Below, piece after piece: positions 1 to 64,000 of a stretch of 64,000 nucleotides of DNA. The DNA is from Psychrobacter urativorans. GTDB lineage: Bacteria > Pseudomonadota > Gammaproteobacteria > Pseudomonadales > Moraxellaceae. Each line of letters opens with the position of its first letter. The first letter of the stretch is position 1. The position numbers were made by a program, and so were the translations under genes. The stretch is from positions 1 through 64,000 of the forward strand of contig NZ_CAJHBT010000001.1 of assembly GCF_904846675.1 (NCBI RefSeq), in the 5' to 3' direction. The notes under the pieces were generated by a model, which was not told where the DNA came from, did not search any database, and worked only from the letters and a program-made list of their open reading frames with translations.

Positions 1-60
1 GACAGTTATGAAGCTGCTGTGATTCTAGCCTGTGTCTTTATTTGGCTGCCGCTGATTTGA
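1..60 (+). CDS. 3' end of an unidentified plus-strand gene, possibly membrane protein
   Basis: Frame 1 is open from the first base to a TGA at 58-60 and ends in a hydrophobic stretch (EAAVILACVFIWLPLI). That would suit the last membrane segment of an integral membrane protein. It would converge with gspE, whose stop lies 34 bases further on. Only 19 codons are visible, so this is a suggestion based on hydrophobic character and position; no family can be named. Confidence 0.35.
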   Translation, partial: DSYEAAVILACVFIWLPLI

Positions 61-94
61 ATTCTATACAGACCCTAACCTCTATCTACTCGAA

Positions 95-1630
95 CTAACC
101 AAAGAAAGCGTCATCAAGTATGGCGCTTTCTTTGGTCACCCGTAACACTTCCTCTAACGTCGTGCGTCCTGCTATGACTTTATGCAGCCCGTCAGCACGA
201 ATCGATGGCGTTTGCTTGCGTGCGTAAGCTTCCAGCTCATATTCAGCAGTATTACTATGAATCATGCGCCGCAAGGTATCGTCAACCGGAACCACCTCGT
301 ATATCGCCGTCCGGCCTTTAAAACCTGATTGATTGCATTTATCACAGCCGACCGCTCTAGGTAGTTTAATCCCAGTGCCATTAACAGTATCAGCGTCAAT
401 ATTAATTTCAGTAAATAACTTAACCTGTTCAGGGTCAGCTTGTTCCCAAGTATGACAGTGCGTGCATAGCGTACGTACGAGCCGCTGAGCCACGACGCCA
501 ATCAATGAGGATGATAATAAGAAGGGCTCGATGCCCATGTCTTGTAGACGAGTGACTGCCCCAATCGCAGTGTTAGTATGTAGAGTCGATAATACCAAAT
601 GTCCTGTTAGCGACGCTTGTACGGCAATCTCAGCGGTCTCTATATCTCGAATTTCACCAACCATCACTACGTCTGGATCTTGGCGGAGCATCGCCCGCAG
701 ACTTTTGGCAAAGGTCATATCGACTTTATTATTTACTTGGGTTTGCCCAATACCATCGAGCTGAAACTCAATCGGATCTTCGGCGGTCAGAATATTGCGC
801 GTTTGATCATTCAAGTCAGTTAATGCCGCATAAAGAGTGGTGGTTTTACCAGAACCAGTAGGCCCCGTGACTAAAATAATACCATGGGGACGATAGATTA
901 AACGTTTAAGCTCATTATAATCGTTATCTGACAGTCCCAAATAAGTCATATCGAGATGACCGGCTTGTTTATCGAGCAAGCGCATCACCACCCGCTCACC
1001 GAAGCTTGATGGTAAGGTAGATACTCGCACATCGACTTCGCGTCCTGCCAGCCGTAGGCTTATTCGCCCATCTTGCGGCACACGTTTTTCGGCGATATCG
1101 AGCTTAGCCATCACTTTAATACGTGAGACTAACAACGGGGCCAATTGACGCTTGGGTGTGATAATTTCTTTGAGTTCACCATCCACGCGAAAGCGCACAA
1201 CCAAACGTTTCTCAAAAGTTTCGATATGAATATCGGAGGCATTGAGACGAATGGCTTCGGACAATAGCGCATTAATCAGACGAATAATGGGCGCATCGTC
1301 TTGCTGATCCATCAAGTCTTCAGTTTCAGGAACGCTATCCGCTAAACTATCGAGGTCAGGATGGTCCTCTAACCCAGCGGCAATATGCTGCGACTCGCCG
1401 GTATTACCAGCGTAAGCAGCGTTCATGCGTTTTTCAAAATCGTCTGGACTGACGCTATCATAGCTGGGCACACCGCGCACCCCTTGCTGCTGCAAAAACC
1501 GCACTGCCTCATTAATAGCCGATAATGGTGTGATTTTCGTTAACACCAAGGTCGGTGGCAATTCAGGATCAATCGCCAAAACAATCAAAAGCTGATGGCG
1601 TTTTGCAAAACTATACGGCAGTTGCATCAT
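95..1630 (-). CDS. gspE: Type II secretion ATPase GspE
   Basis: Cytoplasmic hexameric ATPase expected to power pseudopilus assembly for type II secretion. Near the N-terminus is LPYSFAKRH (residues 4-12), typical of GspE. The ATPase core follows: Walker A GPTGSGKTT (about 256-264), an aspartate-box/Walker B region RQDPDVVMVGEIRD (316-329) and two zinc-binding CxxC pairs (C389/C392 and C429/C432). The 511-aa length is normal for GspE. An AGG-containing ribosome site lies just upstream of the start. No other gsp gene is in the window, so gspE appears to stand apart from the rest of the system. PilB of type IV pili is a relative, but the N-terminal motif favours GspE. Confidence 0.9.
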   Translation of the reverse strand: MMQLPYSFAKRHQLLIVLAIDPELPPTLVLTKITPLSAINEAVRFLQQQGVRGVPSYDSVSPDDFEKRMNAAYAGNTGESQHIAAGLEDHPDLDSLADSVPETEDLMDQQDDAPIIRLINALLSEAIRLNASDIHIETFEKRLVVRFRVDGELKEIITPKRQLAPLLVSRIKVMAKLDIAEKRVPQDGRISLRLAGREVDVRVSTLPSSFGERVVMRLLDKQAGHLDMTYLGLSDNDYNELKRLIYRPHGIILVTGPTGSGKTTTLYAALTDLNDQTRNILTAEDPIEFQLDGIGQTQVNNKVDMTFAKSLRAMLRQDPDVVMVGEIRDIETAEIAVQASLTGHLVLSTLHTNTAIGAVTRLQDMGIEPFLLSSSLIGVVAQRLVRTLCTHCHTWEQADPEQVKLFTEINIDADTVNGTGIKLPRAVGCDKCNQSGFKGRTAIYEVVPVDDTLRRMIHSNTAEYELEAYARKQTPSIRADGLHKVIAGRTTLEEVLRVTKESAILDDAFFG

Positions 1631-1755
1631 AAAGACGACCTGATAAACAATGCCTAATAAAGAATACCTTTAAAAAGCGTCACAAATATAAAATAAAAGT
1701 GCTGAATGCTTAAATAATTAATCTGAAAAAAGAGTGACAGTAAGCCTCTGTGAGT

Positions 1756-1765
1756 TTGTTATAAT
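1756..1765 (+). promoter_or_regulatory. Extended -10 element upstream of thiG
   Basis: TTGTTATAAT, a consensus -10 with a TG extension, about 140 bases before thiG. No well-spaced -35 is visible. The same 10-mer occurs before potA, the TusA-like gene and purL. The leader that follows shows no CTGAGA-type TPP riboswitch core. Confidence 0.45.
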
Positions 1766-1904
1766 AACATTTTGTTTTGTTTGATAAGCAAAGCTTTTGC
1801 GCTATTCTACGATTTGAAAATCGTGTATTGTTATTATCCATCAAGGCCGAATTTTTACTGCTCACTCTATCTTTTATAGTCCGCCCGTTATTAGGATGCC
1901 AAAT

Positions 1905-2741
1905 ATGTCACAAGTCACGACCCCAGCCGCTACCGATGCTAACGACCCAATTTCTCTGACTAATGATACTTTTACTGTTGGTAGCCGTACCTTTTCGTCG
2001 CGCCTATTGGTTGGTACGGGTAAATATAAAGATATGACTGAAACTGGAACTGCGATTGCCGCTTCAGAGGCAGAAATTGTGACGGTTGCTATTCGCCGTA
2101 CCAATATTGGTCAGAATAGCAACGAGCCTAATTTGCTCGATGTCATCTCGCCGGATAAATATACGATTTTGCCAAACACCGCTGGCTGTTTCGATGCCGA
2201 GAGTGCCGTGCGCACTTGTAAGCTTGCCCGCGAGCTATTAGGCGGTCATAACCTAGTTAAGCTTGAAGTCTTAGGCGACGAAAAAAGTCTTTATCCTAAT
2301 ATTATGGAAACCCTTAAAGCGGCAAAAGTACTGGTTGACGATGGTTTTGAGGTGATGGTTTACACCTCGGACGACCCTATTGTCGCCCAAGAGTTAGAGA
2401 GTATGGGCTGTGTGGCAATCATGCCATTAGGCAGTCTCATTGGTTCCGGCCTTGGCCTTATTAATCGCCATACGCTAAGTCTCATTATCGAAAATGCTAA
2501 AGTACCCATATTGGTTGATGCCGGAGTGGGTACAGCCTCAGATGCCGCGATAGCTATGGAACTAGGCTGTGACGGGGTGCTGATGAACTCGGCGATTGCC
2601 AATTCCCAGAACCCAGTACTGATGGCGCAAGCAATGAAGCATGCGATTTGGGCTGGACGTCAAGCGTTCTTAGCCGGACGGATGCCCATGCGCAAAATAG
2701 CACAAGCCAGCTCACCGCAAACCGGATACTTTTTTCAATAA
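1905..2741 (+). CDS. thiG: Thiazole synthase ThiG
   Basis: ThiG forms the thiazole phosphate moiety of thiamine from 1-deoxy-xylulose 5-phosphate, dehydroglycine and ThiS thiocarboxylate in the cytoplasm. The 278-aa protein shows the family's (beta/alpha)8 signatures: LLVGTGKY near residue 35, NTAGC (91-95), the Schiff-base lysine in VKLEV (about K119) and the phosphate-binding GVGTASDAA region (about 207-215). I chose the ATG at 1905 because AGGATGCCAAAT gives a well-spaced ribosome site; an ATG nine bases earlier overlaps that site. Its sulfur-carrier partner thiS is not adjacent but lies at 26.15 kb. The substrate DXP is made by dxs at 5.6 kb. Confidence 0.95.
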
Positions 2742-2899
2742 AAATTATTAGAAAGCTTTTTAATCAAAATTTTAGTAAACAATAATAGACAGTTAGTAGT
2801 GAATTAATAAGATAGACTTAACTTAACTGCTGTTCATATCGATGTGCCGCCATAATGGCGGCCTACAACGCGCAGCTTATTGACTTTAAAGGACACGCC

Positions 2900-4294
2900 A
2901 TGCGATTGTTGACGGCAGTCGACCAGTTATTCTTACTGCTGGAATCCCGTAAGCAGCCTATGCATGTTGGCGGCTTATTTTTGTTTGAATTACCAGCAGA
3001 TGCACAAGGCGCGAATAGCGATTTTGTTTATCAGTTGGTTCAGCAGATGCAAACCTCTAAGGTGCCGCCAAGCTTTCCTTTCAATCAGGTGCTCGACCGT
3101 CTGATATTCTGGAAGCAAGATGAGGATTTTGATGTCGAACATCATTTTCGTCATGTTGCTCTGCCTAGGCCGGCGCGCGTTCGCGAATTGCTAATGTATG
3201 TGTCAAAAGAGCATGGGCGCCTGCTGGATCGTGCGATGCCATTGTGGGAATGTCACGTTATCGAAGGCATCCAACCAGAAACCATAGGTAGCCCTGAACG
3301 TTTTGCGTTATATTTTAAGATTCATCACTCACTGGTCGATGGCATTGCTGCCATGCGCCTGATTCAAAAGTCACTCTCGCAATCACCCAACGAACCGATG
3401 ACCCTGCCTGTTTGGTCGCTAATGGCTCGCCATCGTAATCAAGTCGATGCGCTGATTCCAGCGGGACGTTCGGTAACGCGTATTATTAAAGAGCAGCTGT
3501 CTACTATTAAGCCAGTAGTTACCGAGCTGCTTGACAATATTAAGCATCATGGTGATGACGACTATGTCGGTACCTTTGATGCACCTATGAGCGTCCTGAA
3601 TCAACGCATCTCAGCCTCACGGCGTATAGCGGCGCAATCGTATGACATGCAGCGCTTTCGTGATATTGCTGATGAGCTTGACGTTAATATGAATGACGTA
3701 ATTCTAGCGGTCTGTGCCGGAGCTATACGGCATTATCTGCTAGCGATGAACGCCCTACCCAACAAGCCTTTAATTGCTTTTGTACCGATATCACTACGCA
3801 GTGATGATAGCGCGACGGGCAATCAAATCTCGTTTTTATTGGCTAATTTAGGGACGCATTTGGACAATCCGATGCGCCGATTGCAATTAATTCATAGTAG
3901 TATGAATAGTGGCAAGCGCCGCTTTCGACGTATGAATCAGGCACAAGTGATTAACTATAGTGCTGTTGCTTATGCATGGGAAGGTCTGAATGTCTTAACT
4001 GGTTTATTCCCCAAAAAACAAGCCTTTAATTTGATTATCTCTAACGTACCGGGTTCTAAAAAACCACTATATTGGAATGGCGCACCGCTTAAAGCTCTAT
4101 ATCCAGCCTCAATAATAGTAGATGGGCAGGGTATGAATATCACCCTCGCTACTTATTTAGATAAAATTGAGTTTTGTATTACCGCTTGTAGCAGGCTGCT
4201 ACCGCATGTGCAAGATATACTGATGTTAATTGAAGAAGAGCTGAGTGTGTTGGAAAACATCAACGAAGAGAAACGGTTAGGTTTTCGTGAATAG
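2900..4294 (+). CDS. Wax ester synthase / acyl-CoA:diacylglycerol acyltransferase (WS/DGAT)
   Basis: Bifunctional acyltransferase family that makes wax esters or triacylglycerols as storage lipids. Visible motifs are the catalytic HHSLVDG (about residues 142-148), PLWE (114-117) and, in the C-terminal half, a conserved ISNVPG segment. The 464-aa length is typical. I start at 2900 rather than the in-frame ATG at 2855 because AAAGGA is correctly spaced and MRLLTAVDQLF matches the usual N-terminus. It is a monocistronic gene ending in a strong hairpin shared with suhB. WS/DGAT enzymes are common in Acinetobacter, Psychrobacter and Marinobacter, which supports the proposed affiliation. Confidence 0.9.
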   Translation: MRLLTAVDQLFLLLESRKQPMHVGGLFLFELPADAQGANSDFVYQLVQQMQTSKVPPSFPFNQVLDRLIFWKQDEDFDVEHHFRHVALPRPARVRELLMYVSKEHGRLLDRAMPLWECHVIEGIQPETIGSPERFALYFKIHHSLVDGIAAMRLIQKSLSQSPNEPMTLPVWSLMARHRNQVDALIPAGRSVTRIIKEQLSTIKPVVTELLDNIKHHGDDDYVGTFDAPMSVLNQRISASRRIAAQSYDMQRFRDIADELDVNMNDVILAVCAGAIRHYLLAMNALPNKPLIAFVPISLRSDDSATGNQISFLLANLGTHLDNPMRRLQLIHSSMNSGKRRFRRMNQAQVINYSAVAYAWEGLNVLTGLFPKKQAFNLIISNVPGSKKPLYWNGAPLKALYPASIIVDGQGMNITLATYLDKIEFCITACSRLLPHVQDILMLIEEELSVLENINEEKRLGFRE

Positions 4295-4344
4295 TCAAAC
4301 GAGATAATTATAAATACCTAATAAAAACTCAGTAACCGCCCGAT

Positions 4345-4382
4345 AAAAAAGGCTGACTCCAATATGAAGTCAGCCTTTTTTA
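4345..4382. terminator. Bidirectional terminator between WS/DGAT and suhB
   Basis: Fourteen-base arms (AAAAAAGGCTGACT / AGTCAGCCTTTTTT) with a 9-base loop and T-runs on both strands, located between convergent genes. Confidence 0.9.
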
Positions 4383-4405
4383 TTGATAAGATTTGCAAAA
4401 TTAAA

Positions 4406-5233
4406 TTATACTGCATCACGCCATGTCGGTACGACCACTTGCATCAATGGTTTTAATAATTTTACGTTACAGGCAAAGATAGATCCAGTGGTCATAGAAT
4501 CATGAGCGCCTTTATGATCGACGACCACGCCGCGCGCTTCGGTAACGATGAGCTCACCAGCAGCAATATCCCACGGCTTGATTGACATCTCAAAGTAGCC
4601 ATCAAAACGACCGGCAGCCACATAGCATAAATCTAGTGCCGCTGACCCCAAACGACGAATTTGACCACCCTGTTCAGAAACCTTTAGCAAACTTTCAAAA
4701 TGCTCTTTGGCGTAAGAAACCACTTGGCCATTGCGCATGCGTTCTAGCGGATGACCGGTAGTGAAAAGACCGCCATCAATGGTTTTGCGTTCGCTCACTT
4801 GCATACGGCGGTTGTTTAAGCGCGCGCCTTTACCGCGACTGGCAGAGAACATCTCATCGCGGACGGGATCATAGACCACACCATGTTCGGTCACGCCTTT
4901 ATACTGCACCGCAATTGAGACACAAAACTGCGGTACGCCATGAACGAAGTTTTTAGTCCCATCCAACGGATCAATAATCCAGCACCAGTCAGCATCTTCG
5001 CCACGACCTTCTTGCATTCCAAACTCTTCACCTAGGAAAGAATGATTTGGGTAGCTGGCTTTTAGCGTCTCAATGGTCAGCTCTTCGCTGAAGCGATCGA
5101 TGCGCGTCACTAGACCGTCAAGCCCTTTTGACTCAATATCCAGCTCGATTTTGTGGCGGTTTTGATGCGCATATAAAATCTCTTTACCGACTTTTTCGGC
5201 AGCACGCGCTGCGATGACGACCATGGGTTCCAT
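4406..5233 (-). CDS. suhB: Inositol-1-monophosphatase family protein SuhB
   Basis: Mg2+-dependent phosphatase of the inositol monophosphatase fold; SuhB in E. coli also binds RNA polymerase and supports rRNA synthesis. Metal-site motifs are visible: GEEFG (about 68-72), WIIDPLDGTKNF (85-96) and WDIAAGELIV near residue 220. The start at 5233 gives MEPMVVIAARAAEK, which parallels the E. coli N-terminus and has an AGG ribosome site. A longer in-frame ORF begins at 5320, but its extra 29 residues are hydrophobic and unlike the family. The protein is 275 aa. Confidence 0.92.
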   Translation of the reverse strand: MEPMVVIAARAAEKVGKEILYAHQNRHKIELDIESKGLDGLVTRIDRFSEELTIETLKASYPNHSFLGEEFGMQEGRGEDADWCWIIDPLDGTKNFVHGVPQFCVSIAVQYKGVTEHGVVYDPVRDEMFSASRGKGARLNNRRMQVSERKTIDGGLFTTGHPLERMRNGQVVSYAKEHFESLLKVSEQGGQIRRLGSAALDLCYVAAGRFDGYFEMSIKPWDIAAGELIVTEARGVVVDHKGAHDSMTTGSIFACNVKLLKPLMQVVVPTWRDAV

Positions 5234-5545
5234 AAATAACCTATCTGCTGAATGAATGAAGCGAATGAATAGTACGGATATTTCTGCTAAAAATACTAGG
5301 TTTAAAAATATTAAGGCCATTATACAAAAAATATGGCTTTTAAAAAAATAACATAAAAATAAAAAATACGGTCATGCTGCCCACACAATCCAACATCGTT
5401 GGTCGTCACCACAAATTACGCAAATTGTAAAAAAAATGAGCACCTACGGCAAGCAGGCGTTATTACTATAAATTCTTTATTAGAACCAGTTAAACTAAAA
5501 CCAGCTTTATTAACAATGGCTTAAAATAGTTTTGAAACTGTTTTT

Positions 5546-5581
5546 AAAAGTTACTCTAATCACTTGAAGTAACTTTTTTAG
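5546..5581 (-). terminator. dxs terminator
   Basis: Perfect 10-base arms AAAAGTTACT / AGTAACTTTT just after the dxs stop, followed on the minus strand by an A/T-rich tail. Confidence 0.75.
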
Positions 5582-5603
5582 AGTGCATTGATTCAAGACA
5601 AAT

Positions 5604-7697
5604 TTACGTTAATAACCGCTGTAATTGTGCCAAAACTCCAACAACGTCTAGGCCGCAATCAGCTAGCTGCTCTGCTTGCGAGCCATGGGATGCAAAGCGA
5701 TCAGCGATACCAATATTGCAAATTTCTGGACGATTACGTTTGAAGCCAAGTGATTCATTGAGTAAATATTCATTCACCGCACTGCCCGCGCCGCCCATAA
5801 TCATATGCTCTTCTAAAGTGGCGATATGAGTGACACCTTGTGTTAATAATTGCTCTATCAAGCTGGTATCTAACGGCTTCACCCAGCGCATATTAACGAC
5901 TTGAACTTGACAGCCAGTTGCGCTGACTGTGTTGTCTGCTTTGATATTATCATCAGTCGTCAATACTTCTAACAAAGCTTCAGCCGCTTGCTGAGCGGTT
6001 GCGACCATCGTACCAAACGCTAATAAAGCCAGCTTCACAGGAGCGTTATCGGCACCTAATACTGATTCTACAACAGCTTGGCCAATCTTATAATTCTGGG
6101 CAGGTTGTTCAATAGTCGCCCCAGTACCCGTACCGCGTGGATAGCGTACCGCCGTGCTGCCTTTATATTCGTAACAAGTATTTAGCAATTGATAACATTC
6201 ATTTTCGTCTTTTGGTGCAGCAATCAGCATATTGGGCACGCAGCGTAAAAAGGCAAAATCGAACACTCCAGCATGAGTCGCGCCATCTTCACCGACCAAA
6301 CCAGCACGATCAATAGCAAACATCACATCTAAATCTTGCAGAGCAACATCATGGATAAGCTGATCATAACCGCGCTGTAAAAAGGTCGAATAGATGGCGA
6401 CCACTGGTTTAATGCCTTGGGTTGCCATGCCGCCTGCTAACGTGACTGCATGTTGTTCAGCAATCGCTACATCAAAAAAGCGCTCCGGAAATTGACGGGC
6501 AAACTCAATCATTCCCGAGCCTTCTTCCATAGCTGGAGTGATGGCCAACAGCTTATCATCTTCTGCTGCTTTATCACATAAAAACTGCCCGAATACTTGC
6601 GAGTATTTTAAGGCTGGCGCCGCTTTCGGTTCAGTGCTAATAGGCTGATTAATAGACGACGCGTTTTCATCAATCGGTAACTTACTGATGGCATGATAAC
6701 CGACAGGATCAAGCTCTGCTGGCGCAAAACCTTTACCCTTGGTGGTATAAATATGTACCAAAACTGGACCATGAACCTGCTTGGCTAATGACAATACCCG
6801 CAAGAGCTCAGGAATATTGTGACCATCAAAAGGGCCAAAATAGGTAAAACCAATAGCTTTAAATAAATTATCTTCTAGCTGCGGTACATCACGCTGCTCA
6901 CGGTGCCGTTTACGTCTATTAAAGGCCTGCATAATCGGACGCTGACGTAATACTGGCGCGCCTGATTCCGAGATATCAACTTGATACCCAGATTCCCAAA
7001 GCATTGCTAAATGGCGTGAAAACCCACCGATAGAGCAGGATATCGACATGTCATTATCATTCAAAATCACTAATAAATTAGCGTTTTGCTGTACCGCATC
7101 ATTCATCGCCTCAAAAGCCATGCCGCCGGTCATTGCGCCATCGCCAATTACGGAAGCCACAGTTTGCTCGCGCCCTTGATAGCGCAGCGCCAAACTCATG
7201 CCTAAACCTGCAGAAATAGCAGTGGATGAATGACCAACGCCAAAAGTATCATAGACAGATTCTGCACGTTCAGGGAAGGCCGTTAGACCGTCTTTAGCGC
7301 GGATGCTACTAAGATTATCTCGGCGGCCAGTCAGCACTTTATGGGCATAGGCTTGATGCCCGACATCCCAGACAATTTGATCAAGCGGTGTATCTAACAG
7401 GTAATGTAGCGCAATAGTCAGCTCGACCACGCCAAGATTGGCCCCAAAATGACCGCCACTTTGACCCGCTGAATACAATAAGAACAGGCGCAGTTCATCC
7501 GCCAAGGTTATCAGCTGCTCGATGGTGAGCGATTTTAGGTCGTTGGGGGCATCAATAGCATCCAGAAGAGGTATATTAGGACGCGTGCGCGGTATCACCG
7601 TGTAAGTCTGTTGCAAGCCGGATAGGTGCGCAGCAGAATCGGTAGCTGATGGCGTTGATGACGACCAAGACTGTGAGGAATGAGTTGACTGCTGCAT
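5604..7697 (-). CDS. dxs: 1-deoxy-D-xylulose-5-phosphate synthase
   Basis: Thiamine-diphosphate enzyme condensing pyruvate and glyceraldehyde 3-phosphate to DXP, the first step of the MEP isoprenoid pathway; DXP also feeds thiamine (thiG) and pyridoxal synthesis. Recognisable segments are [23 protein letters not shown], the diphosphate-binding GDGAMTGG with its downstream asparagines, and the C-terminal transketolase region with IAEQHAVT and the YPRG segment. The start is uncertain: ATG at 7745 has its AGGA almost touching, so I chose 7697. A Ser/Thr-rich N-terminal stretch precedes the conserved region, making the protein about 60-70 aa longer than the E. coli enzyme. Confidence 0.95.
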
Positions 7698-8309
7698 AAA
7701 CCGTACTATACCTACCAATCTGATGACAAGGTGACACCTTATCATATCCTGATGCGCCGTTATCGTCTAGATATGGCAGCATTTAATATTCTACAGCATT
7801 AGCTTAGCGGCTAAAATTATAGCCATTGGCTCGCGATGTAGGGATGATGATATGCTTACCACATCAGCGCTAATCGTTCATATTATGCACTATCGTTGTG
7901 CACTAATATCCGTGATATAGTGACGATACAGTAATGTAAGGGGAAAGACTTGTCACTGTATCCGTTAAAATAGTATGGCATAATAACATTTTTTTTTAAC
8001 TATCGTTGAAATCATCGTGCGCTATGTGTGAACTTTATGTGTTTTTATCACAAACTCTATCAACGCGCTCGGTTAATGGAAGTTATGTTTATCAATGCTA
8101 TCTTAGCAAGGTTATAAAAACTATAACATTAATAAATAATTATAAAATTGAAAAGCTAGACTACTAACCCTATAAATATAAGCAGCCATAAATACCAATT
8201 ATCATAACTACTAATTATATAGCTATCAGCACGTGGTTTTTAAAACGTAGCTTCGATAACTATGACCATACCCTCTACCGCCACGATAATCGGCCTATGC
8301 AGGACATTA
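7698..8309. other. Divergent intergenic region dxs-ribA
   Basis: About 600 AT-rich bases without a convincing gene. An inverted repeat GATACAGT (7925-7932) / ACTGTATC (7955-7962) overlaps a possible -35 TTGTCA for ribA. No FMN riboswitch signature was seen. Confidence 0.5.
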
Positions 8310-8984
8310 ATGTCATATCAATTTATTACCAGTGCCACGTTGCCCACTCGTCACGGCGAGTTTGATATTCATATGTTTGAAAATGAAGACGGTAAAGAGC
8401 ATGTGATGCTTACCGTCGGCCTGTCTGTGGCTGACCCTATATTAGAGGCAGATGCCGCGCTCAATGGTCAGCAGCATAACAAGTCGGCGCATCCTATTCC
8501 GCTGGTACGTATTCACTCTGAATGTCTAACGGGCGATGCCTTTAGCTCATTAAAATGCGATTGCGGCCCGCAGCTCAATGCTGCCATGCAAGCCATACAG
8601 GAAGATGGTTGCGGCGCTATTCTTTATTTGCGCCAAGAAGGTCGCGGTATTGGCTTGACCAATAAGATTCGCGCCTATGCGCTACAAGATCAAGGCCATG
8701 ATACCTTAGATGCTAACTTGATGTTAGGGTTTCCGGCCGATGCGCGCACGTATGATATGTGCAGCGCCATGCTGGCTCACGTGGGCGTCACCGAGGTGCG
8801 GCTGATTACCAATAATCCAGATAAAGTCGCTTATTTAAACGAGCATGGTATTCATGTGGCCGAACGCGTGCCGCTATTGGTTGGGGTCAATGATATCAAT
8901 GCCGGTTATATGGCAACCAAGCGTGATCGTATGGGACACCTACTGGATAAAGATATTCATACAAAAGCCCATCATAATAAGTAA
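8310..8984 (+). CDS. ribA: GTP cyclohydrolase II RibA
   Basis: Opens the imidazole ring of GTP to give the first riboflavin intermediate. Zinc ligands C72, C83 and C85 keep the family's spacing, and the RQEGRGIGL loop is at 108-116. The ATG at 8310 follows AGGACATTA and gives [13 protein letters not shown]; an upstream in-frame ATG at 8262 lacks a ribosome site. At 224 aa it is slightly longer than E. coli RibA. There is no RibB domain, so this is a monofunctional enzyme. It is followed by hemF on the same strand after about 100 bases, probably with its own promoter. Confidence 0.93.
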
Positions 8985-9031
8985 GACCAACAGAGTCATT
9001 TATTCCTATTATGAATAGCGGTTAGTTATGA

Positions 9032-10078
<1,047 letters not shown>

Positions 10079-10416
10079 TCTTTATTGGCATAATGTTAGT
10101 CTAGATGTTAGACATCTGTTGTAATATATCTTATATTTGCGCTCGTTTTACATCGGTCAGCAAATGCGTTATTTAGCACTGTGATGAATCTATGATTGCC
10201 ATATAAACATCATGATATTTACAGTGTAAATTAATTAACAATACTAGTTAGTTAATAGTAATAATGAATTAATAATATCAATTAGCTTTATAGATTAATA
10301 AAGGTCGGCTGTAATAGCTGACCTTTATTTATGTAATTTCCCAGCATATTCTTATGACTCCTAGCCTTTAGCTATGGAGAGTACATAGTAATAACCAAGT
10401 GTAAAGGAGTTCTCGT
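10079..10416. other. hemF to cytochrome c-prime spacer
   Basis: AT-rich, no gene seen. Holds the hemF terminator at 10300 and a small hairpin GATGT/ACATC near 10105. The next gene has a strong AAAGGAG ribosome site. Confidence 0.5.
10300..10330 (+). terminator. hemF terminator
   Basis: AAAGGTCGGCT / AGCTGACCTTT arms with one G-T pair, a 5-base loop and a short T-rich tail. Confidence 0.65.
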
Positions 10417-10887
10417 ATGGCACAGGTTCACATCAGTAAATCATTAAAATCAATCTTTGGCATCTCAATGATGACTGCTGTAATAGGTCTAACAGCCTGT
10501 ACGCCTACTCATCCAGATGTTAAGGCGCGTCAAGATATCATGAAAAACTATGGTGATGCCATGGAAGTTATGGGTGGTATGGTTAAAGCACCGGACACTT
10601 TTGACGCAGAAGAATTTCAAGAACAAGCGGCATTCTTAGCAGGAGAAGCCAAAAATCCTTGGAGCCATTTTGAGAATAAAGAAGCGGTAGGTAATGCCAC
10701 CGATGCCGTTTGGGTAGACGTTGATGGTTTTAAAGCAGACGCTGATAAATTCCAACAAGTAACCGCTGAGCTTAACAGTACGGCGCAGATGGCAACTAGT
10801 GCTGACGACATCGAGCCGGCCTTTGGCGCAGTTGGTAAAAGCTGCAAGTCATGCCATGACGACTTCCAAGTTAAAAAAGATGACTAA
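10417..10887 (+). CDS. Cytochrome c-prime-type (class II) c-haem lipoprotein
   Basis: A 156-aa exported protein. The N-terminus has a signal peptide ending in a lipobox (LTAC, lipidated Cys about residue 28), so it should be anchored in a membrane facing the periplasm. The single haem motif CKSCH lies at 143-147, very near the C-terminus, which is the hallmark of cytochrome c-prime. The preceding helical region carries the pattern RQDIMKNYGDAMEVMGGM seen in that family. Members bind NO or act in electron transfer; the specific role here is not shown. AAAGGAG lies upstream and a strong terminator follows, so it is probably transcribed alone. Confidence 0.88.
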   Translation: MAQVHISKSLKSIFGISMMTAVIGLTACTPTHPDVKARQDIMKNYGDAMEVMGGMVKAPDTFDAEEFQEQAAFLAGEAKNPWSHFENKEAVGNATDAVWVDVDGFKADADKFQQVTAELNSTAQMATSADDIEPAFGAVGKSCKSCHDDFQVKKDD

Positions 10888-10928
10888 TATTGTCTAATAA
10901 ATCTTTATTAAATAAGAGTCAGAAAAAT

Positions 10929-10966
10929 AAAAAAACCGCCAACTCAGTTTGAGAATGGCGGTTTTT
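10929..10966. terminator. Terminator after cytochrome c-prime gene
   Basis: AAAAAACCGCCA / TGGCGGTTTTTT arms around an inner CTCAGTTTGAG hairpin, with A- and T-runs suiting either strand. Confidence 0.88.
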
Positions 10967-10982
10967 TATGGGCTAAAATTTA

Positions 10983-11020
10983 TTAATGCTTTAATGCTTT
11001 AATGCTTTAATGCTTTAATG
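10983..11020. repeat. Octanucleotide tandem repeat, 4.75 copies
   Basis: Uninterrupted copies of TTAATGCT. It lies between a terminator and the MscS remnant, not inside an open gene. Confidence 0.9.
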
Positions 11021-11072
11021 TTCAATTCTTCAATAAAAGAAGCAACTTAGACAATCACTTATAGCTATCAAC

Positions 11073-11440
11073 CTACTTCATACTGGTATTTGTAAGAGTA
11101 TCAGTATCAGCTTCTTGGTTATTAAGCTGTATCACTATCGCTTTTATCGAGGGATCGCTTAAATCTATGCTTTTACCGCCTCAATATCATCCTTATAACC
11201 AATGCCCACGTCAACTTGCAGGCGATGCTGCTTATAAGCGGTATTGACCGTCAATACTGAGGTATAAAAATCTGAGTTAGGGATAGCCTCTTACCGACCA
11301 TCATAAGTTTTAATGGTGGTGGCACGGATTTTAATATCCTCAACCGTACCTTCATACTCGCCTGAAACGATTCGATCGCCAATACGAAACGGCTCTGAAA
11401 TCAGCGGCCATTGCTAATTCTGCTTCAGAGATGGGCATGC
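11073..11440 (-). pseudogene. Decayed MscS-type mechanosensitive channel fragment
   Basis: Reading the minus strand gives SEPFRIGDRIVSGEYEGTVE followed by DIKIRATTIKTYDGR, the pore-proximal beta domain of MscS-family channels. A TAA stop then interrupts it, and the same frame resumes with EAIPNSDFYTS and later VDVGIGYKDDIEAVKA before another stop. A further in-frame stop and a frame change occur upstream of SEPFRI, and a frame change is also needed to read to a final stop at 11073. The N-terminal membrane segments are absent. The homology call is by motif recognition; the multiple lesions are read directly. Confidence 0.75.
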
Positions 11441-11472
11441 AGTCGTTATTCCCTCAACTTTAATGGTTTGGC

Positions 11473-11507
11473 TTTTCTGATTTAACCTTGCTCGTTAAAT
11501 CAGAAAA
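11473..11507. repeat. Perfect 14-bp inverted repeat
   Basis: TTTTCTGATTTAAC and its exact complement separated by 7 bases, between gloA and the MscS remnant. Neither strand ends in a T-run, so it is not a normal terminator. Confidence 0.85.
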
Positions 11508-11520
11508 CTTTGGCTATTCA

Positions 11521-12084
11521 CTAACTCATCAAATCCGCTTGTACAATCTCAATCCAGTAGCCATCAACATCTTTAATAAAGGCGATATTTTTCATACTGC
11601 CGTCTTCTGGACGTTTTTTAAACGTGACATTATTGTTGTCAAACCAAGCAACCGCCGCATGTAAATCTGGCACGCTAAAGCAAATATGGCCAAAACCCTG
11701 AGGGTCTTGGTTACCATCATGATAGCTAAAACCATCTTGATTCTCAGTACCATAATTATGGGTCAGCTCTAAAATACCGCGCTGACGGAAGGTATAAATG
11801 GCCAAATCTTCACCAGCTGGTAGATTATCGCGCTCATCATCCGTCAACTTCGCTAGAAAGTACAAATCAAATTCCATCTCAGGGAATTTTTTAATGGCAA
11901 GTAAGGTCATACCTAGAACGCCGGTATAAAACTCTAACGACTTTGCTGGATCTTTTACCCGTAACATGGTGTGATTAAAAGTAAAACCACTGGTTTGCAT
12001 GGCAATAGGCTGAATACCAGATGCCTTGATACTATTAGCCGGTTGCGGACTGATTGCGGTTGAGTTCGATGTGGAATTAGACAT
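11521..12084 (-). CDS. gloA: Lactoylglutathione lyase (glyoxalase I)
   Basis: Metalloenzyme isomerising the glutathione hemithioacetal of methylglyoxal to S-lactoylglutathione. The VOC-fold metal ligands are recognisable: His in FNHTMLRVKD, Glu in ILELTHNYG, His in GFGHICFSVPD and Glu in GYWIEIVQ. The conserved YTGVLGM and FYTG segments lie near the start of the domain. The 187-aa version starts at 12084 (MSNSTSNSTA), about 13 bases after AGGA; two other in-frame ATGs lie within 21 bases upstream. An N-terminal extension of some 30 residues precedes the domain, giving a length similar to the longer glyoxalase I type of pseudomonads. Confidence 0.93.
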   Translation of the reverse strand: MSNSTSNSTAISPQPANSIKASGIQPIAMQTSGFTFNHTMLRVKDPAKSLEFYTGVLGMTLLAIKKFPEMEFDLYFLAKLTDDERDNLPAGEDLAIYTFRQRGILELTHNYGTENQDGFSYHDGNQDPQGFGHICFSVPDLHAAVAWFDNNNVTFKKRPEDGSMKNIAFIKDVDGYWIEIVQADLMS

Positions 12085-12288
12085 AAATATCATTATCCTG
12101 TTCATGAGAGTGTGTTAAATAAAGTAAATGCCCAGCTTTAATGATAAAGCCGCTTTATCATTATATTAATACAAGCAACGATATTAGCAGCAATATTAAC
12201 AATATCAAATCGATAACACGACAGCTGTCTATCGTCATCATAATAACAAAAGTTTTACTGTTAGGGTTTTATACGAGGACTGATTTTA

Positions 12289-12927
12289 TTAGCTGTCTAA
12301 AAAACGCACCTTACCAGTATCCACATCATACTCTGCACCGACGATTAATAACTGACCACTGCTAGTTAAGTCCTCTAAAGCACGCGAGCCATGTTTCAGC
12401 TGACTGACTGACATACGCACATTAGCACGAATGGAGCGGTCAATCAGCTCATCAGCATCGACATCGTGGCCATTGGCAGTGGCAAGCTCATGCAGGTTAT
12501 AAACGCTTGGACGAATGCGATCGACGATAGATTGTAGATTGGGTGAGTAATATTTTTCTGGCTTAATTAAGGTTTCTACACAAGCGGTGACCGCACCGCA
12601 ATGCGAATGCCCAAGTACCACTACTAATTGAGTATTAAACTTTTCGGCAGCAAACTCAATTGAGCCGATTTGGGAGGGCGCAACCACATTACCCGCCACT
12701 CGAATGACGAATAAATCACCTAAACCTTGATCAAAAACGATTTCTACTGGCACGCGTGCATCCGAGCAGCCCAATATAATGGCAAGCGGATCTTGATCAT
12801 TAACCAGCCCGGGGCGGCGTTGCATTGATGGGTCAGAATTGGACAGACTATCTACATAGCGCTCATTGCCTTCTTTAAGCAGTGTCAGCGCTTCTTGTCC
12901 TGTTTTTGGGCGAGTGTCTTCAGTCAT
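12289..12927 (-). CDS. Beta-class carbonic anhydrase
   Basis: Zinc enzyme interconverting CO2 and bicarbonate. The signature ILGCSDARVP supplies zinc ligand C54 and the D56/R58 dyad, and VVLGHSHCGAV supplies H107 and C110. The 212-aa length is normal for bacterial beta carbonic anhydrases. A good AAGGAG ribosome site precedes ATG at 12927. It is transcribed divergently from potA. No sulfate-permease-type transporter is adjacent, so it is probably a housekeeping enzyme supplying bicarbonate for carboxylases. Confidence 0.93.
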   Translation of the reverse strand: MTEDTRPKTGQEALTLLKEGNERYVDSLSNSDPSMQRRPGLVNDQDPLAIILGCSDARVPVEIVFDQGLGDLFVIRVAGNVVAPSQIGSIEFAAEKFNTQLVVVLGHSHCGAVTACVETLIKPEKYYSPNLQSIVDRIRPSVYNLHELATANGHDVDADELIDRSIRANVRMSVSQLKHGSRALEDLTSSGQLLIVGAEYDVDTGKVRFLDS

Positions 12928-13342
12928 GAGAGCTCCTTAGTATTACTGGATGATAAAATATTTAAGATGCGTGTTTTAAAGTGCATATGAGCTAAGTCTT
13001 TTTTAGCGCTAAAATGATTGTATAGCAATCAGCCCAAAAATTTGATAAAAAATTTAATTTTAATATCCCCTTAATAGCTCGTTAACAAAACCGCTTTTTG
13101 CAGATGATAGTTAATGGTTATATCTTGCAGAGCAAATAAAGGCTATAAAAACCCGACAACACAAGGTATGAGCCACGTAACTGGTAACGAGATTGCACTA
13201 ACTTGAGCGGGCGATTTGTTATAATACGCAGCTTCACGACCGCGCTTATATTTATGACAAAATGCTTCTTTATAAAACAGCTTGCCTAAAACTTGGGTAT
13301 CAATAGCTACACTGTCATTTTGGTATTTTAGGGAATCATCTC
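12928..13342. other. Divergent region carbonic anhydrase-potA
   Basis: About 415 AT-rich bases, no gene seen. Contains an extended -10 TTGTTATAAT at 13216-13225 directed at potA, about 120 bases before its ATG. Confidence 0.5.
13216..13225 (+). promoter_or_regulatory. Extended -10 element upstream of potA
   Basis: TTGTTATAAT preceded by GAT, the same context (GATTTGTTATAATA) as before the TusA-like gene at 23.8 kb. No clear -35 at normal spacing. Confidence 0.5.
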
Positions 13343-14650
13343 ATGACCGACTCGCCCGCAAACTTGCGTACAAGCCTTAAGGCTTCTCACGCTGGCTCTA
13401 CCATTAAAACTAATAACAATAGTGCTAGCACCGTGCCCACCGATGTACTTCTTCAACTGAGGGGTATTAAAAAAACCTACGATGAAACTGATGTATTGAC
13501 TGATATTAATCTTAATATCAAGCAAGGTGAGTTTTTGACTTTATTGGGTCCTTCAGGCTGCGGTAAGACCACTCTACTGCGCTTGATTGCAGGCTTTGAG
13601 CAATCAAGCGCAGGCTCGATTTATTTAGATGGAGTACAAATGGCGGGACTGCCTGCGGATAAACGCCCTGTAAATACAGTGTTTCAGCAGTATGCGTTAT
13701 TTCCCCATATGACGGTGGCGCAAAATGTCGCTTATGGGCTTAAGCTTAAAAAAGTACCCAAAGATGAGATTCAAACTCGAGTGCGCGATATGCTAGCACT
13801 GGTTCAACTGGGGCATTTAGCCAATCGCAGGCCACAAGACTTGTCCGGTGGTCAGCAACAGCGTGTCGCGATTGCCCGTGCCGTTATAAATCGCCCTAAA
13901 CTATTATTACTGGACGAGCCGCTATCGGCACTTGATTATAAGCTGCGCTTGCAAATGCAATCAGAGCTGAAGCGTTTACAACGTGAGCTGGGCATTACCT
14001 TTGTATTCGTCACCCATGATCAAGAAGAAGCGCTATCGATGTCAGATCGTATTGCCGTGATGAAAGACGGCAAGTTTCAGCAAATTGGCACACCCATTCA
14101 AATTTATGAAACGCCTGCCAATTTATTTACCGCCAAGTTTATTGGTGAGACCAATTTATTTAAAGCAGAAGTAAAAGGTGTCAATCCTGACCAGCCAGAT
14201 CTTGATGGACAGGTGACTAATGGCCGCATTGAAGTCGAAGTCTGCGAGGCGCAAGCGCAAGATGGTCCGACAACCTTACGTAATTTGCGCCGGCCTGATT
14301 TTGCTAATGATGTAAGAGTCGGTGATATTGTTAATTTATTATTACGCCCTGAAGATTTGCGCATTTATGACCCTGACGATAGCATTCAAGCCGGACTACT
14401 TGGTCGCGTCATCGAAAGTAATTATAAAGGCAGCACGTTGGACTCTATTATTGAATTGAATAACGGCCATATTATCAAGGCATCTGAGTTCTTCGATGAA
14501 GATGATCCGAGCTTCGATTATAAAATGGATGAAGCGGTCAAGGTCACTTGGGTCGATGGCTGGGAATGGGTACTGCCAGAAGATGGCTCCATTGATGATG
14601 AAGCAGGCCATGAATTGAATAGCGCAACGGTCCAAAAGGATGTGAGTTAA
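13343..14650 (+). CDS. potA: Polyamine ABC transporter ATP-binding protein
   Basis: ATPase of a spermidine/putrescine importer. Walker [10 protein letters not shown] (69-77), signature LSGGQQQR (167-174) and Walker B LLLLDEP (187-193) are intact, with [11 protein letters not shown] (Q-loop region) between. A C-terminal TOBE-type regulatory domain containing [10 protein letters not shown] follows. The 435 aa exceed the usual 370-380 because of a Ser/Asn-rich N-terminal extension of about 30 residues. Its stop overlaps the next start (TAATG), indicating translational coupling with potB. PotG is an alternative name for the same subunit type. Confidence 0.92.
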
Positions 14651-15537
14651 TGGCACGCGCAAGCTCAACACACTTAAGCAATAAAAGCCCCTTTCGAACG
14701 GCGACGCTGTGGCTGATCTGGGGTTGGCTGCTCATTTTCGCCTTATTACCCAATATATTGGTAATAATAGTCAGCCTTTTGACTCGCGATAGTAGCGAAT
14801 TTATTAGCTTGCCGGTTAGTATCGACAGTTATGTGCGCATAATCGACCCGCTATACTTTGAAGTGTTTGTCCATTCATTATGGATGGCAGGAATCACGAC
14901 AGTTATTTGTCTACTACTCGGCTACCCGTTTGCATGGCTGGTATCAAAGACCAAAGCCCGTTGGCAGCCATTATTAATGTTGCTTTTAATATTGCCATTT
15001 TGGACCAACTCTTTAGTCAGGGTTTATGCGCTAAAGTTATTGTTTGCTACTAACGGTTTGATCAATAAAGCCCTGTTAGCCATCGGCATTATTGATACCC
15101 CGATTGATATGTTATATACCCAAGGCGCGGTGATTGCTGGTCTAACTTACTTGTTGTTTCCCTTTATGGTGTTGCCGTTATATGCCGTATTTACTGACTT
15201 GCGCAATGACATGCTGCTGGCCTCGCAGGACTTGGGCGCTTCAAGGACGCAGACGTTTTGGCATGTAGTGCTACCGTTAACCACACCGGGAATTATCTCT
15301 GGAATATTATTAGTATTGCTACCCGCAATGGGTATGTTCTATGTGGCGGATATTTTAGGCGGCTCACGCAATTTATTGGTTGGTAATATTATCAAAAACC
15401 AGTTCTTAGATGCCCGCGATTGGCCCTTTGGGGCAGCAGCTAGCGTGTTACTAACGCTGGCTATGGCCGTATTATTATTTGCTTATCGGGCCAGTAGCCG
15501 CCGTATTGGCAAGACTGACTTCAATGAGGTGGCCTAA
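14650..15537 (+). CDS. potB: Polyamine ABC transporter permease PotB
   Basis: Inner-membrane permease of 295 aa with about six hydrophobic segments. The cytoplasmic EAA-like loop that docks with the ATPase appears as ASQDLGASRTQTFWHVVLP, about two thirds along. LPFWTNSLVRVYA is typical of PotB/PotH. It overlaps potA by one base and potC by one base (TAATG), so the three genes form one tight operon. The periplasmic substrate-binding protein is not encoded here, so substrate specificity is inferred from the family only. Confidence 0.9.
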   Translation: MARASSTHLSNKSPFRTATLWLIWGWLLIFALLPNILVIIVSLLTRDSSEFISLPVSIDSYVRIIDPLYFEVFVHSLWMAGITTVICLLLGYPFAWLVSKTKARWQPLLMLLLILPFWTNSLVRVYALKLLFATNGLINKALLAIGIIDTPIDMLYTQGAVIAGLTYLLFPFMVLPLYAVFTDLRNDMLLASQDLGASRTQTFWHVVLPLTTPGIISGILLVLLPAMGMFYVADILGGSRNLLVGNIIKNQFLDARDWPFGAAASVLLTLAMAVLLFAYRASSRRIGKTDFNEVA

Positions 15538-16397
15538 TGTCTGACTCTCATAACAGCCACATTATCAAAAACAAAGCGCCGCACACGCCTAAAACCTCAA
15601 ACTCTAAGCAGTTTATTAAACAAAACATCAAGCTTGGCAGTATTGCAGCCAAAGGCTATCTAGGTTTGATTTATACCCTATTATATTTGCCTATTATTGT
15701 CTTGGTAGTCATGTCTTTTAATGAGTCAAAAACTGGCTATAACTGGGGTGGTTTTAGCTTAAAGTGGTATGAATCACTATTTAAAAACCAAGCAATGTTG
15801 GATGCTTTTTGGCATTCAATCGTTTTAGGCTTAGTCGCGGCTACGGTTTCAGCTTTCATAGGTACCTTGACGGCGCTGGCCTTACATCGCTATAAATTTC
15901 GCGGTAAAGGGTTACTTAACGGCTTATTATTTGTGCTGATGATGTCCCCTGAGATTGTGCTGGCGATATCACTATTGGCATTATTTTTATTAATTGGTCT
16001 GCAGTTAGGCTTTGTGTCGTTATTATTAGCGCACATTACTTTTTGCCTACCTTTTGTGGTTATCACTGTCTTTGCGCGGTTGAGTAGCTTGGATGAACAG
16101 CTGATGGAAGCCGCCCGGGATTTGGGTGCAAGCGAATCGACGATGGTACGCACAGTTTTAATTCCGGTGATATTGCCGGCGGTGCTGGCAGGTTGGTTAT
16201 TGGCCTTTACCTTATCGCTTGATGATGTGGTAGTCTCCACCTTTGTGACTGGGCCTAGCTATGAGATTCTGCCGCTGCGTATCTATTCAATGGTACGAGT
16301 CGGACTCAAACCTGAAGTCAATGCTATCGGTACGCTATTATTAGCGGCGTCGTTAATATTAGTTATCATCTCGCAGCTGTTATTACGTCGACGCTAG
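15537..16397 (+). CDS. potC: Polyamine ABC transporter permease PotC
   Basis: Second permease subunit, 286 aa, with a hydrophilic N-terminal tail of about 40 residues before the first membrane segment (YTLLYLPIIVLVVMSFN). The ATPase-docking loop reads AARDLGASESTMVRTVLIP. Family-typical segments include GGFSLKWYESLF and LSLDDVVVSTFVTGP. It ends the potABC operon; no terminator-quality hairpin was found, and a cluster of TTATTAAAT repeats follows. Confidence 0.9.
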   Translation: MSDSHNSHIIKNKAPHTPKTSNSKQFIKQNIKLGSIAAKGYLGLIYTLLYLPIIVLVVMSFNESKTGYNWGGFSLKWYESLFKNQAMLDAFWHSIVLGLVAATVSAFIGTLTALALHRYKFRGKGLLNGLLFVLMMSPEIVLAISLLALFLLIGLQLGFVSLLLAHITFCLPFVVITVFARLSSLDEQLMEAARDLGASESTMVRTVLIPVILPAVLAGWLLAFTLSLDDVVVSTFVTGPSYEILPLRIYSMVRVGLKPEVNAIGTLLLAASLILVIISQLLLRRR

Positions 16398-16403
16398 TTT
16401 CTT

Positions 16404-16473
16404 ATTAAATCGCTGCCAGTTATTAAATATTACTAATTATTAAATCGATGCTAATTGTTACTTACTTATTAAA
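16404..16473. repeat. Four spaced TTATTAAAT repeats
   Basis: Four copies of TTATTAAAT at irregular spacing between potC and metR. Whether they have a function is unknown. Confidence 0.6.
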
Positions 16474-16571
16474 TAGCTACTAATCTTTGAGTGAAAATCA
16501 GCATAGTATTAGTTATAATGAATTTTATTCAACTTCAACATTCTTTTGCAACTTAGTGGTTAACCTCTATT

Positions 16572-17462
16572 ATGCTTGAACTCCGTCATCTTAATACCTT
16601 AACTGCGCTGCGGGCGCATGGTTCGCTCGCTGCTGCTGCCGATGAGCTGCATGTCACGGCCTCGGCAGTCTCGCATCAGCTTAAGGAGCTGGAAAACTAC
16701 TACGATATCAGTCTGGTTAATCGTCGGACCCGTCCGCTATCCTTTACGCCTGCTGGCAAAACTGTACTCGCATTGGCCGATAGTATTATGCCGCAAGTCA
16801 CTCGTACTAAAGCCAATCTCAAGCGCTTAGCCCACGGGCAAGCTGGCAGAATGCGCTTGGCATCTGAGTGTCATAGCTGCTTTGACTGGTTAATGCCGAT
16901 ACTGAATCAATATCGCCGTGAGTGGTCGGATGTGGAGCTGGACTTTGCTACTGGTTTTGAGCCTGAGCCGCATCATTTATTGATGGAAGGTGATATTGAC
17001 CTGCTGATTACTACCAGTAATTTACCGATAGACGGTATTAGCTATCAGTCGCTATTTGAATACGAAAGCCGTTTGGTGCTCTCGCCGCTGCATAATTTAG
17101 CGGAGCAAGCATTTATATGCCCAGAAGACTTGCGCGATGAAACCTTGATTGCCTATCCGGTCGAAGCCAAGCGCCTTGATATTATTGCCAACTTTATGAC
17201 CCCAGCGCAGGAAACCTTTAAGCGAATTCGTACTACTGAGCTAACAGCTATGCTGATTCAATTGGTTGCTAGTGAGCGCGGAGTGGCGGCATTACCAGAT
17301 TGGGTAGTCGCTGAATACGAGAAGAAAGGCTGGGTAGTTTCTCGACCGCTAGGTGACGGCGTCCATTGTCAGCTGTATGCCGCAACCCGTGCCTCGAGTA
17401 AGGATACGGCTTATATGCAAGGCTTTGCGAGTTTATTAGAAGGAATCGTTAAGCCTTTGTAG
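16572..17462 (+). CDS. metR: LysR-family transcriptional regulator MetR
   Basis: DNA-binding regulator of methionine/homocysteine genes. The N-terminal winged helix-turn-helix (LNTLTALRAHGSLAAAADEL, then SAVSHQLKELE) occupies about residues 1-60. The effector domain contains RLASECHSCFDWL, which closely parallels the ECHSC motif of E. coli MetR, and YESRLVLSPLHNLA, also MetR-like. Length is 296 aa, normal for the family. It stands alone downstream of potABC; no met biosynthetic gene is next to it. A TATAAT at 16514-16519 may serve as its -10. Confidence 0.85.
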   Translation: MLELRHLNTLTALRAHGSLAAAADELHVTASAVSHQLKELENYYDISLVNRRTRPLSFTPAGKTVLALADSIMPQVTRTKANLKRLAHGQAGRMRLASECHSCFDWLMPILNQYRREWSDVELDFATGFEPEPHHLLMEGDIDLLITTSNLPIDGISYQSLFEYESRLVLSPLHNLAEQAFICPEDLRDETLIAYPVEAKRLDIIANFMTPAQETFKRIRTTELTAMLIQLVASERGVAALPDWVVAEYEKKGWVVSRPLGDGVHCQLYAATRASSKDTAYMQGFASLLEGIVKPL

Positions 17463-17628
17463 CTACTAATCATAGTTAATATAGTTGGTCTACTCTAAAA
17501 CAGATAGAGCGCAGCTGTGAGAGATTTTCAAAGTATCGAAAAGTGGCGCAGCTACACGGCAAGCAAGAAAATTTCGCCAGCCACGAGTCTTGTAGCTTAA
17601 TTTTGTCCCTACTTTTATGATGATAGAA

Positions 17629-18003
17629 TCAAAAAACCAGCCTAAACAAAAAAATCCCCGCAGCAGTTGCTAATAACGTCAGTCCTACATGTAGTCCGAC
17701 TAAGCTTAACCCTGATAGCATACGCCCGTCGTCGATTAAGCTATAGACTTCAACACTAAAGGTACTAAAAGTGGTCAGTCCGCCGCAAAATCCAGTAATA
17801 AAAAACAGTTTTCCATTGAGTGATACTGTCCCGCTGCCCATACGCTCAAACCAAACCAGCGCCAGTCCTATTAGCAGGCCGCCTAAAATATTGGCACCGA
17901 GTGTTCCAACCGGTATCCAACTATGTAACAAGTTAAAGCGCCCTAGCCACGCGCGCAGACAAGCACCGATTGCGGCTCCTAAGCCGATAGCCAACCATTG
18001 CAT
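17629..18003 (-). CDS. crcB: Fluoride channel CrcB/Fluc
   Basis: Dual-topology fluoride exporter, 124 aa with four membrane helices. The family motifs are [14 protein letters not shown] near the N-terminus, TLGANILGG (about 33-41) and the fluoride-pore [15 protein letters not shown] (about 72-86). AAGGATG is well spaced before the start. A crcB RNA motif (fluoride riboswitch) was looked for upstream and not recognised. Confidence 0.94.
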
Positions 18004-18109
18004 GATGTCATCCTTCTTTTAATAAAGACTGTTAATGAGTGCTGTCAATAAATGTCATTTTAAATCAGCAGTATTTCTGATAAGCAGGTATTACTCATCC
18101 GTAACGCCA

Positions 18110-19171
18110 TTATAGCGCTGGTAACTCGGTCATCGGCCAACGCGGTACACAGCTGACAGCCAAATCATCTGACTGCCCTGCTTGCAAGCGCTGGAAACCC
18201 GCATAGGCAATCATCGCGCCATTATCGGTACATAAGGCTGGAGGTGCATAGTGTACGGTCGCATTTATCTTTGTCAGCTCCGTCTCTAACATTTCGCGCA
18301 AATGGCTATTAGCACTAACCCCGCCAGCAATCACCAAACGGCTCATACCTACTTGCTTAAGCGCTTTGACGCATTTCTTCACTAAAGTATCGACCATCGC
18401 ATGCTGAAAACTGGCAGCAATATCGGCACGCACTTGCGGATCACTATCGGAACCCGTACCTGAGCCTATACCTGAACCAGGGGTATCTTTAATAAGATTA
18501 TGTACCGCAGTCTTCATGCCACTAAATGAGAAGTCTAAACCGCGATGCAGCATGGGCCGTGGTAAATTATAAGCATTTATATTTCCAGTTTCAGCAAGCT
18601 TGGCAATATTAGGGCCGCCCGGGTATTCTAAGCCGAGCATTTTTGCCGCCTTATCAAAACACTCTCCTGCCGCATCATCAATAGATTCGCCCAATATTTC
18701 ATACTGACCCACGCCTTGGGCAGCAATAAGTAATGTATGACCGCCAGACACCAATAGCGAGACAAAAGGAAAAGCAGGTGGATTAGCACCCATCAACGGT
18801 GCCAGTAGGTGCCCTTCCATATGGTGAATACCAATCGCAGGAATACCCAAGCCATAAGCCAAACTGCGTCCAAATAATGCGCCAGTCATCAGCGCGCCAA
18901 TCAACCCTGGGCCTTTAGTGTAGGCAACGGCATCAATCTCATTTTTACTAATGCCGCATTGCTCTAACAGCTCATGAAATAAAGGTACCAGCTTACGAAT
19001 GTGATCGCGACTGGCAAGCTCAGGAACCACCCCACCGTAAAGGGCATGCAGCTCTATTTGTGAATACAGCACTTGCCCAAGCAAACCTTTATTGTCGCTA
19101 TTTATCAGCTCGCTATCAAAAATCGCCAGACCGGTCTCATCACAAGAGGTCTCTAAACCCAATACTTTCAT
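18110..19171 (-). CDS. tsaD: tRNA N6-threonylcarbamoyladenosine transferase TsaD
   Basis: Transfers threonylcarbamoyl to A37 of ANN-decoding tRNAs, acting with TsaB and TsaE (not in the window). The N-terminus [10 protein letters not shown], metal ligands H117 and H121 in HHMEGH, SGGHT (about 143-147) and the C-terminal [12 protein letters not shown] are all present. The 353-aa length is slightly longer than E. coli because of a Gly/Ser-rich insertion ([13 protein letters not shown]) around residue 235. AAAGGC lies at a good distance from the ATG. rpsU, often a neighbour of tsaD, is only 1.7 kb away on the other strand. Confidence 0.95.
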
Positions 19172-19310
19172 GCTTTTGCCTTTATGTCGTCGTTATCGCT
19201 CATCTTAAAAAAAGCAGTGATTTATTATAGCCTTGACAGCCTTGTAGTTACTCACAAAGCCCATCAACAAAGTTTATCCGTGTAGTGGCTTGCAAAACCA
19301 CCCACAAAAA

Positions 19311-19340
19311 AACCGCCATTGTGAACCACAATGACGGCTA
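19311..19340 (-). terminator. Terminator of the cytochrome lipoprotein gene
   Basis: CCGTCATTGTG / CACAATGGCGG arms (one mismatch), 3-base loop, then a run of Ts on the minus strand. Confidence 0.85.
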
Positions 19341-19365
19341 GTTTAGCAAATTTCAATAGCTAATA

Positions 19366-19956
19366 TTAGCTGACAGCTGCAACCATATAGTCAACCGCTG
19401 CATGAACTTGGGCTTCGCTAACATCAGCGTTGGCTTGTGCTGGCATCTTATTAAAGCCTTTGGCTGAGTGCATGTGGAGCGTGTCGATATCTTTGACAAG
19501 ATGTGGTGCCCAATCTTCCTTATTACCAAGTTTCGGCGCTTCTAGTAGGCCAGTGGCATGACAGACGTGACATTGTGTCTCATAGAGCTGTTTACCAGCA
19601 TCAGCTGCCAATACTTCTGGTTCAGCGGCAGCATCAGTCTCTACCACGTCCCCGTCATTTGCTGGCATCTCTGGAGTTTCTACTACAGGGACGGTTTCTT
19701 CAGCAGGTGCTGGTACGGCATCTACTGTAGGTTCTTCTACTTCTACCACTGTGGTTTCTGTTTCACTGATAGGAGCAGCAGCCTCGTCAGCAGCAGTATT
19801 GTCACCGCCACTACAAGCGCTCAGGGCCAATACTGCGCTAAGGCCTAGTGTTGACCAAGTTAGTTTACCTAGTACATTTAAGCCAGTATTAGAGACTTGC
19901 TGTCCATCATTACTTTTAAGCGATTTTTTATTCATAGCCTGTTGATTGTTACTCAT
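19366..19956 (-). CDS. Cytochrome c5-like lipoprotein
   Basis: A 196-aa exported haem protein. After a positively charged N-terminus and hydrophobic segment comes LSACSGG, a lipobox. A Pro/Glu/Val/Ala-rich acidic linker of roughly 80 residues follows, then a C-terminal cytochrome domain with CHVCHATG and a distal Met in FNKMPAQ. This arrangement is a lipid-anchored class I cytochrome on a flexible tether, probably carrying electrons in the periplasm. I chose the second ATG (19956) because AAAGGA abuts the first one. It is followed by a strong terminator. The next gene upstream on the same strand is another acidic lipoprotein. Confidence 0.85.
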   Translation of the reverse strand: MSNNQQAMNKKSLKSNDGQQVSNTGLNVLGKLTWSTLGLSAVLALSACSGGDNTAADEAAAPISETETTVVEVEEPTVDAVPAPAEETVPVVETPEMPANDGDVVETDAAAEPEVLAADAGKQLYETQCHVCHATGLLEAPKLGNKEDWAPHLVKDIDTLHMHSAKGFNKMPAQANADVSEAQVHAAVDYMVAAVS

Positions 19957-20080
19957 TGTCATTCCTTTGCCGGTTAGGTTAGCATTTTTTTAATCGTTCT
20001 TTTTTTGTCCCATGCTTACTGTTTGTTAATACTCATATTATTAGTACTCATACATTTTATTGCGTCATCAATGCTCTCTG

Positions 20081-20470
20081 CTATTGACTTACTGTGGGTT
20101 CAGCATCTGCTGTATCCATTTCTTCGTCTGCTTTCTCGGCAGTGTCAGTTACTGGTATATCGGTTGCTGTATTATCATTAGCCTCTGGCATGTCAGTGGC
20201 TACGGTATCATCTTCAGCAGTCACGGTCGTCTCTGTGTCGGCATCTGCTGCCATCGGAGCCGTTTCTGGAAACTCCATGTCTTCAGCTTCAGGGCCATTT
20301 TTACGGGCAAGCTCAGCTGCAGCGTCGACCCGATCGACTGCCATGACTTCCCCTGATTCGGATTCTGCTTCTTTATCACTGCTACAGGCGCTAACGCTCA
20401 CACCAAGTGTAACTGCAAACACTGCCCATAATGCTGTACGTAATGAGGTGTTTAATGCTGTTTTTTTCAT
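20081..20470 (-). CDS. Small acidic lipoprotein of unknown function
   Basis: 129 aa: a signal peptide ending VSACSSDKEA (lipobox), then a low-complexity region rich in Glu, Asp, Thr, Ala and Val with no recognisable domain. AAGGAT is well placed before the ATG. Its composition and architecture resemble the linker of the neighbouring cytochrome lipoprotein, which lies about 125 bases downstream on the same strand. The two may be co-transcribed, and this gene may be a paralogous linker without the haem domain; both ideas are inference. Confidence 0.65.
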   Translation of the reverse strand: MKKTALNTSLRTALWAVFAVTLGVSVSACSSDKEAESESGEVMAVDRVDAAAELARKNGPEAEDMEFPETAPMAADADTETTVTAEDDTVATDMPEANDNTATDIPVTDTAEKADEEMDTADAEPTVSQ

Positions 20471-20878
20471 CCCAATATCCTTAATAAAACTGACAAAAAA
20501 GCGTAAAGATGCCTACTGCTGTGAAAATTAAATTATCATAGCATAAACTCAAACCAATACGTTATAGACAGTCAGGGTTTTTTATAAGTTATTTTTTACT
20601 CATTTAGCACAAATTTATCGACAGTATACTGAACTATTTGCTATAAAAACACATCGATGAGCCCATCATCTTAGATGGCTAAAGTCTACTCTATATCCTG
20701 AACAAACACATTAAAGGCTTTGACTTTACTGACATTTTTCATTATAATAACTGCCCTTGTACTACCGCACAAGATTATCCTAGTTTGAGCTGATGTCTGT
20801 AATTTTGAGGTATTGCGACTACATACTAATATACAGCCAAGCTAATGCCCTTGTATCTCATCCCCAAAAGGAGTCTTC
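20471..20878. other. Upstream region of rpsU
   Basis: About 400 bases between divergent genes. Holds the rpsU promoter at 20720-20748; nothing else recognised. Confidence 0.6.
20720..20748 (+). promoter_or_regulatory. Sigma-70 promoter of rpsU
   Basis: TTGACT, 17-base spacer, TATAAT: near-consensus and the best promoter in the window. Predicted leader is about 125 nt to the rpsU ATG. Confidence 0.8.
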
Positions 20879-21094
20879 ATGCCTGCAGTTAAGGTTAAAG
20901 AGAACGAACCAGTTGATATCGCTATCCGCCGTTTTAAGCGTGCTTGCGAAAAAGCTGGTGTTTTATCAGATGTTCGTAAACGTGAATTTTATGAAAAACC
21001 AACGCAAGAGCGTAAGCGTAAAAAAGCCGCTGCCGTAAAGCGTTATAAGAAAAAATTACAACGTGAAACTATCCGTACCACACGTCTGTACTAA
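20879..21094 (+). CDS. rpsU: 30S ribosomal protein S21
   Basis: 71-aa basic protein of the small subunit. It begins [11 protein letters not shown], has [11 protein letters not shown] in the middle and ends in a Lys/Arg-rich tail ([14 protein letters not shown]), as in gammaproteobacterial S21. A strong AAAGGAG ribosome site, strong promoter and strong terminator bracket it. dnaG and rpoD, its usual operon partners in enterics, are not adjacent; a YqeY-like gene follows instead. Confidence 0.97.
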
Positions 21095-21191
21095 AATTAA
21101 TGATGTGAAATTAAGTATTTAAAAGCTTAATTTCAATCCTCATTAACAGAAATGCACCAAAATTTTGAAGCTTATCCGCCCTATATATACC

Positions 21192-21230
21192 AACGCCGCT
21201 GCTATCCATTGATATCAGCGGCGTTTTTTA
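21192..21230 (+). terminator. rpsU terminator
   Basis: AACGCCGCTG / CAGCGGCGTT arms and a run of six Ts. Confidence 0.9.
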
Positions 21231-21350
21231 TGCTACAATTTTGACTATCAGCAACTTCTATTTGCGACTGTTCAGTATACTTTAATTAAGAAAATATCAT
21301 TAACCAATTTTTATTTAGAACTTTTTTATTAATAAGGAAGAATAATAATC

Positions 21351-21800
21351 ATGAGCCCACTTAAACAAAACTTAGCAGACACTATCATAAAGTCTATGAA
21401 AGCCCGTGAGATTGAGCGCGTTAAAGTCTTACGTAACGTCCAAGCAGTCATCAAACAAATCGAAGTTGATCGTCGAGTAGAGCTTGATGATGCTGATGTC
21501 TTAGAAGTATTACAAAAGCAGCTCAAGCAGCGTCATGAATCATTGACGATCTTTACCGAAAATGACCGTGATGACTTAGCAGCCAAAGAGCAGTTTGAGA
21601 TTAATATTATTAATGAATTCATGCCCAAGCAAATGGATGATACTGAGCTTGCCGCTTTAGTGAATGCAGAAATTGCTGAGCAAGGCGCAAAATCCATGCG
21701 TGATATGGGCAGTGTAATGGGCGTTCTAAAAACTAAAACTGCTGGTCGTGCAGATCCAGCGATTATCTCAAAGTTAGTAAGAAAAGCGCTACAACCTTAA
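21351..21800 (+). CDS. GatB/YqeY-domain protein
   Basis: 149-aa protein of the YqeY family, which resembles the tail domain of the GatB amidotransferase and may interact with tRNA; the cellular role is not established. It shows the family pattern MKAREIERVKVLRNVQAVIKQ, a central LKQRHESLTIF and the C-terminal MRDMGSVMGVLK with AGRADPAIISKLVR. The rpsU-yqeY pairing is a frequent gene order. AAGGAAG lies upstream. Confidence 0.88.
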   Translation: MSPLKQNLADTIIKSMKAREIERVKVLRNVQAVIKQIEVDRRVELDDADVLEVLQKQLKQRHESLTIFTENDRDDLAAKEQFEINIINEFMPKQMDDTELAALVNAEIAEQGAKSMRDMGSVMGVLKTKTAGRADPAIISKLVRKALQP

Positions 21801-21865
21801 AAACTGAGCCATTTGCTTAAGACTATAGATTCTTAAAGCTTAAGCCACTTAAAAGCATAAAGCAC

Positions 21866-21900
21866 AACCGCCTAAGGCTTAAAGTCTTTGGCGGTTTTTA
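21866..21900. terminator. Convergent terminator yqeY-like / M48 gene
   Basis: AACCGCC / GGCGGTT arms with an inner AG..CTT pairing and T-run; it overlaps the stop codon of the minus-strand protease gene. Confidence 0.7.
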
Positions 21901-23521
21901 CGTCTTTAATTTCCTGGGTTATGTTTGCTAATAGCGGACGGGCGCTACTGGCTTGAGCGCTAGTTTGCAACTGCTCGGTCAGCTTTTTAGCTTGGATAAG
22001 CGATATCAGCGCGGCATCATAACGCCCATTCCATAATTGGTCATGGCTGCGATAACGTAGTGCATTAATAGTAGCAATACGCGCCAGCTGCGGTGAAGTC
22101 GAGGTTTTGGCAAGTTTTTCATTGGCCAGTTGTAAGCTTTGCCAAGCATAACGGTCACTGGGATGCTGCAAAGTGAGTGGTTTTAACAATATTTGTGCTT
22201 GGGTTGGCTGATTGCTATTGGTCAGTGCCTCGGCTAAATATAAGCGCAAATCGCGACGTTCAGGATAAAGACGCTGCTGAGCTGCTAATACTTCGGCAGC
22301 TTGTTGCCATTTATTTTGCTCGCTAAGTACTTGGCTATGCGTAATAGACAATAGCGGCTCCAATGCTTGCATTTGCGAGTTCGGCAAGGCTTGCAGCTGC
22401 GCCATAATAGAACTGGCCTCATCAAAACGCTGCTGCTGCCCATACCAATGCATTAGTGCCACTTTTGCACCAACACTGTTCTTCGCAGCAGTGGTCAGCT
22501 CAGTTTGTGAGGCATGCTTGCCGGTAATTTGTATCCGCCAATAGAGTAAGTCAAATAATGCTTGATGACGCTGCTGCTTCGCAAGCGATAGTGTAGGATA
22601 GCGTTGTGCACGGCTTTGGGCTTCACTAAGGCGCTCATTGCTTAAAGGATGCGAGCGCACAAAGCTGGGCAAAAACCGATTTTCGACTTGATTGAGCTGG
22701 CTTTGTTTATTCATCGTCGCAAAAAACCGAGGCATCGCTCGTGGGTCATAGCCAGCTTGGGTCATAATCTGCATTCCCACTCGATCCGCTTCGCGCTCAT
22801 TACTACGACTAAAGGCCATGTTGTTGTTCATAGCAGCAGTCTGACTGCCCATCATCACCGCCGCTGCTGCATCGCCACCACTATTAACGGCTGATGCGGC
22901 AATCGCTGCCAGCATACCACCGATTTGTATTAATAGCGCTTGGCGACGCTCATCCGCTCCATGTTCATAATGGCGCTGACTGATGTGCGCGACCTCATGC
23001 GCCACTACGCTTGCCAGCTCATCCATACTGCTTGCCGCCAATATCGTGCCGGTATTGATACCAATGACCCCGCCCGGTGCTGCAAAAGCATTGATACTGG
23101 GATTATCGATAATGACCATCCCCAGTGGTGCTTGCTGCCGTGCTTGCGCATTAAGCCGCCACGTCATCTCTTTTACGGTCTCTTGGACCCAAGGGTCGTG
23201 CTCCATCTTGGTACGGCCATTGATGTTTTGTAGCGACCACTCACCGATGAGTTTATTTTGATATTGATCAGCAAAGCTCAACCCTTGGCCATCTAAACTT
23301 GGCAGCACCAATTCTTCTGCATCCGGCTGCCGCCATAAACCGGTCATAGGACTAGGGCTGGTATCAGATGTCGACGCGTTTGCCATCAAAGACGCCGCCT
23401 GACTGTGGTTGCTGGCGCTGCTGAGCATAAGCGCTGAAGCACTCAATAGTAATACTCCAGCATAGCGGTGCGCCTGCCGTGGGTACAACGACGTTCGGGC
23501 GCTTGAGCTTAGTCTATCCAT
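21872..23521 (-). CDS. BepA-like M48 metalloprotease with TPR region
   Basis: 549-aa periplasmic protease/chaperone resembling BepA (YfgC), which supports outer-membrane protein assembly and LptD maturation. A signal peptide (hydrophobic core LLLSASALML) ends around residue 43. The M48 domain has zinc motif HEVAH (175-179) and the third-ligand motif NEREADRVG (near 245), plus AAPGGVIGINTG before it. The C-terminal half is a helical repeat region consistent with TPRs. The family assignment is firm. BepA itself, rather than another M48-TPR paralogue such as LoiP-like proteins, is inferred from the TPR tail and length. Confidence 0.85.
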   Translation of the reverse strand: MDRLSSSARTSLYPRQAHRYAGVLLLSASALMLSSASNHSQAASLMANASTSDTSPSPMTGLWRQPDAEELVLPSLDGQGLSFADQYQNKLIGEWSLQNINGRTKMEHDPWVQETVKEMTWRLNAQARQQAPLGMVIIDNPSINAFAAPGGVIGINTGTILAASSMDELASVVAHEVAHISQRHYEHGADERRQALLIQIGGMLAAIAASAVNSGGDAAAAVMMGSQTAAMNNNMAFSRSNEREADRVGMQIMTQAGYDPRAMPRFFATMNKQSQLNQVENRFLPSFVRSHPLSNERLSEAQSRAQRYPTLSLAKQQRHQALFDLLYWRIQITGKHASQTELTTAAKNSVGAKVALMHWYGQQQRFDEASSIMAQLQALPNSQMQALEPLLSITHSQVLSEQNKWQQAAEVLAAQQRLYPERRDLRLYLAEALTNSNQPTQAQILLKPLTLQHPSDRYAWQSLQLANEKLAKTSTSPQLARIATINALRYRSHDQLWNGRYDAALISLIQAKKLTEQLQTSAQASSARPLLANITQEIKDVKTAKDFKP

Positions 23522-24003
23522 GAAATGCCTATTGGTTAAGGGACCATGCTGCTGATTAAGAGGGTGCTAATGGTTACAGATATTAGAATAGTTGAATTAA
23601 ATATAATCTTATTTTCGACTATACGAGCTTGATTGCATGAGGTCAATTTTAGTGTGGTTTTGAGTACCAATATCTAGGTGACCGTCACTTTTATGCAACA
23701 TTGTTTTATAAGCCTCATGATCTTATCAAGCCTAACGCATATCTCTTAAATATTCATAGGTATGGTAACGACATTCAGGCTTGCAATATATGACGGCAAC
23801 ATATGACTGCAATTGCTTGCCGCTGATTTGTTATAATAGACAAACCATCTCCATACTATTTACTTTTAATACCGTTATGAAAATAGCTGTTTTAAGAAGC
23901 TATTTCTTTAAAAATTGTCGTTCTAACAACTACTGTTCTAAAAAACGATTACTTTTAACAGTAACGTTTAAAAACTGAATATTAAGCCTCCAAGGATTTC
24001 ATT
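23522..24003. other. Upstream region of the TusA-like gene
   Basis: About 480 AT-rich bases. Contains the extended -10 at 23828. A 65-codon open frame at 23781-23978 has no ribosome site or recognisable product and I treat it as chance. Confidence 0.5.
23828..23837 (+). promoter_or_regulatory. Extended -10 element upstream of the TusA-like gene
   Basis: TTGTTATAAT in the context GATTTGTTATAATA, as for potA. It lies about 165 bases before the ATG. Confidence 0.5.
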
Positions 24004-24492
24004 ATGTCCGCTGACCCTCACTCGACAATTACTTTGCACGCCCCTGCTCATATCTGTTTGACGCAGACATTACCTGAGGCGACAAAAACGACTATTACCT
24101 CTCTACTGAGTTTATTACCAGCGGACTGCATTGGTGCTGTAAAAATAATTGACAGTGTCCAGCTAGACGATAATGATGTGCTGGCGACATCAGCTATTCA
24201 CATTAAAAGTATAGTCGACGGTCGCGGACTGGCTTGCCCAATGCCGCTACTAAAAACCAAAGTGGCATTGCGCGAGGTTAATATCGGCGAATCACTGTAT
24301 GTGGTCGCAACCGACCCCAATTCGCAAGCTGATATCACCGCATTTTGCCAGCAGACTCAGCAACCAAATACTGCTCAAAGCCTGTCATTAGTGCTCAATC
24401 AAACCACTGCTGGCCTTAAAAATAATAGACTGCCTGCTCATACGTCCGATACAATATTTCACTTCATCATTACCAAAACCGATAGCAACTAA
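24004..24492 (+). CDS. TusA-family sulfur-carrier protein with N-terminal extension
   Basis: The central part, VDGRGLACPMPLLKTKVAL (about residues 74-92), is the TusA/SirA signature with its catalytic Cys in CPMP, followed by GESLYVVATDPNSQADI. Such proteins relay persulfide sulfur to tRNA thiolation, molybdenum cofactor or other acceptors. The protein is 162 aa, about twice a minimal TusA, with roughly 70 unassigned residues in front and 30 behind. AAGGAT precedes the ATG. It lies 85 bases upstream of rpoH on the same strand and may share its transcript. Confidence 0.82.
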   Translation: MSADPHSTITLHAPAHICLTQTLPEATKTTITSLLSLLPADCIGAVKIIDSVQLDDNDVLATSAIHIKSIVDGRGLACPMPLLKTKVALREVNIGESLYVVATDPNSQADITAFCQQTQQPNTAQSLSLVLNQTTAGLKNNRLPAHTSDTIFHFIITKTDSN

Positions 24493-24577
24493 GTGGCGCT
24501 ATCCTTTACAATTAAGACCATCAGATTTTTCATCGATAATTTTGCTTATTTATTCCATTTAAATCAAGGTCAAGAAT

Positions 24578-25639
24578 ATGGCTACTGACTCGACGACAAC
24601 CAAAACGACAAAAGCGACAAAAGCGCAAGACAAAGGTAATGACAGTCAGGACAAAACTACTCCTGCTGCTGCAACCAACCCAGCCCGTGAAGCTGCACTG
24701 AAGGCTGCGGCACAGCGTCCACCTTATGATGCTAGTGCGCTAGAAGATACTAGCACGCGCGATTTAGTACCGGCTATGCCCACGCATCTGTCTGCGCCTG
24801 GGGTAAATGTGGGCGCGTATATCAATACGGTACATCAAATACCCATTTTGACCCCCACCCAAGAGCAAGAGCTGGCGCATCGCTATTATGATGAAGGCGA
24901 TGTTGAGGCGGCGCGTTTGCTAGTGATGTCACATCTACGTTTTGTGATTCATATTGCCCGCAGTTATTCAGGCTATGGTTTACCGCAAGCGGATTTAATC
25001 CAAGAAGGTAATCTGGGCTTAATGAAAGCGGTCAAACGCTTTGACCCCAATAAGGGTGTGCGCTTAGTGTCCTTTGCGGTGCATTGGATTAAGGCGGAAA
25101 TTCACGAATTTGTGATTCGCAACTGGCGCATTGTCAAAGTTGCGACTACCAAGGCGCATCGTAAATTATTCTTTAATCTACGTAGCCTTAAAAAGACCAA
25201 TAATCAGCTGACCTTAGAAGAAGCGGATGCCATTGCCAATGACTTGAATGTCACGCGCAAACAAGTGCTGGAGATGGAGTCGCGCCTTACCTCTTATGAT
25301 GCCTCGTTTGAGACCCAATCGAGTGATGACGACGACGGGCGTTACGCGCCGCAGCTCTTCTTAGAAGACGGTATCGATCCTGCCGAGATGGTAGAAGAAT
25401 CCGACTGGGAAGAAAATAATTCTTCAGCACTGATAGCAGCAATGGATACTCTAGATGATCGCTCACGAGATATCGTCGAGCAACGCTGGCTTACTGAGCA
25501 AAAATCTACCTTACACGAGCTGGCAGCAGTCTATTCTATCTCTGCGGAACGGGTACGCCAAATCGAGAAAAATGCCATGGATAAAATTCGTGATGCCATG
25601 ACCATCGATAGTGTGATTTTGCCGGATGACATTCAATAA
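24578..25639 (+). CDS. rpoH: RNA polymerase sigma-32 factor RpoH
   Basis: Heat-shock sigma factor. The diagnostic RpoH box RKLFFNLRSLK lies at about 195-205, between region 2 (LRFVIHIARSYSGYGLPQADLIQEGNLGLMKAVKRFD) and region 4 (HELAAVYSISAERVRQIEKNAM). It is 353 aa against about 285 in E. coli. The extra length is mostly a Thr/Lys/Ala-rich N-terminal tail of about 65 residues, perhaps regulatory or a wrong start, although the AAGGTC site supports this ATG. DUF423 and thiS follow closely. Confidence 0.95.
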   Translation: MATDSTTTKTTKATKAQDKGNDSQDKTTPAAATNPAREAALKAAAQRPPYDASALEDTSTRDLVPAMPTHLSAPGVNVGAYINTVHQIPILTPTQEQELAHRYYDEGDVEAARLLVMSHLRFVIHIARSYSGYGLPQADLIQEGNLGLMKAVKRFDPNKGVRLVSFAVHWIKAEIHEFVIRNWRIVKVATTKAHRKLFFNLRSLKKTNNQLTLEEADAIANDLNVTRKQVLEMESRLTSYDASFETQSSDDDDGRYAPQLFLEDGIDPAEMVEESDWEENNSSALIAAMDTLDDRSRDIVEQRWLTEQKSTLHELAAVYSISAERVRQIEKNAMDKIRDAMTIDSVILPDDIQ

Positions 25640-25689
25640 ATGGGCAGTCAGTAGGCAATAGCGGACTATTAAGAAAATAAGGTTTGATA

Positions 25690-26064
25690 ATGATCAATTG
25701 GATAGGTATTGCAGCGATTAATCTTGCCATTGCAGTAGGCTTAGGAGCATTTGGTGCCCATAGTATTAAAAATATAGCCAATGCTCAGCAGCTTGAATGG
25801 TGGCACACCGCGACGCTATATCTATTTATCCACGCGCTGGGGTTATTACTGGTAGGTTTACTAATTCGCCTTAATGTTGCCTCGCAAACGACCGCATGGC
25901 TATTACAAATTGGCGTTATTATCTTTGCGGGTAGCCTATATGCTATGACCCTTGGCGCGCCGCGTTGGTTTGGTGCTATCACGCCTATTGGCGGCGTTTT
26001 AATGATTGCCGGCTGGATATGGTTGGCAGTCACTACTTTTCGACTGGGTAATCAAGCGAGCTAA
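25690..26064 (+). CDS. DUF423 small membrane protein (YgdD-like)
   Basis: 124-aa inner-membrane protein of the DUF423 (COG2363) family with four hydrophobic helices. Typical features are GLGAFGAHSIK near the N-terminus, EWWHTATLYLFIHALGLLL and TPIGGVLMIAGW. The function is unknown. I start at ATG 25690 with AAGG upstream; an in-frame TTG precedes it. The gene begins 50 bases after rpoH. The same family sits near rpoH and thiS in pseudomonads as I recall, so this block looks ancestral. Confidence 0.85.
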   Translation: MINWIGIAAINLAIAVGLGAFGAHSIKNIANAQQLEWWHTATLYLFIHALGLLLVGLLIRLNVASQTTAWLLQIGVIIFAGSLYAMTLGAPRWFGAITPIGGVLMIAGWIWLAVTTFRLGNQAS

Positions 26065-26151
26065 ACGAAAATATCATCATTAGTTGATTAAAAACTGTCA
26101 ATAAAGGAATTACTAATAAAAGATCGCTACAATAATCAGGGAGCAAGTATT

Positions 26152-26352
26152 ATGAGTCTCGTTAGTGTCAATGGAAAAACCTTACAGACTACCCATCAGA
26201 GCGTGCAATTGGTGGTTAATGAGCTGGGGCTAAGTGCCGGGCGTTATGCCGTTGAAGTTAATGGTGAGCTTATTCCTAAAAGCGAGCTTGGACAGTTACG
26301 TATTGTCGACGGTATGATTATAGAAGTCGTTCAAGCGGTTGGTGGCGGTTAA
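26152..26352 (+). CDS. thiS: Sulfur carrier protein ThiS
   Basis: 66-aa ubiquitin-like protein ending in the required Gly-Gly (VGGG), which is adenylated and thiocarboxylated to donate sulfur to ThiG. VNGK near the N-terminus and the VVQAVGGG end fit the family. GGGAG precedes the ATG. It is followed directly by a terminator, so thiG is not co-transcribed; thiG is at 1.9 kb. Confidence 0.93.
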   Translation: MSLVSVNGKTLQTTHQSVQLVVNELGLSAGRYAVEVNGELIPKSELGQLRIVDGMIIEVVQAVGGG

Positions 26353-26701
26353 TGTTTAATTATTTTTGAGCAATCCTAATTTTAAATAGTTCTATAAAAT
26401 AAAAAGAACCGCAAGCGCATGATACGTTTGCGGTCCTTTTTATTATTGATGCTCCATTATCTATATTTTCTTATTGGTGGCTAGCTTTTAATAAATCTAA
26501 CAATAATGGTTAGTCTGATAGGACAGTAATTATAGGTCTATTATTATAGTTATTGTTAATCACTATCGCTATCAAACTAGCCAAGAGGTTAAAGAGCTAA
26601 ATGCTATGTTGTAAAGTTTAACTAATCCTTATATTGGCTGATTGTCCAATAACGCTGGCTACCTAATTTATTGAACTGGTTCATTAAACTACTGTATTAA
26701 A
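26353..26701. other. thiS-hpf convergent spacer
   Basis: About 350 AT-rich bases. After the thiS terminator nothing recognisable was found, and no gene. Confidence 0.5.
26400..26442 (+). terminator. thiS terminator
   Basis: Arms ACCGCAAGCG / CGTTTGCGGT with flanking A- and T-runs. Confidence 0.85.
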
Positions 26702-27082
26702 TTAGGACACTGGCTCGATATCAGCAACTTCATTGTCTGCATAGCGTCCGTCACGACCAGCCCCTTGAATTTTCTTACGCTCTTGACGGGTTTTATATTT
26801 GCGCACTTGTCTCTCAAGTTTGTCCGCCATCTCATTAATGGCTTTATACATATCATCGTCAAATGCTTGAACGAACATTTCTTGGCCTGATACTCGCATG
26901 ATGGCTTCTGCTTTATTGCTCTTTTTACCACCATCGCTGGCACCACTATTATCCAGCGACAAAATCACTTGAATACTTTGTATCTGATCAAAGTGACGTC
27001 CTATTTTGGTTAATTTGTCATGGACAGCGGTGTTCATGGCTTCAGTTACGGTGATGTGGTGTCCACTGATAGAAACATTCAT
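26702..27082 (-). CDS. hpf: Ribosome hibernation promoting factor (HPF/RaiA family)
   Basis: 126-aa ribosome-binding stress protein that stabilises inactive ribosomes. It opens MNVSISGHHITVTEAMN, has KIGRHFDQIQSIQVILSLD, then EMFVQAFDDDMYKAINEMADKLERQV, the standard HPF core; a charged tail follows. It lies downstream of rpoN on the same strand, as in many gammaproteobacteria, but 378 bases away, wide enough for its own promoter. AAGGACA is the ribosome site. Confidence 0.93.
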   Translation of the reverse strand: MNVSISGHHITVTEAMNTAVHDKLTKIGRHFDQIQSIQVILSLDNSGASDGGKKSNKAEAIMRVSGQEMFVQAFDDDMYKAINEMADKLERQVRKYKTRQERKKIQGAGRDGRYADNEVADIEPVS

Positions 27083-27460
27083 ATTATTGTCCTTATAGTT
27101 ATCTCTGAAAGTACAACCGATGATTAAGAATTCCCATCTTAATTACCTTACCTTATCAATAGCTCTGTTCGATTTGACACATTGTTAATGATATATCCTG
27201 TCATTATTATGTACGACTGTCATAGATAAACCGATTGGCAGTTATTATTGATATGCCTCTAATTTGTCATGAAAGTACGGTAGTGGCAAGACAGTAAAAT
27301 GTAATTAAATGTAATTAAAGCTAGGTCTGCTTATACAACTCTATATAATCAGGAATTTTTATTTTTTATATATGAGTTTAGGTATAATGATGTTACAGAT
27401 GAACAATTAGAATTATTGATGAACGCTCAAAGCTTGTAATATACGTTCACTTTTTAAAAT
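27083..27460. other. rpoN-hpf intergenic region
   Basis: 378 AT-rich bases between same-strand genes; the ptsN/lptB genes often found near rpoN are absent. No hairpin of terminator quality was found. Confidence 0.5.
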
Positions 27461-29098
27461 CTAATATTTCTGTTTGCGCTGGGTTGACGAATTAATGTTC
27501 ATGGCTTCGCGATATTTGGCAACGGTACGCCGCGCGATATCGATACCATCAGCAAATAGAGTAGCTTGAATACGGCTATCGGACAGAGGTTTTTTAGGGT
27601 TTTCGTCGGCTATTATCTGCTTAATCATCGCGCTAATGGCCGTGGAAGAGATATCGCCGTCACTGCTATTAACATGCGATGAAAAGAAGTGCTTAAGTGA
27701 AAATAAACCTTGCGGAGTCAAGATAGTTTTACTGGTGGTCAGGCGCGAAACGGTGGACTCATGCAAGTCCACTTCTTCTGCAATGTCCTTTAGAATAAGG
27801 GGCTGCATAGCGGTTGCCCCGTGTTGCAAATACTCTTGCTGATAGCGCACTATGCTGGTTGCAACCTTTAGTAAGTTTCGATTGCGCTCCTCAATACTGC
27901 GGATAAATAACCGCGCATCGACGAGATTATCACGCAAATATTGATTGTCAGGGCTGTCATCACCGCGTTTGACCAAGCTTGCATATTCCTTATTGACCCG
28001 CAGTTTGGGCAAGGTCTCAGGATTGAGGCGCACATGCCAGCCGTCCTCTTGGCCTTGCGCGCTGTTAGCGCTATCGCTACGACGTATCGGCGACACTAAC
28101 ACGTCCGGAATATCATAGCTGGCAGGCGGCTGGGTGTAATCAGGCTGGCTACTCTGAAAAGATAAGCCCGGCGCAGGATTTAGGGTGCGCAATAACGTCA
28201 GCGCTGGGGTAATGTGCTCAGGGAGCAGTCCAGTAGCAGCAGTTAAGGCTTTAATATTATTGCTGACTAAATGCTCGCTTGCTGATAGTAAAGCTTGTGC
28301 ATATGCTAAATATGGGGTATCAGGGTTAAGTTTAGACAATTGAATAGCAAGGCATTCGTTCAGATTACGAGCGCCTACCCCTAGTGGATCACAGGATTGA
28401 ATAACACGTAGCACCGCTCTTATCTCATCATGCTCAACGTAGCTGTCCCATTGATAAAAGCTGGCCATAGTCTCAAAGCTTTGCAGTAACTCATCAATAT
28501 CTAGCTGCACAAAGCCCATATCATCCATAGAATCCATCAGATAATTGGCAATAAGCATATCAATATCAGATAAATGCTTAAAGTTGAGCTGCCAGCGTAC
28601 ATGGTCTTGAATGCTAGCGCTGGTACTGCCTTGATAGCTGTCAAGCTCGTCGCTATCTACACGGGCAGCGCTAGAGAATGCTTGCGTATTAAAGCTATCA
28701 CTATCAAAACTATCTGACCCAAAGTTGCTGTCCAATGAGCCGTCATTATCGACCGCATCGTTATTAATATTAGTCTGCTGTAATCTATCTAAACTATCGC
28801 TTGATATATCATCATAATCAGCATCGCTGCTAGTGTTAGTCTTTACATCGGCTTGCGCATTGCTATTCCACATCTCAAGGGTTAAAGGCTCAGTTTTCTC
28901 AACGGATAGATCATCATTATGGTCGTCAGCCTCATCGTCTTCAATACGCTCAAGCAGCGGATTACTGTCCAGTTTTATCTGAACTTCTTGTGCCAGCTCA
29001 AGACTAGAGAGCTGCAACAACTTGATAGCCTGCTGCATCTGCGGAGTGAGCTTTTGCGAGGTGTTCAGCGTGGCGGCTAACCCGAACGACATACTCAT
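27461..29098 (-). CDS. rpoN: RNA polymerase sigma-54 factor RpoN
   Basis: Alternative sigma factor for enhancer-dependent promoters. Region I (TQKLTPQMQQAIKLLQLSSLEL, about 15-36) is Gln/Leu-rich as expected; region II is long and acidic with many Asp/Ser; the core-binding and HTH regions follow; the RpoN box ARRTVAKYRE lies near residues 526-535. The 545-aa length is slightly above average owing to the acidic region II. LptB and PTS genes usually upstream are not present; the upstream neighbour is a divergent nitrilase-family gene. Confidence 0.96.
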   Translation of the reverse strand: MSMSFGLAATLNTSQKLTPQMQQAIKLLQLSSLELAQEVQIKLDSNPLLERIEDDEADDHNDDLSVEKTEPLTLEMWNSNAQADVKTNTSSDADYDDISSDSLDRLQQTNINNDAVDNDGSLDSNFGSDSFDSDSFNTQAFSSAARVDSDELDSYQGSTSASIQDHVRWQLNFKHLSDIDMLIANYLMDSMDDMGFVQLDIDELLQSFETMASFYQWDSYVEHDEIRAVLRVIQSCDPLGVGARNLNECLAIQLSKLNPDTPYLAYAQALLSASEHLVSNNIKALTAATGLLPEHITPALTLLRTLNPAPGLSFQSSQPDYTQPPASYDIPDVLVSPIRRSDSANSAQGQEDGWHVRLNPETLPKLRVNKEYASLVKRGDDSPDNQYLRDNLVDARLFIRSIEERNRNLLKVATSIVRYQQEYLQHGATAMQPLILKDIAEEVDLHESTVSRLTTSKTILTPQGLFSLKHFFSSHVNSSDGDISSTAISAMIKQIIADENPKKPLSDSRIQATLFADGIDIARRTVAKYREAMNINSSTQRKQKY

Positions 29099-29512
29099 GA
29101 TTTGTGGTTTATACTCCGATATTTTATAGCTTTTGTTATTATTAATCTTTTAATTATTGCTAATTTGATTGTACAAAGTTGCCATTACTACTTATATTGT
29201 TATTCATAATAGTGAGCAAGACAGCATCCAGACATGACCCTATCATTCTTTATAGTAAGGTTGCCATGATAATTTACAGCGATAATTTATATCATATTAT
29301 ATTTTATACGCCATAGCGATATTCTTATATTTTATCAACAGAAGTAGGCAGATATATAAGCGCGCTACTAAATCCTTAAAAATTGTCATGTTAATATCTG
29401 ATAGTAGAGCTACCATTAATAGCCCTTTAATAAAACTCTACTAATGCTAACCAAGTATTACTGAGACTATATATCACTATATTACTGAAACCCTACACTA
29501 CTGAGAGCATAT
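29099..29512. other. Divergent region rpoN-amidase
   Basis: About 410 very AT-rich bases. Just before the amidase ATG are imperfect copies of ACTGAGA followed by CTATATAT or GCATATAT. No gene seen. Confidence 0.5.
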
Positions 29513-30388
29513 ATGAAAAATCAGATGACCATTGCCGCCGTACAGATGAATAGCCAACAAGATGTCGAGGCCAATCTTGCCACTATTAAAGCAGCGATTA
29601 GCGATGCGAGCGCGCAAGGAGCTAGCCTTGTTGTGCTGCCGGAGAACTGTTGCAGTATGGGTGAGCAGCGGGCAACCGCTGAGCGTTTTGAGGCCTTATC
29701 AGCGACTTTGGCAGACTATGCTCGCACATATGGGGTATATGTCCTTGCCGGCTCACTGCCATGCCCTTATCGTCCTGATGGCCTTATCATTCCCGACGGT
29801 CGTATGCGTCAAGTTAGCCTGCTGTTTGCCCCAGACGGTATGCAAGTAGCCCGTTATGACAAGATTCATTTATTTACCGCTACGGTTGCTGACAAACAAG
29901 GCAGCTATAACGAGGCGGCGACCTTTGAGCCTGGCACGCAGACGGTGGTTACGCCAATTGAGGTAAACGATGCGGTTTGTCAATTGGGCATGATGGTATG
30001 TTTTGATTTACGTTTCCCAGCGCTGGCTCAACGTTTGCGTCAAGCAGGTGCCGATATGTTAAGCGCTCCTTCTGCTTTTACTTATTTGACCGGTCAGGCG
30101 AATTGGTCGCTACTCTTACAGGCACGAGCTTTAGACAGTCAATGTATGGTCATTGGGGCGGCGCAAGGCGGTGAGCATATCTATAAAACCGGCAATCCAC
30201 GCCAAACGTGGGGCCATGCCGCGATTACTGCTTTTGATGGAAGTGTGGTTAATAGCTATGAGGAGAGTGCGCTTCAAGGTCAAGCGGCGACTAAAAATTA
30301 CGCGCTCGTATTAGCATGCTTAGATAAATCAGCACAACGGCAAGGACGACAAAAGATGCCTATTTTTCAGTGCCATCGCTTGGCATGA
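29513..30388 (+). CDS. Nitrilase-superfamily amidase, Nit1-like
   Basis: 291-aa carbon-nitrogen hydrolase. The catalytic triad is visible: Glu in VVLPENCC (about residue 43), Lys in YDKIHLF (about 115) and Cys in MVCFDLRFPALAQRLRQAG (about 164). The sequence fits the Nit1/deaminated-glutathione amidase branch, a metabolite-repair enzyme. Other omega-amidases of the same superfamily cannot be excluded. It runs towards xerC, with only 29 bases between the two stops. Confidence 0.82.
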   Translation: MKNQMTIAAVQMNSQQDVEANLATIKAAISDASAQGASLVVLPENCCSMGEQRATAERFEALSATLADYARTYGVYVLAGSLPCPYRPDGLIIPDGRMRQVSLLFAPDGMQVARYDKIHLFTATVADKQGSYNEAATFEPGTQTVVTPIEVNDAVCQLGMMVCFDLRFPALAQRLRQAGADMLSAPSAFTYLTGQANWSLLLQARALDSQCMVIGAAQGGEHIYKTGNPRQTWGHAAITAFDGSVVNSYEESALQGQAATKNYALVLACLDKSAQRQGRQKMPIFQCHRLA

Positions 30389-30417
30389 TTTAGCTTTTAT
30401 ACTTTGAACGTTCAAAA

Positions 30418-31437
30418 TTAATCGTTGTCGTTATCTTTATTATTGTGGTTCCTCTGTGAATGCATTGCCCGTGGATGGGCGCGGTCATAGACTTGGGTAA
30501 GTTTGGCAAAGTCGACGTGAGTGTAAATCTGCGTGGTACTGATATCACTATGCCCCAGCATTTCTTGTACGGCGCGTAAATCACCGCTGCCAGATAACAT
30601 GTGCGAAGCAAAGCAATGACGTAATAAATGCGGATACATATTTTGGACAATACCCGCCCGTGTTGCCGCAACTTTTAGGCGTTGCTGGACCGCGCGGGTT
30701 GATAGCCGCGTACCCAGCTTTTCGCTGATAAATAAAGCAGCATCGCACTGCTCGACCCATAAGTTACGATGCGGAAGATAACGATTGATAGCAGCGGCTG
30801 CTTTAGCCCCTAAAGGTATCAAGCGGGTTTTATTACCTTTGCCAGTGACCCGTACCCGCAAATCAGATAGGTCAACATCTGCCATATCAAGCGCTACTAA
30901 CTCACCCACGCGTAGACCACTGCTATACAGGAGCTCAAACATTGCTTTATCACGTAGCCACAATCGTGCCTGCTCTGGCGTATCCGGCATCGGCTGATCC
31001 AGCAATTGGGTGAGCAAGTCAATATCAGCGATTGAGGGCAAAGGTCTAGGACTGCGTTTAAGTTGATAACCAGTAGTAGGATTGATACGTGCCAGCCTCT
31101 CCTCAATCAGCCAGCCATAAAAATGACGAATAGCGGACAGTTCTTGCTGGACGCTGGCAAGAGCTAATTTATCCTCATCAAGACGCTGACTGATATGCTG
31201 CGCTAATTGGCGTTTATCACAGCGCGTCCATGTCAGCTGCTTGCCGCGCAGAAACAATGCCAACTGATTTACCCCAGCAAAGTAGGCCTCTAGAGTATGC
31301 TTAGAATGATTGCGAATCGCCAACACCTGTAGCCAGCGCTGTAATGGTGTGAGTAGCTCAACTAGCGCTGTATCCACCTCTGTATTTGCAGCCGCTAGAG
31401 TCTGAGCTTCTTTAGCATTATTAGTAGTAATAGACAC
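30418..31437 (-). CDS. xerC: Site-specific tyrosine recombinase XerC
   Basis: Recombinase resolving chromosome dimers at dif with XerD. Catalytic residues are recognisable: Arg in SSGLRVGELV, Lys in GKGNKTRLIP, His and Arg in HLLRHCFASHML, then LGHSDISTTQIYTHVDF with the second His and the nucleophilic Tyr. The N-terminal SAM-like domain begins around residue 28. The start is a GTG at 31437 with AGGT seven bases upstream. The 339 aa include N- and C-terminal tails (Asn/Asp-rich C-terminus). dapF lies 48 bases upstream in the same operon, the classic dapF-xerC order. Confidence 0.93.
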   Translation of the reverse strand: MSITTNNAKEAQTLAAANTEVDTALVELLTPLQRWLQVLAIRNHSKHTLEAYFAGVNQLALFLRGKQLTWTRCDKRQLAQHISQRLDEDKLALASVQQELSAIRHFYGWLIEERLARINPTTGYQLKRSPRPLPSIADIDLLTQLLDQPMPDTPEQARLWLRDKAMFELLYSSGLRVGELVALDMADVDLSDLRVRVTGKGNKTRLIPLGAKAAAAINRYLPHRNLWVEQCDAALFISEKLGTRLSTRAVQQRLKVAATRAGIVQNMYPHLLRHCFASHMLSGSGDLRAVQEMLGHSDISTTQIYTHVDFAKLTQVYDRAHPRAMHSQRNHNNKDNDND

Positions 31438-31485
31438 AGCATTTACCTAAGATTAAATTACCTAGCATCCAAAAGCGTCGCATCT

Positions 31486-32379
31486 TTAGCTCGCAGCATT
31501 AGCATTAGGCTTAATTCCTGCCTGCGCCATCAAGCCATCTGGACTGAATACCCCTTCATAAACAAAAGCGGTCGGACCGGTCATCATCACGGAATAACCC
31601 GGCTGCCAGCGCACCATCATACTACCACCATACAACTGCGCGCGCACATCTTCACCCTCATCGAGCCAACCTTCGCGCACGCCAACGGCAACTGCTGCAC
31701 AAGCGCCGGTGCCGCAAGCTTGTGTCTCACCCACGCCACGCTCATAAACACGCAAACGAATATGACGCTGATTCATCACTTGCATAAAGCCGACATTAAC
31801 GCGCGCCGGAAACGCCGGATGCGATTCAATCGCCTTACCCAGTTTTTCAACATCCGCATCGAGCACGTCATCGACTTTAATAACGGCATGCGGGTTACCC
31901 ATATTGGCAATATAAAGTTGCACTGGTGTGCCAGCGACATCTAGATGGTAAGCATTTTGAATTTTGGTAATGGCTTTGGGGGTAAATGGAATCTCAGCCG
32001 GCTCAAATTTAGGCTTGCCCATATCGACTTCTACCCAGCCGTAACGGTCGGTGGTCAAAGAGATAATGCCACTGGCCGTCTCAACCCGCAAACGTTGCTT
32101 AAATGACAGCTTTCGCGCTTGCACAAAACGGGCAAAACAGCGCGCGCCATTACCGCACTGCTCAACCTCGTTTCCATCGGTATTAAAAATGCGATAACTA
32201 AAATCAACATCAGGACGCATCGGTGGCTCAACCACCAATAGCTGATCAAAGCCAATACCCAAATGACGATCACCCAATAGTTGCACCAACTCTGTGGTCA
32301 AGTCCAAGCGCTGGGTTACCAAGTCGATGACCATAAAATCATTGCCCAGACCATGCATTTTAGTAAATTCTATTAGCAT
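31486..32379 (-). CDS. dapF: Diaminopimelate epimerase
   Basis: Interconverts LL- and meso-diaminopimelate for lysine and peptidoglycan. The two catalytic cysteines are in EQCGNGARCFARFV (about C77) and ETQACGTGACAAVAV (about C223); the N-terminus FTKMHGLGNDFMVID is canonical. At 297 aa it is somewhat longer than E. coli because of a C-terminal tail. A terminator between lysA and dapF suggests that dapF-xerC has its own promoter. Confidence 0.96.
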   Translation of the reverse strand: MLIEFTKMHGLGNDFMVIDLVTQRLDLTTELVQLLGDRHLGIGFDQLLVVEPPMRPDVDFSYRIFNTDGNEVEQCGNGARCFARFVQARKLSFKQRLRVETASGIISLTTDRYGWVEVDMGKPKFEPAEIPFTPKAITKIQNAYHLDVAGTPVQLYIANMGNPHAVIKVDDVLDADVEKLGKAIESHPAFPARVNVGFMQVMNQRHIRLRVYERGVGETQACGTGACAAVAVGVREGWLDEGEDVRAQLYGGSMMVRWQPGYSVMMTGPTAFVYEGVFSPDGLMAQAGIKPNANAAS

Positions 32380-32494
32380 ATCCCTTTATCCTATTCTATT
32401 ATTATGTGTCAGTTATAGTAGCACGCTGACTGTTACAAAGATAACTATCAGCACCGCTTTAGCTCATGTATACGGATAAAAATCACCCATAAAA

Positions 32495-32527
32495 AACCCA
32501 TCGTCATGACAACAATGGGTCCTTTAT
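32495..32527 (-). terminator. Terminator between lysA and dapF
   Basis: ACCCATTGTTGTCATGACGATGGGT followed by six Ts, read on the minus strand: a stem of six plus an inner GTCATGAC palindrome. Confidence 0.75.
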
Positions 32528-32601
32528 TAATCATCAAAATATGAGCGGTTACTATTGTTAAGTAACGCGGCTACTTTTTATATAAGTTGCTTCTATTTTC
32601 A

Positions 32602-33987
32602 CTATTGTTTATCGTTTTGCCACAAGCTCTCGCCAGCATATAAGTCTGCAATCGTTTCACGTTTACCTATCAGCTGATGGCAATTGCCAGCGACCATCAC
32701 CTCGGCGGCACGCGGACGTGAATTATAGTTGCTACTCATCGCAAAGCCATAAGCGCCTGCCCCGGTTATCGCTAAAACATCACCAGTTACTAACGACAAT
32801 AGACGGTCTTTTGCCAAAAAATCACCGGTTTCACAAATAGCGCCGACGATATCCCATGACTGCGTGCCCTCAGTATCGATACCATCACTCGGTAATACTT
32901 CAGGAATCACTGCCATCTCCGCTTGATACAGCGCCGGACGAATCAAGTCATTCATCGCCGCATCAACGATAGCGAAGTTTTTATGTTCGGTCGGCTTAAG
33001 TACATCAACACGGGTCAATAATACCCCAGCATTGGCCACCATACTACGACCAGGCTCAAAAAATACTGGCAAGCCCAGCTCAATTAGTTTTGGCAGTAAT
33101 GCTTGCGCAAACTCATCAATAGTAACTGGGGTCTCATCGATATAACGCACGCCTAAACCACCACCCAAATCCACATGACGCAGCTCAATGCCTTTATCAC
33201 GTAAGCTATGAATAAGCTCAACAACTTTGTCCAAAGCCGCAATAAAGGGCGCAACCTCGGTTAATTGCGAGCCAATATGACAGTCAATACCGATAATATC
33301 AATATGCGATAGCGTTGCGGCATGTTCGTATACAGCTAGAGCTTTATCGTGAGCAATACCAAATTTATTGTCTTTAAGGCCAGTGGAGATATACGGATGA
33401 GTCTGGGCATCGACGTCTGGATTGACACGAAGCGATATCGGTGCAGGCTTATCCAGCTGCTTTGCTATCGTATTGATTAAGGTCAGCTCACTTATCGATT
33501 CAACATTAAAGCAGCTGATACCTTGGGTGAGTGCAAACTCAATATCGTCGCGAGTTTTACCAACCCCTGAGAACACCACCCGACTCGCTTGCCCACCCGC
33601 TGCCAAAACTCGCATCAGCTCACCGCGCGAGACAATATCGAATCCAGCGCCTGCCTGCGCAAGTACGCCCAATACTGCAAGGTTAGAGTTAGCCTTTACC
33701 GCATAGCAAATCTGATGCTTAACCGCAGCAAAGCTATCGCTATAAGCGCGATATACATCCAAAATCGCTTGCTGTGAATACACATAGCATGGCGTATCGT
33801 AGCACTTCACCAGTTCGCTAATACTGACAGACTCCATATATAACGCCTCGTCGCGATATTGCAGCGCCGGCAGATGGGCGGTTAACGCTTCAGGATCGAT
33901 ATATAACCCCTGTTCAGTTTGGGTGGTTACTGATTCGCCAGTTACGGTTTGGACAGTCTCGCAATCTTGCGACTTAGAATTATTCAT
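32602..33987 (-). CDS. lysA: Diaminopimelate decarboxylase
   Basis: PLP enzyme making lysine from meso-diaminopimelate. The PLP lysine is in CYAVKANSN (near residue 95). DCHIGSQL, LGGGLGVRY, FEPGRSMVANAG and CETGDFLAKDR follow in family order, and the C-terminal beta domain contains GAYGFAMSSNYNSRPRAAEV. The 461-aa length reflects an N-terminal extension of about 40 residues. lptM precedes it by about 50 bases on the same strand. Confidence 0.96.
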   Translation of the reverse strand: MNNSKSQDCETVQTVTGESVTTQTEQGLYIDPEALTAHLPALQYRDEALYMESVSISELVKCYDTPCYVYSQQAILDVYRAYSDSFAAVKHQICYAVKANSNLAVLGVLAQAGAGFDIVSRGELMRVLAAGGQASRVVFSGVGKTRDDIEFALTQGISCFNVESISELTLINTIAKQLDKPAPISLRVNPDVDAQTHPYISTGLKDNKFGIAHDKALAVYEHAATLSHIDIIGIDCHIGSQLTEVAPFIAALDKVVELIHSLRDKGIELRHVDLGGGLGVRYIDETPVTIDEFAQALLPKLIELGLPVFFEPGRSMVANAGVLLTRVDVLKPTEHKNFAIVDAAMNDLIRPALYQAEMAVIPEVLPSDGIDTEGTQSWDIVGAICETGDFLAKDRLLSLVTGDVLAITGAGAYGFAMSSNYNSRPRAAEVMVAGNCHQLIGKRETIADLYAGESLWQNDKQ

Positions 33988-34040
33988 ATAGGTTTCTCTA
34001 ATTTAATCAAGTTATCAAGGTTAAAATGTATGTGTACTTA

Positions 34041-34439
34041 TTAATAATCGTTCGGGCCGTCACTGATGTCAGGTAACACCTGCTTTTGTTCCAAGTAGCG
34101 CGTCTTTTGGTAATCGTCATCATCGATACCCGCAAAGGCAGCGTCTTGTGGATTACTGGTGCTGTCTAGCACCTCTGAGGCGACATCAGATGTGACGTTC
34201 GGACCACTGCTACCTGCTAGATATAAGGTGCCTTTTTGACCACAGCCCGTGATTCCTATTATGACCGCACCACCAATTAGTAGCGTACCGATAATGCGGT
34301 AGCGCGCCTTAGTAATAAGTGTTGGAACACGGATACTGGCAATATTATCAGCATTATCAAAGCCGATATCATTGGTTTGAGTATTATCTATAGATAATTG
34401 AGTGCCATAGTTATCGGCAAGCTGAGGAGTAATTAGCAT
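34041..34439 (-). CDS. lptM: LptM (YifL)-like small lipoprotein
   Basis: A short lipoprotein immediately upstream of lysA, the position of LptM, which assists LptD assembly in E. coli. The recognisable core is IGITGCGQKGTLYLAG, matching the LptM lipobox and CGxKGxLY motif. The body is 132 aa when started at ATG 34439, far longer than E. coli LptM (about 67), with a soluble N-terminal stretch of some 45 residues before the signal segment. That is odd for a lipoprotein, so the true start may be a rare codon nearer the hydrophobic segment. The acidic C-terminus has no known domain. Confidence 0.75.
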   Translation of the reverse strand: MLITPQLADNYGTQLSIDNTQTNDIGFDNADNIASIRVPTLITKARYRIIGTLLIGGAVIIGITGCGQKGTLYLAGSSGPNVTSDVASEVLDSTSNPQDAAFAGIDDDDYQKTRYLEQKQVLPDISDGPNDY

Positions 34440-34822
34440 AAGGACAAACAACCTTGCAACAGTATGGTGGTAATAAAGAACGATAAGAAAGACCGTTTAA
34501 GAGCGTTAATTAATATCTCAAAAAAAATAGGCGACTTAACCTAAATTATGGCTTAGCGTCAATAAGACAATTTGCCGCTGTCGGCATCGATTGAATCATA
34601 GCATTAATCGATAAAGCTGTGCGCGTCTGCCCTTTATTTAACCGATAATTTAAGTCACCTTTAAATCCATAGCTTTAGTAATAAGAACTCCATTTATATT
34701 CCCATATGCGGTAATATTGAGACGAATCATCTCATTTATTGCGAATCTGACAAACTTTCTTACAATTTAGCTGGCGCTCTATTGTGCCTTTATAGCAACG
34801 GATAATTAGCAATAACAGCATC

Positions 34823-34852
34823 TTGACGGTTGCTACTGTTAAACCTTATAGT
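34823..34852 (+). promoter_or_regulatory. Possible distal ackA promoter overlapping an inverted repeat
   Basis: TTGACG, 18-base spacer, TATAGT. The -10 lies within the loop of the inverted repeat TTAAACC / GGTTTAA (34839-34865). Confidence 0.4.
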
Positions 34853-34983
34853 TAGTATGGTTTAATCATGAGAAAATGTTACCTTACAGTCAGACTCCTC
34901 GTCTGTTAAGGACTACAAGCATAATCCTCATAGTGAATATAGAGGAGTGAGATTTATAAACAGTTACATAACAATGTCAGGCT

Positions 34984-35019
34984 CTATTAATAATGTGCTA
35001 TTTTCAACATTATTAATAG
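34984..35019. repeat. Perfect 13-bp AT-rich inverted repeat before ackA
   Basis: CTATTAATAATGT and its complement ACATTATTAATAG with a 10-base loop, followed by ATAAAAAA. Confidence 0.85.
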
Positions 35020-35064
35020 ATAAAAAATGCAAACTATCATGGGACTAGAGCAGCGGGTTTTTGT

Positions 35065-35093
35065 TTGTTCAATCGCTGTTAATCCGTTATGAT
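35065..35093 (+). promoter_or_regulatory. Proximal sigma-70 promoter of ackA
   Basis: TTGTTC, 17-base spacer, TATGAT, placing the transcript start some 28 bases before the ATG at 35128. Confidence 0.6.
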
Positions 35094-35127
35094 TTACTAC
35101 TTACTACACATAATCTAAGGATAGAGC

Positions 35128-36363
35128 ATGAGCGACAGCGTAAGCACCCCCACCTTTAGTGACCCTACCACTGACCACTCTCAACTGGTTAATCCTACTT
35201 TGGTTTTGAACTGCGGCTCCTCTTCAATCAAATACGCGCTGATCAGCGAAGATGAAACCACTCGTATTACTGGCCTTGCAGAAAACTTGGGCCTCGATAC
35301 TGCTCGTATTAAACACACCACTTTAAATGGCGAAAAACTTGAGATTGCCATTCCTGGTGGTCGTCATGAATTGGCCTTACAAAAAATCCTTGCCTTACTT
35401 GAACAATATCACTTCGTTGCAGTTGGACATCGGGTGGTTCACGGTGGCCGTGAATACTCAGAAGCCGTGCGCGTCAATGAGCATGTGTTAGAAGAAGTGA
35501 AACGCCTAAAAATTCTAGCGCCGCTACACAACCCTGCTAACGCTTTAGGCATCGAAGCCGTTCAAGCTATTTATCCTGATATCCCGCAAGTCGTGGTTTT
35601 TGACACTGCCTTTCACCAAACCATGCCCCCTGTCGCCTATCGCTATCCGATTCCAAAAGCTCTGTATACGGAAGAAAAAATTCGTCGCTACGGTTTCCAT
35701 GGTACTTCGCACGCCTACGTATCAGAATGTGCCAGCCAAATAACTGAAGCCAAAGGGCCGCATGGCTGGCTGACCGCGCATTTAGGTAATGGTTGTTCGG
35801 CCGCCGCTGTTTATGATGGCAAAAGCTTGGATACCAGCATGGGTCTAACGCCACTTGAAGGCCTGATGATGGGCACGCGTAGTGGCGATGTAGATCCTGG
35901 TCTACATATCCATCTAAAGCGTCTCCTTGGTATGAGCCTAGAAGAGATCAATGACATGCTCAATCACGACAGTGGTCTACTCGGTATCTCAGGGTTATCA
36001 AACGACTTGCGTACCATTGAGCAAGCCGCTGATGAAGGACATAAAGATGCCTTACTGGCCATCGAGATGTTCTCCTACCGTGCCGGTAAATACCTTGCTA
36101 GCCTCAGCTGTGCGTTACCTGAATTTACCGGTATTGTTTTCACTGGCGGTATCGGCGAAAACTCAGCGACTACCCGTACGCGTATCTTAAATGTGATGCG
36201 TCACTTCGGTATCAAGTTCGATGCTGATGAAAATACGGCTCTTGTTGGCGGCGCAGAAGGTAGTTTCCACAGTAAAGACAGCAGCATTGAGCTGTGGGTT
36301 GTCCCAACCGATGAAGAGTGCCAGATTGCCAAAGAAACGCGTCAAACCTTGGGCTTGAAATAA
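35128..36363 (+). CDS. ackA: Acetate kinase
   Basis: Interconverts acetyl phosphate plus ADP with acetate plus ATP. Family motifs are NCGSSSIKYAL (about 28-38), VVHGG (108-112), YGFHGTSHAYVSE (near 187), HLGNGCSAAAV, GTRSGDVDPGL and FTGGIGENS near the C-terminus. Length 411 aa, slightly extended at the N-terminus. AAGGAT precedes the ATG. pta follows on the same strand after 138 bases. Confidence 0.96.
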   Translation: MSDSVSTPTFSDPTTDHSQLVNPTLVLNCGSSSIKYALISEDETTRITGLAENLGLDTARIKHTTLNGEKLEIAIPGGRHELALQKILALLEQYHFVAVGHRVVHGGREYSEAVRVNEHVLEEVKRLKILAPLHNPANALGIEAVQAIYPDIPQVVVFDTAFHQTMPPVAYRYPIPKALYTEEKIRRYGFHGTSHAYVSECASQITEAKGPHGWLTAHLGNGCSAAAVYDGKSLDTSMGLTPLEGLMMGTRSGDVDPGLHIHLKRLLGMSLEEINDMLNHDSGLLGISGLSNDLRTIEQAADEGHKDALLAIEMFSYRAGKYLASLSCALPEFTGIVFTGGIGENSATTRTRILNVMRHFGIKFDADENTALVGGAEGSFHSKDSSIELWVVPTDEECQIAKETRQTLGLK

Positions 36364-36501
36364 CTGAGCTTGGAATAATTAGGCTTAAAATAAGAATTCA
36401 ATGTAAAAAAAGGAATGCTGCTTGTAAGTGGCATCCCTGATTTAAACAGTACCTTATTTAAGCAATACCCCTCAAGGATATAATAAACAGCAGGATACGC
36501 T

Positions 36502-38649
36502 ATGCAAACTATTTTACTTGTCCCAATCAGCCGTGGTATCGGTGTGACCTCAGCCGCGCTAGGGTTAATTCGTGCCTTCGATTATAACGGTATCAAAGCC
36601 GGCTTTATGAAGCCATTTTTGCAAGACGATACCCTCGATAAACAAAACAGCTTAGACAGCTCAAGCGCGCTGATCATGCATGCTTTTGGTCTTACGCCGC
36701 CCAAGTCTATCAATCGTCAACGCGTCGAGCGTATGATTGGTGATGGCAATCTTGATGACTTGATGGAAGAAGTGGTCATCAACTACCACACTATAGATGG
36801 CGACCAAGATGTCATCATTTGCGAAGGCTTAGTACCAACAACCGAAGCGTCGTATGCCTCCCAGATTAACCGTGCCATCGCCCATGCTTTAGATGCCAAA
36901 ATTATCTTTGTAAGTACCGTTGATACTAAAAATCCAGCACATTTAGCGGATAAAATCGACATGCACGCCCGTGAGTTCGGTGGTATGGCCAATGAGCGTA
37001 CTCTAGGCTGCATTTTGATGCGGGTTCAAAATGTGCCGAATACCTTTGAGAACCAGCCTGTTGCTCCCGGTGAAGCAGTGGTGAGCTTAGACAAAGGCTT
37101 TATGCAAGAAGCCCAACGTCTGTCACCCCACTTCAATACTGAGCAGTTCCGCTTAATTGGGGTGGTACCGTTCAGCGATTCGCTATCCGTGCCACGGACA
37201 TGGGATATCGCCGCCGAGCTTGACGCCACATGGCTGAACGTCGGTGAAGCCAAAACCCGCCGTATTAATCATATCAGCTTAACCGCGCGTTCAATAGCAC
37301 GCGTCGATGAAGTGTTCAAACGCGGCACGCTTCTTGTAGTACCCGGCGACCGTGATGACTTATTATTAGCCGCCGCCTTAGCTTGTATTAACGGTATTCC
37401 ACTTGCCGGCTTAGTATTAACCGGTGGCGTTGCCCCTAATGCTACTGTCGCTGAATTATGGCAGTCAGCACTTAAAACGGGCGTCCCAGTGATGAGCGTT
37501 GAGTCTGATAGTTTTGAGACTGTTCAAAGCCTCATGCACATGAGTTCTGAGATCCCAAGTGACGATATTGAGCGTGCCCAAGAAGTCACTCGTTACGTGG
37601 CCGCACACTTAGACCTGAGCTGGATTAAAGAATATTTTAGCCATGACTATACGCCGCGCTTATCACCTGCCGCCTTCCGTCATCAAGTGGTTAAAAAAGC
37701 CCAAAATGCTGAAAAGCGCGTGGTATTACCAGAAGGTTCTGAACCGCGTACCGTAGAAGCTGCTTGTATTTGCCAAAGTCGTGGTATCGCCGATTGCGTG
37801 CTACTGGCCAAGCGTGTTGACGTCGAACAAGTCGCCAAAAATCGCGATCTAGTGTTGCCTGAAGGTCTAGAAATCCTTGATCCTGACTCTCTCGATATGA
37901 GCAAATATATCGCTGCCGTGGTTGAGCGCCGTAAAGGTAAAACCACCGAAATTGCTGCTGCTGAAAAGCTTAAAGATACTGTCTTTTTAGGGACGGTGAT
38001 GCTTGAGATGGACGAAGTTGATGGATTGGTCTCAGGTGCCATTCACACTACAGCGAGCACTGTACGCCCAGCCTTCCAGTTGATTAAGACCGCGCCGCAG
38101 TATTCCTTGGTATCTTCTATCTTCTTTATGCTATTGCCTGAGCAAGTGGTGGTCTATGGTGACTGCGCCATTAACCCTGACCCAACTGCTGAAGAATTGG
38201 CTGAGATTGCGATTCAGTCTGCCGAATCTGCCGCCGCCTTTGGCATTGAGCCCAAAGTTGCCATGATCAGCTATTCAACCGGCGCTTCAGGAACGGGCGC
38301 TGATGTCGAAAAAGTCACTCGTGCGACTCACATCGTCCGTGAGCGCATGCCAAATCTCGCCGTCGATGGCCCATTGCAATATGATGCGGCCTCAGTCATG
38401 AGCGTAGGGAAACAAAAAGCCCCAGACTCACCCGTTGCTGGGCAAGCCAACGTGTTTATTTTTCCAGACCTCAACACCGGTAACACCACTTATAAAGCGG
38501 TGCAACGTAGCGCCAATGTAATAAGTGTTGGTCCGATGCTGCAAGGCTTGAACAAGCCTGTTAACGATTTGTCACGCGGCGCACTGGTCGATGATATTAT
38601 CTACACCATCGCCCTAACTGCCATCCAAGCGGACAGCGACGAGGTTTAA
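36502..38649 (+). CDS. pta: Phosphate acetyltransferase (long form)
   Basis: Converts acetyl-CoA and phosphate to acetyl phosphate and CoA, partner of ackA. The 715 aa comprise an N-terminal P-loop-like CobB/DRTGG regulatory part (LVPISRGIGVTSAALG near residue 4; middle domain about 220-330) and a C-terminal catalytic domain (about 390-710) with KRVVLPEGSEPRTVEAA, GAIHTTASTVRPAFQ and SYSTGASGTG. This is the long, allosterically regulated form known from E. coli. AGGAT precedes the ATG, and a strong terminator follows. Confidence 0.96.
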   Translation: MQTILLVPISRGIGVTSAALGLIRAFDYNGIKAGFMKPFLQDDTLDKQNSLDSSSALIMHAFGLTPPKSINRQRVERMIGDGNLDDLMEEVVINYHTIDGDQDVIICEGLVPTTEASYASQINRAIAHALDAKIIFVSTVDTKNPAHLADKIDMHAREFGGMANERTLGCILMRVQNVPNTFENQPVAPGEAVVSLDKGFMQEAQRLSPHFNTEQFRLIGVVPFSDSLSVPRTWDIAAELDATWLNVGEAKTRRINHISLTARSIARVDEVFKRGTLLVVPGDRDDLLLAAALACINGIPLAGLVLTGGVAPNATVAELWQSALKTGVPVMSVESDSFETVQSLMHMSSEIPSDDIERAQEVTRYVAAHLDLSWIKEYFSHDYTPRLSPAAFRHQVVKKAQNAEKRVVLPEGSEPRTVEAACICQSRGIADCVLLAKRVDVEQVAKNRDLVLPEGLEILDPDSLDMSKYIAAVVERRKGKTTEIAAAEKLKDTVFLGTVMLEMDEVDGLVSGAIHTTASTVRPAFQLIKTAPQYSLVSSIFFMLLPEQVVVYGDCAINPDPTAEELAEIAIQSAESAAAFGIEPKVAMISYSTGASGTGADVEKVTRATHIVRERMPNLAVDGPLQYDAASVMSVGKQKAPDSPVAGQANVFIFPDLNTGNTTYKAVQRSANVISVGPMLQGLNKPVNDLSRGALVDDIIYTIALTAIQADSDEV

Positions 38650-38715
38650 TACTATAAGTTAAGTGCTCAGCTCCTTTAATATCGAGCGCTTCGCTTAAAA
38701 TTTTACCTTATACTT

Positions 38716-38752
38716 AGCCGACCGTCGTACAATTATGATGGTCGGCTTTTTA
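38716..38752 (+). terminator. pta terminator
   Basis: AGCCGACCGTC / GATGGTCGGCT arms, one G-T pair, then five Ts. Confidence 0.9.
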
Positions 38753-38833
38753 ATGGCTGGCTGTTGATGACAAGTGCACGCGCGCGCTCTACAATAGATA
38801 CTCAGTTTGCTTATTAAAGGGTGTTCTATTTCA

Positions 38834-39703
38834 ATGTCTACCGCACCTGCTATCCGCGCCTATCTTGGCGGCTCCTTTAATCCGGTGCATAATGGTCATA
38901 TCCAAATGGCGCTGCACGTTTATGACTGCCTTGCGCCTATCGCTACCAAGCAACAGTGCCCGCTACATATCTCATTGCTACCCAATGCGCGCTCACCCTT
39001 TAAAAAACACAGCACGGATCCGGCCTTCCGTTTAGCAATGTTAGAGTTAGCTATTAAAGGGACGCCGCTACAAATCAGCGAGCTTGAGCTTTGGCAAACG
39101 CCGCCAGTCTATAGCATCGATAGTGTGCACGCGCTTCGTCAACGCTATCCTAATGATACTCTGATATTTATCATGGGAATGGACAGCGCACGCAGTTTGG
39201 AGAAGTGGAAAGACGGTTTACAATTGACTAATTATGTGCATCTTTGGATATTTAGTCGGTCTAATAGCTCTGATTCATTGCAACCTAAGCAAATAATTAA
39301 TAACAGCGATAACACTGATGAAAGCGATAACACTCAGAATCTTTCTGCACAAGATATTACCGCTTTATGTCAGGAGCTACCGAGTCAGCTGCAAACACAA
39401 GTGACTGACAAATTGATAGATTTAGCGCAGCCGGTAGCTTATCCATTAAATCTGACTTTCAAAGACAGCAAACCCTTGAAAGACTATCAGTATTTGAAAG
39501 CCTCTCATCCCTTGAAAAACAGGCCTCAAGGACGCATTTATATAGACTCGCGACAAGTGACTGCGGTATCGAGTACTAATATCAGACAACAACTACGAAC
39601 AGGCAGCCGCATTGCCAATAACAGGGCCAATTTCCCAACTAAATTATTAAATCCTACAGTTTATCAATATATTATCGCCCATCAGCTATATTCTGCTGTC
39701 TAA
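38834..39703 (+). CDS. nadD: Nicotinate-nucleotide adenylyltransferase
   Basis: Forms deamido-NAD from nicotinate mononucleotide and ATP. The nucleotidyltransferase motif GGSFNPVHNGH is at about 12-22 and the C-terminal SSTNIRQQL (near residue 254) completes the family pair. The 289-aa length exceeds the usual 210-220; the excess is an Asn/Asp/Ser-rich insertion and neighbouring sequence around residues 150-235, between the two motifs. ATG 38834 is preferred over an in-frame TTG at 38807 because AAAGGG lies upstream. rsfS follows, the usual nadD-rsfS order. Confidence 0.92.
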   Translation: MSTAPAIRAYLGGSFNPVHNGHIQMALHVYDCLAPIATKQQCPLHISLLPNARSPFKKHSTDPAFRLAMLELAIKGTPLQISELELWQTPPVYSIDSVHALRQRYPNDTLIFIMGMDSARSLEKWKDGLQLTNYVHLWIFSRSNSSDSLQPKQIINNSDNTDESDNTQNLSAQDITALCQELPSQLQTQVTDKLIDLAQPVAYPLNLTFKDSKPLKDYQYLKASHPLKNRPQGRIYIDSRQVTAVSSTNIRQQLRTGSRIANNRANFPTKLLNPTVYQYIIAHQLYSAV

Positions 39704-39819
39704 TTCCGTTAAAATCGCCCTATCGGTGTCATTTTGCATTTAATGTGCTCATTCACGGCCAGTTAATGTAGAGCGACCATTTATACCTTTATTATCGATT
39801 ATTGAAGAGACCACTATTT

Positions 39820-40233
39820 ATGATTACAACCATGACTGACGAACGCCTAGCAGAGTGCCTAGCACTGGTAAAGACTGCTCTAGACGATATGAAAGCCAAG
39901 AACATCACCGTTCTTGATGTAGAGGACTTAACTGACGTAATGGAACGTATCGTTATCGCTGACGGCACTTCTAAACGCCACGTACGCGCAATGGCCGATA
40001 GCCTTGGCGCTGAAGCAAAAGAAGCTGGCTTTATACCACTTGGTCGTGAAGGCGGTAGTGATTCTGACTGGACCTTGATCGATTTAGGGGCAGTAGTCAT
40101 ACATATGATGATGCCAGCAGCCCGCGAGTTCTATGACTTAGAAGGTCTATGGTCATCACCTGAACAGCTGGCTGAGCTAGTCGCAGTCCCACGTGAAAAG
40201 AAAACAGCCGGTCGCCGTAATAAAAACAAATAA
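39820..40233 (+). CDS. rsfS: Ribosomal silencing factor RsfS
   Basis: 137-aa factor that binds L14 and blocks subunit joining when nutrients fall. Family segments are DMKAKNITVLDVEDLTDV, DGTSKRHVRAMADSL and GSDSDWTLIDLGAVVIHMM with EFYDLEGLWS. A second in-frame ATG at 39832 would also suit. Short basic tail. It follows nadD by about 115 bases. Confidence 0.93.
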   Translation: MITTMTDERLAECLALVKTALDDMKAKNITVLDVEDLTDVMERIVIADGTSKRHVRAMADSLGAEAKEAGFIPLGREGGSDSDWTLIDLGAVVIHMMMPAAREFYDLEGLWSSPEQLAELVAVPREKKTAGRRNKNK

Positions 40234-40280
40234 GACTGTCTATTTGAACTGCAATTTATTAAAACTGCAATGCTAGACCA

Positions 40281-40312
40281 AAAAGGCCGGATTAAATATC
40301 TGGCTTTTTTTA
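40281..40312 (+). terminator. rsfS terminator
   Basis: AAAAGGCCGGAT / ATCTGGCTTTTTTT, slightly imperfect stem with a long T-run. Confidence 0.8.
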
Positions 40313-40447
40313 TTTTTGCATTTCAAAAGATAGGTTGGATAATTTTAATGGGGCAAATAAGCTGAAAGTCGCTAATGATTGCGCTAAGATAATGCTACTA
40401 TTTGAACACTATTTATTCATTAAAATAACTACCGACTAGGATGTCTA

Positions 40448-41218
40448 ATGAGTTCAGGATTAAATAAGCCGTCAGAGCAAAAGCTCAAAACCGACACTAC
40501 TGACTTTAATAAAGCCCTACCCTTGCATATCGCTACCTTAATCGATGTCCGTGCAGGTAAGGCGATGCCATTCGCCCGTGAGCAAATGAGTGCCATTGAT
40601 AAAGCACCAATTAAAGCACCGGTTACCGTTAACTTTATGGGACTGACTACTGATGAGCAAGCTGACCGTAGACATCATGGTGGCCCCCTCAAAGCGGTGC
40701 ATCAAATGCCTACCGCTACTTATGGGAAGGTTAACGCAGAGTTTAATCTCAATGTTCGTATCGGTACCTTGGGAGAAAACCTTATCTCTGAAGCCGTCGA
40801 CGGTCTACCAGAAATGGACGAAACCACCGTCTGTATTGGTGACGTTTTTCAATACGGTAATGAAAAAGTAGATGGTAGCGCTAGTGTGCAGTTACGACTC
40901 GTCCAACCGCGTCGACCTTGCTATAAAATTAATGACCAAATCGGGCAATTTACTAAAGTGCCCAACATAGCCTCGTGGATTACTAAACAAGGCATCGCAG
41001 GCTGGTATTTTGAAGTGGTGCGGGATGGGATAATTAGTGCTGATTTGCCTGTGTATTTGATCGAACGCCCCTATCCATTTGCCACTCTTGATGTGCTTTG
41101 GCAGCTGTCTAATTCAAAAGACAAATTTGATGCTGAAATTATCGAGCCATGGCTGACGATTGAGTGCTTAGAGGACAGTTGGAAGAAGGTATTGGCGAAG
41201 AAGGTTAAGCAGGTTTGA
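40448..41218 (+). CDS. MOSC-domain protein (YiiM-like)
   Basis: 256-aa cytoplasmic protein of the MOSC superfamily, predicted molybdenum-cofactor-associated sulfur-carrier or reductase components. Typical YiiM segments are LTTDEQADRRHHGGPLKAVHQ, then RIGTLGENL and VQPRRPCYKIN, whose Cys is the likely molybdenum or sulfur ligand. YiiM of E. coli detoxifies N-hydroxylated compounds; whether this one does is inference. TAGGAT precedes the ATG. Confidence 0.85.
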   Translation: MSSGLNKPSEQKLKTDTTDFNKALPLHIATLIDVRAGKAMPFAREQMSAIDKAPIKAPVTVNFMGLTTDEQADRRHHGGPLKAVHQMPTATYGKVNAEFNLNVRIGTLGENLISEAVDGLPEMDETTVCIGDVFQYGNEKVDGSASVQLRLVQPRRPCYKINDQIGQFTKVPNIASWITKQGIAGWYFEVVRDGIISADLPVYLIERPYPFATLDVLWQLSNSKDKFDAEIIEPWLTIECLEDSWKKVLAKKVKQV

Positions 41219-41277
41219 GTCTATAACCCTAAAACTTATCGCATATTTTGTATTATTTATTTTACATTGAGCATTTC

Positions 41278-42147
41278 ATGGCAAAAAATACCACCTCTTT
41301 AGCGCTAGCATTATGCTTAACCATGCCTCTAATCGGCTGCGTAGCAACCATAGAACCACGTTATGTTATCGACAGCGAAACCTATCAAGCGACTGGCAAA
41401 AGTGAGCGGATTAAGTTTATCATCTTGCACTATACTGTCAGCGATAATGAACGCTCAATCAAACTGCTGACTACTGGTAACGTGAGCGCTCATTATCTTA
41501 TTTTATCTGACGACGATGATAAAATTTATAGCTTAGTACCTGAAAGTGAACGCGCTTGGCATGCCGGTAATGGCGAATTTGCTGGGAGAACCATCTTAAA
41601 CGACACTTCTATTGGCATAGAGATCGTCAATGATGGTATTAAACCAGAGTATAGAAAGGCGCTTAAACAAGGCGTCCAAGACTACCATCCTTACGGGCAC
41701 TATGTAGAATTTGATGAGTTACAGATTAAAAAAGTTGCCCAGCTAGTACAAGATCTAGCATTGAAATATAAGATTTCACCAAAGGATATTATTGGGCATT
41801 CTGATATGGCGCCCTCGCGCAAAACCGACCCAGGTGCAAAGTTTCCTTGGCAACGCCTGTATGAGCAATATGGTATTGGCGCTTGGTATGACGAGCAAGA
41901 TAAGCAGTTTTTTATGAATCAGGATGAGTTTGACGCAGCAACGATACCGGAAATAAAGCAAGAATTTAGAGACTACGGATATCGAATCAATGATACCAAC
42001 ACGTGGGACAAGAAAAGCCATGATGTCATTTATGCGTTTCAGCTACATTTCAGTCCACAGCATTTGACCGCGACCATGGATTTGGAAACCTATGCTATTT
42101 TAAAGGCATTGAATAAGAAGTATGCTGGTACAGATAATTTTTATTGA
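41278..42147 (+). CDS. AmiD-like N-acetylmuramoyl-L-alanine amidase lipoprotein
   Basis: 289-aa zinc amidase cleaving peptidoglycan or anhydro-muropeptides. The signal peptide ends MPLIGCVA, a lipobox, so it is probably outer-membrane anchored like AmiD. The amidase_2 domain shows FIILHYTVSD (zinc His), NVSAHYLI, ERAWHAGNG, IGIEIVNDG and GHSDMAPSRKTDPGAKFPW. A C-terminal peptidoglycan-binding-type helical region (about 215-285) follows. ATG 41278 is used; the longer ORF from 41248 lacks a ribosome site. Confidence 0.9.
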   Translation: MAKNTTSLALALCLTMPLIGCVATIEPRYVIDSETYQATGKSERIKFIILHYTVSDNERSIKLLTTGNVSAHYLILSDDDDKIYSLVPESERAWHAGNGEFAGRTILNDTSIGIEIVNDGIKPEYRKALKQGVQDYHPYGHYVEFDELQIKKVAQLVQDLALKYKISPKDIIGHSDMAPSRKTDPGAKFPWQRLYEQYGIGAWYDEQDKQFFMNQDEFDAATIPEIKQEFRDYGYRINDTNTWDKKSHDVIYAFQLHFSPQHLTATMDLETYAILKALNKKYAGTDNFY

Positions 42148-42156
42148 GTGGCGTAA

Positions 42157-42199
42157 GGTGTGTTAGTTTTGCCAAATTCTAGTAGAGAATGCAGACAAG
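42157..42199. repeat. Diverged copy of the 43.34-kb palindromic element
   Basis: Begins GGTGTGTTAGTTTTGCCAAA and continues through ATTCTAGTAGAGAATG. It aligns base for base with 43341-43386 at roughly 80 percent by eye, but the distal terminal repeat is lost. Confidence 0.6.
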
Positions 42200-42276
42200 A
42201 CCTAAACTACTCTACGCTATTAATAAGCGACTTCTAATCCTAAGCTATTTCTAAGCAAAGGTAACACAGGTATCCC

Positions 42277-43023
42277 ATGACTCTACGCATCCACGCCCTA
42301 TTCCATACGGATTATGAAGACCTTAGTTTCATCAAACAGTGGGCAAATAGCCACCATCATCAGATTAGTTATACTCGGTCTTATAATAATGATTTATTGC
42401 CAGAGCCCGACAGTTTTGATTGGCTAATAGTGATGGGTGGGCCAATGAGTGTCCATGATGATGAAAAATATCCTTGGTTAGTAGATGAAAAACGTTTGAT
42501 TAAACAAAGTCTTGATAATGGAAAAACGGTTATCGGAATTTGTTTGGGTGCGCAACTTATCGCGCATTGTTTGGGTGCTACTGTCCAGCCGTCTAGCGTA
42601 AAAGAGATTGGTTGGTTGCCCATTCGGTTGACGGAAGAAGGTCAGTCACATCCTTTATTACAAGATTTGCCAAAGCAAGCTTTTACCGTATTTCATTGGC
42701 ACGGTGATGGTTTTGACTGTCCACAAGGCGCAACCGCTATTGCCACTTCGGAGGCATGGGTCAATCAAGGATTTATTTATCAAACACCGCTACATAAAGA
42801 GCTTGGCACTTGGATTATGTGCTGGCAGTGTCACTTTGAAGTAACTAAAGAAAGTCTCGTCAAGATGGTAGCGAATGGACATGATGCTATACAGAGTGGC
42901 CTTATCGACTATCCCAAAACCGTACAATCAGCTGATGAGATAATAAAGGGTGGTAATAAGTATATTAAAGACAGTAACGCAAGGTTAGCAACCATGCTAA
43001 ATCGCATAGCAAAAGATAGCTGA
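42277..43023 (+). CDS. Class I glutamine amidotransferase-like protein
   Basis: 248-aa stand-alone GATase1-fold protein resembling the GuaA glutaminase domain. The nucleophile is C89 in GICLGAQLIAHCLGA, the oxyanion-strand motif is VMGGPMSVHD (about 52-61), and the His/Glu pair is in CHFEVTKES (near residue 188). Relatives hydrolyse gamma-glutamyl substrates or serve as amidotransferase subunits; the substrate here is unknown. A small charged gene follows after 25 bases. Confidence 0.85.
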   Translation: MTLRIHALFHTDYEDLSFIKQWANSHHHQISYTRSYNNDLLPEPDSFDWLIVMGGPMSVHDDEKYPWLVDEKRLIKQSLDNGKTVIGICLGAQLIAHCLGATVQPSSVKEIGWLPIRLTEEGQSHPLLQDLPKQAFTVFHWHGDGFDCPQGATAIATSEAWVNQGFIYQTPLHKELGTWIMCWQCHFEVTKESLVKMVANGHDAIQSGLIDYPKTVQSADEIIKGGNKYIKDSNARLATMLNRIAKDS

Positions 43024-43048
43024 AACTAAATAATAAGAGGAATCAACT

Positions 43049-43240
43049 ATGAGTAACTCTCAAAAAGAAAACCTTGAAAACTATTTGAGCGAAAAGGCCA
43101 AACAAGATCAAGAGAGCGAGCAGCAACCTAAGCCAAAATCTGCGTATGAAACATGTGTTTTAGCTGAAAGTGCTAAGATACATGAGTTAATAGCTGAATC
43201 GCAAAGAGAGGCTAAAGAACGTTCGTTAGAAGATGAGTAA
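43049..43240 (+). CDS. Small charged protein of unknown function
   Basis: 63 aa, rich in Glu, Lys, Gln and Ser with no hydrophobic core, probably helical or disordered. Support for being real: AAGAGGA at ideal spacing, tight 25-base linkage to the upstream amidotransferase gene, and coding-like composition. No family recognised. Confidence 0.6.
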   Translation: MSNSQKENLENYLSEKAKQDQESEQQPKPKSAYETCVLAESAKIHELIAESQREAKERSLEDE

Positions 43241-43340
43241 CTATATAAAAATATATTTTAAACGAGGGTTCCGCATCAACTTGCTTTAAGTTGAGCAACT
43301 GCCACATTGCTTTTTCATAAAAATAAATTGAGTTGTATAG

Positions 43341-43395
43341 GGTGGGTTAGTTTTGTCAAATTCTCATAGAGAATGAAGGCAAAGTATAACCCACC
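43341..43395. mobile_element. Short palindromic element with perfect terminal repeats (REP/MITE-like)
   Basis: 55 bp bounded by GGTGGGTTA and TAACCCACC, with an inner hairpin ATTCTC/GAGAAT. A partial copy lies at 42157, and TAGGGTAGGTTACGC follows at 43421. It sits 81 bp from the 3' end of the ABC-3C operon. No coding capacity. Confidence 0.65.
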
Positions 43396-43475
43396 GTTCG
43401 TATTGTTATTTTTATACATTTAGGGTAGGTTACGCTATTACTAAAATATTTTGTACATAAAAAATATAGCAATAA

Positions 43476-45266
43476 TTACCAAGCAGGCATTTTGAATAAT
43501 CTACCATTTTTTCCATCATCATGAAATGTTAAAACAATCTCTTTATCATTGAATGGATTTTGAGGAAAACCTGAAGTTTCAGAGCTAATTGTAGTAATAA
43601 TAATTTGGATTCCTAAACTGCTATACTCACGAAGAACTTCTAGCAAAAGCTTCCTTTTCCTATCATCAAGCACTTCAAGCGCTCCATCAATATAGAGGAA
43701 TTTAGGATAATTTTTATCAAGGTATGCACGGGCAACAGCTAAGTCAAAGGCAATACATAAAAACTTCCCATAAGTATTCCCATCACCTTCACTAGTATTA
43801 TTACCTTGGAAATCTTGATAAGTAGCATCAAATTCAAAATTACCGTTTTTATTTAGATAAACAGTAATTGAACCCTCTTTATTAAAGACTTTGGATATGA
43901 TTTCGTTAAAATAAATACGTACGTTTGAAAACACACTGTCTGTAACTTCATTAACTTCCGTTAAATTAACCTGCATATCATCTTGAATGCTATCGAGTTC
44001 AGTTTCTAAAGCTCTTTTACCTTTAGTAAGAGATTGAATTTCATCTATATTTTCTTTCTGTTTATCTAAAAATGCAATTTCTGCTTGAACTCTTGCTATC
44101 TCTTTATTGGATTCTCTAAATTTGGTAACCAATTTTGTTTCAGATAAGAAACTCAAATGGTTAGCTCGTTCAAGATTAAGTGACTCTAACTGATCTTCAA
44201 TGAATACTAACTCTGATTGTAGCTCTGATAATTCTTCTTTTAGAAATTTTTTTCTTTCTTTAGTAATCGCCTTATTAAAATCAATTAATTGGTTAAAATC
44301 TTTACTGACTTCTTCAGGGAATAATATATTGGCTTCTTTAAAAAGATTTTCTATTTCACTAGTATTAAATTTTATACTAACAGTATTCAGAGATTCATTT
44401 ATACGGTGAATGTTATTTTTGATACTATATTCCCGCATGTTCAGGTTAGCAATCTCATTATCAATACTATTAACTAATTGCTCAATTTTTTCTTGGTCAA
44501 TTTCGTCAAAGTTGAAGTTATCAATGAATTCTTGCAATTTCGTCAATTCTTTTTGACGCAATAAAAGCTTGTTATCAATTTTACTAAGCTCTTTGGTCAC
44601 ATTGTCCATATCAGATAACGAAATTGCTGAAATCTTATCTTTCAGCTTATTAACTTCAGCTAGCTTCTCGTAATGTTGCTTTGCTAAATCTCCATCGAAG
44701 CCTAGTAGGTCTGCCATATAAGGCTTCCAATATAAGTCTTTACCAGCCTCTTTGTTTAATTTGAATACATTCCTAAAGTCTTCTTGAGTTCTAACTAAGT
44801 AACCAATGATCTTTCGATAAGGATACTGGCTTAATATATCGAAATGCAACCAACCCTCAAGTAAAACTTTCGCATTATCTATAGCCACATCTCCATGGCT
44901 CCATAAGTTATCAGTCAATGAAGAAAAGTCTTGCTGTTTTTCGTTATGTTTTTTGAAAAATATTCTTGTATTTTCTTTTATACTTCGCCTTATAGTGAGA
45001 TAAGAACCATCGGCAAGTTCAAGCTCTAAGAAAAAAATAAACTCTGCGAATCGTTCTTCATGCTTGAATAAGAATTGCTTAGGATGCCGCTTAGCTAAAA
45101 ACATGAAGTCTAATAATTTAGCTAAAGTGGTTTTACCAAGATTGTGTGTATCTAACTCATATCTTTCAGGGTGTCTAATATCACCATACACAACGTTAAA
45201 CCCATTGTTAAAAACGATAGGTTCAAAAATAGTATTTTGGTTGCTGTATAGTTTGGATAATTTCAT
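43476..45266 (-). CDS. ABC-3C system SMC-like ATPase (DUF2326 family)
   Basis: 596-aa ABC/SMC-type ATPase, third gene of a three-gene operon. The Walker A is the reduced form typical of this family, DTHNLGKTT (39-47), lacking the leading glycine of GxxGxGK. A long charged coiled-coil region spans about 190-450. The signature-like SEGDGNTYGK is at 492-501 and Walker B FLYID at 523-527 is followed by Gly rather than Glu. In ABC-3C systems this protein is thought to sense or hold DNA and gate the effector. Its start overlaps the stop of the 79-aa gene by one base (TAATG). Base composition is clearly more AT-rich than neighbouring housekeeping genes, suggesting acquisition. Confidence 0.82.
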   Translation of the reverse strand: MKLSKLYSNQNTIFEPIVFNNGFNVVYGDIRHPERYELDTHNLGKTTLAKLLDFMFLAKRHPKQFLFKHEERFAEFIFFLELELADGSYLTIRRSIKENTRIFFKKHNEKQQDFSSLTDNLWSHGDVAIDNAKVLLEGWLHFDILSQYPYRKIIGYLVRTQEDFRNVFKLNKEAGKDLYWKPYMADLLGFDGDLAKQHYEKLAEVNKLKDKISAISLSDMDNVTKELSKIDNKLLLRQKELTKLQEFIDNFNFDEIDQEKIEQLVNSIDNEIANLNMREYSIKNNIHRINESLNTVSIKFNTSEIENLFKEANILFPEEVSKDFNQLIDFNKAITKERKKFLKEELSELQSELVFIEDQLESLNLERANHLSFLSETKLVTKFRESNKEIARVQAEIAFLDKQKENIDEIQSLTKGKRALETELDSIQDDMQVNLTEVNEVTDSVFSNVRIYFNEIISKVFNKEGSITVYLNKNGNFEFDATYQDFQGNNTSEGDGNTYGKFLCIAFDLAVARAYLDKNYPKFLYIDGALEVLDDRKRKLLLEVLREYSSLGIQIIITTISSETSGFPQNPFNDKEIVLTFHDDGKNGRLFKMPAW

Positions 45267-45505
45267 TATTTTTTCTCAATATACTCAATTGAGTCAGTTT
45301 TTGCCTTATACTCAATCAAGCCAAGCAAAAACAAAAGATTTAGTGTGGGCATAAAAAGAAACTCACCACTAGTAACTTTGTCTTTTATAAGCTGAAACAA
45401 ATCAGAATAACCAATTACTCGCTTCTTACGTAGTTCTTTCAACATAATAAAACTAACATAAATTACAGTTTTGTCAGGGTGGCTATGTTTTGTAGGTTTA
45501 ATCAT
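45266..45505 (-). CDS. ABC-3C system middle component (MC6-like)
   Basis: 79-aa protein beginning MIKPTKHSHPDKTVIYVS and containing LFLLGLIEYKAKTDSIEYI near the end. The pattern fits the ABC-3C middle component 6, a small winged-helix-like adaptor linking effector and ATPase. It overlaps the upstream effector gene by 8 bases and the downstream ATPase by 1 base, so all three are translationally coupled. Identification is by motif memory and context; biochemical function is not established. Confidence 0.78.
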   Translation of the reverse strand: MIKPTKHSHPDKTVIYVSFIMLKELRKKRVIGYSDLFQLIKDKVTSGEFLFMPTLNLLFLLGLIEYKAKTDSIEYIEKK

Positions 45506-46448
45506 CGTTTGACTTCCCTATGTCGCAATTGAAATACATATAGAAAACTAGTATCCGAGTTAGTCTTTTATTTACTTTCAAAATATAGTCTCTGTCAATT
45601 AGCAAAGCTACTAATTCATTAAAGACTTCATCAAAATACTTCAATTCTCTTTGGCGAGGAATAATAAATGTCTGCTGAAACTCTTCTATAGCATTTTGAT
45701 ATAAGTTTTGTAAATTTGTATTTTGAGGGTCATTCAGGAACTCTTGAACCTGAAAAGCATAACTCATATAACTTTTGCGTAATGACTTAGCAAACTCATC
45801 ACTCATATTATTTATTTGATTTTTTTCTTCATAACTCGTTCTATTGACGGGTCTAAAATCTTTATGTTTAACACTGATATCGAAAACATTAGCAAAGTGT
45901 GGGATGATTTCGGCTAAATCGTCAGGGCGTATTATAGGAGACATTGTCAATGGTGATAATTTCACCATCTCGACTATATATCTGTATCGACTCAACCAAC
46001 TGTTCAGGTCATCAATACCAAAAACGCCAATATTGCCGATATCTAATCCTGTATTTTCAGATATATATTTTTTTATTTGTGGTTCAGCACCCCCTGTTAG
46101 CTTCCTATTTGCAAACAGCATATAGTTATCAAGCTCATTTTTATCTATAAGCTTCTTTATTTTAACCACCTCTTCGCTAAGAGTAGCACCTTTAGAGCCT
46201 TCACTAAAAAAACTTGAGTCAAGAAAATGTTGGTTTATACCAGAAGTATGTTTAGCTTGAATAATTGTTATACCTGTCCAAGGCTTACTTCTACTGGGAT
46301 ATTCATTTGCTGTGCCTACAAATTTTCCATCACGCCCACCGTCAGGACCGGGAGCAAAACCTTGAGTTGCTTCTCCTAATGTTTCTTTACAAATTTGAAC
46401 CGCAAGAACTTCAAAGTCCAGTTCATTCATGTCTTGATATTGGTACAT
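45498..46448 (-). CDS. ABC-3C effector with restriction-endonuclease-like N-terminus
   Basis: 316-aa first gene of the operon. Residues 1-70 look like a PD-(D/E)xK nuclease core: Glu13 in the first helix, Asp40 in GPDGGRDGKF (34-43), and the Q64-x-K66 element of TIIQAKH, as in Mrr-type nucleases. The remainder (about 170-316), with the mid-region LDIGNIGVFGIDDLNSWL, resembles the common C-terminal domain of ABC-3C effectors. I infer DNA cleavage triggered through the middle component and ATPase. The ribosome site (AAGAGCG) is moderate; a TATAAT lies at 46479-46484 on the minus strand without a good -35. Confidence 0.8.
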   Translation of the reverse strand: MYQYQDMNELDFEVLAVQICKETLGEATQGFAPGPDGGRDGKFVGTANEYPSRSKPWTGITIIQAKHTSGINQHFLDSSFFSEGSKGATLSEEVVKIKKLIDKNELDNYMLFANRKLTGGAEPQIKKYISENTGLDIGNIGVFGIDDLNSWLSRYRYIVEMVKLSPLTMSPIIRPDDLAEIIPHFANVFDISVKHKDFRPVNRTSYEEKNQINNMSDEFAKSLRKSYMSYAFQVQEFLNDPQNTNLQNLYQNAIEEFQQTFIIPRQRELKYFDEVFNELVALLIDRDYILKVNKRLTRILVFYMYFNCDIGKSNDD

Positions 46449-46518
46449 AATCGCTCTTACTTTGATACTTATTTGTTTATTATAGTCTAATAATACTTGT
46501 TTTTCTCTAGCAACTTTC

Positions 46519-46632
46519 TTACAGGGTTAAGTGGCTTTTAATGTAAACGTAGCTCTCCAATTTTGACTCTGCTCCTGCCCTTCGACGAGGGACGGACATA
46601 GCCATTAAAGAGCGATTAGCTTTGCCCCGCAT
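46519..46632 (-). CDS. Possible 37-aa ORF or 5' remnant of a lost gene
   Basis: Starts ATG at 46632, only about 6 bases after AGAAGGAGA, an excellent ribosome site, and encodes a basic peptide (MRGKANRSLMAMSVPRRR...) ending in TAA. No family recognised. The strong translation start with a very short product suggests either a small regulatory peptide or the truncated beginning of a gene. It lies just upstream of the ABC-3C operon on the same strand. Confidence 0.3.
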   Translation of the reverse strand: MRGKANRSLMAMSVPRRRAGAESKLESYVYIKSHLTL

Positions 46633-46951
46633 ATTTGTCTCCTTCTAAAGAACTCCAATATTCAGGCTCATCTTTTAGTATTTAATCTTTTTTGGTAAAA
46701 GTTATATATATATTCAAATAAACTAGTGTAGCACCTAGCCCTGAGAGTTTCTGAATCTAAACTTAATAAGATTATCACAGATTTAATCTGGCTCAATGTA
46801 CGTGTTACTAGAAACTTACTATATCACTCATCAGGTGTGCACGTGGAGCAAGCGACGATCCAAACAGTAGCCAGCGCCTCGCCCAGACTGGCAGATACAA
46901 GCGGAAGGCGGGAATCAGCTCCCCTACCTTAAAAACCCAAAATTCAAACCC

Positions 46952-46982
46952 AAAAAAGGTGAGCCAAGCCCACCTTTTTTTT
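46952..46982 (-). terminator. purL terminator
   Basis: AAAAAAGGTG / CACCTTTTTT perfect arms, 9-base loop; suits both strands. Confidence 0.85.
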
Positions 46983-47000
46983 ATCTAAAACAATTACTTT

Positions 47001-50000
47001 TTAACGAACCCAAGCCCGCGCATTACGGAACATCCGCATCCACGCGCCGTCTTCGTCCCAGACCGCCGGTTTCCAGCTGTGATTGTACGCACGTAATGTA
47101 CGCTCAGGATGCGGCATCATAATCGTGACGCGACCATCAGTGCTACATAAACCAGTGACACCGCCGACCGAACCGTTTGGATTGAGCGGATACGTCTCAG
47201 TTGGCTGACCTTGACTGTCTACGTAACGCATGGCGAGTTGACCATGTTTTGCCATGCCATCGATTTCTGTAGCATTAAGTGTGGCAAAGCCTTCACCGTG
47301 GGCAACAGCGATCGGTAAGATACTGTCTTGCATGCCTTTAAATAATATCGATTTAGTGCGCTCAACTTTTACGTTGACCGTACGCGCTTCAAAGCGAGCC
47401 GATTTATTCGCGATAAAGCGTGGGAAGTTCTCCGCACCAGGGATTAAGTCTTTGAGCTGTGCCATCATTTGACAGCCGTTACAGACGCCAAGGGTAAAGG
47501 TTTCTGGACGCGAGAAGAAGCGTACAAACTGCATGCGCAAATCGTCATGGAACAGGATAGAGTTCGCCCAGCCCGAGCCTGCGCCCAATACATCACCGTA
47601 GCTAAAGCCGCCACAGGTCACCAACCCTTCGAAGTCGCGTAGATTAATACGGCCTTTTAGCAAGTCGCTCATATGGACGTCTACTGCTTCAAAGCCTGCT
47701 TGGGTAAAGCCTGCTGCCATTTCTAACTGACCATTAACACCTTGCTCACGCAAGATAGCGACTTTTGGTTTATTGGCACGGCTATTTAGATAAGGCGCTT
47801 CAATCGCTTGGCTCAAATCAAAGTTTGGCGTGGCAATCAGACCTTGATAGCTGCTATCAGTAATCAAGTCATATTCTTGTTGTACGCACGCAGGATTGTC
47901 ACGGCGACGGGCGATTTGATAGCTGACCTGACTCCACTCTTGCTGTAATTTGCCACGGCTAAAGCTTAGGGTTTTATCACCCATTAACGTTGGGGTTTGG
48001 ATAAGTAAACTTTCTTCTTCAGAGCTCTGACCGACTAGGCTCAGCATATCGCTAACATTAAACTCTTCTGCCAATTGCATCAATGCTGGCACGTCTTCTG
48101 GCATAACTTGAATAACCGCGCCTAACTCTTCACTGAACAGTTGACCTAATAAGTTGTCATCGGTTAATGACAGCTTGATACCTTGACGACTGGTGAATTG
48201 CATCTCAGCGATAGTGGCAAGCAAGCCGCCATCACCGATATCATGATAGGCACTGATAACATCTTGTGCGTTACCGGCTTGGATAAAGTTAAAGAAATCA
48301 ACCAAGTCGCTCGGCTGCGTTAAATCTGGGCAGTCGTTACCTAATTGGCTAAGCGTTTGCGCAAGGATTGAACCGCCTAAACGCAATTTCCCTTTGGACA
48401 AATCAATTCGATAAAACGCGCTATCGCCATTGATTAGCTCAGGGGTTAGGGTTTGCGCGACATCAACTACTGGCGCAAAGGCGGTAATGACCAAGCTCAT
48501 TGGCGAGACAATTGATTTGTCTTGTGCGCCTGCTTCTGCACTATTATCCGTCCAATTGGCACGCATCGATAGCGAATCTTTACCCACTGGAATAGCAATA
48601 CCGAGTGCCGGACATAATTCTTCACCAATCGCATGTACCGCATCAAATAATGCGGCATCTTCTACATCATCACCGCAAGCCGCCATCCAGTTTGCTGACA
48701 TCGTAATGTCTGACAATTGCGCAATACACGCGCCAGCAATATTGGTAATGGCTTCACCAACCGCTAATCGTGCAGAAGCGGTTGGGCTAATCAAGGCGAC
48801 CGGCGTACGCTCACCGACACTCATGGCTTCACCGCTCATCGGTTGCCCATCAAGATTGAGCAAGCTAGATGCCGTTACCGCACAGTCAGCGACGGGTACT
48901 TGATAACGACCAACATATTGATCACGCACTACCATACCGGAGATAGAACGGTCACCAATGCTAATTAGGAACGACTTGCTAGCAACGGTAGGATGACGTA
49001 AGACGTCAGTAATAGATTCAGCTAGATTAACCTCACCAAGTTCCAACGCTGGCAAGGTTGACTCTTGACGGCTAAAGCTACGCTTCATTTGCGGCGTGCC
49101 ACCAAGCAATACTTGCATCGGCATATCGACTGGCTGTTCAGCTAGCAATTCATCATCGACGATTAGCTGACGCACATCAGTTGCGGTACCCAAGATGGCA
49201 TACGGGCAGCGCTCACGCGCACAAATAGCATCGAACTGCGCTTCGCTTTCAGGATGAATCGCTAGCACATAACGCTCTTGCGCTTCATTCGACCAAATTG
49301 CCATTGGCGACATGCCAGCCTCTAACGAAGGAATGCGACGTAGGTTTAGATGCGCGCCCATTTCATGGTCATTAACCAATTCTGGCATGGCATTTGATAA
49401 GCCGCCTGCGCCGACATCATGGAGCGAGACAATTGGGTTACCATCTTTACCAGCATTACTAACATCGACATCATTACCCGCTAGTGCCCAGCAGCGATCC
49501 ATCACTTCTTGACAGCGACGTTCCATCTCAGCATTATCACGCTGTACCGAGGCAAAGTCTAAGCCTTCATCTAATGAGCCACTATCGACTGAAGATGCGG
49601 CACCACCACCCAAACCAATTTGCATCGCTGGGCCACCAAGGACGATTAATAAATCACCTTGCTGAATACTGTTTTTTTCAATTAGGTTGCGTTTGATATT
49701 GCCATAACCACCCGCCAGCATAATTGGCTTATGATAACCACGCATTTGACTACCATCTTTTGCCGCTGAGGTATCAAGCTGGAAGCTACGGAAATAACCG
49801 CATAGACTCGCGCGACCAAACTCATTTGAGAAGTTGGCACTTCCTAAAGGCGCTTCCGTCATAATCTCAAGGCTGGTGGCCATACGCTCGGGCGTACCAT
49901 AATCTTTTGTGCTTACATTGCCTGACTGCTCCCACTTTTCTGCTAGCTCAGGAATATGGAGATGCGAGACATGGAAACCAGTTAAGCCTGCTTTAGGCTT

Positions 50001-51062
50001 ACCGCCACGACCGGTTGCGCCTTCATCACGAATCTCACCACCAGCGCCAGTAGCTGCACCCGCATAAGGAGCAATCGCCGTTGGGTGATTATGAGTTTCA
50101 ACTTTCATTAAGATATCGATTTCTTCTTGATGGAAGCTATATGGATGCGCTGACTGCTCATTCTTGGCATCTTCAGGAACCGGACAAAAACGCCAGCCTT
50201 CAGACCCGGCCATAACCGCCGCGTTGTCTTTATAAGCCGACAAAATACCTTGTGGATTTTTCTGATAAGTATTCTTAATCATTTGGAATAATGATTTGGC
50301 TTGTACTTCGCCATCAATCGTCCACTGCGCATTAAATATTTTATGACGGCAATGCTCAGAGTTGGCCTGCGCAAACATCATTAGCTCAACATCAGTCGGA
50401 TTGCGTTTCAGCTCATCGACATAGGCATTCATTAAATAGTCAATATCTTCGCTAGATAATGCAAAACCAAATTCTATATTAGCTGATTCTAGAGCTGTAC
50501 GCCCTTCTTCCATCACATCGATATGATTCAATGACGCTGGCGGTTGGTCGTCAAATAATTTACTAGTTTCTGTTAAGTCATAAGATAAGCTTTGGGTCAT
50601 ACGGTCAAATAATAACTGCTCGCCCACTTTAGGTAGCTTCTTATTAACCTGAATATCAGCCACATTATCTGCAAGCGTTAAGGTATAAACAATCACCCGC
50701 TCAACCCGATTAATCTTAATCTCACAGTTATTAAAAATATCGGTCGCTTTACTGGCCCACGGCGATATCGTGCCAAAGCGTGGTCCAACTATCACTTGTA
50801 ATTGATTGTTTTGCGGTGCATCAAGTTCGAGACTAGCCTCAACACCTAATAGATCCAACGCCTTTTTATGCTCATCACCCTCTAATTCCCGTGATAGCAC
50901 ATAGACTTGCTGAGTGCTAATCTGGGTAACATTTAGATTGGTTTTTTGCTGAAACTGACTGATGAGTTGCTGCGTCTGAAAATCGGTCAAAAACGGTTGT
51001 CCGGCGATGGTCATCATAAAGGCATATTCCATGGGATTAGACAAAAGAGGCATCACTGCCAT
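47001..51062 (-). CDS. purL: Phosphoribosylformylglycinamidine synthase
   Basis: Large single-chain PurL of 1353 aa converting FGAR to FGAM with glutamine in purine synthesis. Domain order: N-terminal PurS-like part, the FGAM synthase core with FAQANSEHCRHKIFNA and VETHNHPTAIAPY, a second AIRS-like half (around 690-1020), and a C-terminal glutaminase domain with nucleophile Cys in LGVCNGCQMMAQL and the MPHPERTLRA His/Glu motif. The exact start is uncertain: MAVMPLL at 51062 and MEYAFMM ten codons later both lack strong ribosome sites. It has an extended -10 just upstream. Confidence 0.96.
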   Translation of the reverse strand: MAVMPLLSNPMEYAFMMTIAGQPFLTDFQTQQLISQFQQKTNLNVTQISTQQVYVLSRELEGDEHKKALDLLGVEASLELDAPQNNQLQVIVGPRFGTISPWASKATDIFNNCEIKINRVERVIVYTLTLADNVADIQVNKKLPKVGEQLLFDRMTQSLSYDLTETSKLFDDQPPASLNHIDVMEEGRTALESANIEFGFALSSEDIDYLMNAYVDELKRNPTDVELMMFAQANSEHCRHKIFNAQWTIDGEVQAKSLFQMIKNTYQKNPQGILSAYKDNAAVMAGSEGWRFCPVPEDAKNEQSAHPYSFHQEEIDILMKVETHNHPTAIAPYAGAATGAGGEIRDEGATGRGGKPKAGLTGFHVSHLHIPELAEKWEQSGNVSTKDYGTPERMATSLEIMTEAPLGSANFSNEFGRASLCGYFRSFQLDTSAAKDGSQMRGYHKPIMLAGGYGNIKRNLIEKNSIQQGDLLIVLGGPAMQIGLGGGAASSVDSGSLDEGLDFASVQRDNAEMERRCQEVMDRCWALAGNDVDVSNAGKDGNPIVSLHDVGAGGLSNAMPELVNDHEMGAHLNLRRIPSLEAGMSPMAIWSNEAQERYVLAIHPESEAQFDAICARERCPYAILGTATDVRQLIVDDELLAEQPVDMPMQVLLGGTPQMKRSFSRQESTLPALELGEVNLAESITDVLRHPTVASKSFLISIGDRSISGMVVRDQYVGRYQVPVADCAVTASSLLNLDGQPMSGEAMSVGERTPVALISPTASARLAVGEAITNIAGACIAQLSDITMSANWMAACGDDVEDAALFDAVHAIGEELCPALGIAIPVGKDSLSMRANWTDNSAEAGAQDKSIVSPMSLVITAFAPVVDVAQTLTPELINGDSAFYRIDLSKGKLRLGGSILAQTLSQLGNDCPDLTQPSDLVDFFNFIQAGNAQDVISAYHDIGDGGLLATIAEMQFTSRQGIKLSLTDDNLLGQLFSEELGAVIQVMPEDVPALMQLAEEFNVSDMLSLVGQSSEEESLLIQTPTLMGDKTLSFSRGKLQQEWSQVSYQIARRRDNPACVQQEYDLITDSSYQGLIATPNFDLSQAIEAPYLNSRANKPKVAILREQGVNGQLEMAAGFTQAGFEAVDVHMSDLLKGRINLRDFEGLVTCGGFSYGDVLGAGSGWANSILFHDDLRMQFVRFFSRPETFTLGVCNGCQMMAQLKDLIPGAENFPRFIANKSARFEARTVNVKVERTKSILFKGMQDSILPIAVAHGEGFATLNATEIDGMAKHGQLAMRYVDSQGQPTETYPLNPNGSVGGVTGLCSTDGRVTIMMPHPERTLRAYNHSWKPAVWDEDGAWMRMFRNARAWVR

Positions 51063-51449
51063 ACAAAGTAAAGAGTCTGCGCATTATAACAAGAAGACCT
51101 CTAATAAGCAGGTATAAACCACTATAAATCCTCCCTTTTCTTATCTACTTAACACTTAAAATTTATAACATAGACACGCTTCCATCGATAACAATCGACA
51201 CATTTGACTAGCATCCGTACACAACTGCTTTCCGTTTTACCTAACCCTCGTATACCTTACAAACATTCACACCCTATTACTGGTAACCTATATAACTATG
51301 TTAGCAAATCTCGCTATTCTAGAGAACGTTAATTACCAGCCGAATTTATTCATTTTAAATTAAAGTATAAATTTACAAAATCAAGTTACTGTAATAAGTA
51401 GTTATAATAATTTTTCTAACCCCAATTCACCATCACAAGGATAGTCATT
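51063..51449. other. Divergent region purL-GSP26
   Basis: About 390 AT-rich bases, no gene seen. Carries the purL -10 at 51083-51092. Confidence 0.5.
51083..51092 (-). promoter_or_regulatory. Extended -10 element upstream of purL
   Basis: TTGTTATAAT on the minus strand, about 20 bases before the first candidate purL ATG, implying a short leader. Confidence 0.5.
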
Positions 51450-51944
51450 ATGAGTAATCAAAAAAGTATCGATAAGATTCAAGAAGTCATAAAAGACGTT
51501 AAATTTGCCATGATGAGCACAGTTAATAAAAAAGGTGATATTCACGCTTGGCCAATGACTACGACTGAAACGAGCCTTGGTACCAAAGAGATCTGGTTCA
51601 TTGGTGATAAAACCTCAGATGTGGTGAAAGATATTCAGGATAACAAAAAAGTAGGCCTGTCTTACGCGACGCAAGATGCGAAAAACTATGTCTCTATCAG
51701 TGGTGATGCAGAGCTATCGACAGACAAAGACAAGCTAGATGAGCTGTGGTCAGCGATGGACAGCGCCTTTTTTGAAGAAGGTAAAGACGATGAGGATGTT
51801 CAACTTATTAAGGTTGTGCCTCATGGTGCAGAATGTTGGATCAGCGGTAGTTCTACAGTAAATATATTCAAAATGGCGGCAGCAGCGGTACAAGAAGGCA
51901 AAACGGCTGAAGATATCGGCGAAGTATTCTCAGTATCTTTATAG
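51450..51944 (+). CDS. General stress protein 26-like flavin/PNPOx-fold protein
   Basis: 164-aa protein of the pyridoxamine 5'-phosphate oxidase-like split-barrel family, close to general stress protein 26 (YdaG-like). Typical are VKFAMMSTVNKKGDIHAWPMT, EIWFIGDKTSDVV and KNYVSISGDAELS; members bind FMN or FAD. AAGGAT precedes the ATG. A degenerate partial copy of this gene follows 30 bases downstream. Confidence 0.85.
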   Translation: MSNQKSIDKIQEVIKDVKFAMMSTVNKKGDIHAWPMTTTETSLGTKEIWFIGDKTSDVVKDIQDNKKVGLSYATQDAKNYVSISGDAELSTDKDKLDELWSAMDSAFFEEGKDDEDVQLIKVVPHGAECWISGSSTVNIFKMAAAAVQEGKTAEDIGEVFSVSL

Positions 51945-51973
51945 AGTAAGAAGATTATCTACACTTTTGTCCG

Positions 51974-52126
51974 ATGAATACGACTGAAACGAGCATTAAT
52001 GCTAAGGAGGTTGGGTTCATTGGGTATAAACCCTCTAAATGCGTTGAAAATATCAAGAAGCATCCAGAAGTGAACAATGCAGAAATAGTATTTCATGATA
52101 AAAAAAATAATAGCATAATATGTTAA
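51974..52126 (+). pseudogene. Decayed partial duplicate of the upstream stress-protein gene
   Basis: The 50-codon open frame reads MNTTETSINAKEVGFIGYKP, closely parallel to MTTTETSLGTKEIWFIGDKT of the intact upstream gene; the DNA aligns for about 100 bases (51974-52075 against 51557-51658). Beyond that the two sequences diverge and the conserved barrel is missing. This is the relic of a tandem duplication. No ribosome site is evident. Confidence 0.8.
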
Positions 52127-52146
52127 CAACGAATAAAAGACCTATG

Positions 52147-52184
52147 AAAAACGCCAGTAGCGATAAGCCTACTGGCGTTCTTTT
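52147..52184. terminator. Terminator between the stress gene and pgsA
   Basis: AACGCCAGTAG / CTACTGGCGTT perfect 11-bp arms, 8-base loop, with A- and T-rich flanks suitable for both directions. Confidence 0.9.
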
Positions 52185-52209
52185 AATATTTAATGTTAAT
52201 CTTTTAAAA

Positions 52210-52890
52210 TTAACCGCTTTGCTTCAAATAGGGCCACGCTGCTTTCAGGTAAATAAACATCGACCACAATGTTAGAATAACTGCTGCTACCATCAAACCA
52301 TAACCAATGAGCTCAAGTGACTCCCAGTTTAGTAACAGCACCGTGATAGCAATCATTTGAAAAACAGTCTTTAACTTACCAACGTAAGATACCGCCACAC
52401 TGGTACGATTCCCTAATTCTGCCATCCATTCGCGCAGTGCTGACACCGCAATCTCACGTGAAATAATGACAATCGCCGCTATCGCCATAATGATATTTGG
52501 ATGCCACTGCACTAAGATAATTAGCGCGGCTGCCACCATGAGCTTATCAGCGACAGGATCCAAAAACTGCCCAAAGGCTGACACCACCTTAAACTTACGG
52601 GCAAAATAACCATCTAGCCAATCGGTAATCGCTGCAATTATAAATACGCCAGTTAACAATAAATGCCGTAGCAAGCTATCGCTAAACTCACTCATTCCTA
52701 CCCGTGCGATGACGTTATCCGAAATCGGAGGCATGCCAATACCCATTGCTGGCGGCCAGTAGGCAATCGCCACGAATAGCGGAATCATTAAGATACGCGC
52801 AATGGTGAGGTTATTGGGTAAATTAAAAATACTTTTATTGTTTTGCGCAGGTTGTGAGTCTTGCGCGTGCAGTTGTGTGCTCTCGGTCAT
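52210..52890 (-). CDS. pgsA: CDP-diacylglycerol-glycerol-3-phosphate 3-phosphatidyltransferase
   Basis: Integral membrane enzyme committing CDP-diacylglycerol to phosphatidylglycerol. The CDP-alcohol phosphotransferase motif DG-x2-AR-x8-G-x3-D-x3-D is intact (DWLDGYFARKF ... GQFLDPVADK). The 226 aa include an N-terminal soluble tail of about 20 residues, a conserved NLPNNLTIARI start of the membrane part, and several hydrophobic helices. uvrC, a frequent neighbour, is absent. Confidence 0.93.
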   Translation of the reverse strand: MTESTQLHAQDSQPAQNNKSIFNLPNNLTIARILMIPLFVAIAYWPPAMGIGMPPISDNVIARVGMSEFSDSLLRHLLLTGVFIIAAITDWLDGYFARKFKVVSAFGQFLDPVADKLMVAAALIILVQWHPNIIMAIAAIVIISREIAVSALREWMAELGNRTSVAVSYVGKLKTVFQMIAITVLLLNWESLELIGYGLMVAAVILTLWSMFIYLKAAWPYLKQSG

Positions 52891-53388
52891 GAAAAACCCA
52901 GTTTAATATAGACTTGAGGATGGCGGTTAGCTTAGCATTTTTCAGCCATGCCGTCATGCCATCTCTGTATGTTCATCGATACTGATAATACTTTATAAAA
53001 CAAGTTATTTTCTCTTCTAAAACCATACTAGGAGTACTGCCATTAGTATTAGTAATTCTCCTAAAAGCTATACATATCGGGACCTATAAAAGGTGGCTAT
53101 GTTAGATTGAATATCTCTCGAAGAGTGACACTGTATTAAAACTTTCTTTAACGTAATATCATGTAACTAAGCTGACTCAATAGGAATTACTTCCGCTATG
53201 ATGGATATATCGAAATACACGTGTATACTAAAATTTATAAGTAGCTATAAAAAAGTATCGAATCAATATCAATTCCTCTCATCTCGGCAATTAATAATAA
53301 TCCCTGTATTCGTAATTTAACTATATAACCTGTTTTCCTCAGCCCACAGTTTCCTCCTCTGTGGGCCTTTTTTTGCCCGTTAAACAAT
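52891..53388. other. pgsA-Abi spacer with orphan terminator
   Basis: About 500 bases without a gene. Contains a strong plus-strand terminator at 53342 with nothing coding before it, and a possible promoter (CTGACT, 19, TATGAT at 53172-53202). Confidence 0.5.
53342..53374 (+). terminator. Orphan plus-strand terminator
   Basis: GCCCACAG / CTGTGGGC perfect arms, 9-base loop, then seven Ts. No plus-strand gene precedes it. Confidence 0.85.
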
Positions 53389-54162
53389 TCATGATCCCCT
53401 GCCTTTATAACTTTCAGTGTAACTAGACAATAAGAAGTGTGACATCGCACCAGCCAAATTTACTGAAAGTTCCGCATGTCTAGGTTTTGGCTTGATATTT
53501 ACTACACCTTGTCCGTGAGCATCACCAACATTGTTACGTAGCTGGCCTAAGCCATTCACTATACCTGAACAACCGCCAAGGATTTGTTTAAACACTAGGT
53601 TTGTCTCGTATTGACTAGCTGACATTTTCAGCAATTTAGAGGTTAGCTTGTACAGTTCTGACAAATCAGAGTTCTTATCATATAGAGCCTTTTCAATATC
53701 TAGAATATGTTTACAAACAGACTCAATGAGACTTCTAGAGAGAGTAATTGCACCTTCTGGATCATTAGCTTTACGCTCTATAGCTTTCTTCCACATATCA
53801 TCTATATATCCAGAGTCGATAATCTCAATAGACTTTTCGAAGGCAGGACGCATTCCTGTTTTGTCAAACTCTATCGCATTGATTAAAGCTGAAAACTCGC
53901 TATAAATAAAACTTCTGCGCTCTGCATAAGAAGCGTATTTAGCTTTAATCATTTGCCAAAACTGATTTAAATCTCTCGCATGTTTTACAAAGTCAGGCAC
54001 TAAGCTACTAAATTTTGAGTTTAGAACCACTCTTCTCAAAACAACATAATCGCTATCAGTACAATTACCCCCAGTAGCCCTAGAAATCAAAATATTCTGA
54101 AGCCCTTTTGATTGATCATAAAGCGTCGGTAAATCGCTTAGAATATTATTTTTTACATCCAT
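53389..54162 (-). CDS. Abi_C-type abortive infection protein
   Basis: 257-aa soluble, largely helical protein. The C-terminal half carries the Abi_C pattern: DPEGAITLSRSLIESVCKHIL (about 134-154) and LRNNVGDAHGQG (near 215), as in C-terminal domains of lactococcal-type abortive infection proteins and relatives. The N-terminal half is not recognised. I start at 54162 because AGGA has correct spacing to the second ATG. It stands alone, AT-rich, between pgsA and a metabolic gene, which suits an acquired defence gene; activity is inferred only from the domain. Confidence 0.72.
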   Translation of the reverse strand: MDVKNNILSDLPTLYDQSKGLQNILISRATGGNCTDSDYVVLRRVVLNSKFSSLVPDFVKHARDLNQFWQMIKAKYASYAERRSFIYSEFSALINAIEFDKTGMRPAFEKSIEIIDSGYIDDMWKKAIERKANDPEGAITLSRSLIESVCKHILDIEKALYDKNSDLSELYKLTSKLLKMSASQYETNLVFKQILGGCSGIVNGLGQLRNNVGDAHGQGVVNIKPKPRHAELSVNLAGAMSHFLLSSYTESYKGRGS

Positions 54163-54278
54163 TACCATTCCTATTTTTTTATCAATTTATGAAATTAGAA
54201 AGTATTCGCATTGAGCAAAATGCTTGGGATTATAGTGCACATTGGAAGATTGAATAAGGGCTATAGCAGATAAGGACA

Positions 54279-54340
54279 TAGGGTGCGTTTTACACACCAT
54301 TTGACTTACTCTAAGTTTTTGGCGCATGGAGTGCGCCCTA
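54279..54340. repeat. Two-hairpin palindromic repeat (REP-like)
   Basis: 62 bp with imperfect termini TAGGGTGCG / TGCGCCCTA and inner hairpins GGTG..CACC and GGCGCA..TGCGCC. No coding capacity. Similar elements are scattered in Moraxellaceae and Neisseriaceae genomes, as I recall. Confidence 0.65.
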
Positions 54341-54369
54341 CTAAGCTAAAAGATACTATCACCACAAAG

Positions 54370-54412
54370 AAATGCCCCTTACCTGAATAACAGATAAGAG
54401 GCGCTTTATTTT
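54370..54412 (-). terminator. Probable CoA-transferase terminator
   Basis: Imperfect stem GCCTCTTA / TAAGGGGC on the minus strand, followed by a mixed A/T tail. Confidence 0.45.
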
Positions 54413-54429
54413 ACCTTATAGCTATAAGC

Positions 54430-55956
54430 TTATTTTATGCGCATATCGCCGGTTTCAACGTAACGCTGATGCCATGACAACGCTTCGTTGAGCATATGAG
54501 GCGTTTGCATGCCAGCCGTTTTGGAGGCGCGATCAAAATAATCTCGCAGCATCGGACGATAGTCTGGATGCGCACAATTATCGATAATCGCTTTGGCACG
54601 TTGACGTGGGGCAAGACCGCGCAGGTCAGCTAAACCTTGCTCAGTCACAATCACCATCACATCATGCTCAGTATGGTCAACGTGGGATACCATCGGTGTG
54701 ATACAAGAGATAGCGCCATCTTTGGCCACTGATGGCGATACGAAGAATGATGTGTAAGCATTACGCGCAAAGTCGCCTGAACCGCCCAAACCATTCATCA
54801 TGCTAGTGCCCATGACGTGGGTTGAGTTGACGTTACCATAGAGATCACACTCGATCATGGCATTGATCGCAAGTACGCCTAAGCGACGCGACACTTCAGG
54901 GTGATTGGTGATCTCTTGTGGACGCAAAACAATGCGGGCACGCAGCTCTTCAATATTGGCATTAAACAGATCAAGTGCATCTGGGCTTAACGACAGCGCA
55001 GTGGCAGACGCCATGGTCATTTTTCCAGACATAATTAGATCTAACATACCATCTTGTAACACTTCAGTATAACCCGATAAGTTCTCAAATGGGCTGTTTT
55101 CTAGTCCTGCCAATACCGCATTGGCCACGTTACCCACACCAGATTGTATCGGTAATAAGTTAGCTGGCAGACGGCCTTTTTTGACCTCATCATGGAAAAA
55201 GTCAATGATATGGTTGGCAATTTTGTTGGAGTTTTCATCCGGATCAGCGAACTTGCTATTACGATCTGGCGAGTCGGTTAAGACAATACCCACAACTTTA
55301 TCTAAATCACAAGTCAAGTACGGATCGCCAATGCGCCCGCCTGGGGTAACCAGTGGAATTGGTTTGCGATTCGGCGGCATACCAATATCATTATAAACGT
55401 CGTGCATGCCCTCAAGCATTAAGCTTTGTTGGCTGTTGACTTCTAAAATGATCTTATCGGCATTATTTAACCACGCGTTGCTAGTGCCAATTGAGGTCGA
55501 TGGTATAAGGCGTCCATCTGGCAAAATACCTGCCACTTCAACGACAGCCATATGCATATCGCCATAAAACCCAATGGTACTTTGTTGGGCGACATGTGAT
55601 AAATGCATATCAAAATATAAGGCTTCACCAGCATTGATTTGTTTACGAAGCGCAGGTTCTGATTGATAAGGGGTGCGCCATTTGATGCCATTGGCATCAG
55701 CCAACACACCATCACACTCAGTAGCAGTAGAGGCGCCAGTTAACAAGCCAATTTGAAAATCTTCACCGCGCGCGTGGGCAGCTTCCATGTGTTTGGCAAG
55801 CGCCGCTGGTATGGCTTTGGGGTAACCTGCTCCGGTGAACCCACTCATACCGACATTCATATCGTTTTTGATAAAGGAGGCCGCTTCATCAGCAGACATG
55901 ATTTTATTGCGCAAACCTTCGTGAAGTACGCGCCCTTCATGGTTAATTGAACTCAT
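54430..55956 (-). CDS. Succinate/acetate CoA-transferase (acetyl-CoA hydrolase family)
   Basis: 508-aa family I CoA-transferase of the Ach1/AarC type, moving CoA between succinyl-CoA and acetate or hydrolysing acetyl-CoA. Features: GMSGFTGAGYPKAIP (about 36-50), the catalytic-Glu region AMIECDLYGNVNSTH, the loop MNGLGGSGDFARNAY and VTEQGLADLRGLAPRQRA near the C-terminus. Start at 55956 is set by AGGAG; the longer ORF to 55998 is not supported. A 16-bp perfect palindrome lies 37-52 bases upstream. Together with acs and ackA-pta it completes three routes between acetate and acetyl-CoA. Confidence 0.9.
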   Translation of the reverse strand: MSSINHEGRVLHEGLRNKIMSADEAASFIKNDMNVGMSGFTGAGYPKAIPAALAKHMEAAHARGEDFQIGLLTGASTATECDGVLADANGIKWRTPYQSEPALRKQINAGEALYFDMHLSHVAQQSTIGFYGDMHMAVVEVAGILPDGRLIPSTSIGTSNAWLNNADKIILEVNSQQSLMLEGMHDVYNDIGMPPNRKPIPLVTPGGRIGDPYLTCDLDKVVGIVLTDSPDRNSKFADPDENSNKIANHIIDFFHDEVKKGRLPANLLPIQSGVGNVANAVLAGLENSPFENLSGYTEVLQDGMLDLIMSGKMTMASATALSLSPDALDLFNANIEELRARIVLRPQEITNHPEVSRRLGVLAINAMIECDLYGNVNSTHVMGTSMMNGLGGSGDFARNAYTSFFVSPSVAKDGAISCITPMVSHVDHTEHDVMVIVTEQGLADLRGLAPRQRAKAIIDNCAHPDYRPMLRDYFDRASKTAGMQTPHMLNEALSWHQRYVETGDMRIK

Positions 55957-55992
55957 ACTGTTTCTCCTAGTAACTTCCATATTAAAATTAAT

Positions 55993-56008
55993 CCTCATTG
56001 CAATGAGG
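55993..56008. promoter_or_regulatory. Perfect 16-bp palindrome, candidate operator
   Basis: CCTCATTGCAATGAGG is self-complementary over all 16 bases and lies 37-52 bases before the CoA-transferase ATG, a position suited to a dimeric regulator. Confidence 0.5.
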
Positions 56009-56419
56009 AAAAGTTTAAACGAGACTGTATTTGCAGTTTCGTTTCAGAGTTTTGAACCATTTTATAATAAAAAACCCCAGACCTGAGGTACTTGGCGTGA
56101 GCACTATTATAACGATACTGGTGGTCTCAACAACCATTTTTTTATATTGGCTTGGGTATCGTAAATTACCCTAACAGCTCATAAAATATGCTGAACAAGT
56201 TTAGCGAGATTATAATTTTAAGCAAGCGTGTCTATCAACTACTTATCAAAGGAGCCTTGTAGCGTTTCAATAGGTTATAGACAACGTGTTTGTTCACGTT
56301 GCTATTGGCGCTAGTACTGCTCTATCAGAACTGCCAAAACGATGTCAACGGTTGAAGCTTTGGGGTAAGCTGATCACATTCTATTAGCTCGCCTCATGTT
56401 GGACCGTATTATAAAGCAG

Positions 56420-56602
56420 TTAATCTTTTTTAGCTCTTACGTTTTCAATTATGAGCGATAAAGCCATGACTGCGAGACGCATAAAGGCTGTGGTATTTGC
56501 AGTTGGTAAATAGTGGGCGGACTGGTCTGCTGCTTTTCTGCTTTCATCATATAGAGCCAGCCATAAAAAATTGCTACTAAATACCCAATGTTTAATGACA
56601 GG
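56420..56602 (-). pseudogene. Open frame of 60 codons lacking a start codon
   Basis: Following the broken flavoprotein gene, the minus strand is open to a TAA at 56420 and reads WLALYDESRKAADQSAHYL followed by PTANTTAFMRLAVMALSL, with protein-like composition. There is no ATG, GTG or TTG before residue 41. It looks like the tail of a small decayed gene, or one using a rare ATT start. Family not recognised. Confidence 0.4.
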
Positions 56603-56610
56603 CTAATTTA

Positions 56611-57806
56611 TTAGTTCAGAGTAGCCGTTATCGCTTGCACCGTATCTGCCGCCATCTGATAGCAGCTTTCGATATTACCTTGCCCACACCAATCGCCACT
56701 AACGATCCATTGATGACTATTATCCACTAAGATGCCCAGTTCTTTATCGGTTTCATTATTATTAACGGTTGCGGCATAACGCCAGCGGTGACAGTCTATT
56801 TGGCTGGGTGCAGTATCGCTATTCCACTTAAGGGCTTGCTGGGCCGCTTCTAACAACTTTTCTTTTACCGTTTCGATATCATCATCAACATTCTTTTGTG
56901 ACCAGTCATTACGCGCATGAATGGTGATGCTAGGTAGCAGGTCACCATGCGCGGGTTTATGATGTTCAATAAATATTCTATCGAGTGGCGAGTCATTTAC
57001 ATAAGCCACATCCCATATTGGCGTGGCTGTACTTTTTAAAATATCCGGTAGCTGTTCAATACTATCCCAACCGAGCATCAGTGTATAACAGGCCTGCATT
57101 TGCGGTTTACAGATTTGCGCTTGTTTAGTGAAGCCGCTATCTGCCATCAGTTCTACTGCTTGCTGATTTGGCACGGTACAAACCACCCAGTCAAACCAGC
57201 CTAAACTTACACCAGTTTCGTCAAACAGTTCAGTTTTTTTGTCGGTAGTATTCTTTGATTTACTAAGTGGCGCGACATGGGTTTTAAACTTAACTGTGGT
57301 CAGACGTAAATTATCCGCCAACGCTCGCCCCCAACTGGTCATTTTTAAGGTGCTGATATAACGCGCATGAGTGGTATTCCATTGCTCTTTTTGCTTAATA
57401 CTGGGCGATTGCTGCTTGTCATTGGCAGGCGTTAACTCAACCACTTGCACCATGGCTGCAATAAACCTGACTCTAGCCACGGCTTAATAAATTGCGAAAA
57501 GCTATCAGACTTGGCGGTAAAAAACTGCGCGCCAAACGCCCATTGCCAGTTTTTATTAGTCCGCTCATTAGTACGATAACGGGTGGCCAAACGACCCACG
57601 CTACGTGATTTTTCAAAGATTGTAATCTGTGGCAAGCTTGATTTACTTTTTTGCTGAGCTGATAGTTGGTTACAAGCTTGCTCTAACAATGTGGCGGTAA
57701 ATAAGCCGGTTAAACCACCGCCAACGATTGCTATTTTCGATGCCGTCTGTGGTGTGTTTTTATTATTAGAACTGTTATTAGAGTCGGATACGGAGTGATC
57801 AGTCAT
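56611..57806 (-). pseudogene. Frameshifted FAD-dependent oxidoreductase (renalase/amine-oxidase-like)
   Basis: Two overlapping frames make up one protein. The upstream part (57432-57806) begins with an FAD-binding Rossmann motif IAIVGGGLTGLFTATLLEQ and continues EKSRSVGRLATRYR and WAFGAQFFTAK. The downstream part (56611-57480) carries on with VVELTP, the MTSWGRALADNL region and a C-terminal IVSGDWCGQGNIESCYQMA FAD-contact segment. The frames must switch near 57440, where the first frame runs into TAA just after LLQPWCK. Length would be about 390 aa, normal for this family. A natural inactivating mutation, a sequencing error or, less likely, programmed slippage could explain it. Confidence 0.78.
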
Positions 57807-57905
57807 AATGACAATGTGCCTGAAATATGGGTAAGTAATTAGAAAAGAGGTAGGTCTGTTAAATAAACGTCATGTTAATAAATATTTTTATAATAGACCT
57901 TCAAT

Positions 57906-57940
57906 AAAAAGTCATGCTATTTTTAATAACATGACTTTTT
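57906..57940 (-). terminator. acs terminator
   Basis: AAAAAGTCATG / CATGACTTTTT perfect 11-bp arms just after the acs stop. Confidence 0.85.
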
Positions 57941-57974
57941 TGGAAGTTTAACAATGATTACTTATTAGGAACTA

Positions 57975-59939
57975 TCAACAGGCCTTACGTTCCGCCTTAA
58001 CCACCTCAATAATTTTATTAATCACTGAGCTATCTGCCAAAGTGGACAAGTCGCCAAGGCCAACATATTGACCCGCAGCAAGGTTACGCAAGATACGGCG
58101 CATAATTTTACCGGAACGAGTTTTGGGTAAAACGTCAACGATATAGATAGCATCCAGATTGGCAATTGGGCCTATCTCAGAATGGACGTGTCGATTTAGC
58201 TCCAACTTCAGATGGTCGCTGACCACCTCTCCTGACTTAAGAATAATAAAAGCAGCGATACCTTCGCCTTTAATGTCATGCGGCATCCCAACGACCGCCG
58301 CTTCAACGGTAGAGGGATGCGCATCAATTGAGCTTTCGACTTCAGCAGTACCTAGCCTATGCCCGGAGACATTGAGTACATCATCGACGCGGCCCGTAAT
58401 CCAGTAATGGCCGTCTTCGTCGCGCTGGACGCCATCACCGGTAAAGTAACTGCCAGGATACTCAGTAAAGTAGGTCTCCAAAAAGCGCTCATGATCGTTG
58501 TAGATGGTGCGCATCTGTCCCGGCCAACTGTTACTAATCACTAGATTGCCGTGAGCAGGGCCTTCAAGCGCAGTGCCGTCGGTATCCATGACGTCCGGCT
58601 TGATGCCATATAGTGGATTCATCGCAGCGCCCGGCTTCAGTGCTACCGTACCTGGTATAGGTGCCAGCATGATGCCGCCTGTTTCGGTCTGCCACCACGT
58701 ATCGACAATCGGACACTGACCACGGCCGACGACATTATAGTACCAATCCCATGCTTCCGGATTGATCGGCTCACCGACCGTACCGAGCAAGCGCAGGCTT
58801 GAGCGCTTCGATTCACGGACAAAGGCGTCACCCTCTTTCATCATCGCCCGAATAGCGGTAGGCGCGGTATATAAAATACTAATATTGTGCTTATCAACAA
58901 TGTGCCCGACTCGCGCCCACGTTGGATATTCTGGCACGCCCTCGAACATGACCGTCGTCGTGCCATTAGCGAGGGGCGCATACGTGGCATAGGTATGACC
59001 GGTAATCCAACCGACATCAGCGGTACACCAATAGATGTCATCTTCTTTGATATCGAATACATCACGGAAGGTGGATAGCGCGTAGGTGATATAGCCACCA
59101 GTGGTGTGTAGCACGCCTTTGGGCTGACCTGTCGAGCCCGAGGTATATAATAAAAATAGCGGATCTTCAGCGTTCATGACTTCTGGTTCGCACTGCTCGC
59201 TTTCACCGTCGACTAAAGTATGATACCAAACATCACGGCGACCGCTCATCGGCACTGAGTTGCCAGTACGATGTACTACGATGACATTTTCGACACTATC
59301 GGTGCCTTCCATATCTAGCGCTCGGTCAACGTTCGCTTTTAACGGAGTGCGCTTATTACCACGCAAGCCTTCATCGGCAGTAATGACTAGCTTAGACTGG
59401 CTATCAACGATACGGTTGCCGAGACTTTCCGCAGAAAAGCCGCCAAACACTACCGAATGTACCGCACCAATACGGGTACAGGCCAGCATCGCCATCATGG
59501 CTTCTGGTATCATCGGCATATAAAGAGAGACTCGGTCGCCTCTTTTGATACCTAGTTTACGCATGGCGTTACCGAGGCGGCAAACCTCAGCATGTAATTC
59601 TTTAAACGAGATAATTTTATGTAGGGAAGGATGATCGCCCTCCCAAATAATAGCGGGCTTATAAGGATTGGTTTTTAAATGCCGATCTAAACAGTTGACC
59701 GAAATATTCAGCTCACCGTCTTCGAACCATTTAATACGGAAGTCATCTAAATCATAATTAATATCACTAATTTTGGTTGGCTTTTTTATCCAGTCGATAA
59801 GCTCAGCACGTTTGGCCCAAAAGTCATCATTGTCCTCATAGGAGGCGACAGACTGTTTATAGTCACGGGCGTATTGCTCAGAGGTAGTATTAGCAGCAGC
59901 GACAAATTCAGCTGCAATAGGAAAAGATTTCTGGGTCAT
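57975..59939 (-). CDS. acs: Acetyl-CoA synthetase
   Basis: AMP-forming enzyme activating acetate at low concentration. The 654 aa show [16 protein letters not shown] (AMP-binding, near residue 270), [10 protein letters not shown] (about 415), [32 protein letters not shown] and the acetylation-controlled lysine in [11 protein letters not shown] near the C-terminus. AAAGGA precedes the ATG. It is divergent from the BaiN-type gene. Reversible lysine acetylation is the usual control in this family. Confidence 0.97.
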
Positions 59940-60173
59940 GATAATTTCCTTTTTTAATTATTATTACCTGCATGGGCTGACGATAATAATAGCTAACAGT
60001 CAATAACTGCAAGCGATACAGACGTATAGGGTGTCATCTTCCATAATGAATGACTCCCAATTCTAGTTTGACAAATAAGAGCAGCTGATGCAAGGCATCA
60101 AGCGCTAATTACAACATTATCATTTATAATAGCTCTCTTGTATAACAAATGCCTTCTATAAACCGGAATCGCT

Positions 60174-61451
60174 ATGAGTAATCCCCATACCCATTATGAT
60201 GTCATTATTATTGGTGCAGGCGCGTCAGGACTATACTGCGCGCTGACTGCCGGTCGCCGTGGTCGCCGTGTACTGGTGCTGGATCATGCCAATAAAGTCG
60301 GCAAAAAAATCCTAATGTCAGGGGGTGGACGCTGTAACTTTACCAATTATTTCGTTGAGCCTGAACATTTTATCAGCGCCAATCAACACTTCTGCAAATC
60401 CGCGCTAAGCCGCTACCCGAGTTGGGAATTTATTAGCATGGTTGAGCAGCATAAAATCGCCTACCATGAGCGTGAGCACGGCCAGCTATTCTGCGATGAT
60501 TCTGCGCAAGATATTGTCACTATGTTGCTTGATGAATGTGCAGCGGCTGGAGTACAAGTAAGGCTTAATACCCAAATTGAGCAAGTTGAAGTTAATAAAA
60601 GTGATGACAATCATAATAAAGCACGCTTTCATTTATTGACGGGCAAAAAACTCAGTAAGAAAGAAACGGCAAATAACGCAAATGCACCTCAGACTAACTA
60701 TAGCTGCGAGTCATTGGTCATCGCGACTGGTGGTTTATCTATCCCGACCATGGGCGCTAGTGGCCTTGGTTATGAATTAGCACAGCAGTTTGGGCACACT
60801 TTAGCATCTATAGATCCCAGCCTAGTGCCGTTTACGTTTACGGATAAAACAGGCGATCTGCTTCGAGCTTTAGCGGGCATTAGCTTACCGGTAATTGCTA
60901 GCAATACGCGCACCTCATTTAAATTACCCTTATTATTTACCCATCGCGGTTTGTCTGGTCCTGCCATGTTGCAGCTGTCCAATTATTGGCAAACGGGTGA
61001 GTATATCGAAATCAATCTGCTTCCTGACACCGATATTACAGCATTACTGCTCGACCATAAAAAATCGCATCCAAGACAATTAATTCGTACTGTTCTAGCA
61101 GATTATACCGATAATGCCTTGCCCAAAAAATTACTGACTGCCCTACAAACAACTTTATGGGAGGATATAAAAGATACTGAACTGGCCAATATTAAAGATG
61201 AACGCTTAATCGCACTTGGAGCCGCTATTAATGGTTGGCAACTTAAACCGTCTGGCACTGAAGGCTATCGCACGGCGGAGGTGACACGCGGCGGGGTCAC
61301 AACCGATGAAGTGTCATCTAAGACTATGCAAAGTAATCATCAAGATGGCTTATATTTCATTGGTGAAGTTCTTGATGTTACGGGATGGCTTGGTGGTTAT
61401 AACTTCCAATGGGCTTGGGCCAGCGGTTTTGTTTGCGGTGAAGTGGTTTAA
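60174..61451 (+). CDS. BaiN/YhiN-type flavoprotein (HI0933 family)
   Basis: 425-aa FAD protein. N-terminal GAGASGLYCALTAGRRGRRVLVLDH is the Rossmann FAD site, followed by GKKILMSGGGRCNFTNY, diagnostic of the HI0933/YhiN family. The middle has GGLSIPTMGASGLGYELA, and the C-terminus EVTRGGVTTDEV and GEVLDVTGWLGGYNFQWAWASG. The physiological substrate of the bacterial family is unclear. A TATAAT lies at 60125-60130. Confidence 0.9.
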   Translation: MSNPHTHYDVIIIGAGASGLYCALTAGRRGRRVLVLDHANKVGKKILMSGGGRCNFTNYFVEPEHFISANQHFCKSALSRYPSWEFISMVEQHKIAYHEREHGQLFCDDSAQDIVTMLLDECAAAGVQVRLNTQIEQVEVNKSDDNHNKARFHLLTGKKLSKKETANNANAPQTNYSCESLVIATGGLSIPTMGASGLGYELAQQFGHTLASIDPSLVPFTFTDKTGDLLRALAGISLPVIASNTRTSFKLPLLFTHRGLSGPAMLQLSNYWQTGEYIEINLLPDTDITALLLDHKKSHPRQLIRTVLADYTDNALPKKLLTALQTTLWEDIKDTELANIKDERLIALGAAINGWQLKPSGTEGYRTAEVTRGGVTTDEVSSKTMQSNHQDGLYFIGEVLDVTGWLGGYNFQWAWASGFVCGEVV

Positions 61452-61606
61452 CTGCGTTTCGTTTATCCTAAAAGACTCACAATAAAAAGCCACCTCACTA
61501 ATAATAGCAAGGCGGCCTTTTTATTGGATATTATTGATGCTTTAATAGCCATGTCTAAGTAACTACTTCTAAATAACTTCTTAGATGGTTGTCTTTAAAA
61601 TATCAA

Positions 61607-62713
61607 CTATTGAGCTTTATCCATAAACGGATAATCAGTATAGCCTACCGTGGTGCCACCATAAAAGCTCTCTGGATGCTGCTCATTAAGCGGTGCATCT
61701 TGGCGGATACGCTCAGCCAAATCAGGGTTGGCAATATAATCACGACCAAAAGCCACGGCATCAATATAACCTTCTCGAATATTTCGTTCAGCTTTCTCAA
61801 CGCTATAACCACCCGCTGCGATAATCATCTGATCAAAAGCTTTACGGACACGCTGGCGGAAGTCGTCGCTATAAGGCGTACCCCCTGCCCAATCGGGCTC
61901 AGATAAATGCAGATACATGATACCGCGTTTATTCATTTGCTCGAATAACCATATATTTTCATCTTCATGATAGCCAGCTTCAACATTATTAAAAGTACCC
62001 AGCGGAGACACTCGAATACCCACATGATCGGCGTCCCAAGCCCCAACGCAGGCATCGATAACTTCTAACATCAAGCGCGCGCGATTGTCGCGACTGCCAC
62101 CGTACTCATCATCACGCTGGTTGGTATGTTCCGCCCAGAATTGATGTAGGAGGTAGCCATGAGCACCATGAATCTCGACACCATCAAAACCTGCCTCATG
62201 AGCATTTTTGGTGGCATGAGCAAAGTCAGCCGCGACTTGCTTGATCTCATCAATAGTCGCGGGGCGCGGCGTAGTGGCATCAACCCGAATGGCTTGATTT
62301 CTGCTGTCGCGAAGCGAGGTACGAATGCCTACATTAACATTGGAGGCAGAGATGGGCGCTTTACCATCAGGCTGCACACTTTTATGCGCGACAAGGCCAG
62401 TGTGCCAAAGCTGTAGTACAATTTTGCCACCTTTAGAATGGACATTATTGACAATCACTTTCCAAGCAGTCATCTGATCTTGGGTATGAACGCCAGGCGC
62501 GCCAGCATAGCCTTTTGCTTGAAAAGATACTTGCGTGGCTTCTGCGATAATCAAGCCTGCACCAGCACGTTGCGAGTAATATTCACCTGCTAATGCCGTT
62601 GGCACGTCGCCTGGTTCGACCGCACGCAGGCGAGTCAAAGGTGCCATAATAATGCGGTTGTTTAAAGTTTGAGTACCCATTTTCAGGGGTTCAAATAATA
62701 GATCGTGTGCCAT
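61607..62713 (-). CDS. nemA: Old-yellow-enzyme alkene reductase (NemA-like)
   Basis: 368-aa FMN- and NADPH-dependent reductase of activated alkenes, nitroaromatics and nitrate esters. Typical segments: LFEPLKMGTQTLNNRIIMAPLTRLRA at the start, GIIIAEATQVS-like region, IVLQLWHTGLVAH, FDGVEIHGAHGYLLHQFWAEHTN with the His/His substrate pair region, DEYGGSRDNRARLMLEV and the C-terminal VAFGRDYIANPDLAER. AAGGCAC precedes the ATG. It converges with the BaiN-type gene. Confidence 0.92.
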   Translation of the reverse strand: MAHDLLFEPLKMGTQTLNNRIIMAPLTRLRAVEPGDVPTALAGEYYSQRAGAGLIIAEATQVSFQAKGYAGAPGVHTQDQMTAWKVIVNNVHSKGGKIVLQLWHTGLVAHKSVQPDGKAPISASNVNVGIRTSLRDSRNQAIRVDATTPRPATIDEIKQVAADFAHATKNAHEAGFDGVEIHGAHGYLLHQFWAEHTNQRDDEYGGSRDNRARLMLEVIDACVGAWDADHVGIRVSPLGTFNNVEAGYHEDENIWLFEQMNKRGIMYLHLSEPDWAGGTPYSDDFRQRVRKAFDQMIIAAGGYSVEKAERNIREGYIDAVAFGRDYIANPDLAERIRQDAPLNEQHPESFYGGTTVGYTDYPFMDKAQ

Positions 62714-62966
62714 GGTGTGCCTTATGTAAACTTGGTATTTACTTGGTTTATTACTATGTATAAAACATATTAGCGCTAGAAATCTTGCTTAAAAATGCCA
62801 GCAAATATGCTTTCATCGTTTTCCTTTATAGGGGATAGGTAGGCTTATTCAAGTAAATTTCACAAACAAAAACACCGATATAGCATGATATCGATATTTA
62901 TAATACTCATTGTTCAAGTACTCTTATAACCGTATTAAGCTAATAAGATAATTTAAAGGATCCACT

Positions 62967-64000
62967 ATGCAAAAGACCACCTTAGCACTCATGATGGGAG
63001 CAAGCCTATTATTTGCTATGAGCGCTTGCCAGCCTCCAGCGGATATGCCAGAAACATCAGACAACTCAGACACAACAGTATCAACGTCCACGCAAACTGT
63101 AAAACAGCCAAACACACAACCATTAATAGAAGCAAAAACGCCAAGAGCATTAACTAATGCATTGGTAGAATTGTCCGAAAAACAGCTAACAAATAAACTG
63201 GTTTGCACCAAGCTCAGTAATGCTATGAAAGACATTGATGATAAAAGTAAAATTGAAGATATTCATGCTATCCAACGACAATTAAATGCTTGCTTGCCAA
63301 TTGCTGATAACGTCGAAATACTGCAATGGCTGAAGGAATATCAAGCGCTGTACGGACGCTTTTTGGGGTCTACTGATTATATGGACAACGAAGGCTTTTA
63401 CGATGCAGTAGATACCATGGAACAAGGCAAAAGATTATCCGTTAAGCAACTAAAAGCCCTGAGCCCACGTAGACGATATCTCATTGAACTGGTGCAGAGT
63501 AACGCTGACGTTAGCGTGCTGGATGTAGGCGAAGGCATGTTTATGTTTCATCATGACCTAAAGGCGATGGCAGGCCTATTTATCCCCTATCTACCCAACG
63601 ACCAAGCCAAGTTTATTCAGCGTATGGCAATAGACAATCAAGATATCTTTTGGAATGATGCGGCGGTTGCGGTCTCTTTTAACGAAGTGGTTGCACGCGC
63701 TGTGTTTTGGGAGAATTATATCCAGCGCTACCCAAAAGGTTATTTTAGCCAAGATGCCAAATATTTATTAGATCTGTATCGTTATGTCCTCTTTTTTGGT
63801 TCAGACAATACTCAATGGACAGACGACGCTATTCATGAGTTTTTGGAGCCCGAATACAAGCGAATGATAATGCAATTAACTAAGCGCCCTAATAGTATCT
63901 TGGCTCAAGACGCTCAAAAGTTTCTTAAATTTGCCGTGCTGTCCGATAGCGAGCGTCAGAAAAAGTACCCCGTGCCAAGTAAAGATGATAATGGCTATAA
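62967..64000 (+). CDS. Lipoprotein of unknown function, cut by window end
   Basis: Open from ATG 62967, with AAAGGA just upstream, to the last base: at least 344 codons. The signal peptide ends FAMSACQPPA (lipobox, Cys about residue 21). A Thr/Ser-rich linker follows, then a charged helical region including KQLTNKLVCTKLS and a long helical body with ILQWLKEYQALYGRF and YIQRYPKGYFSQDAKYLLDLYRY. No domain is recognised. Convergent minus-strand ORFs in this stretch are shadows. Confidence 0.8.
   Translation, partial: MQKTTLALMMGASLLFAMSACQPPADMPETSDNSDTTVSTSTQTVKQPNTQPLIEAKTPRALTNALVELSEKQLTNKLVCTKLSNAMKDIDDKSKIEDIHAIQRQLNACLPIADNVEILQWLKEYQALYGRFLGSTDYMDNEGFYDAVDTMEQGKRLSVKQLKALSPRRRYLIELVQSNADVSVLDVGEGMFMFHHDLKAMAGLFIPYLPNDQAKFIQRMAIDNQDIFWNDAAVAVSFNEVVARAVFWENYIQRYPKGYFSQDAKYLLDLYRYVLFFGSDNTQWTDDAIHEFLEPEYKRMIMQLTKRPNSILAQDAQKFLKFAVLSDSERQKKYPVPSKDDNGY

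Follow-up and report, generated by a model that had tools for sequence, protein, structure and literature searches.

A three-gene ABC-3C cassette with a nuclease-like effector in Psychrobacter urativorans, a rare relative of Lamassu immune systems

Three overlapping genes lie between purL and a glutamine amidotransferase gene of Psychrobacter urativorans, and a first-pass annotation made from the sequence alone read them as an ABC-3C-type conflict system with a nuclease-like effector. The locus raises the question of what the three proteins are and whether they act together in immunity. The ABC-3C class was reportedly described by Krishnan et al. in 2020. The window analyzed here is the 64,000-nucleotide stretch at positions 1 to 64,000 of contig NZ_CAJHBT010000001.1, and all coordinates refer to it.

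Components of the cassette

The open reading frame list contains three adjacent, co-directional minus-strand genes, an arrangement expected of an ABC-3C system (Table 1). Their coordinates, lengths and overlaps of 8 and 1 bases are exactly those first annotated. The cassette was also rightly called AT-rich; its GC content is 32.2% versus 43.4% for the window, and of 611 sliding windows of equal length, 8 have values as low. Promoter-like sites between 43200 and 47100 number 11, fewer than in shuffled sequences (mean 14.2), and no promoter is therefore claimed for the cassette. Comparison of window positions 42277-47600 by blastn detected no repeats at E ≤ 0.001, so no attachment-like repeat is claimed either.

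Table 1 Features of the cassette and its site in the window.
Feature	Position	Strand	Evidence
Effector, 316 aa, PD-(D/E)xK/Mrr-type nuclease-like N-terminal domain and CTD12	45498..46448	-	ORF, Pfam, structure model
Nuclease-like domain, residues 1-166	45951..46448	-	
Glu13, invariant	46410..46412	-	15/15 aligned effectors, window included
Asp40, invariant, within D36-G-G-x-D40	46329..46331	-	15/15 aligned effectors, window included
Gln64-Ala65-Lys66, invariant (Q)xK motif	46251..46259	-	15/15 aligned effectors, window included
CTD12, residues 173-311, presumed docking domain	45516..45932	-	PF20279, 145-147 bits
Middle Component 8, 79 aa, three predicted helices	45266..45505	-	PF20295 E 5.8e-21, model
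SMC/Rad50-like DUF2326 ATPase, 596 aa	43476..45266	-	ORF, PF10088, PADLOC
Walker A DTHNLGKTT, residues 39-47, first Gly replaced	45126..45152	-	Gly absent in 17/17 aligned, window included
Walker B Asp527-Gly528, Gly replacing catalytic Glu	43683..43688	-	Invariant in 17/17 aligned, window included
DUF2326 domain, residues 459-593	43488..43892	-	PF10088, 76-77 bits
Variable segment at purL hotspot (approximate)	43240..46892	.	Flank blastn versus G093

Pfam was used to assign the effector. CTD12 (PF20279), an ABC-3C C-terminal domain, was detected with E = 2.9e-42 and 145 bits (cut-off 25) and is common to all 15 full-length effectors aligned, the window protein and 14 relatives. In the same alignment E13, D36, D40, Q64, A65 and K66 are invariant, which places the proposed Glu13/Asp40/Gln64-x-Lys66 core as annotated. 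A structure model of moderate confidence has restriction-type nucleases as the top neighbors of residues 1-166, and together with the conserved E, D and (E,Q)xK residues it suggests a PD-(D/E)xK/Mrr-type fold. The fold neighbors and the E/D/QxK residues favor the proposed restriction-endonuclease relationship; the Mrr_cat profile does not, scoring 14.2 bits on the window effector, under its 21-bit cut-off. Among the 15 aligned effectors Mrr_cat matches 12 at E ≤ 0.1, the best at 0.0013. Two PADLOC models matched the N-terminus, PDC-S73 at 2.6e-11 and one for an Aga protein at 5.3e-6. With Foldseek alone, neither the effector model nor the middle-component model had a match at E ≤ 0.001. Matches of the effector to COMMD-like, T6SS VipA and BNR-repeat families were weak and were set aside as chance hits, and RNA polymerase Rpb5 and TRAPP subunit rows for its structure were taken as fold-level noise.

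The 79-aa protein was compared with the ABC-3C middle-component profiles, as the first-pass annotation had proposed. It is MC8 (PF20295; E = 5.8e-21, 74.8 bits, cut-off 25) and passes MC6 as well (35.9 bits, cut-off 27.2), so it belongs to a described middle-component family. It matched nothing in PADLOC. The MC8 model consists of three helices (pLDDT 67) and had no PDB match when compared with a winged-helix (KITE-like) fold in view.

The ATPase has the reduced Walker A that had been annotated, and the first P-loop Gly is missing from all 17 aligned ATPases (the window protein and 16 relatives). H41, L43, G44, K45, D527 and G528 are invariant in this alignment; the conservation of the first four together with the missing Gly indicates that the reduced P-loop is a clade or family trait rather than decay. 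In 17/17 the Walker B Asp is followed by Gly instead of the usual catalytic Glu, and the D-loop is in register. The proposed comparison with DUF2326 gave 76 bits (cut-off 28.7) on the last 199 residues and 77 bits in a six-frame genome search, which identifies a DUF2326-type SMC/Rad50-like ATPase from its C-terminal part; whole-protein Pfam scans of the window ATPase did not find the domain. All 16 aligned relatives match DUF2326 at whole length (16 of 17 including the window, which is the miss), and the whole-protein miss is therefore probably an HMMER filter effect. In PADLOC, whose models were searched without a curated cut-off, the candidate PDC-M68B matched nearly end to end (1.3e-52, residues 3-591), followed by LmuB (PDLC03859; 3.2e-16, residues 1-561), which marks the ATPase as an LmuB homologue. 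It contains a single Cys in the window protein, and no CxxC zinc-hook motif. An AspBHI chain (E = 0.36) and coiled-coil chains matching the ATPase were rejected as weak chance hits.

By sequence, the effector, middle component and ATPase all fall in named families and the cassette is a member of the ABC-3C class. The first-pass reading is supported by MC8, CTD12 and DUF2326, all over their Pfam cut-offs. An NCBIfam scan of the cassette proteins returned nothing over cut-offs, and the sequence search for solved structures returned none that was convincing for any component of the branch.

An alternative function for this set of domains is an ATP-dependent, type IV-like restriction enzyme in which the nuclease cuts modified invader DNA and the ATPase is its DNA-handling subunit. 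Such an enzyme is improbable, since the Pfam scan of the effector detected no modification-reading domain, its C-terminus is CTD12 and the ATPase is without the catalytic Glu that a motor should have. Similar nuclease-like domains also begin a 730-aa Agrobacterium protein (L057) and a 1333-aa Priestia protein (L058) whose NACHT match falls short of the Pfam cut-off, which argues for a general effector module.

Relatives, genomic sites and mobility

Homologues were drawn from genome, plasmid and contig scans only, and six loci came from genome contigs. CTD12 was found in six other genomes; 5 of 369 class genomes and 3 of 398 phylum genomes match, the P. urativorans genome being counted in each. 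Effector matches occurred on 33 plasmid records, 28 of them typed conjugative, and covered ≥80% of the query in 22. The cassette or parts of it were examined at 19 loci, five of which have a broken, cut or replaced gene. The order effector-middle-ATPase on one strand is kept in 14/14 relatives' loci with all three genes complete and in 3/3 fetched E. coli loci, and the cassette is therefore more than a chance arrangement. NCBI names for these relatives include 'ABC-three component system protein', 'middle component 8' and 'DUF2326 domain-containing protein'. Identities to the window effector, middle component and ATPase are 43%, 53% and 46% for the three E. coli copies and 58%, 67% and 54% for the copy in a second Psychrobacter genome, G057.

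The imperfect loci bear on whether the cassette is a decaying remnant without function. The ATPase of L007 is in two pieces and its effector is short; the effector of L047 is in two pieces beside an intact ATPase. Such broken relatives are what decay would produce, but in the window none of the three frames is interrupted and all residues invariant across the relatives are retained, making decay of the window copy very unlikely. Among the other loci, L049 and L059 are truncated where a contig or record stops, and L056 has an effector without the nuclease domain. The effector and ATPase alignments omit L007 and L047 (both proteins), L049, L059 (effector) and the CTD-only effector of L056; the three E. 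coli loci, fetched later, stand outside both alignments.

Within the genus, the ATPase and CTD12 searches agree on two carriers among 105 genomes, the window genome and G057. ATPase matches at E ≤ 0.001 occurred in 37/105 genomes, of which 35 were dropped as coiled-coil matches within residues 290-451 at 24-30% identity; a second ATPase match in G057 was dropped as the same kind. A host chromosomal DNA-repair or recombination complex of the Rad50/SMC type would be consistent with the weak SMC_N match to the C-terminal part of the ATPase (E = 0.0058, below cut-off). This sporadic presence, the AT-rich composition and the relatives on mobile elements argue against it, and a host repair role is the least probable of the explanations considered.

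The site itself was compared in genomes with purL and the amidotransferase gene ≤10 kb apart on one contig (n = 21, including P. urativorans). The gap varies from 449 bases, in the nearly empty site of G054, to 8971 bases, and blastn of the flanks shows that its contents differ between genomes. The three cassette genes are absent from 20/20 other sites (tblastn, E ≤ 0.001), so the variable presence that the first-pass annotation suggested checking is seen both here and in the genus count. The variable segment was delimited against G093, whose PurL is the most similar (96%); with G091 as the reference, the left limit of the segment reaches 43417. The cargo scan covered one or two proteins per site at 12 of the 20 other sites, and PADLOC systems or candidates were matched at 4/12: RmrA and RmrT in G103, PARIS AriA (in two stretches) and AriB in G017, viperin pVip in G098, and PDC-S33 with a SocA/Panacea-like partner (Pfam) in G055. 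Other cargo comprised NACHT (G030), DUF4365 (G099), Mrr_cat (G090) and NERD (G086) proteins, a helicase that partly matches PbeA (G091), HD-CE together with a histidine-kinase-type ATPase (G016 and G036) and DACNG/DACNH sensor domains (G093), the last two sets having no PADLOC match. The other eight sites, inspected by eye, include one that is empty and some with ordinary genes, such as an acyltransferase-like gene. In G091 the amidotransferase gene appears by eye to be split by an IS-like ORF pair. The earlier placement of the cassette among housekeeping genes is thus correct for its flanks and not for the gap between them, which is a cargo hotspot holding several immune systems.

Mobile elements carry the relatives elsewhere. 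The G057 copy lies away from purL, as an 8-kb stretch at the purL end of that genome lacks the cassette. Genes for Sak4-like, repressor, CII-like, antirepressor (Ant), primosomal-like and Holliday junction resolvase proteins surround it, with terminase-, portal- and head-like ORFs further away (by eye), which together place it in a probable prophage. The cassette was not found in phage records or viral contigs; phages may nevertheless carry it, since phage genes surround the G057 copy. In E. coli at least 8 of 5426 genomes carry the cassette, all on the chromosome, a lower bound because the query was Citrobacter cassette DNA. The three fetched copies sit behind guaA on integrative elements with an integrase gene (a pseudogene in one), a RepA-type gene, traJ, trbJ and trbL. 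RecQ and DprA genes follow the cassette in 2/3 of these loci, and the pair scanned in L116 matches PsyrT/PsyrA; a vWA/PP2C/helix-hairpin-helix set follows it in the third. In Citrobacter the cassette is carried by an IncC plasmid, where a site-specific integrase gene lies ~0.8 kb upstream of it, and an Agrobacterium copy is flanked by AbiEi/AbiEii and a PDC-S15 protein.

These locations raise an explanation compatible with a Lamassu-like machine that has another beneficiary and trigger: an anti-plasmid or superinfection-exclusion module that serves the mobile element, with host phage defense secondary. The conjugative plasmids, the prophage genes near the G057 copy and the guaA-site elements all favor competition between elements, as does the action of Lamassu on plasmids as well as phages described in the excerpted text of PMC10586767. 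Against it, the window copy occupies a chromosomal hotspot, and no integrase-like ORF was seen by eye between 39000 and 51000. Service to the mobile element is plausible, though less probable than host immunity.

Proposed mechanism and comparison with known systems

The window locus is probably a mobile immune cassette of the ABC-3C class with a Lamassu-like mode of action. The observations behind this reading are the three protein families, the gene order, the conserved residues, the sporadic distribution, the mobile elements and the defense-rich hotspot. By analogy, ATP-gated sensing of DNA would lead to release of the effector, which would cut DNA in trans with an abortive outcome. The DUF2326 ATPase dimer would bind ATP and a feature of invader DNA (ends, hairpins or replication intermediates). 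Because its catalytic Glu is missing, ATP hydrolysis would be slow and the dimer would serve as a switch rather than a motor. The nuclease would be kept inactive on the ATPase by CTD12 and MC8, and DNA engagement would free or re-assemble the effector. The released effector would then cut DNA in trans, and the cell would be arrested or killed before the phage or plasmid spreads.

The same logic has been described for Lamassu in reviews. In its excerpted text, PMC10586767 groups ABC-3C with Lamassu, presents LmuB as the probable sensor and the C-terminal domains of LmuA as possible docking sites, and reports a Walker B Glu-to-Gln change in LmuB that implies low or no hydrolysis. Release of LmuA followed by tetramer assembly is described in the excerpts of PMC12409362, and sensing of DNA ends or hairpins in those of PMC12904381.

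Lamassu/DdmABC (LmuA-LmuC-LmuB) resembles the cassette in combining an effector, a small middle protein and an SMC-like ATPase with a degenerate Walker B. The LmuB match of the window ATPase agrees with this likeness, and the effector model aligns weakly with LmuA entries. The systems also differ. The V. cholerae system has Cap4 and DUF6521 (PMC12409362, excerpted text), whereas the window has an Avs4/Mrr-type nuclease and MC8. The Walker B change is Glu-to-Gln in LmuB and Glu-to-Gly in the cassette ATPase, and many, not all, LmuB proteins have a CxxC hook that the window ATPase lacks (PMC10586767, excerpted text).

Other known systems are closer or more distant. ABC-3C systems with MC8 and CTD12 (PF20295 and PF20279) have all three families in the same order, and nothing essential differs. 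Avs4 is a single STAND protein with an N-terminal nuclease domain; in contrast, control of the cassette nuclease would lie with a separate ATPase. The PADLOC candidate PDC-M68 resembles the cassette in its ATPase, PDC-M68B, but the effector and the 79-aa protein match no PDC-M68 model. The best structural neighbor of the effector CTD is a PDB entry whose title describes a crosslinking-MS model of YydD-YydB, YydD presumably being the Bacillus subtilis DUF2326 protein. The N-terminal part of YydB is not aligned, and the Z score is within the chance range for helical bundles. YydD and YydB are not named in the main text of the structural-proteomics paper PMC10090944, and no title among the literature matches listed was a functional study of them. 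PDC-M68 was not mentioned among the PADLOC-related matches listed, and no functional or experimental study of the MC8-CTD12-DUF2326 branch stood among the matches listed by the literature searches.

Effector exchange and significance

A locus on Alteromonas plasmid pKD01 (L056) has a replaced effector. Its ATPase is 28% identical to the window ATPase, and its 82-aa protein scores 24.1 bits with MC6, below the 27.2-bit cut-off. A 195-aa protein consists of CTD12 only (68.3 bits, cut-off 25), and immediately upstream is an 89-aa protein in which two hydrophobic segments were seen by eye and for which Pfam returned nothing above cut-off. When plasmids were searched with the CTD-only protein, 21 records matched, one being its own and the other 20 less than 60% identical; the 19 of those 20 that were listed have an effector that also matched in the full-effector plasmid search. 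The single Alteromonas record suggests, at most tentatively, that DUF2326-MC8-CTD12 might be an interchangeable sensing chassis, an ATP-binding-only switch into which effectors plug via CTD12, with membrane damage replacing DNA cutting in pKD01; this generalization is rather unlikely. If it is true, the usual plug-in is the Avs4-type nuclease, and in pKD01 the same DNA sensor would trigger membrane damage.

Every cassette component belongs to a named Pfam family, relatives are already labeled by NCBI and the class is already named; this branch is a rare relative of the Lamassu immune systems. The natural copies in at least 8 of 5426 E. coli genomes make it testable in standard strains. Such tests would show if the Lamassu release-and-assemble logic holds when the nuclease and the middle component are different and the ATPase site is still more degenerate. 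In this genus, the purL-side site offers a convenient starting point for finding further immune systems.

Cassette copies and variants at other loci

The sole other copy of the cassette found in the genus lies within a prophage repressor/recombination region, where its neighbours are Sak4-like, repressor, CII-like and Ant genes. One E. coli cassette is adjoined by vWA, PP2C phosphatase and helix-hairpin-helix genes, and a 718-aa protein of this locus matches PD-T4-6 of the PADLOC defence-system profiles (8e-8, residues 11-220). On the Alteromonas plasmid pKD01, a CTD12-only protein and an 89-aa protein that has two hydrophobic segments take the place of the nuclease, and Tn7-like tnsD/tnsE adjoin this variant.

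Cargo between purL and the glutamine amidotransferase gene

This interval is a variable cargo site in the genus. It was compared in 21 genomes, own included, that have both flanks ≤10 kb apart, and the gap between the flanks ranges from 449 to 8971 bases. The cargo varies by genome and includes PARIS, RmrAT, pVip, a SocA/RelA-SpoT-type pair and NACHT, among others. In the genome whose PurL is closest to that of the window, the slot encodes a 581-aa protein bearing DACNG and DACNH sensor domains, and a 201-aa gene lies next to it. Two other slots (L092 and L096) hold HD-CE plus histidine-kinase-type ATPase proteins of 835 and 1028 aa; in L092 the gene appears split (158 + 835 aa). The PADLOC scan returned no match for the DACNG/DACNH protein or for the HD-CE/ATPase proteins.

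Coordinates of cassette copies, variant and purL-side features
Locus	Positions	Feature
L052	8382-11387	cassette copy, prophage
L115	18258-21845	vWA, PP2C phosphatase and helix-hairpin-helix genes beside the E. coli cassette
L056	4899-6005	pKD01 variant
Window	43240-46892	purL-side site (other genomes, L091-L110)
L091	1080-2825	DACNG/DACNH protein
L093	2368-2692	partial purL 3' copy
L100		partial purL 3' copy
L105		partial purL 3' copy
L108		partial purL 3' copy

Partial purL copies inside the islands

At 4 of the 20 sites in the other genomes, the island contains a diverged, incomplete copy of the 3' end of purL along with the sequence that follows it; these copies span about 120-330 bases and show 72-79% identity. 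At these sites it looks as if cargo had entered through recombination with foreign purL flanks.
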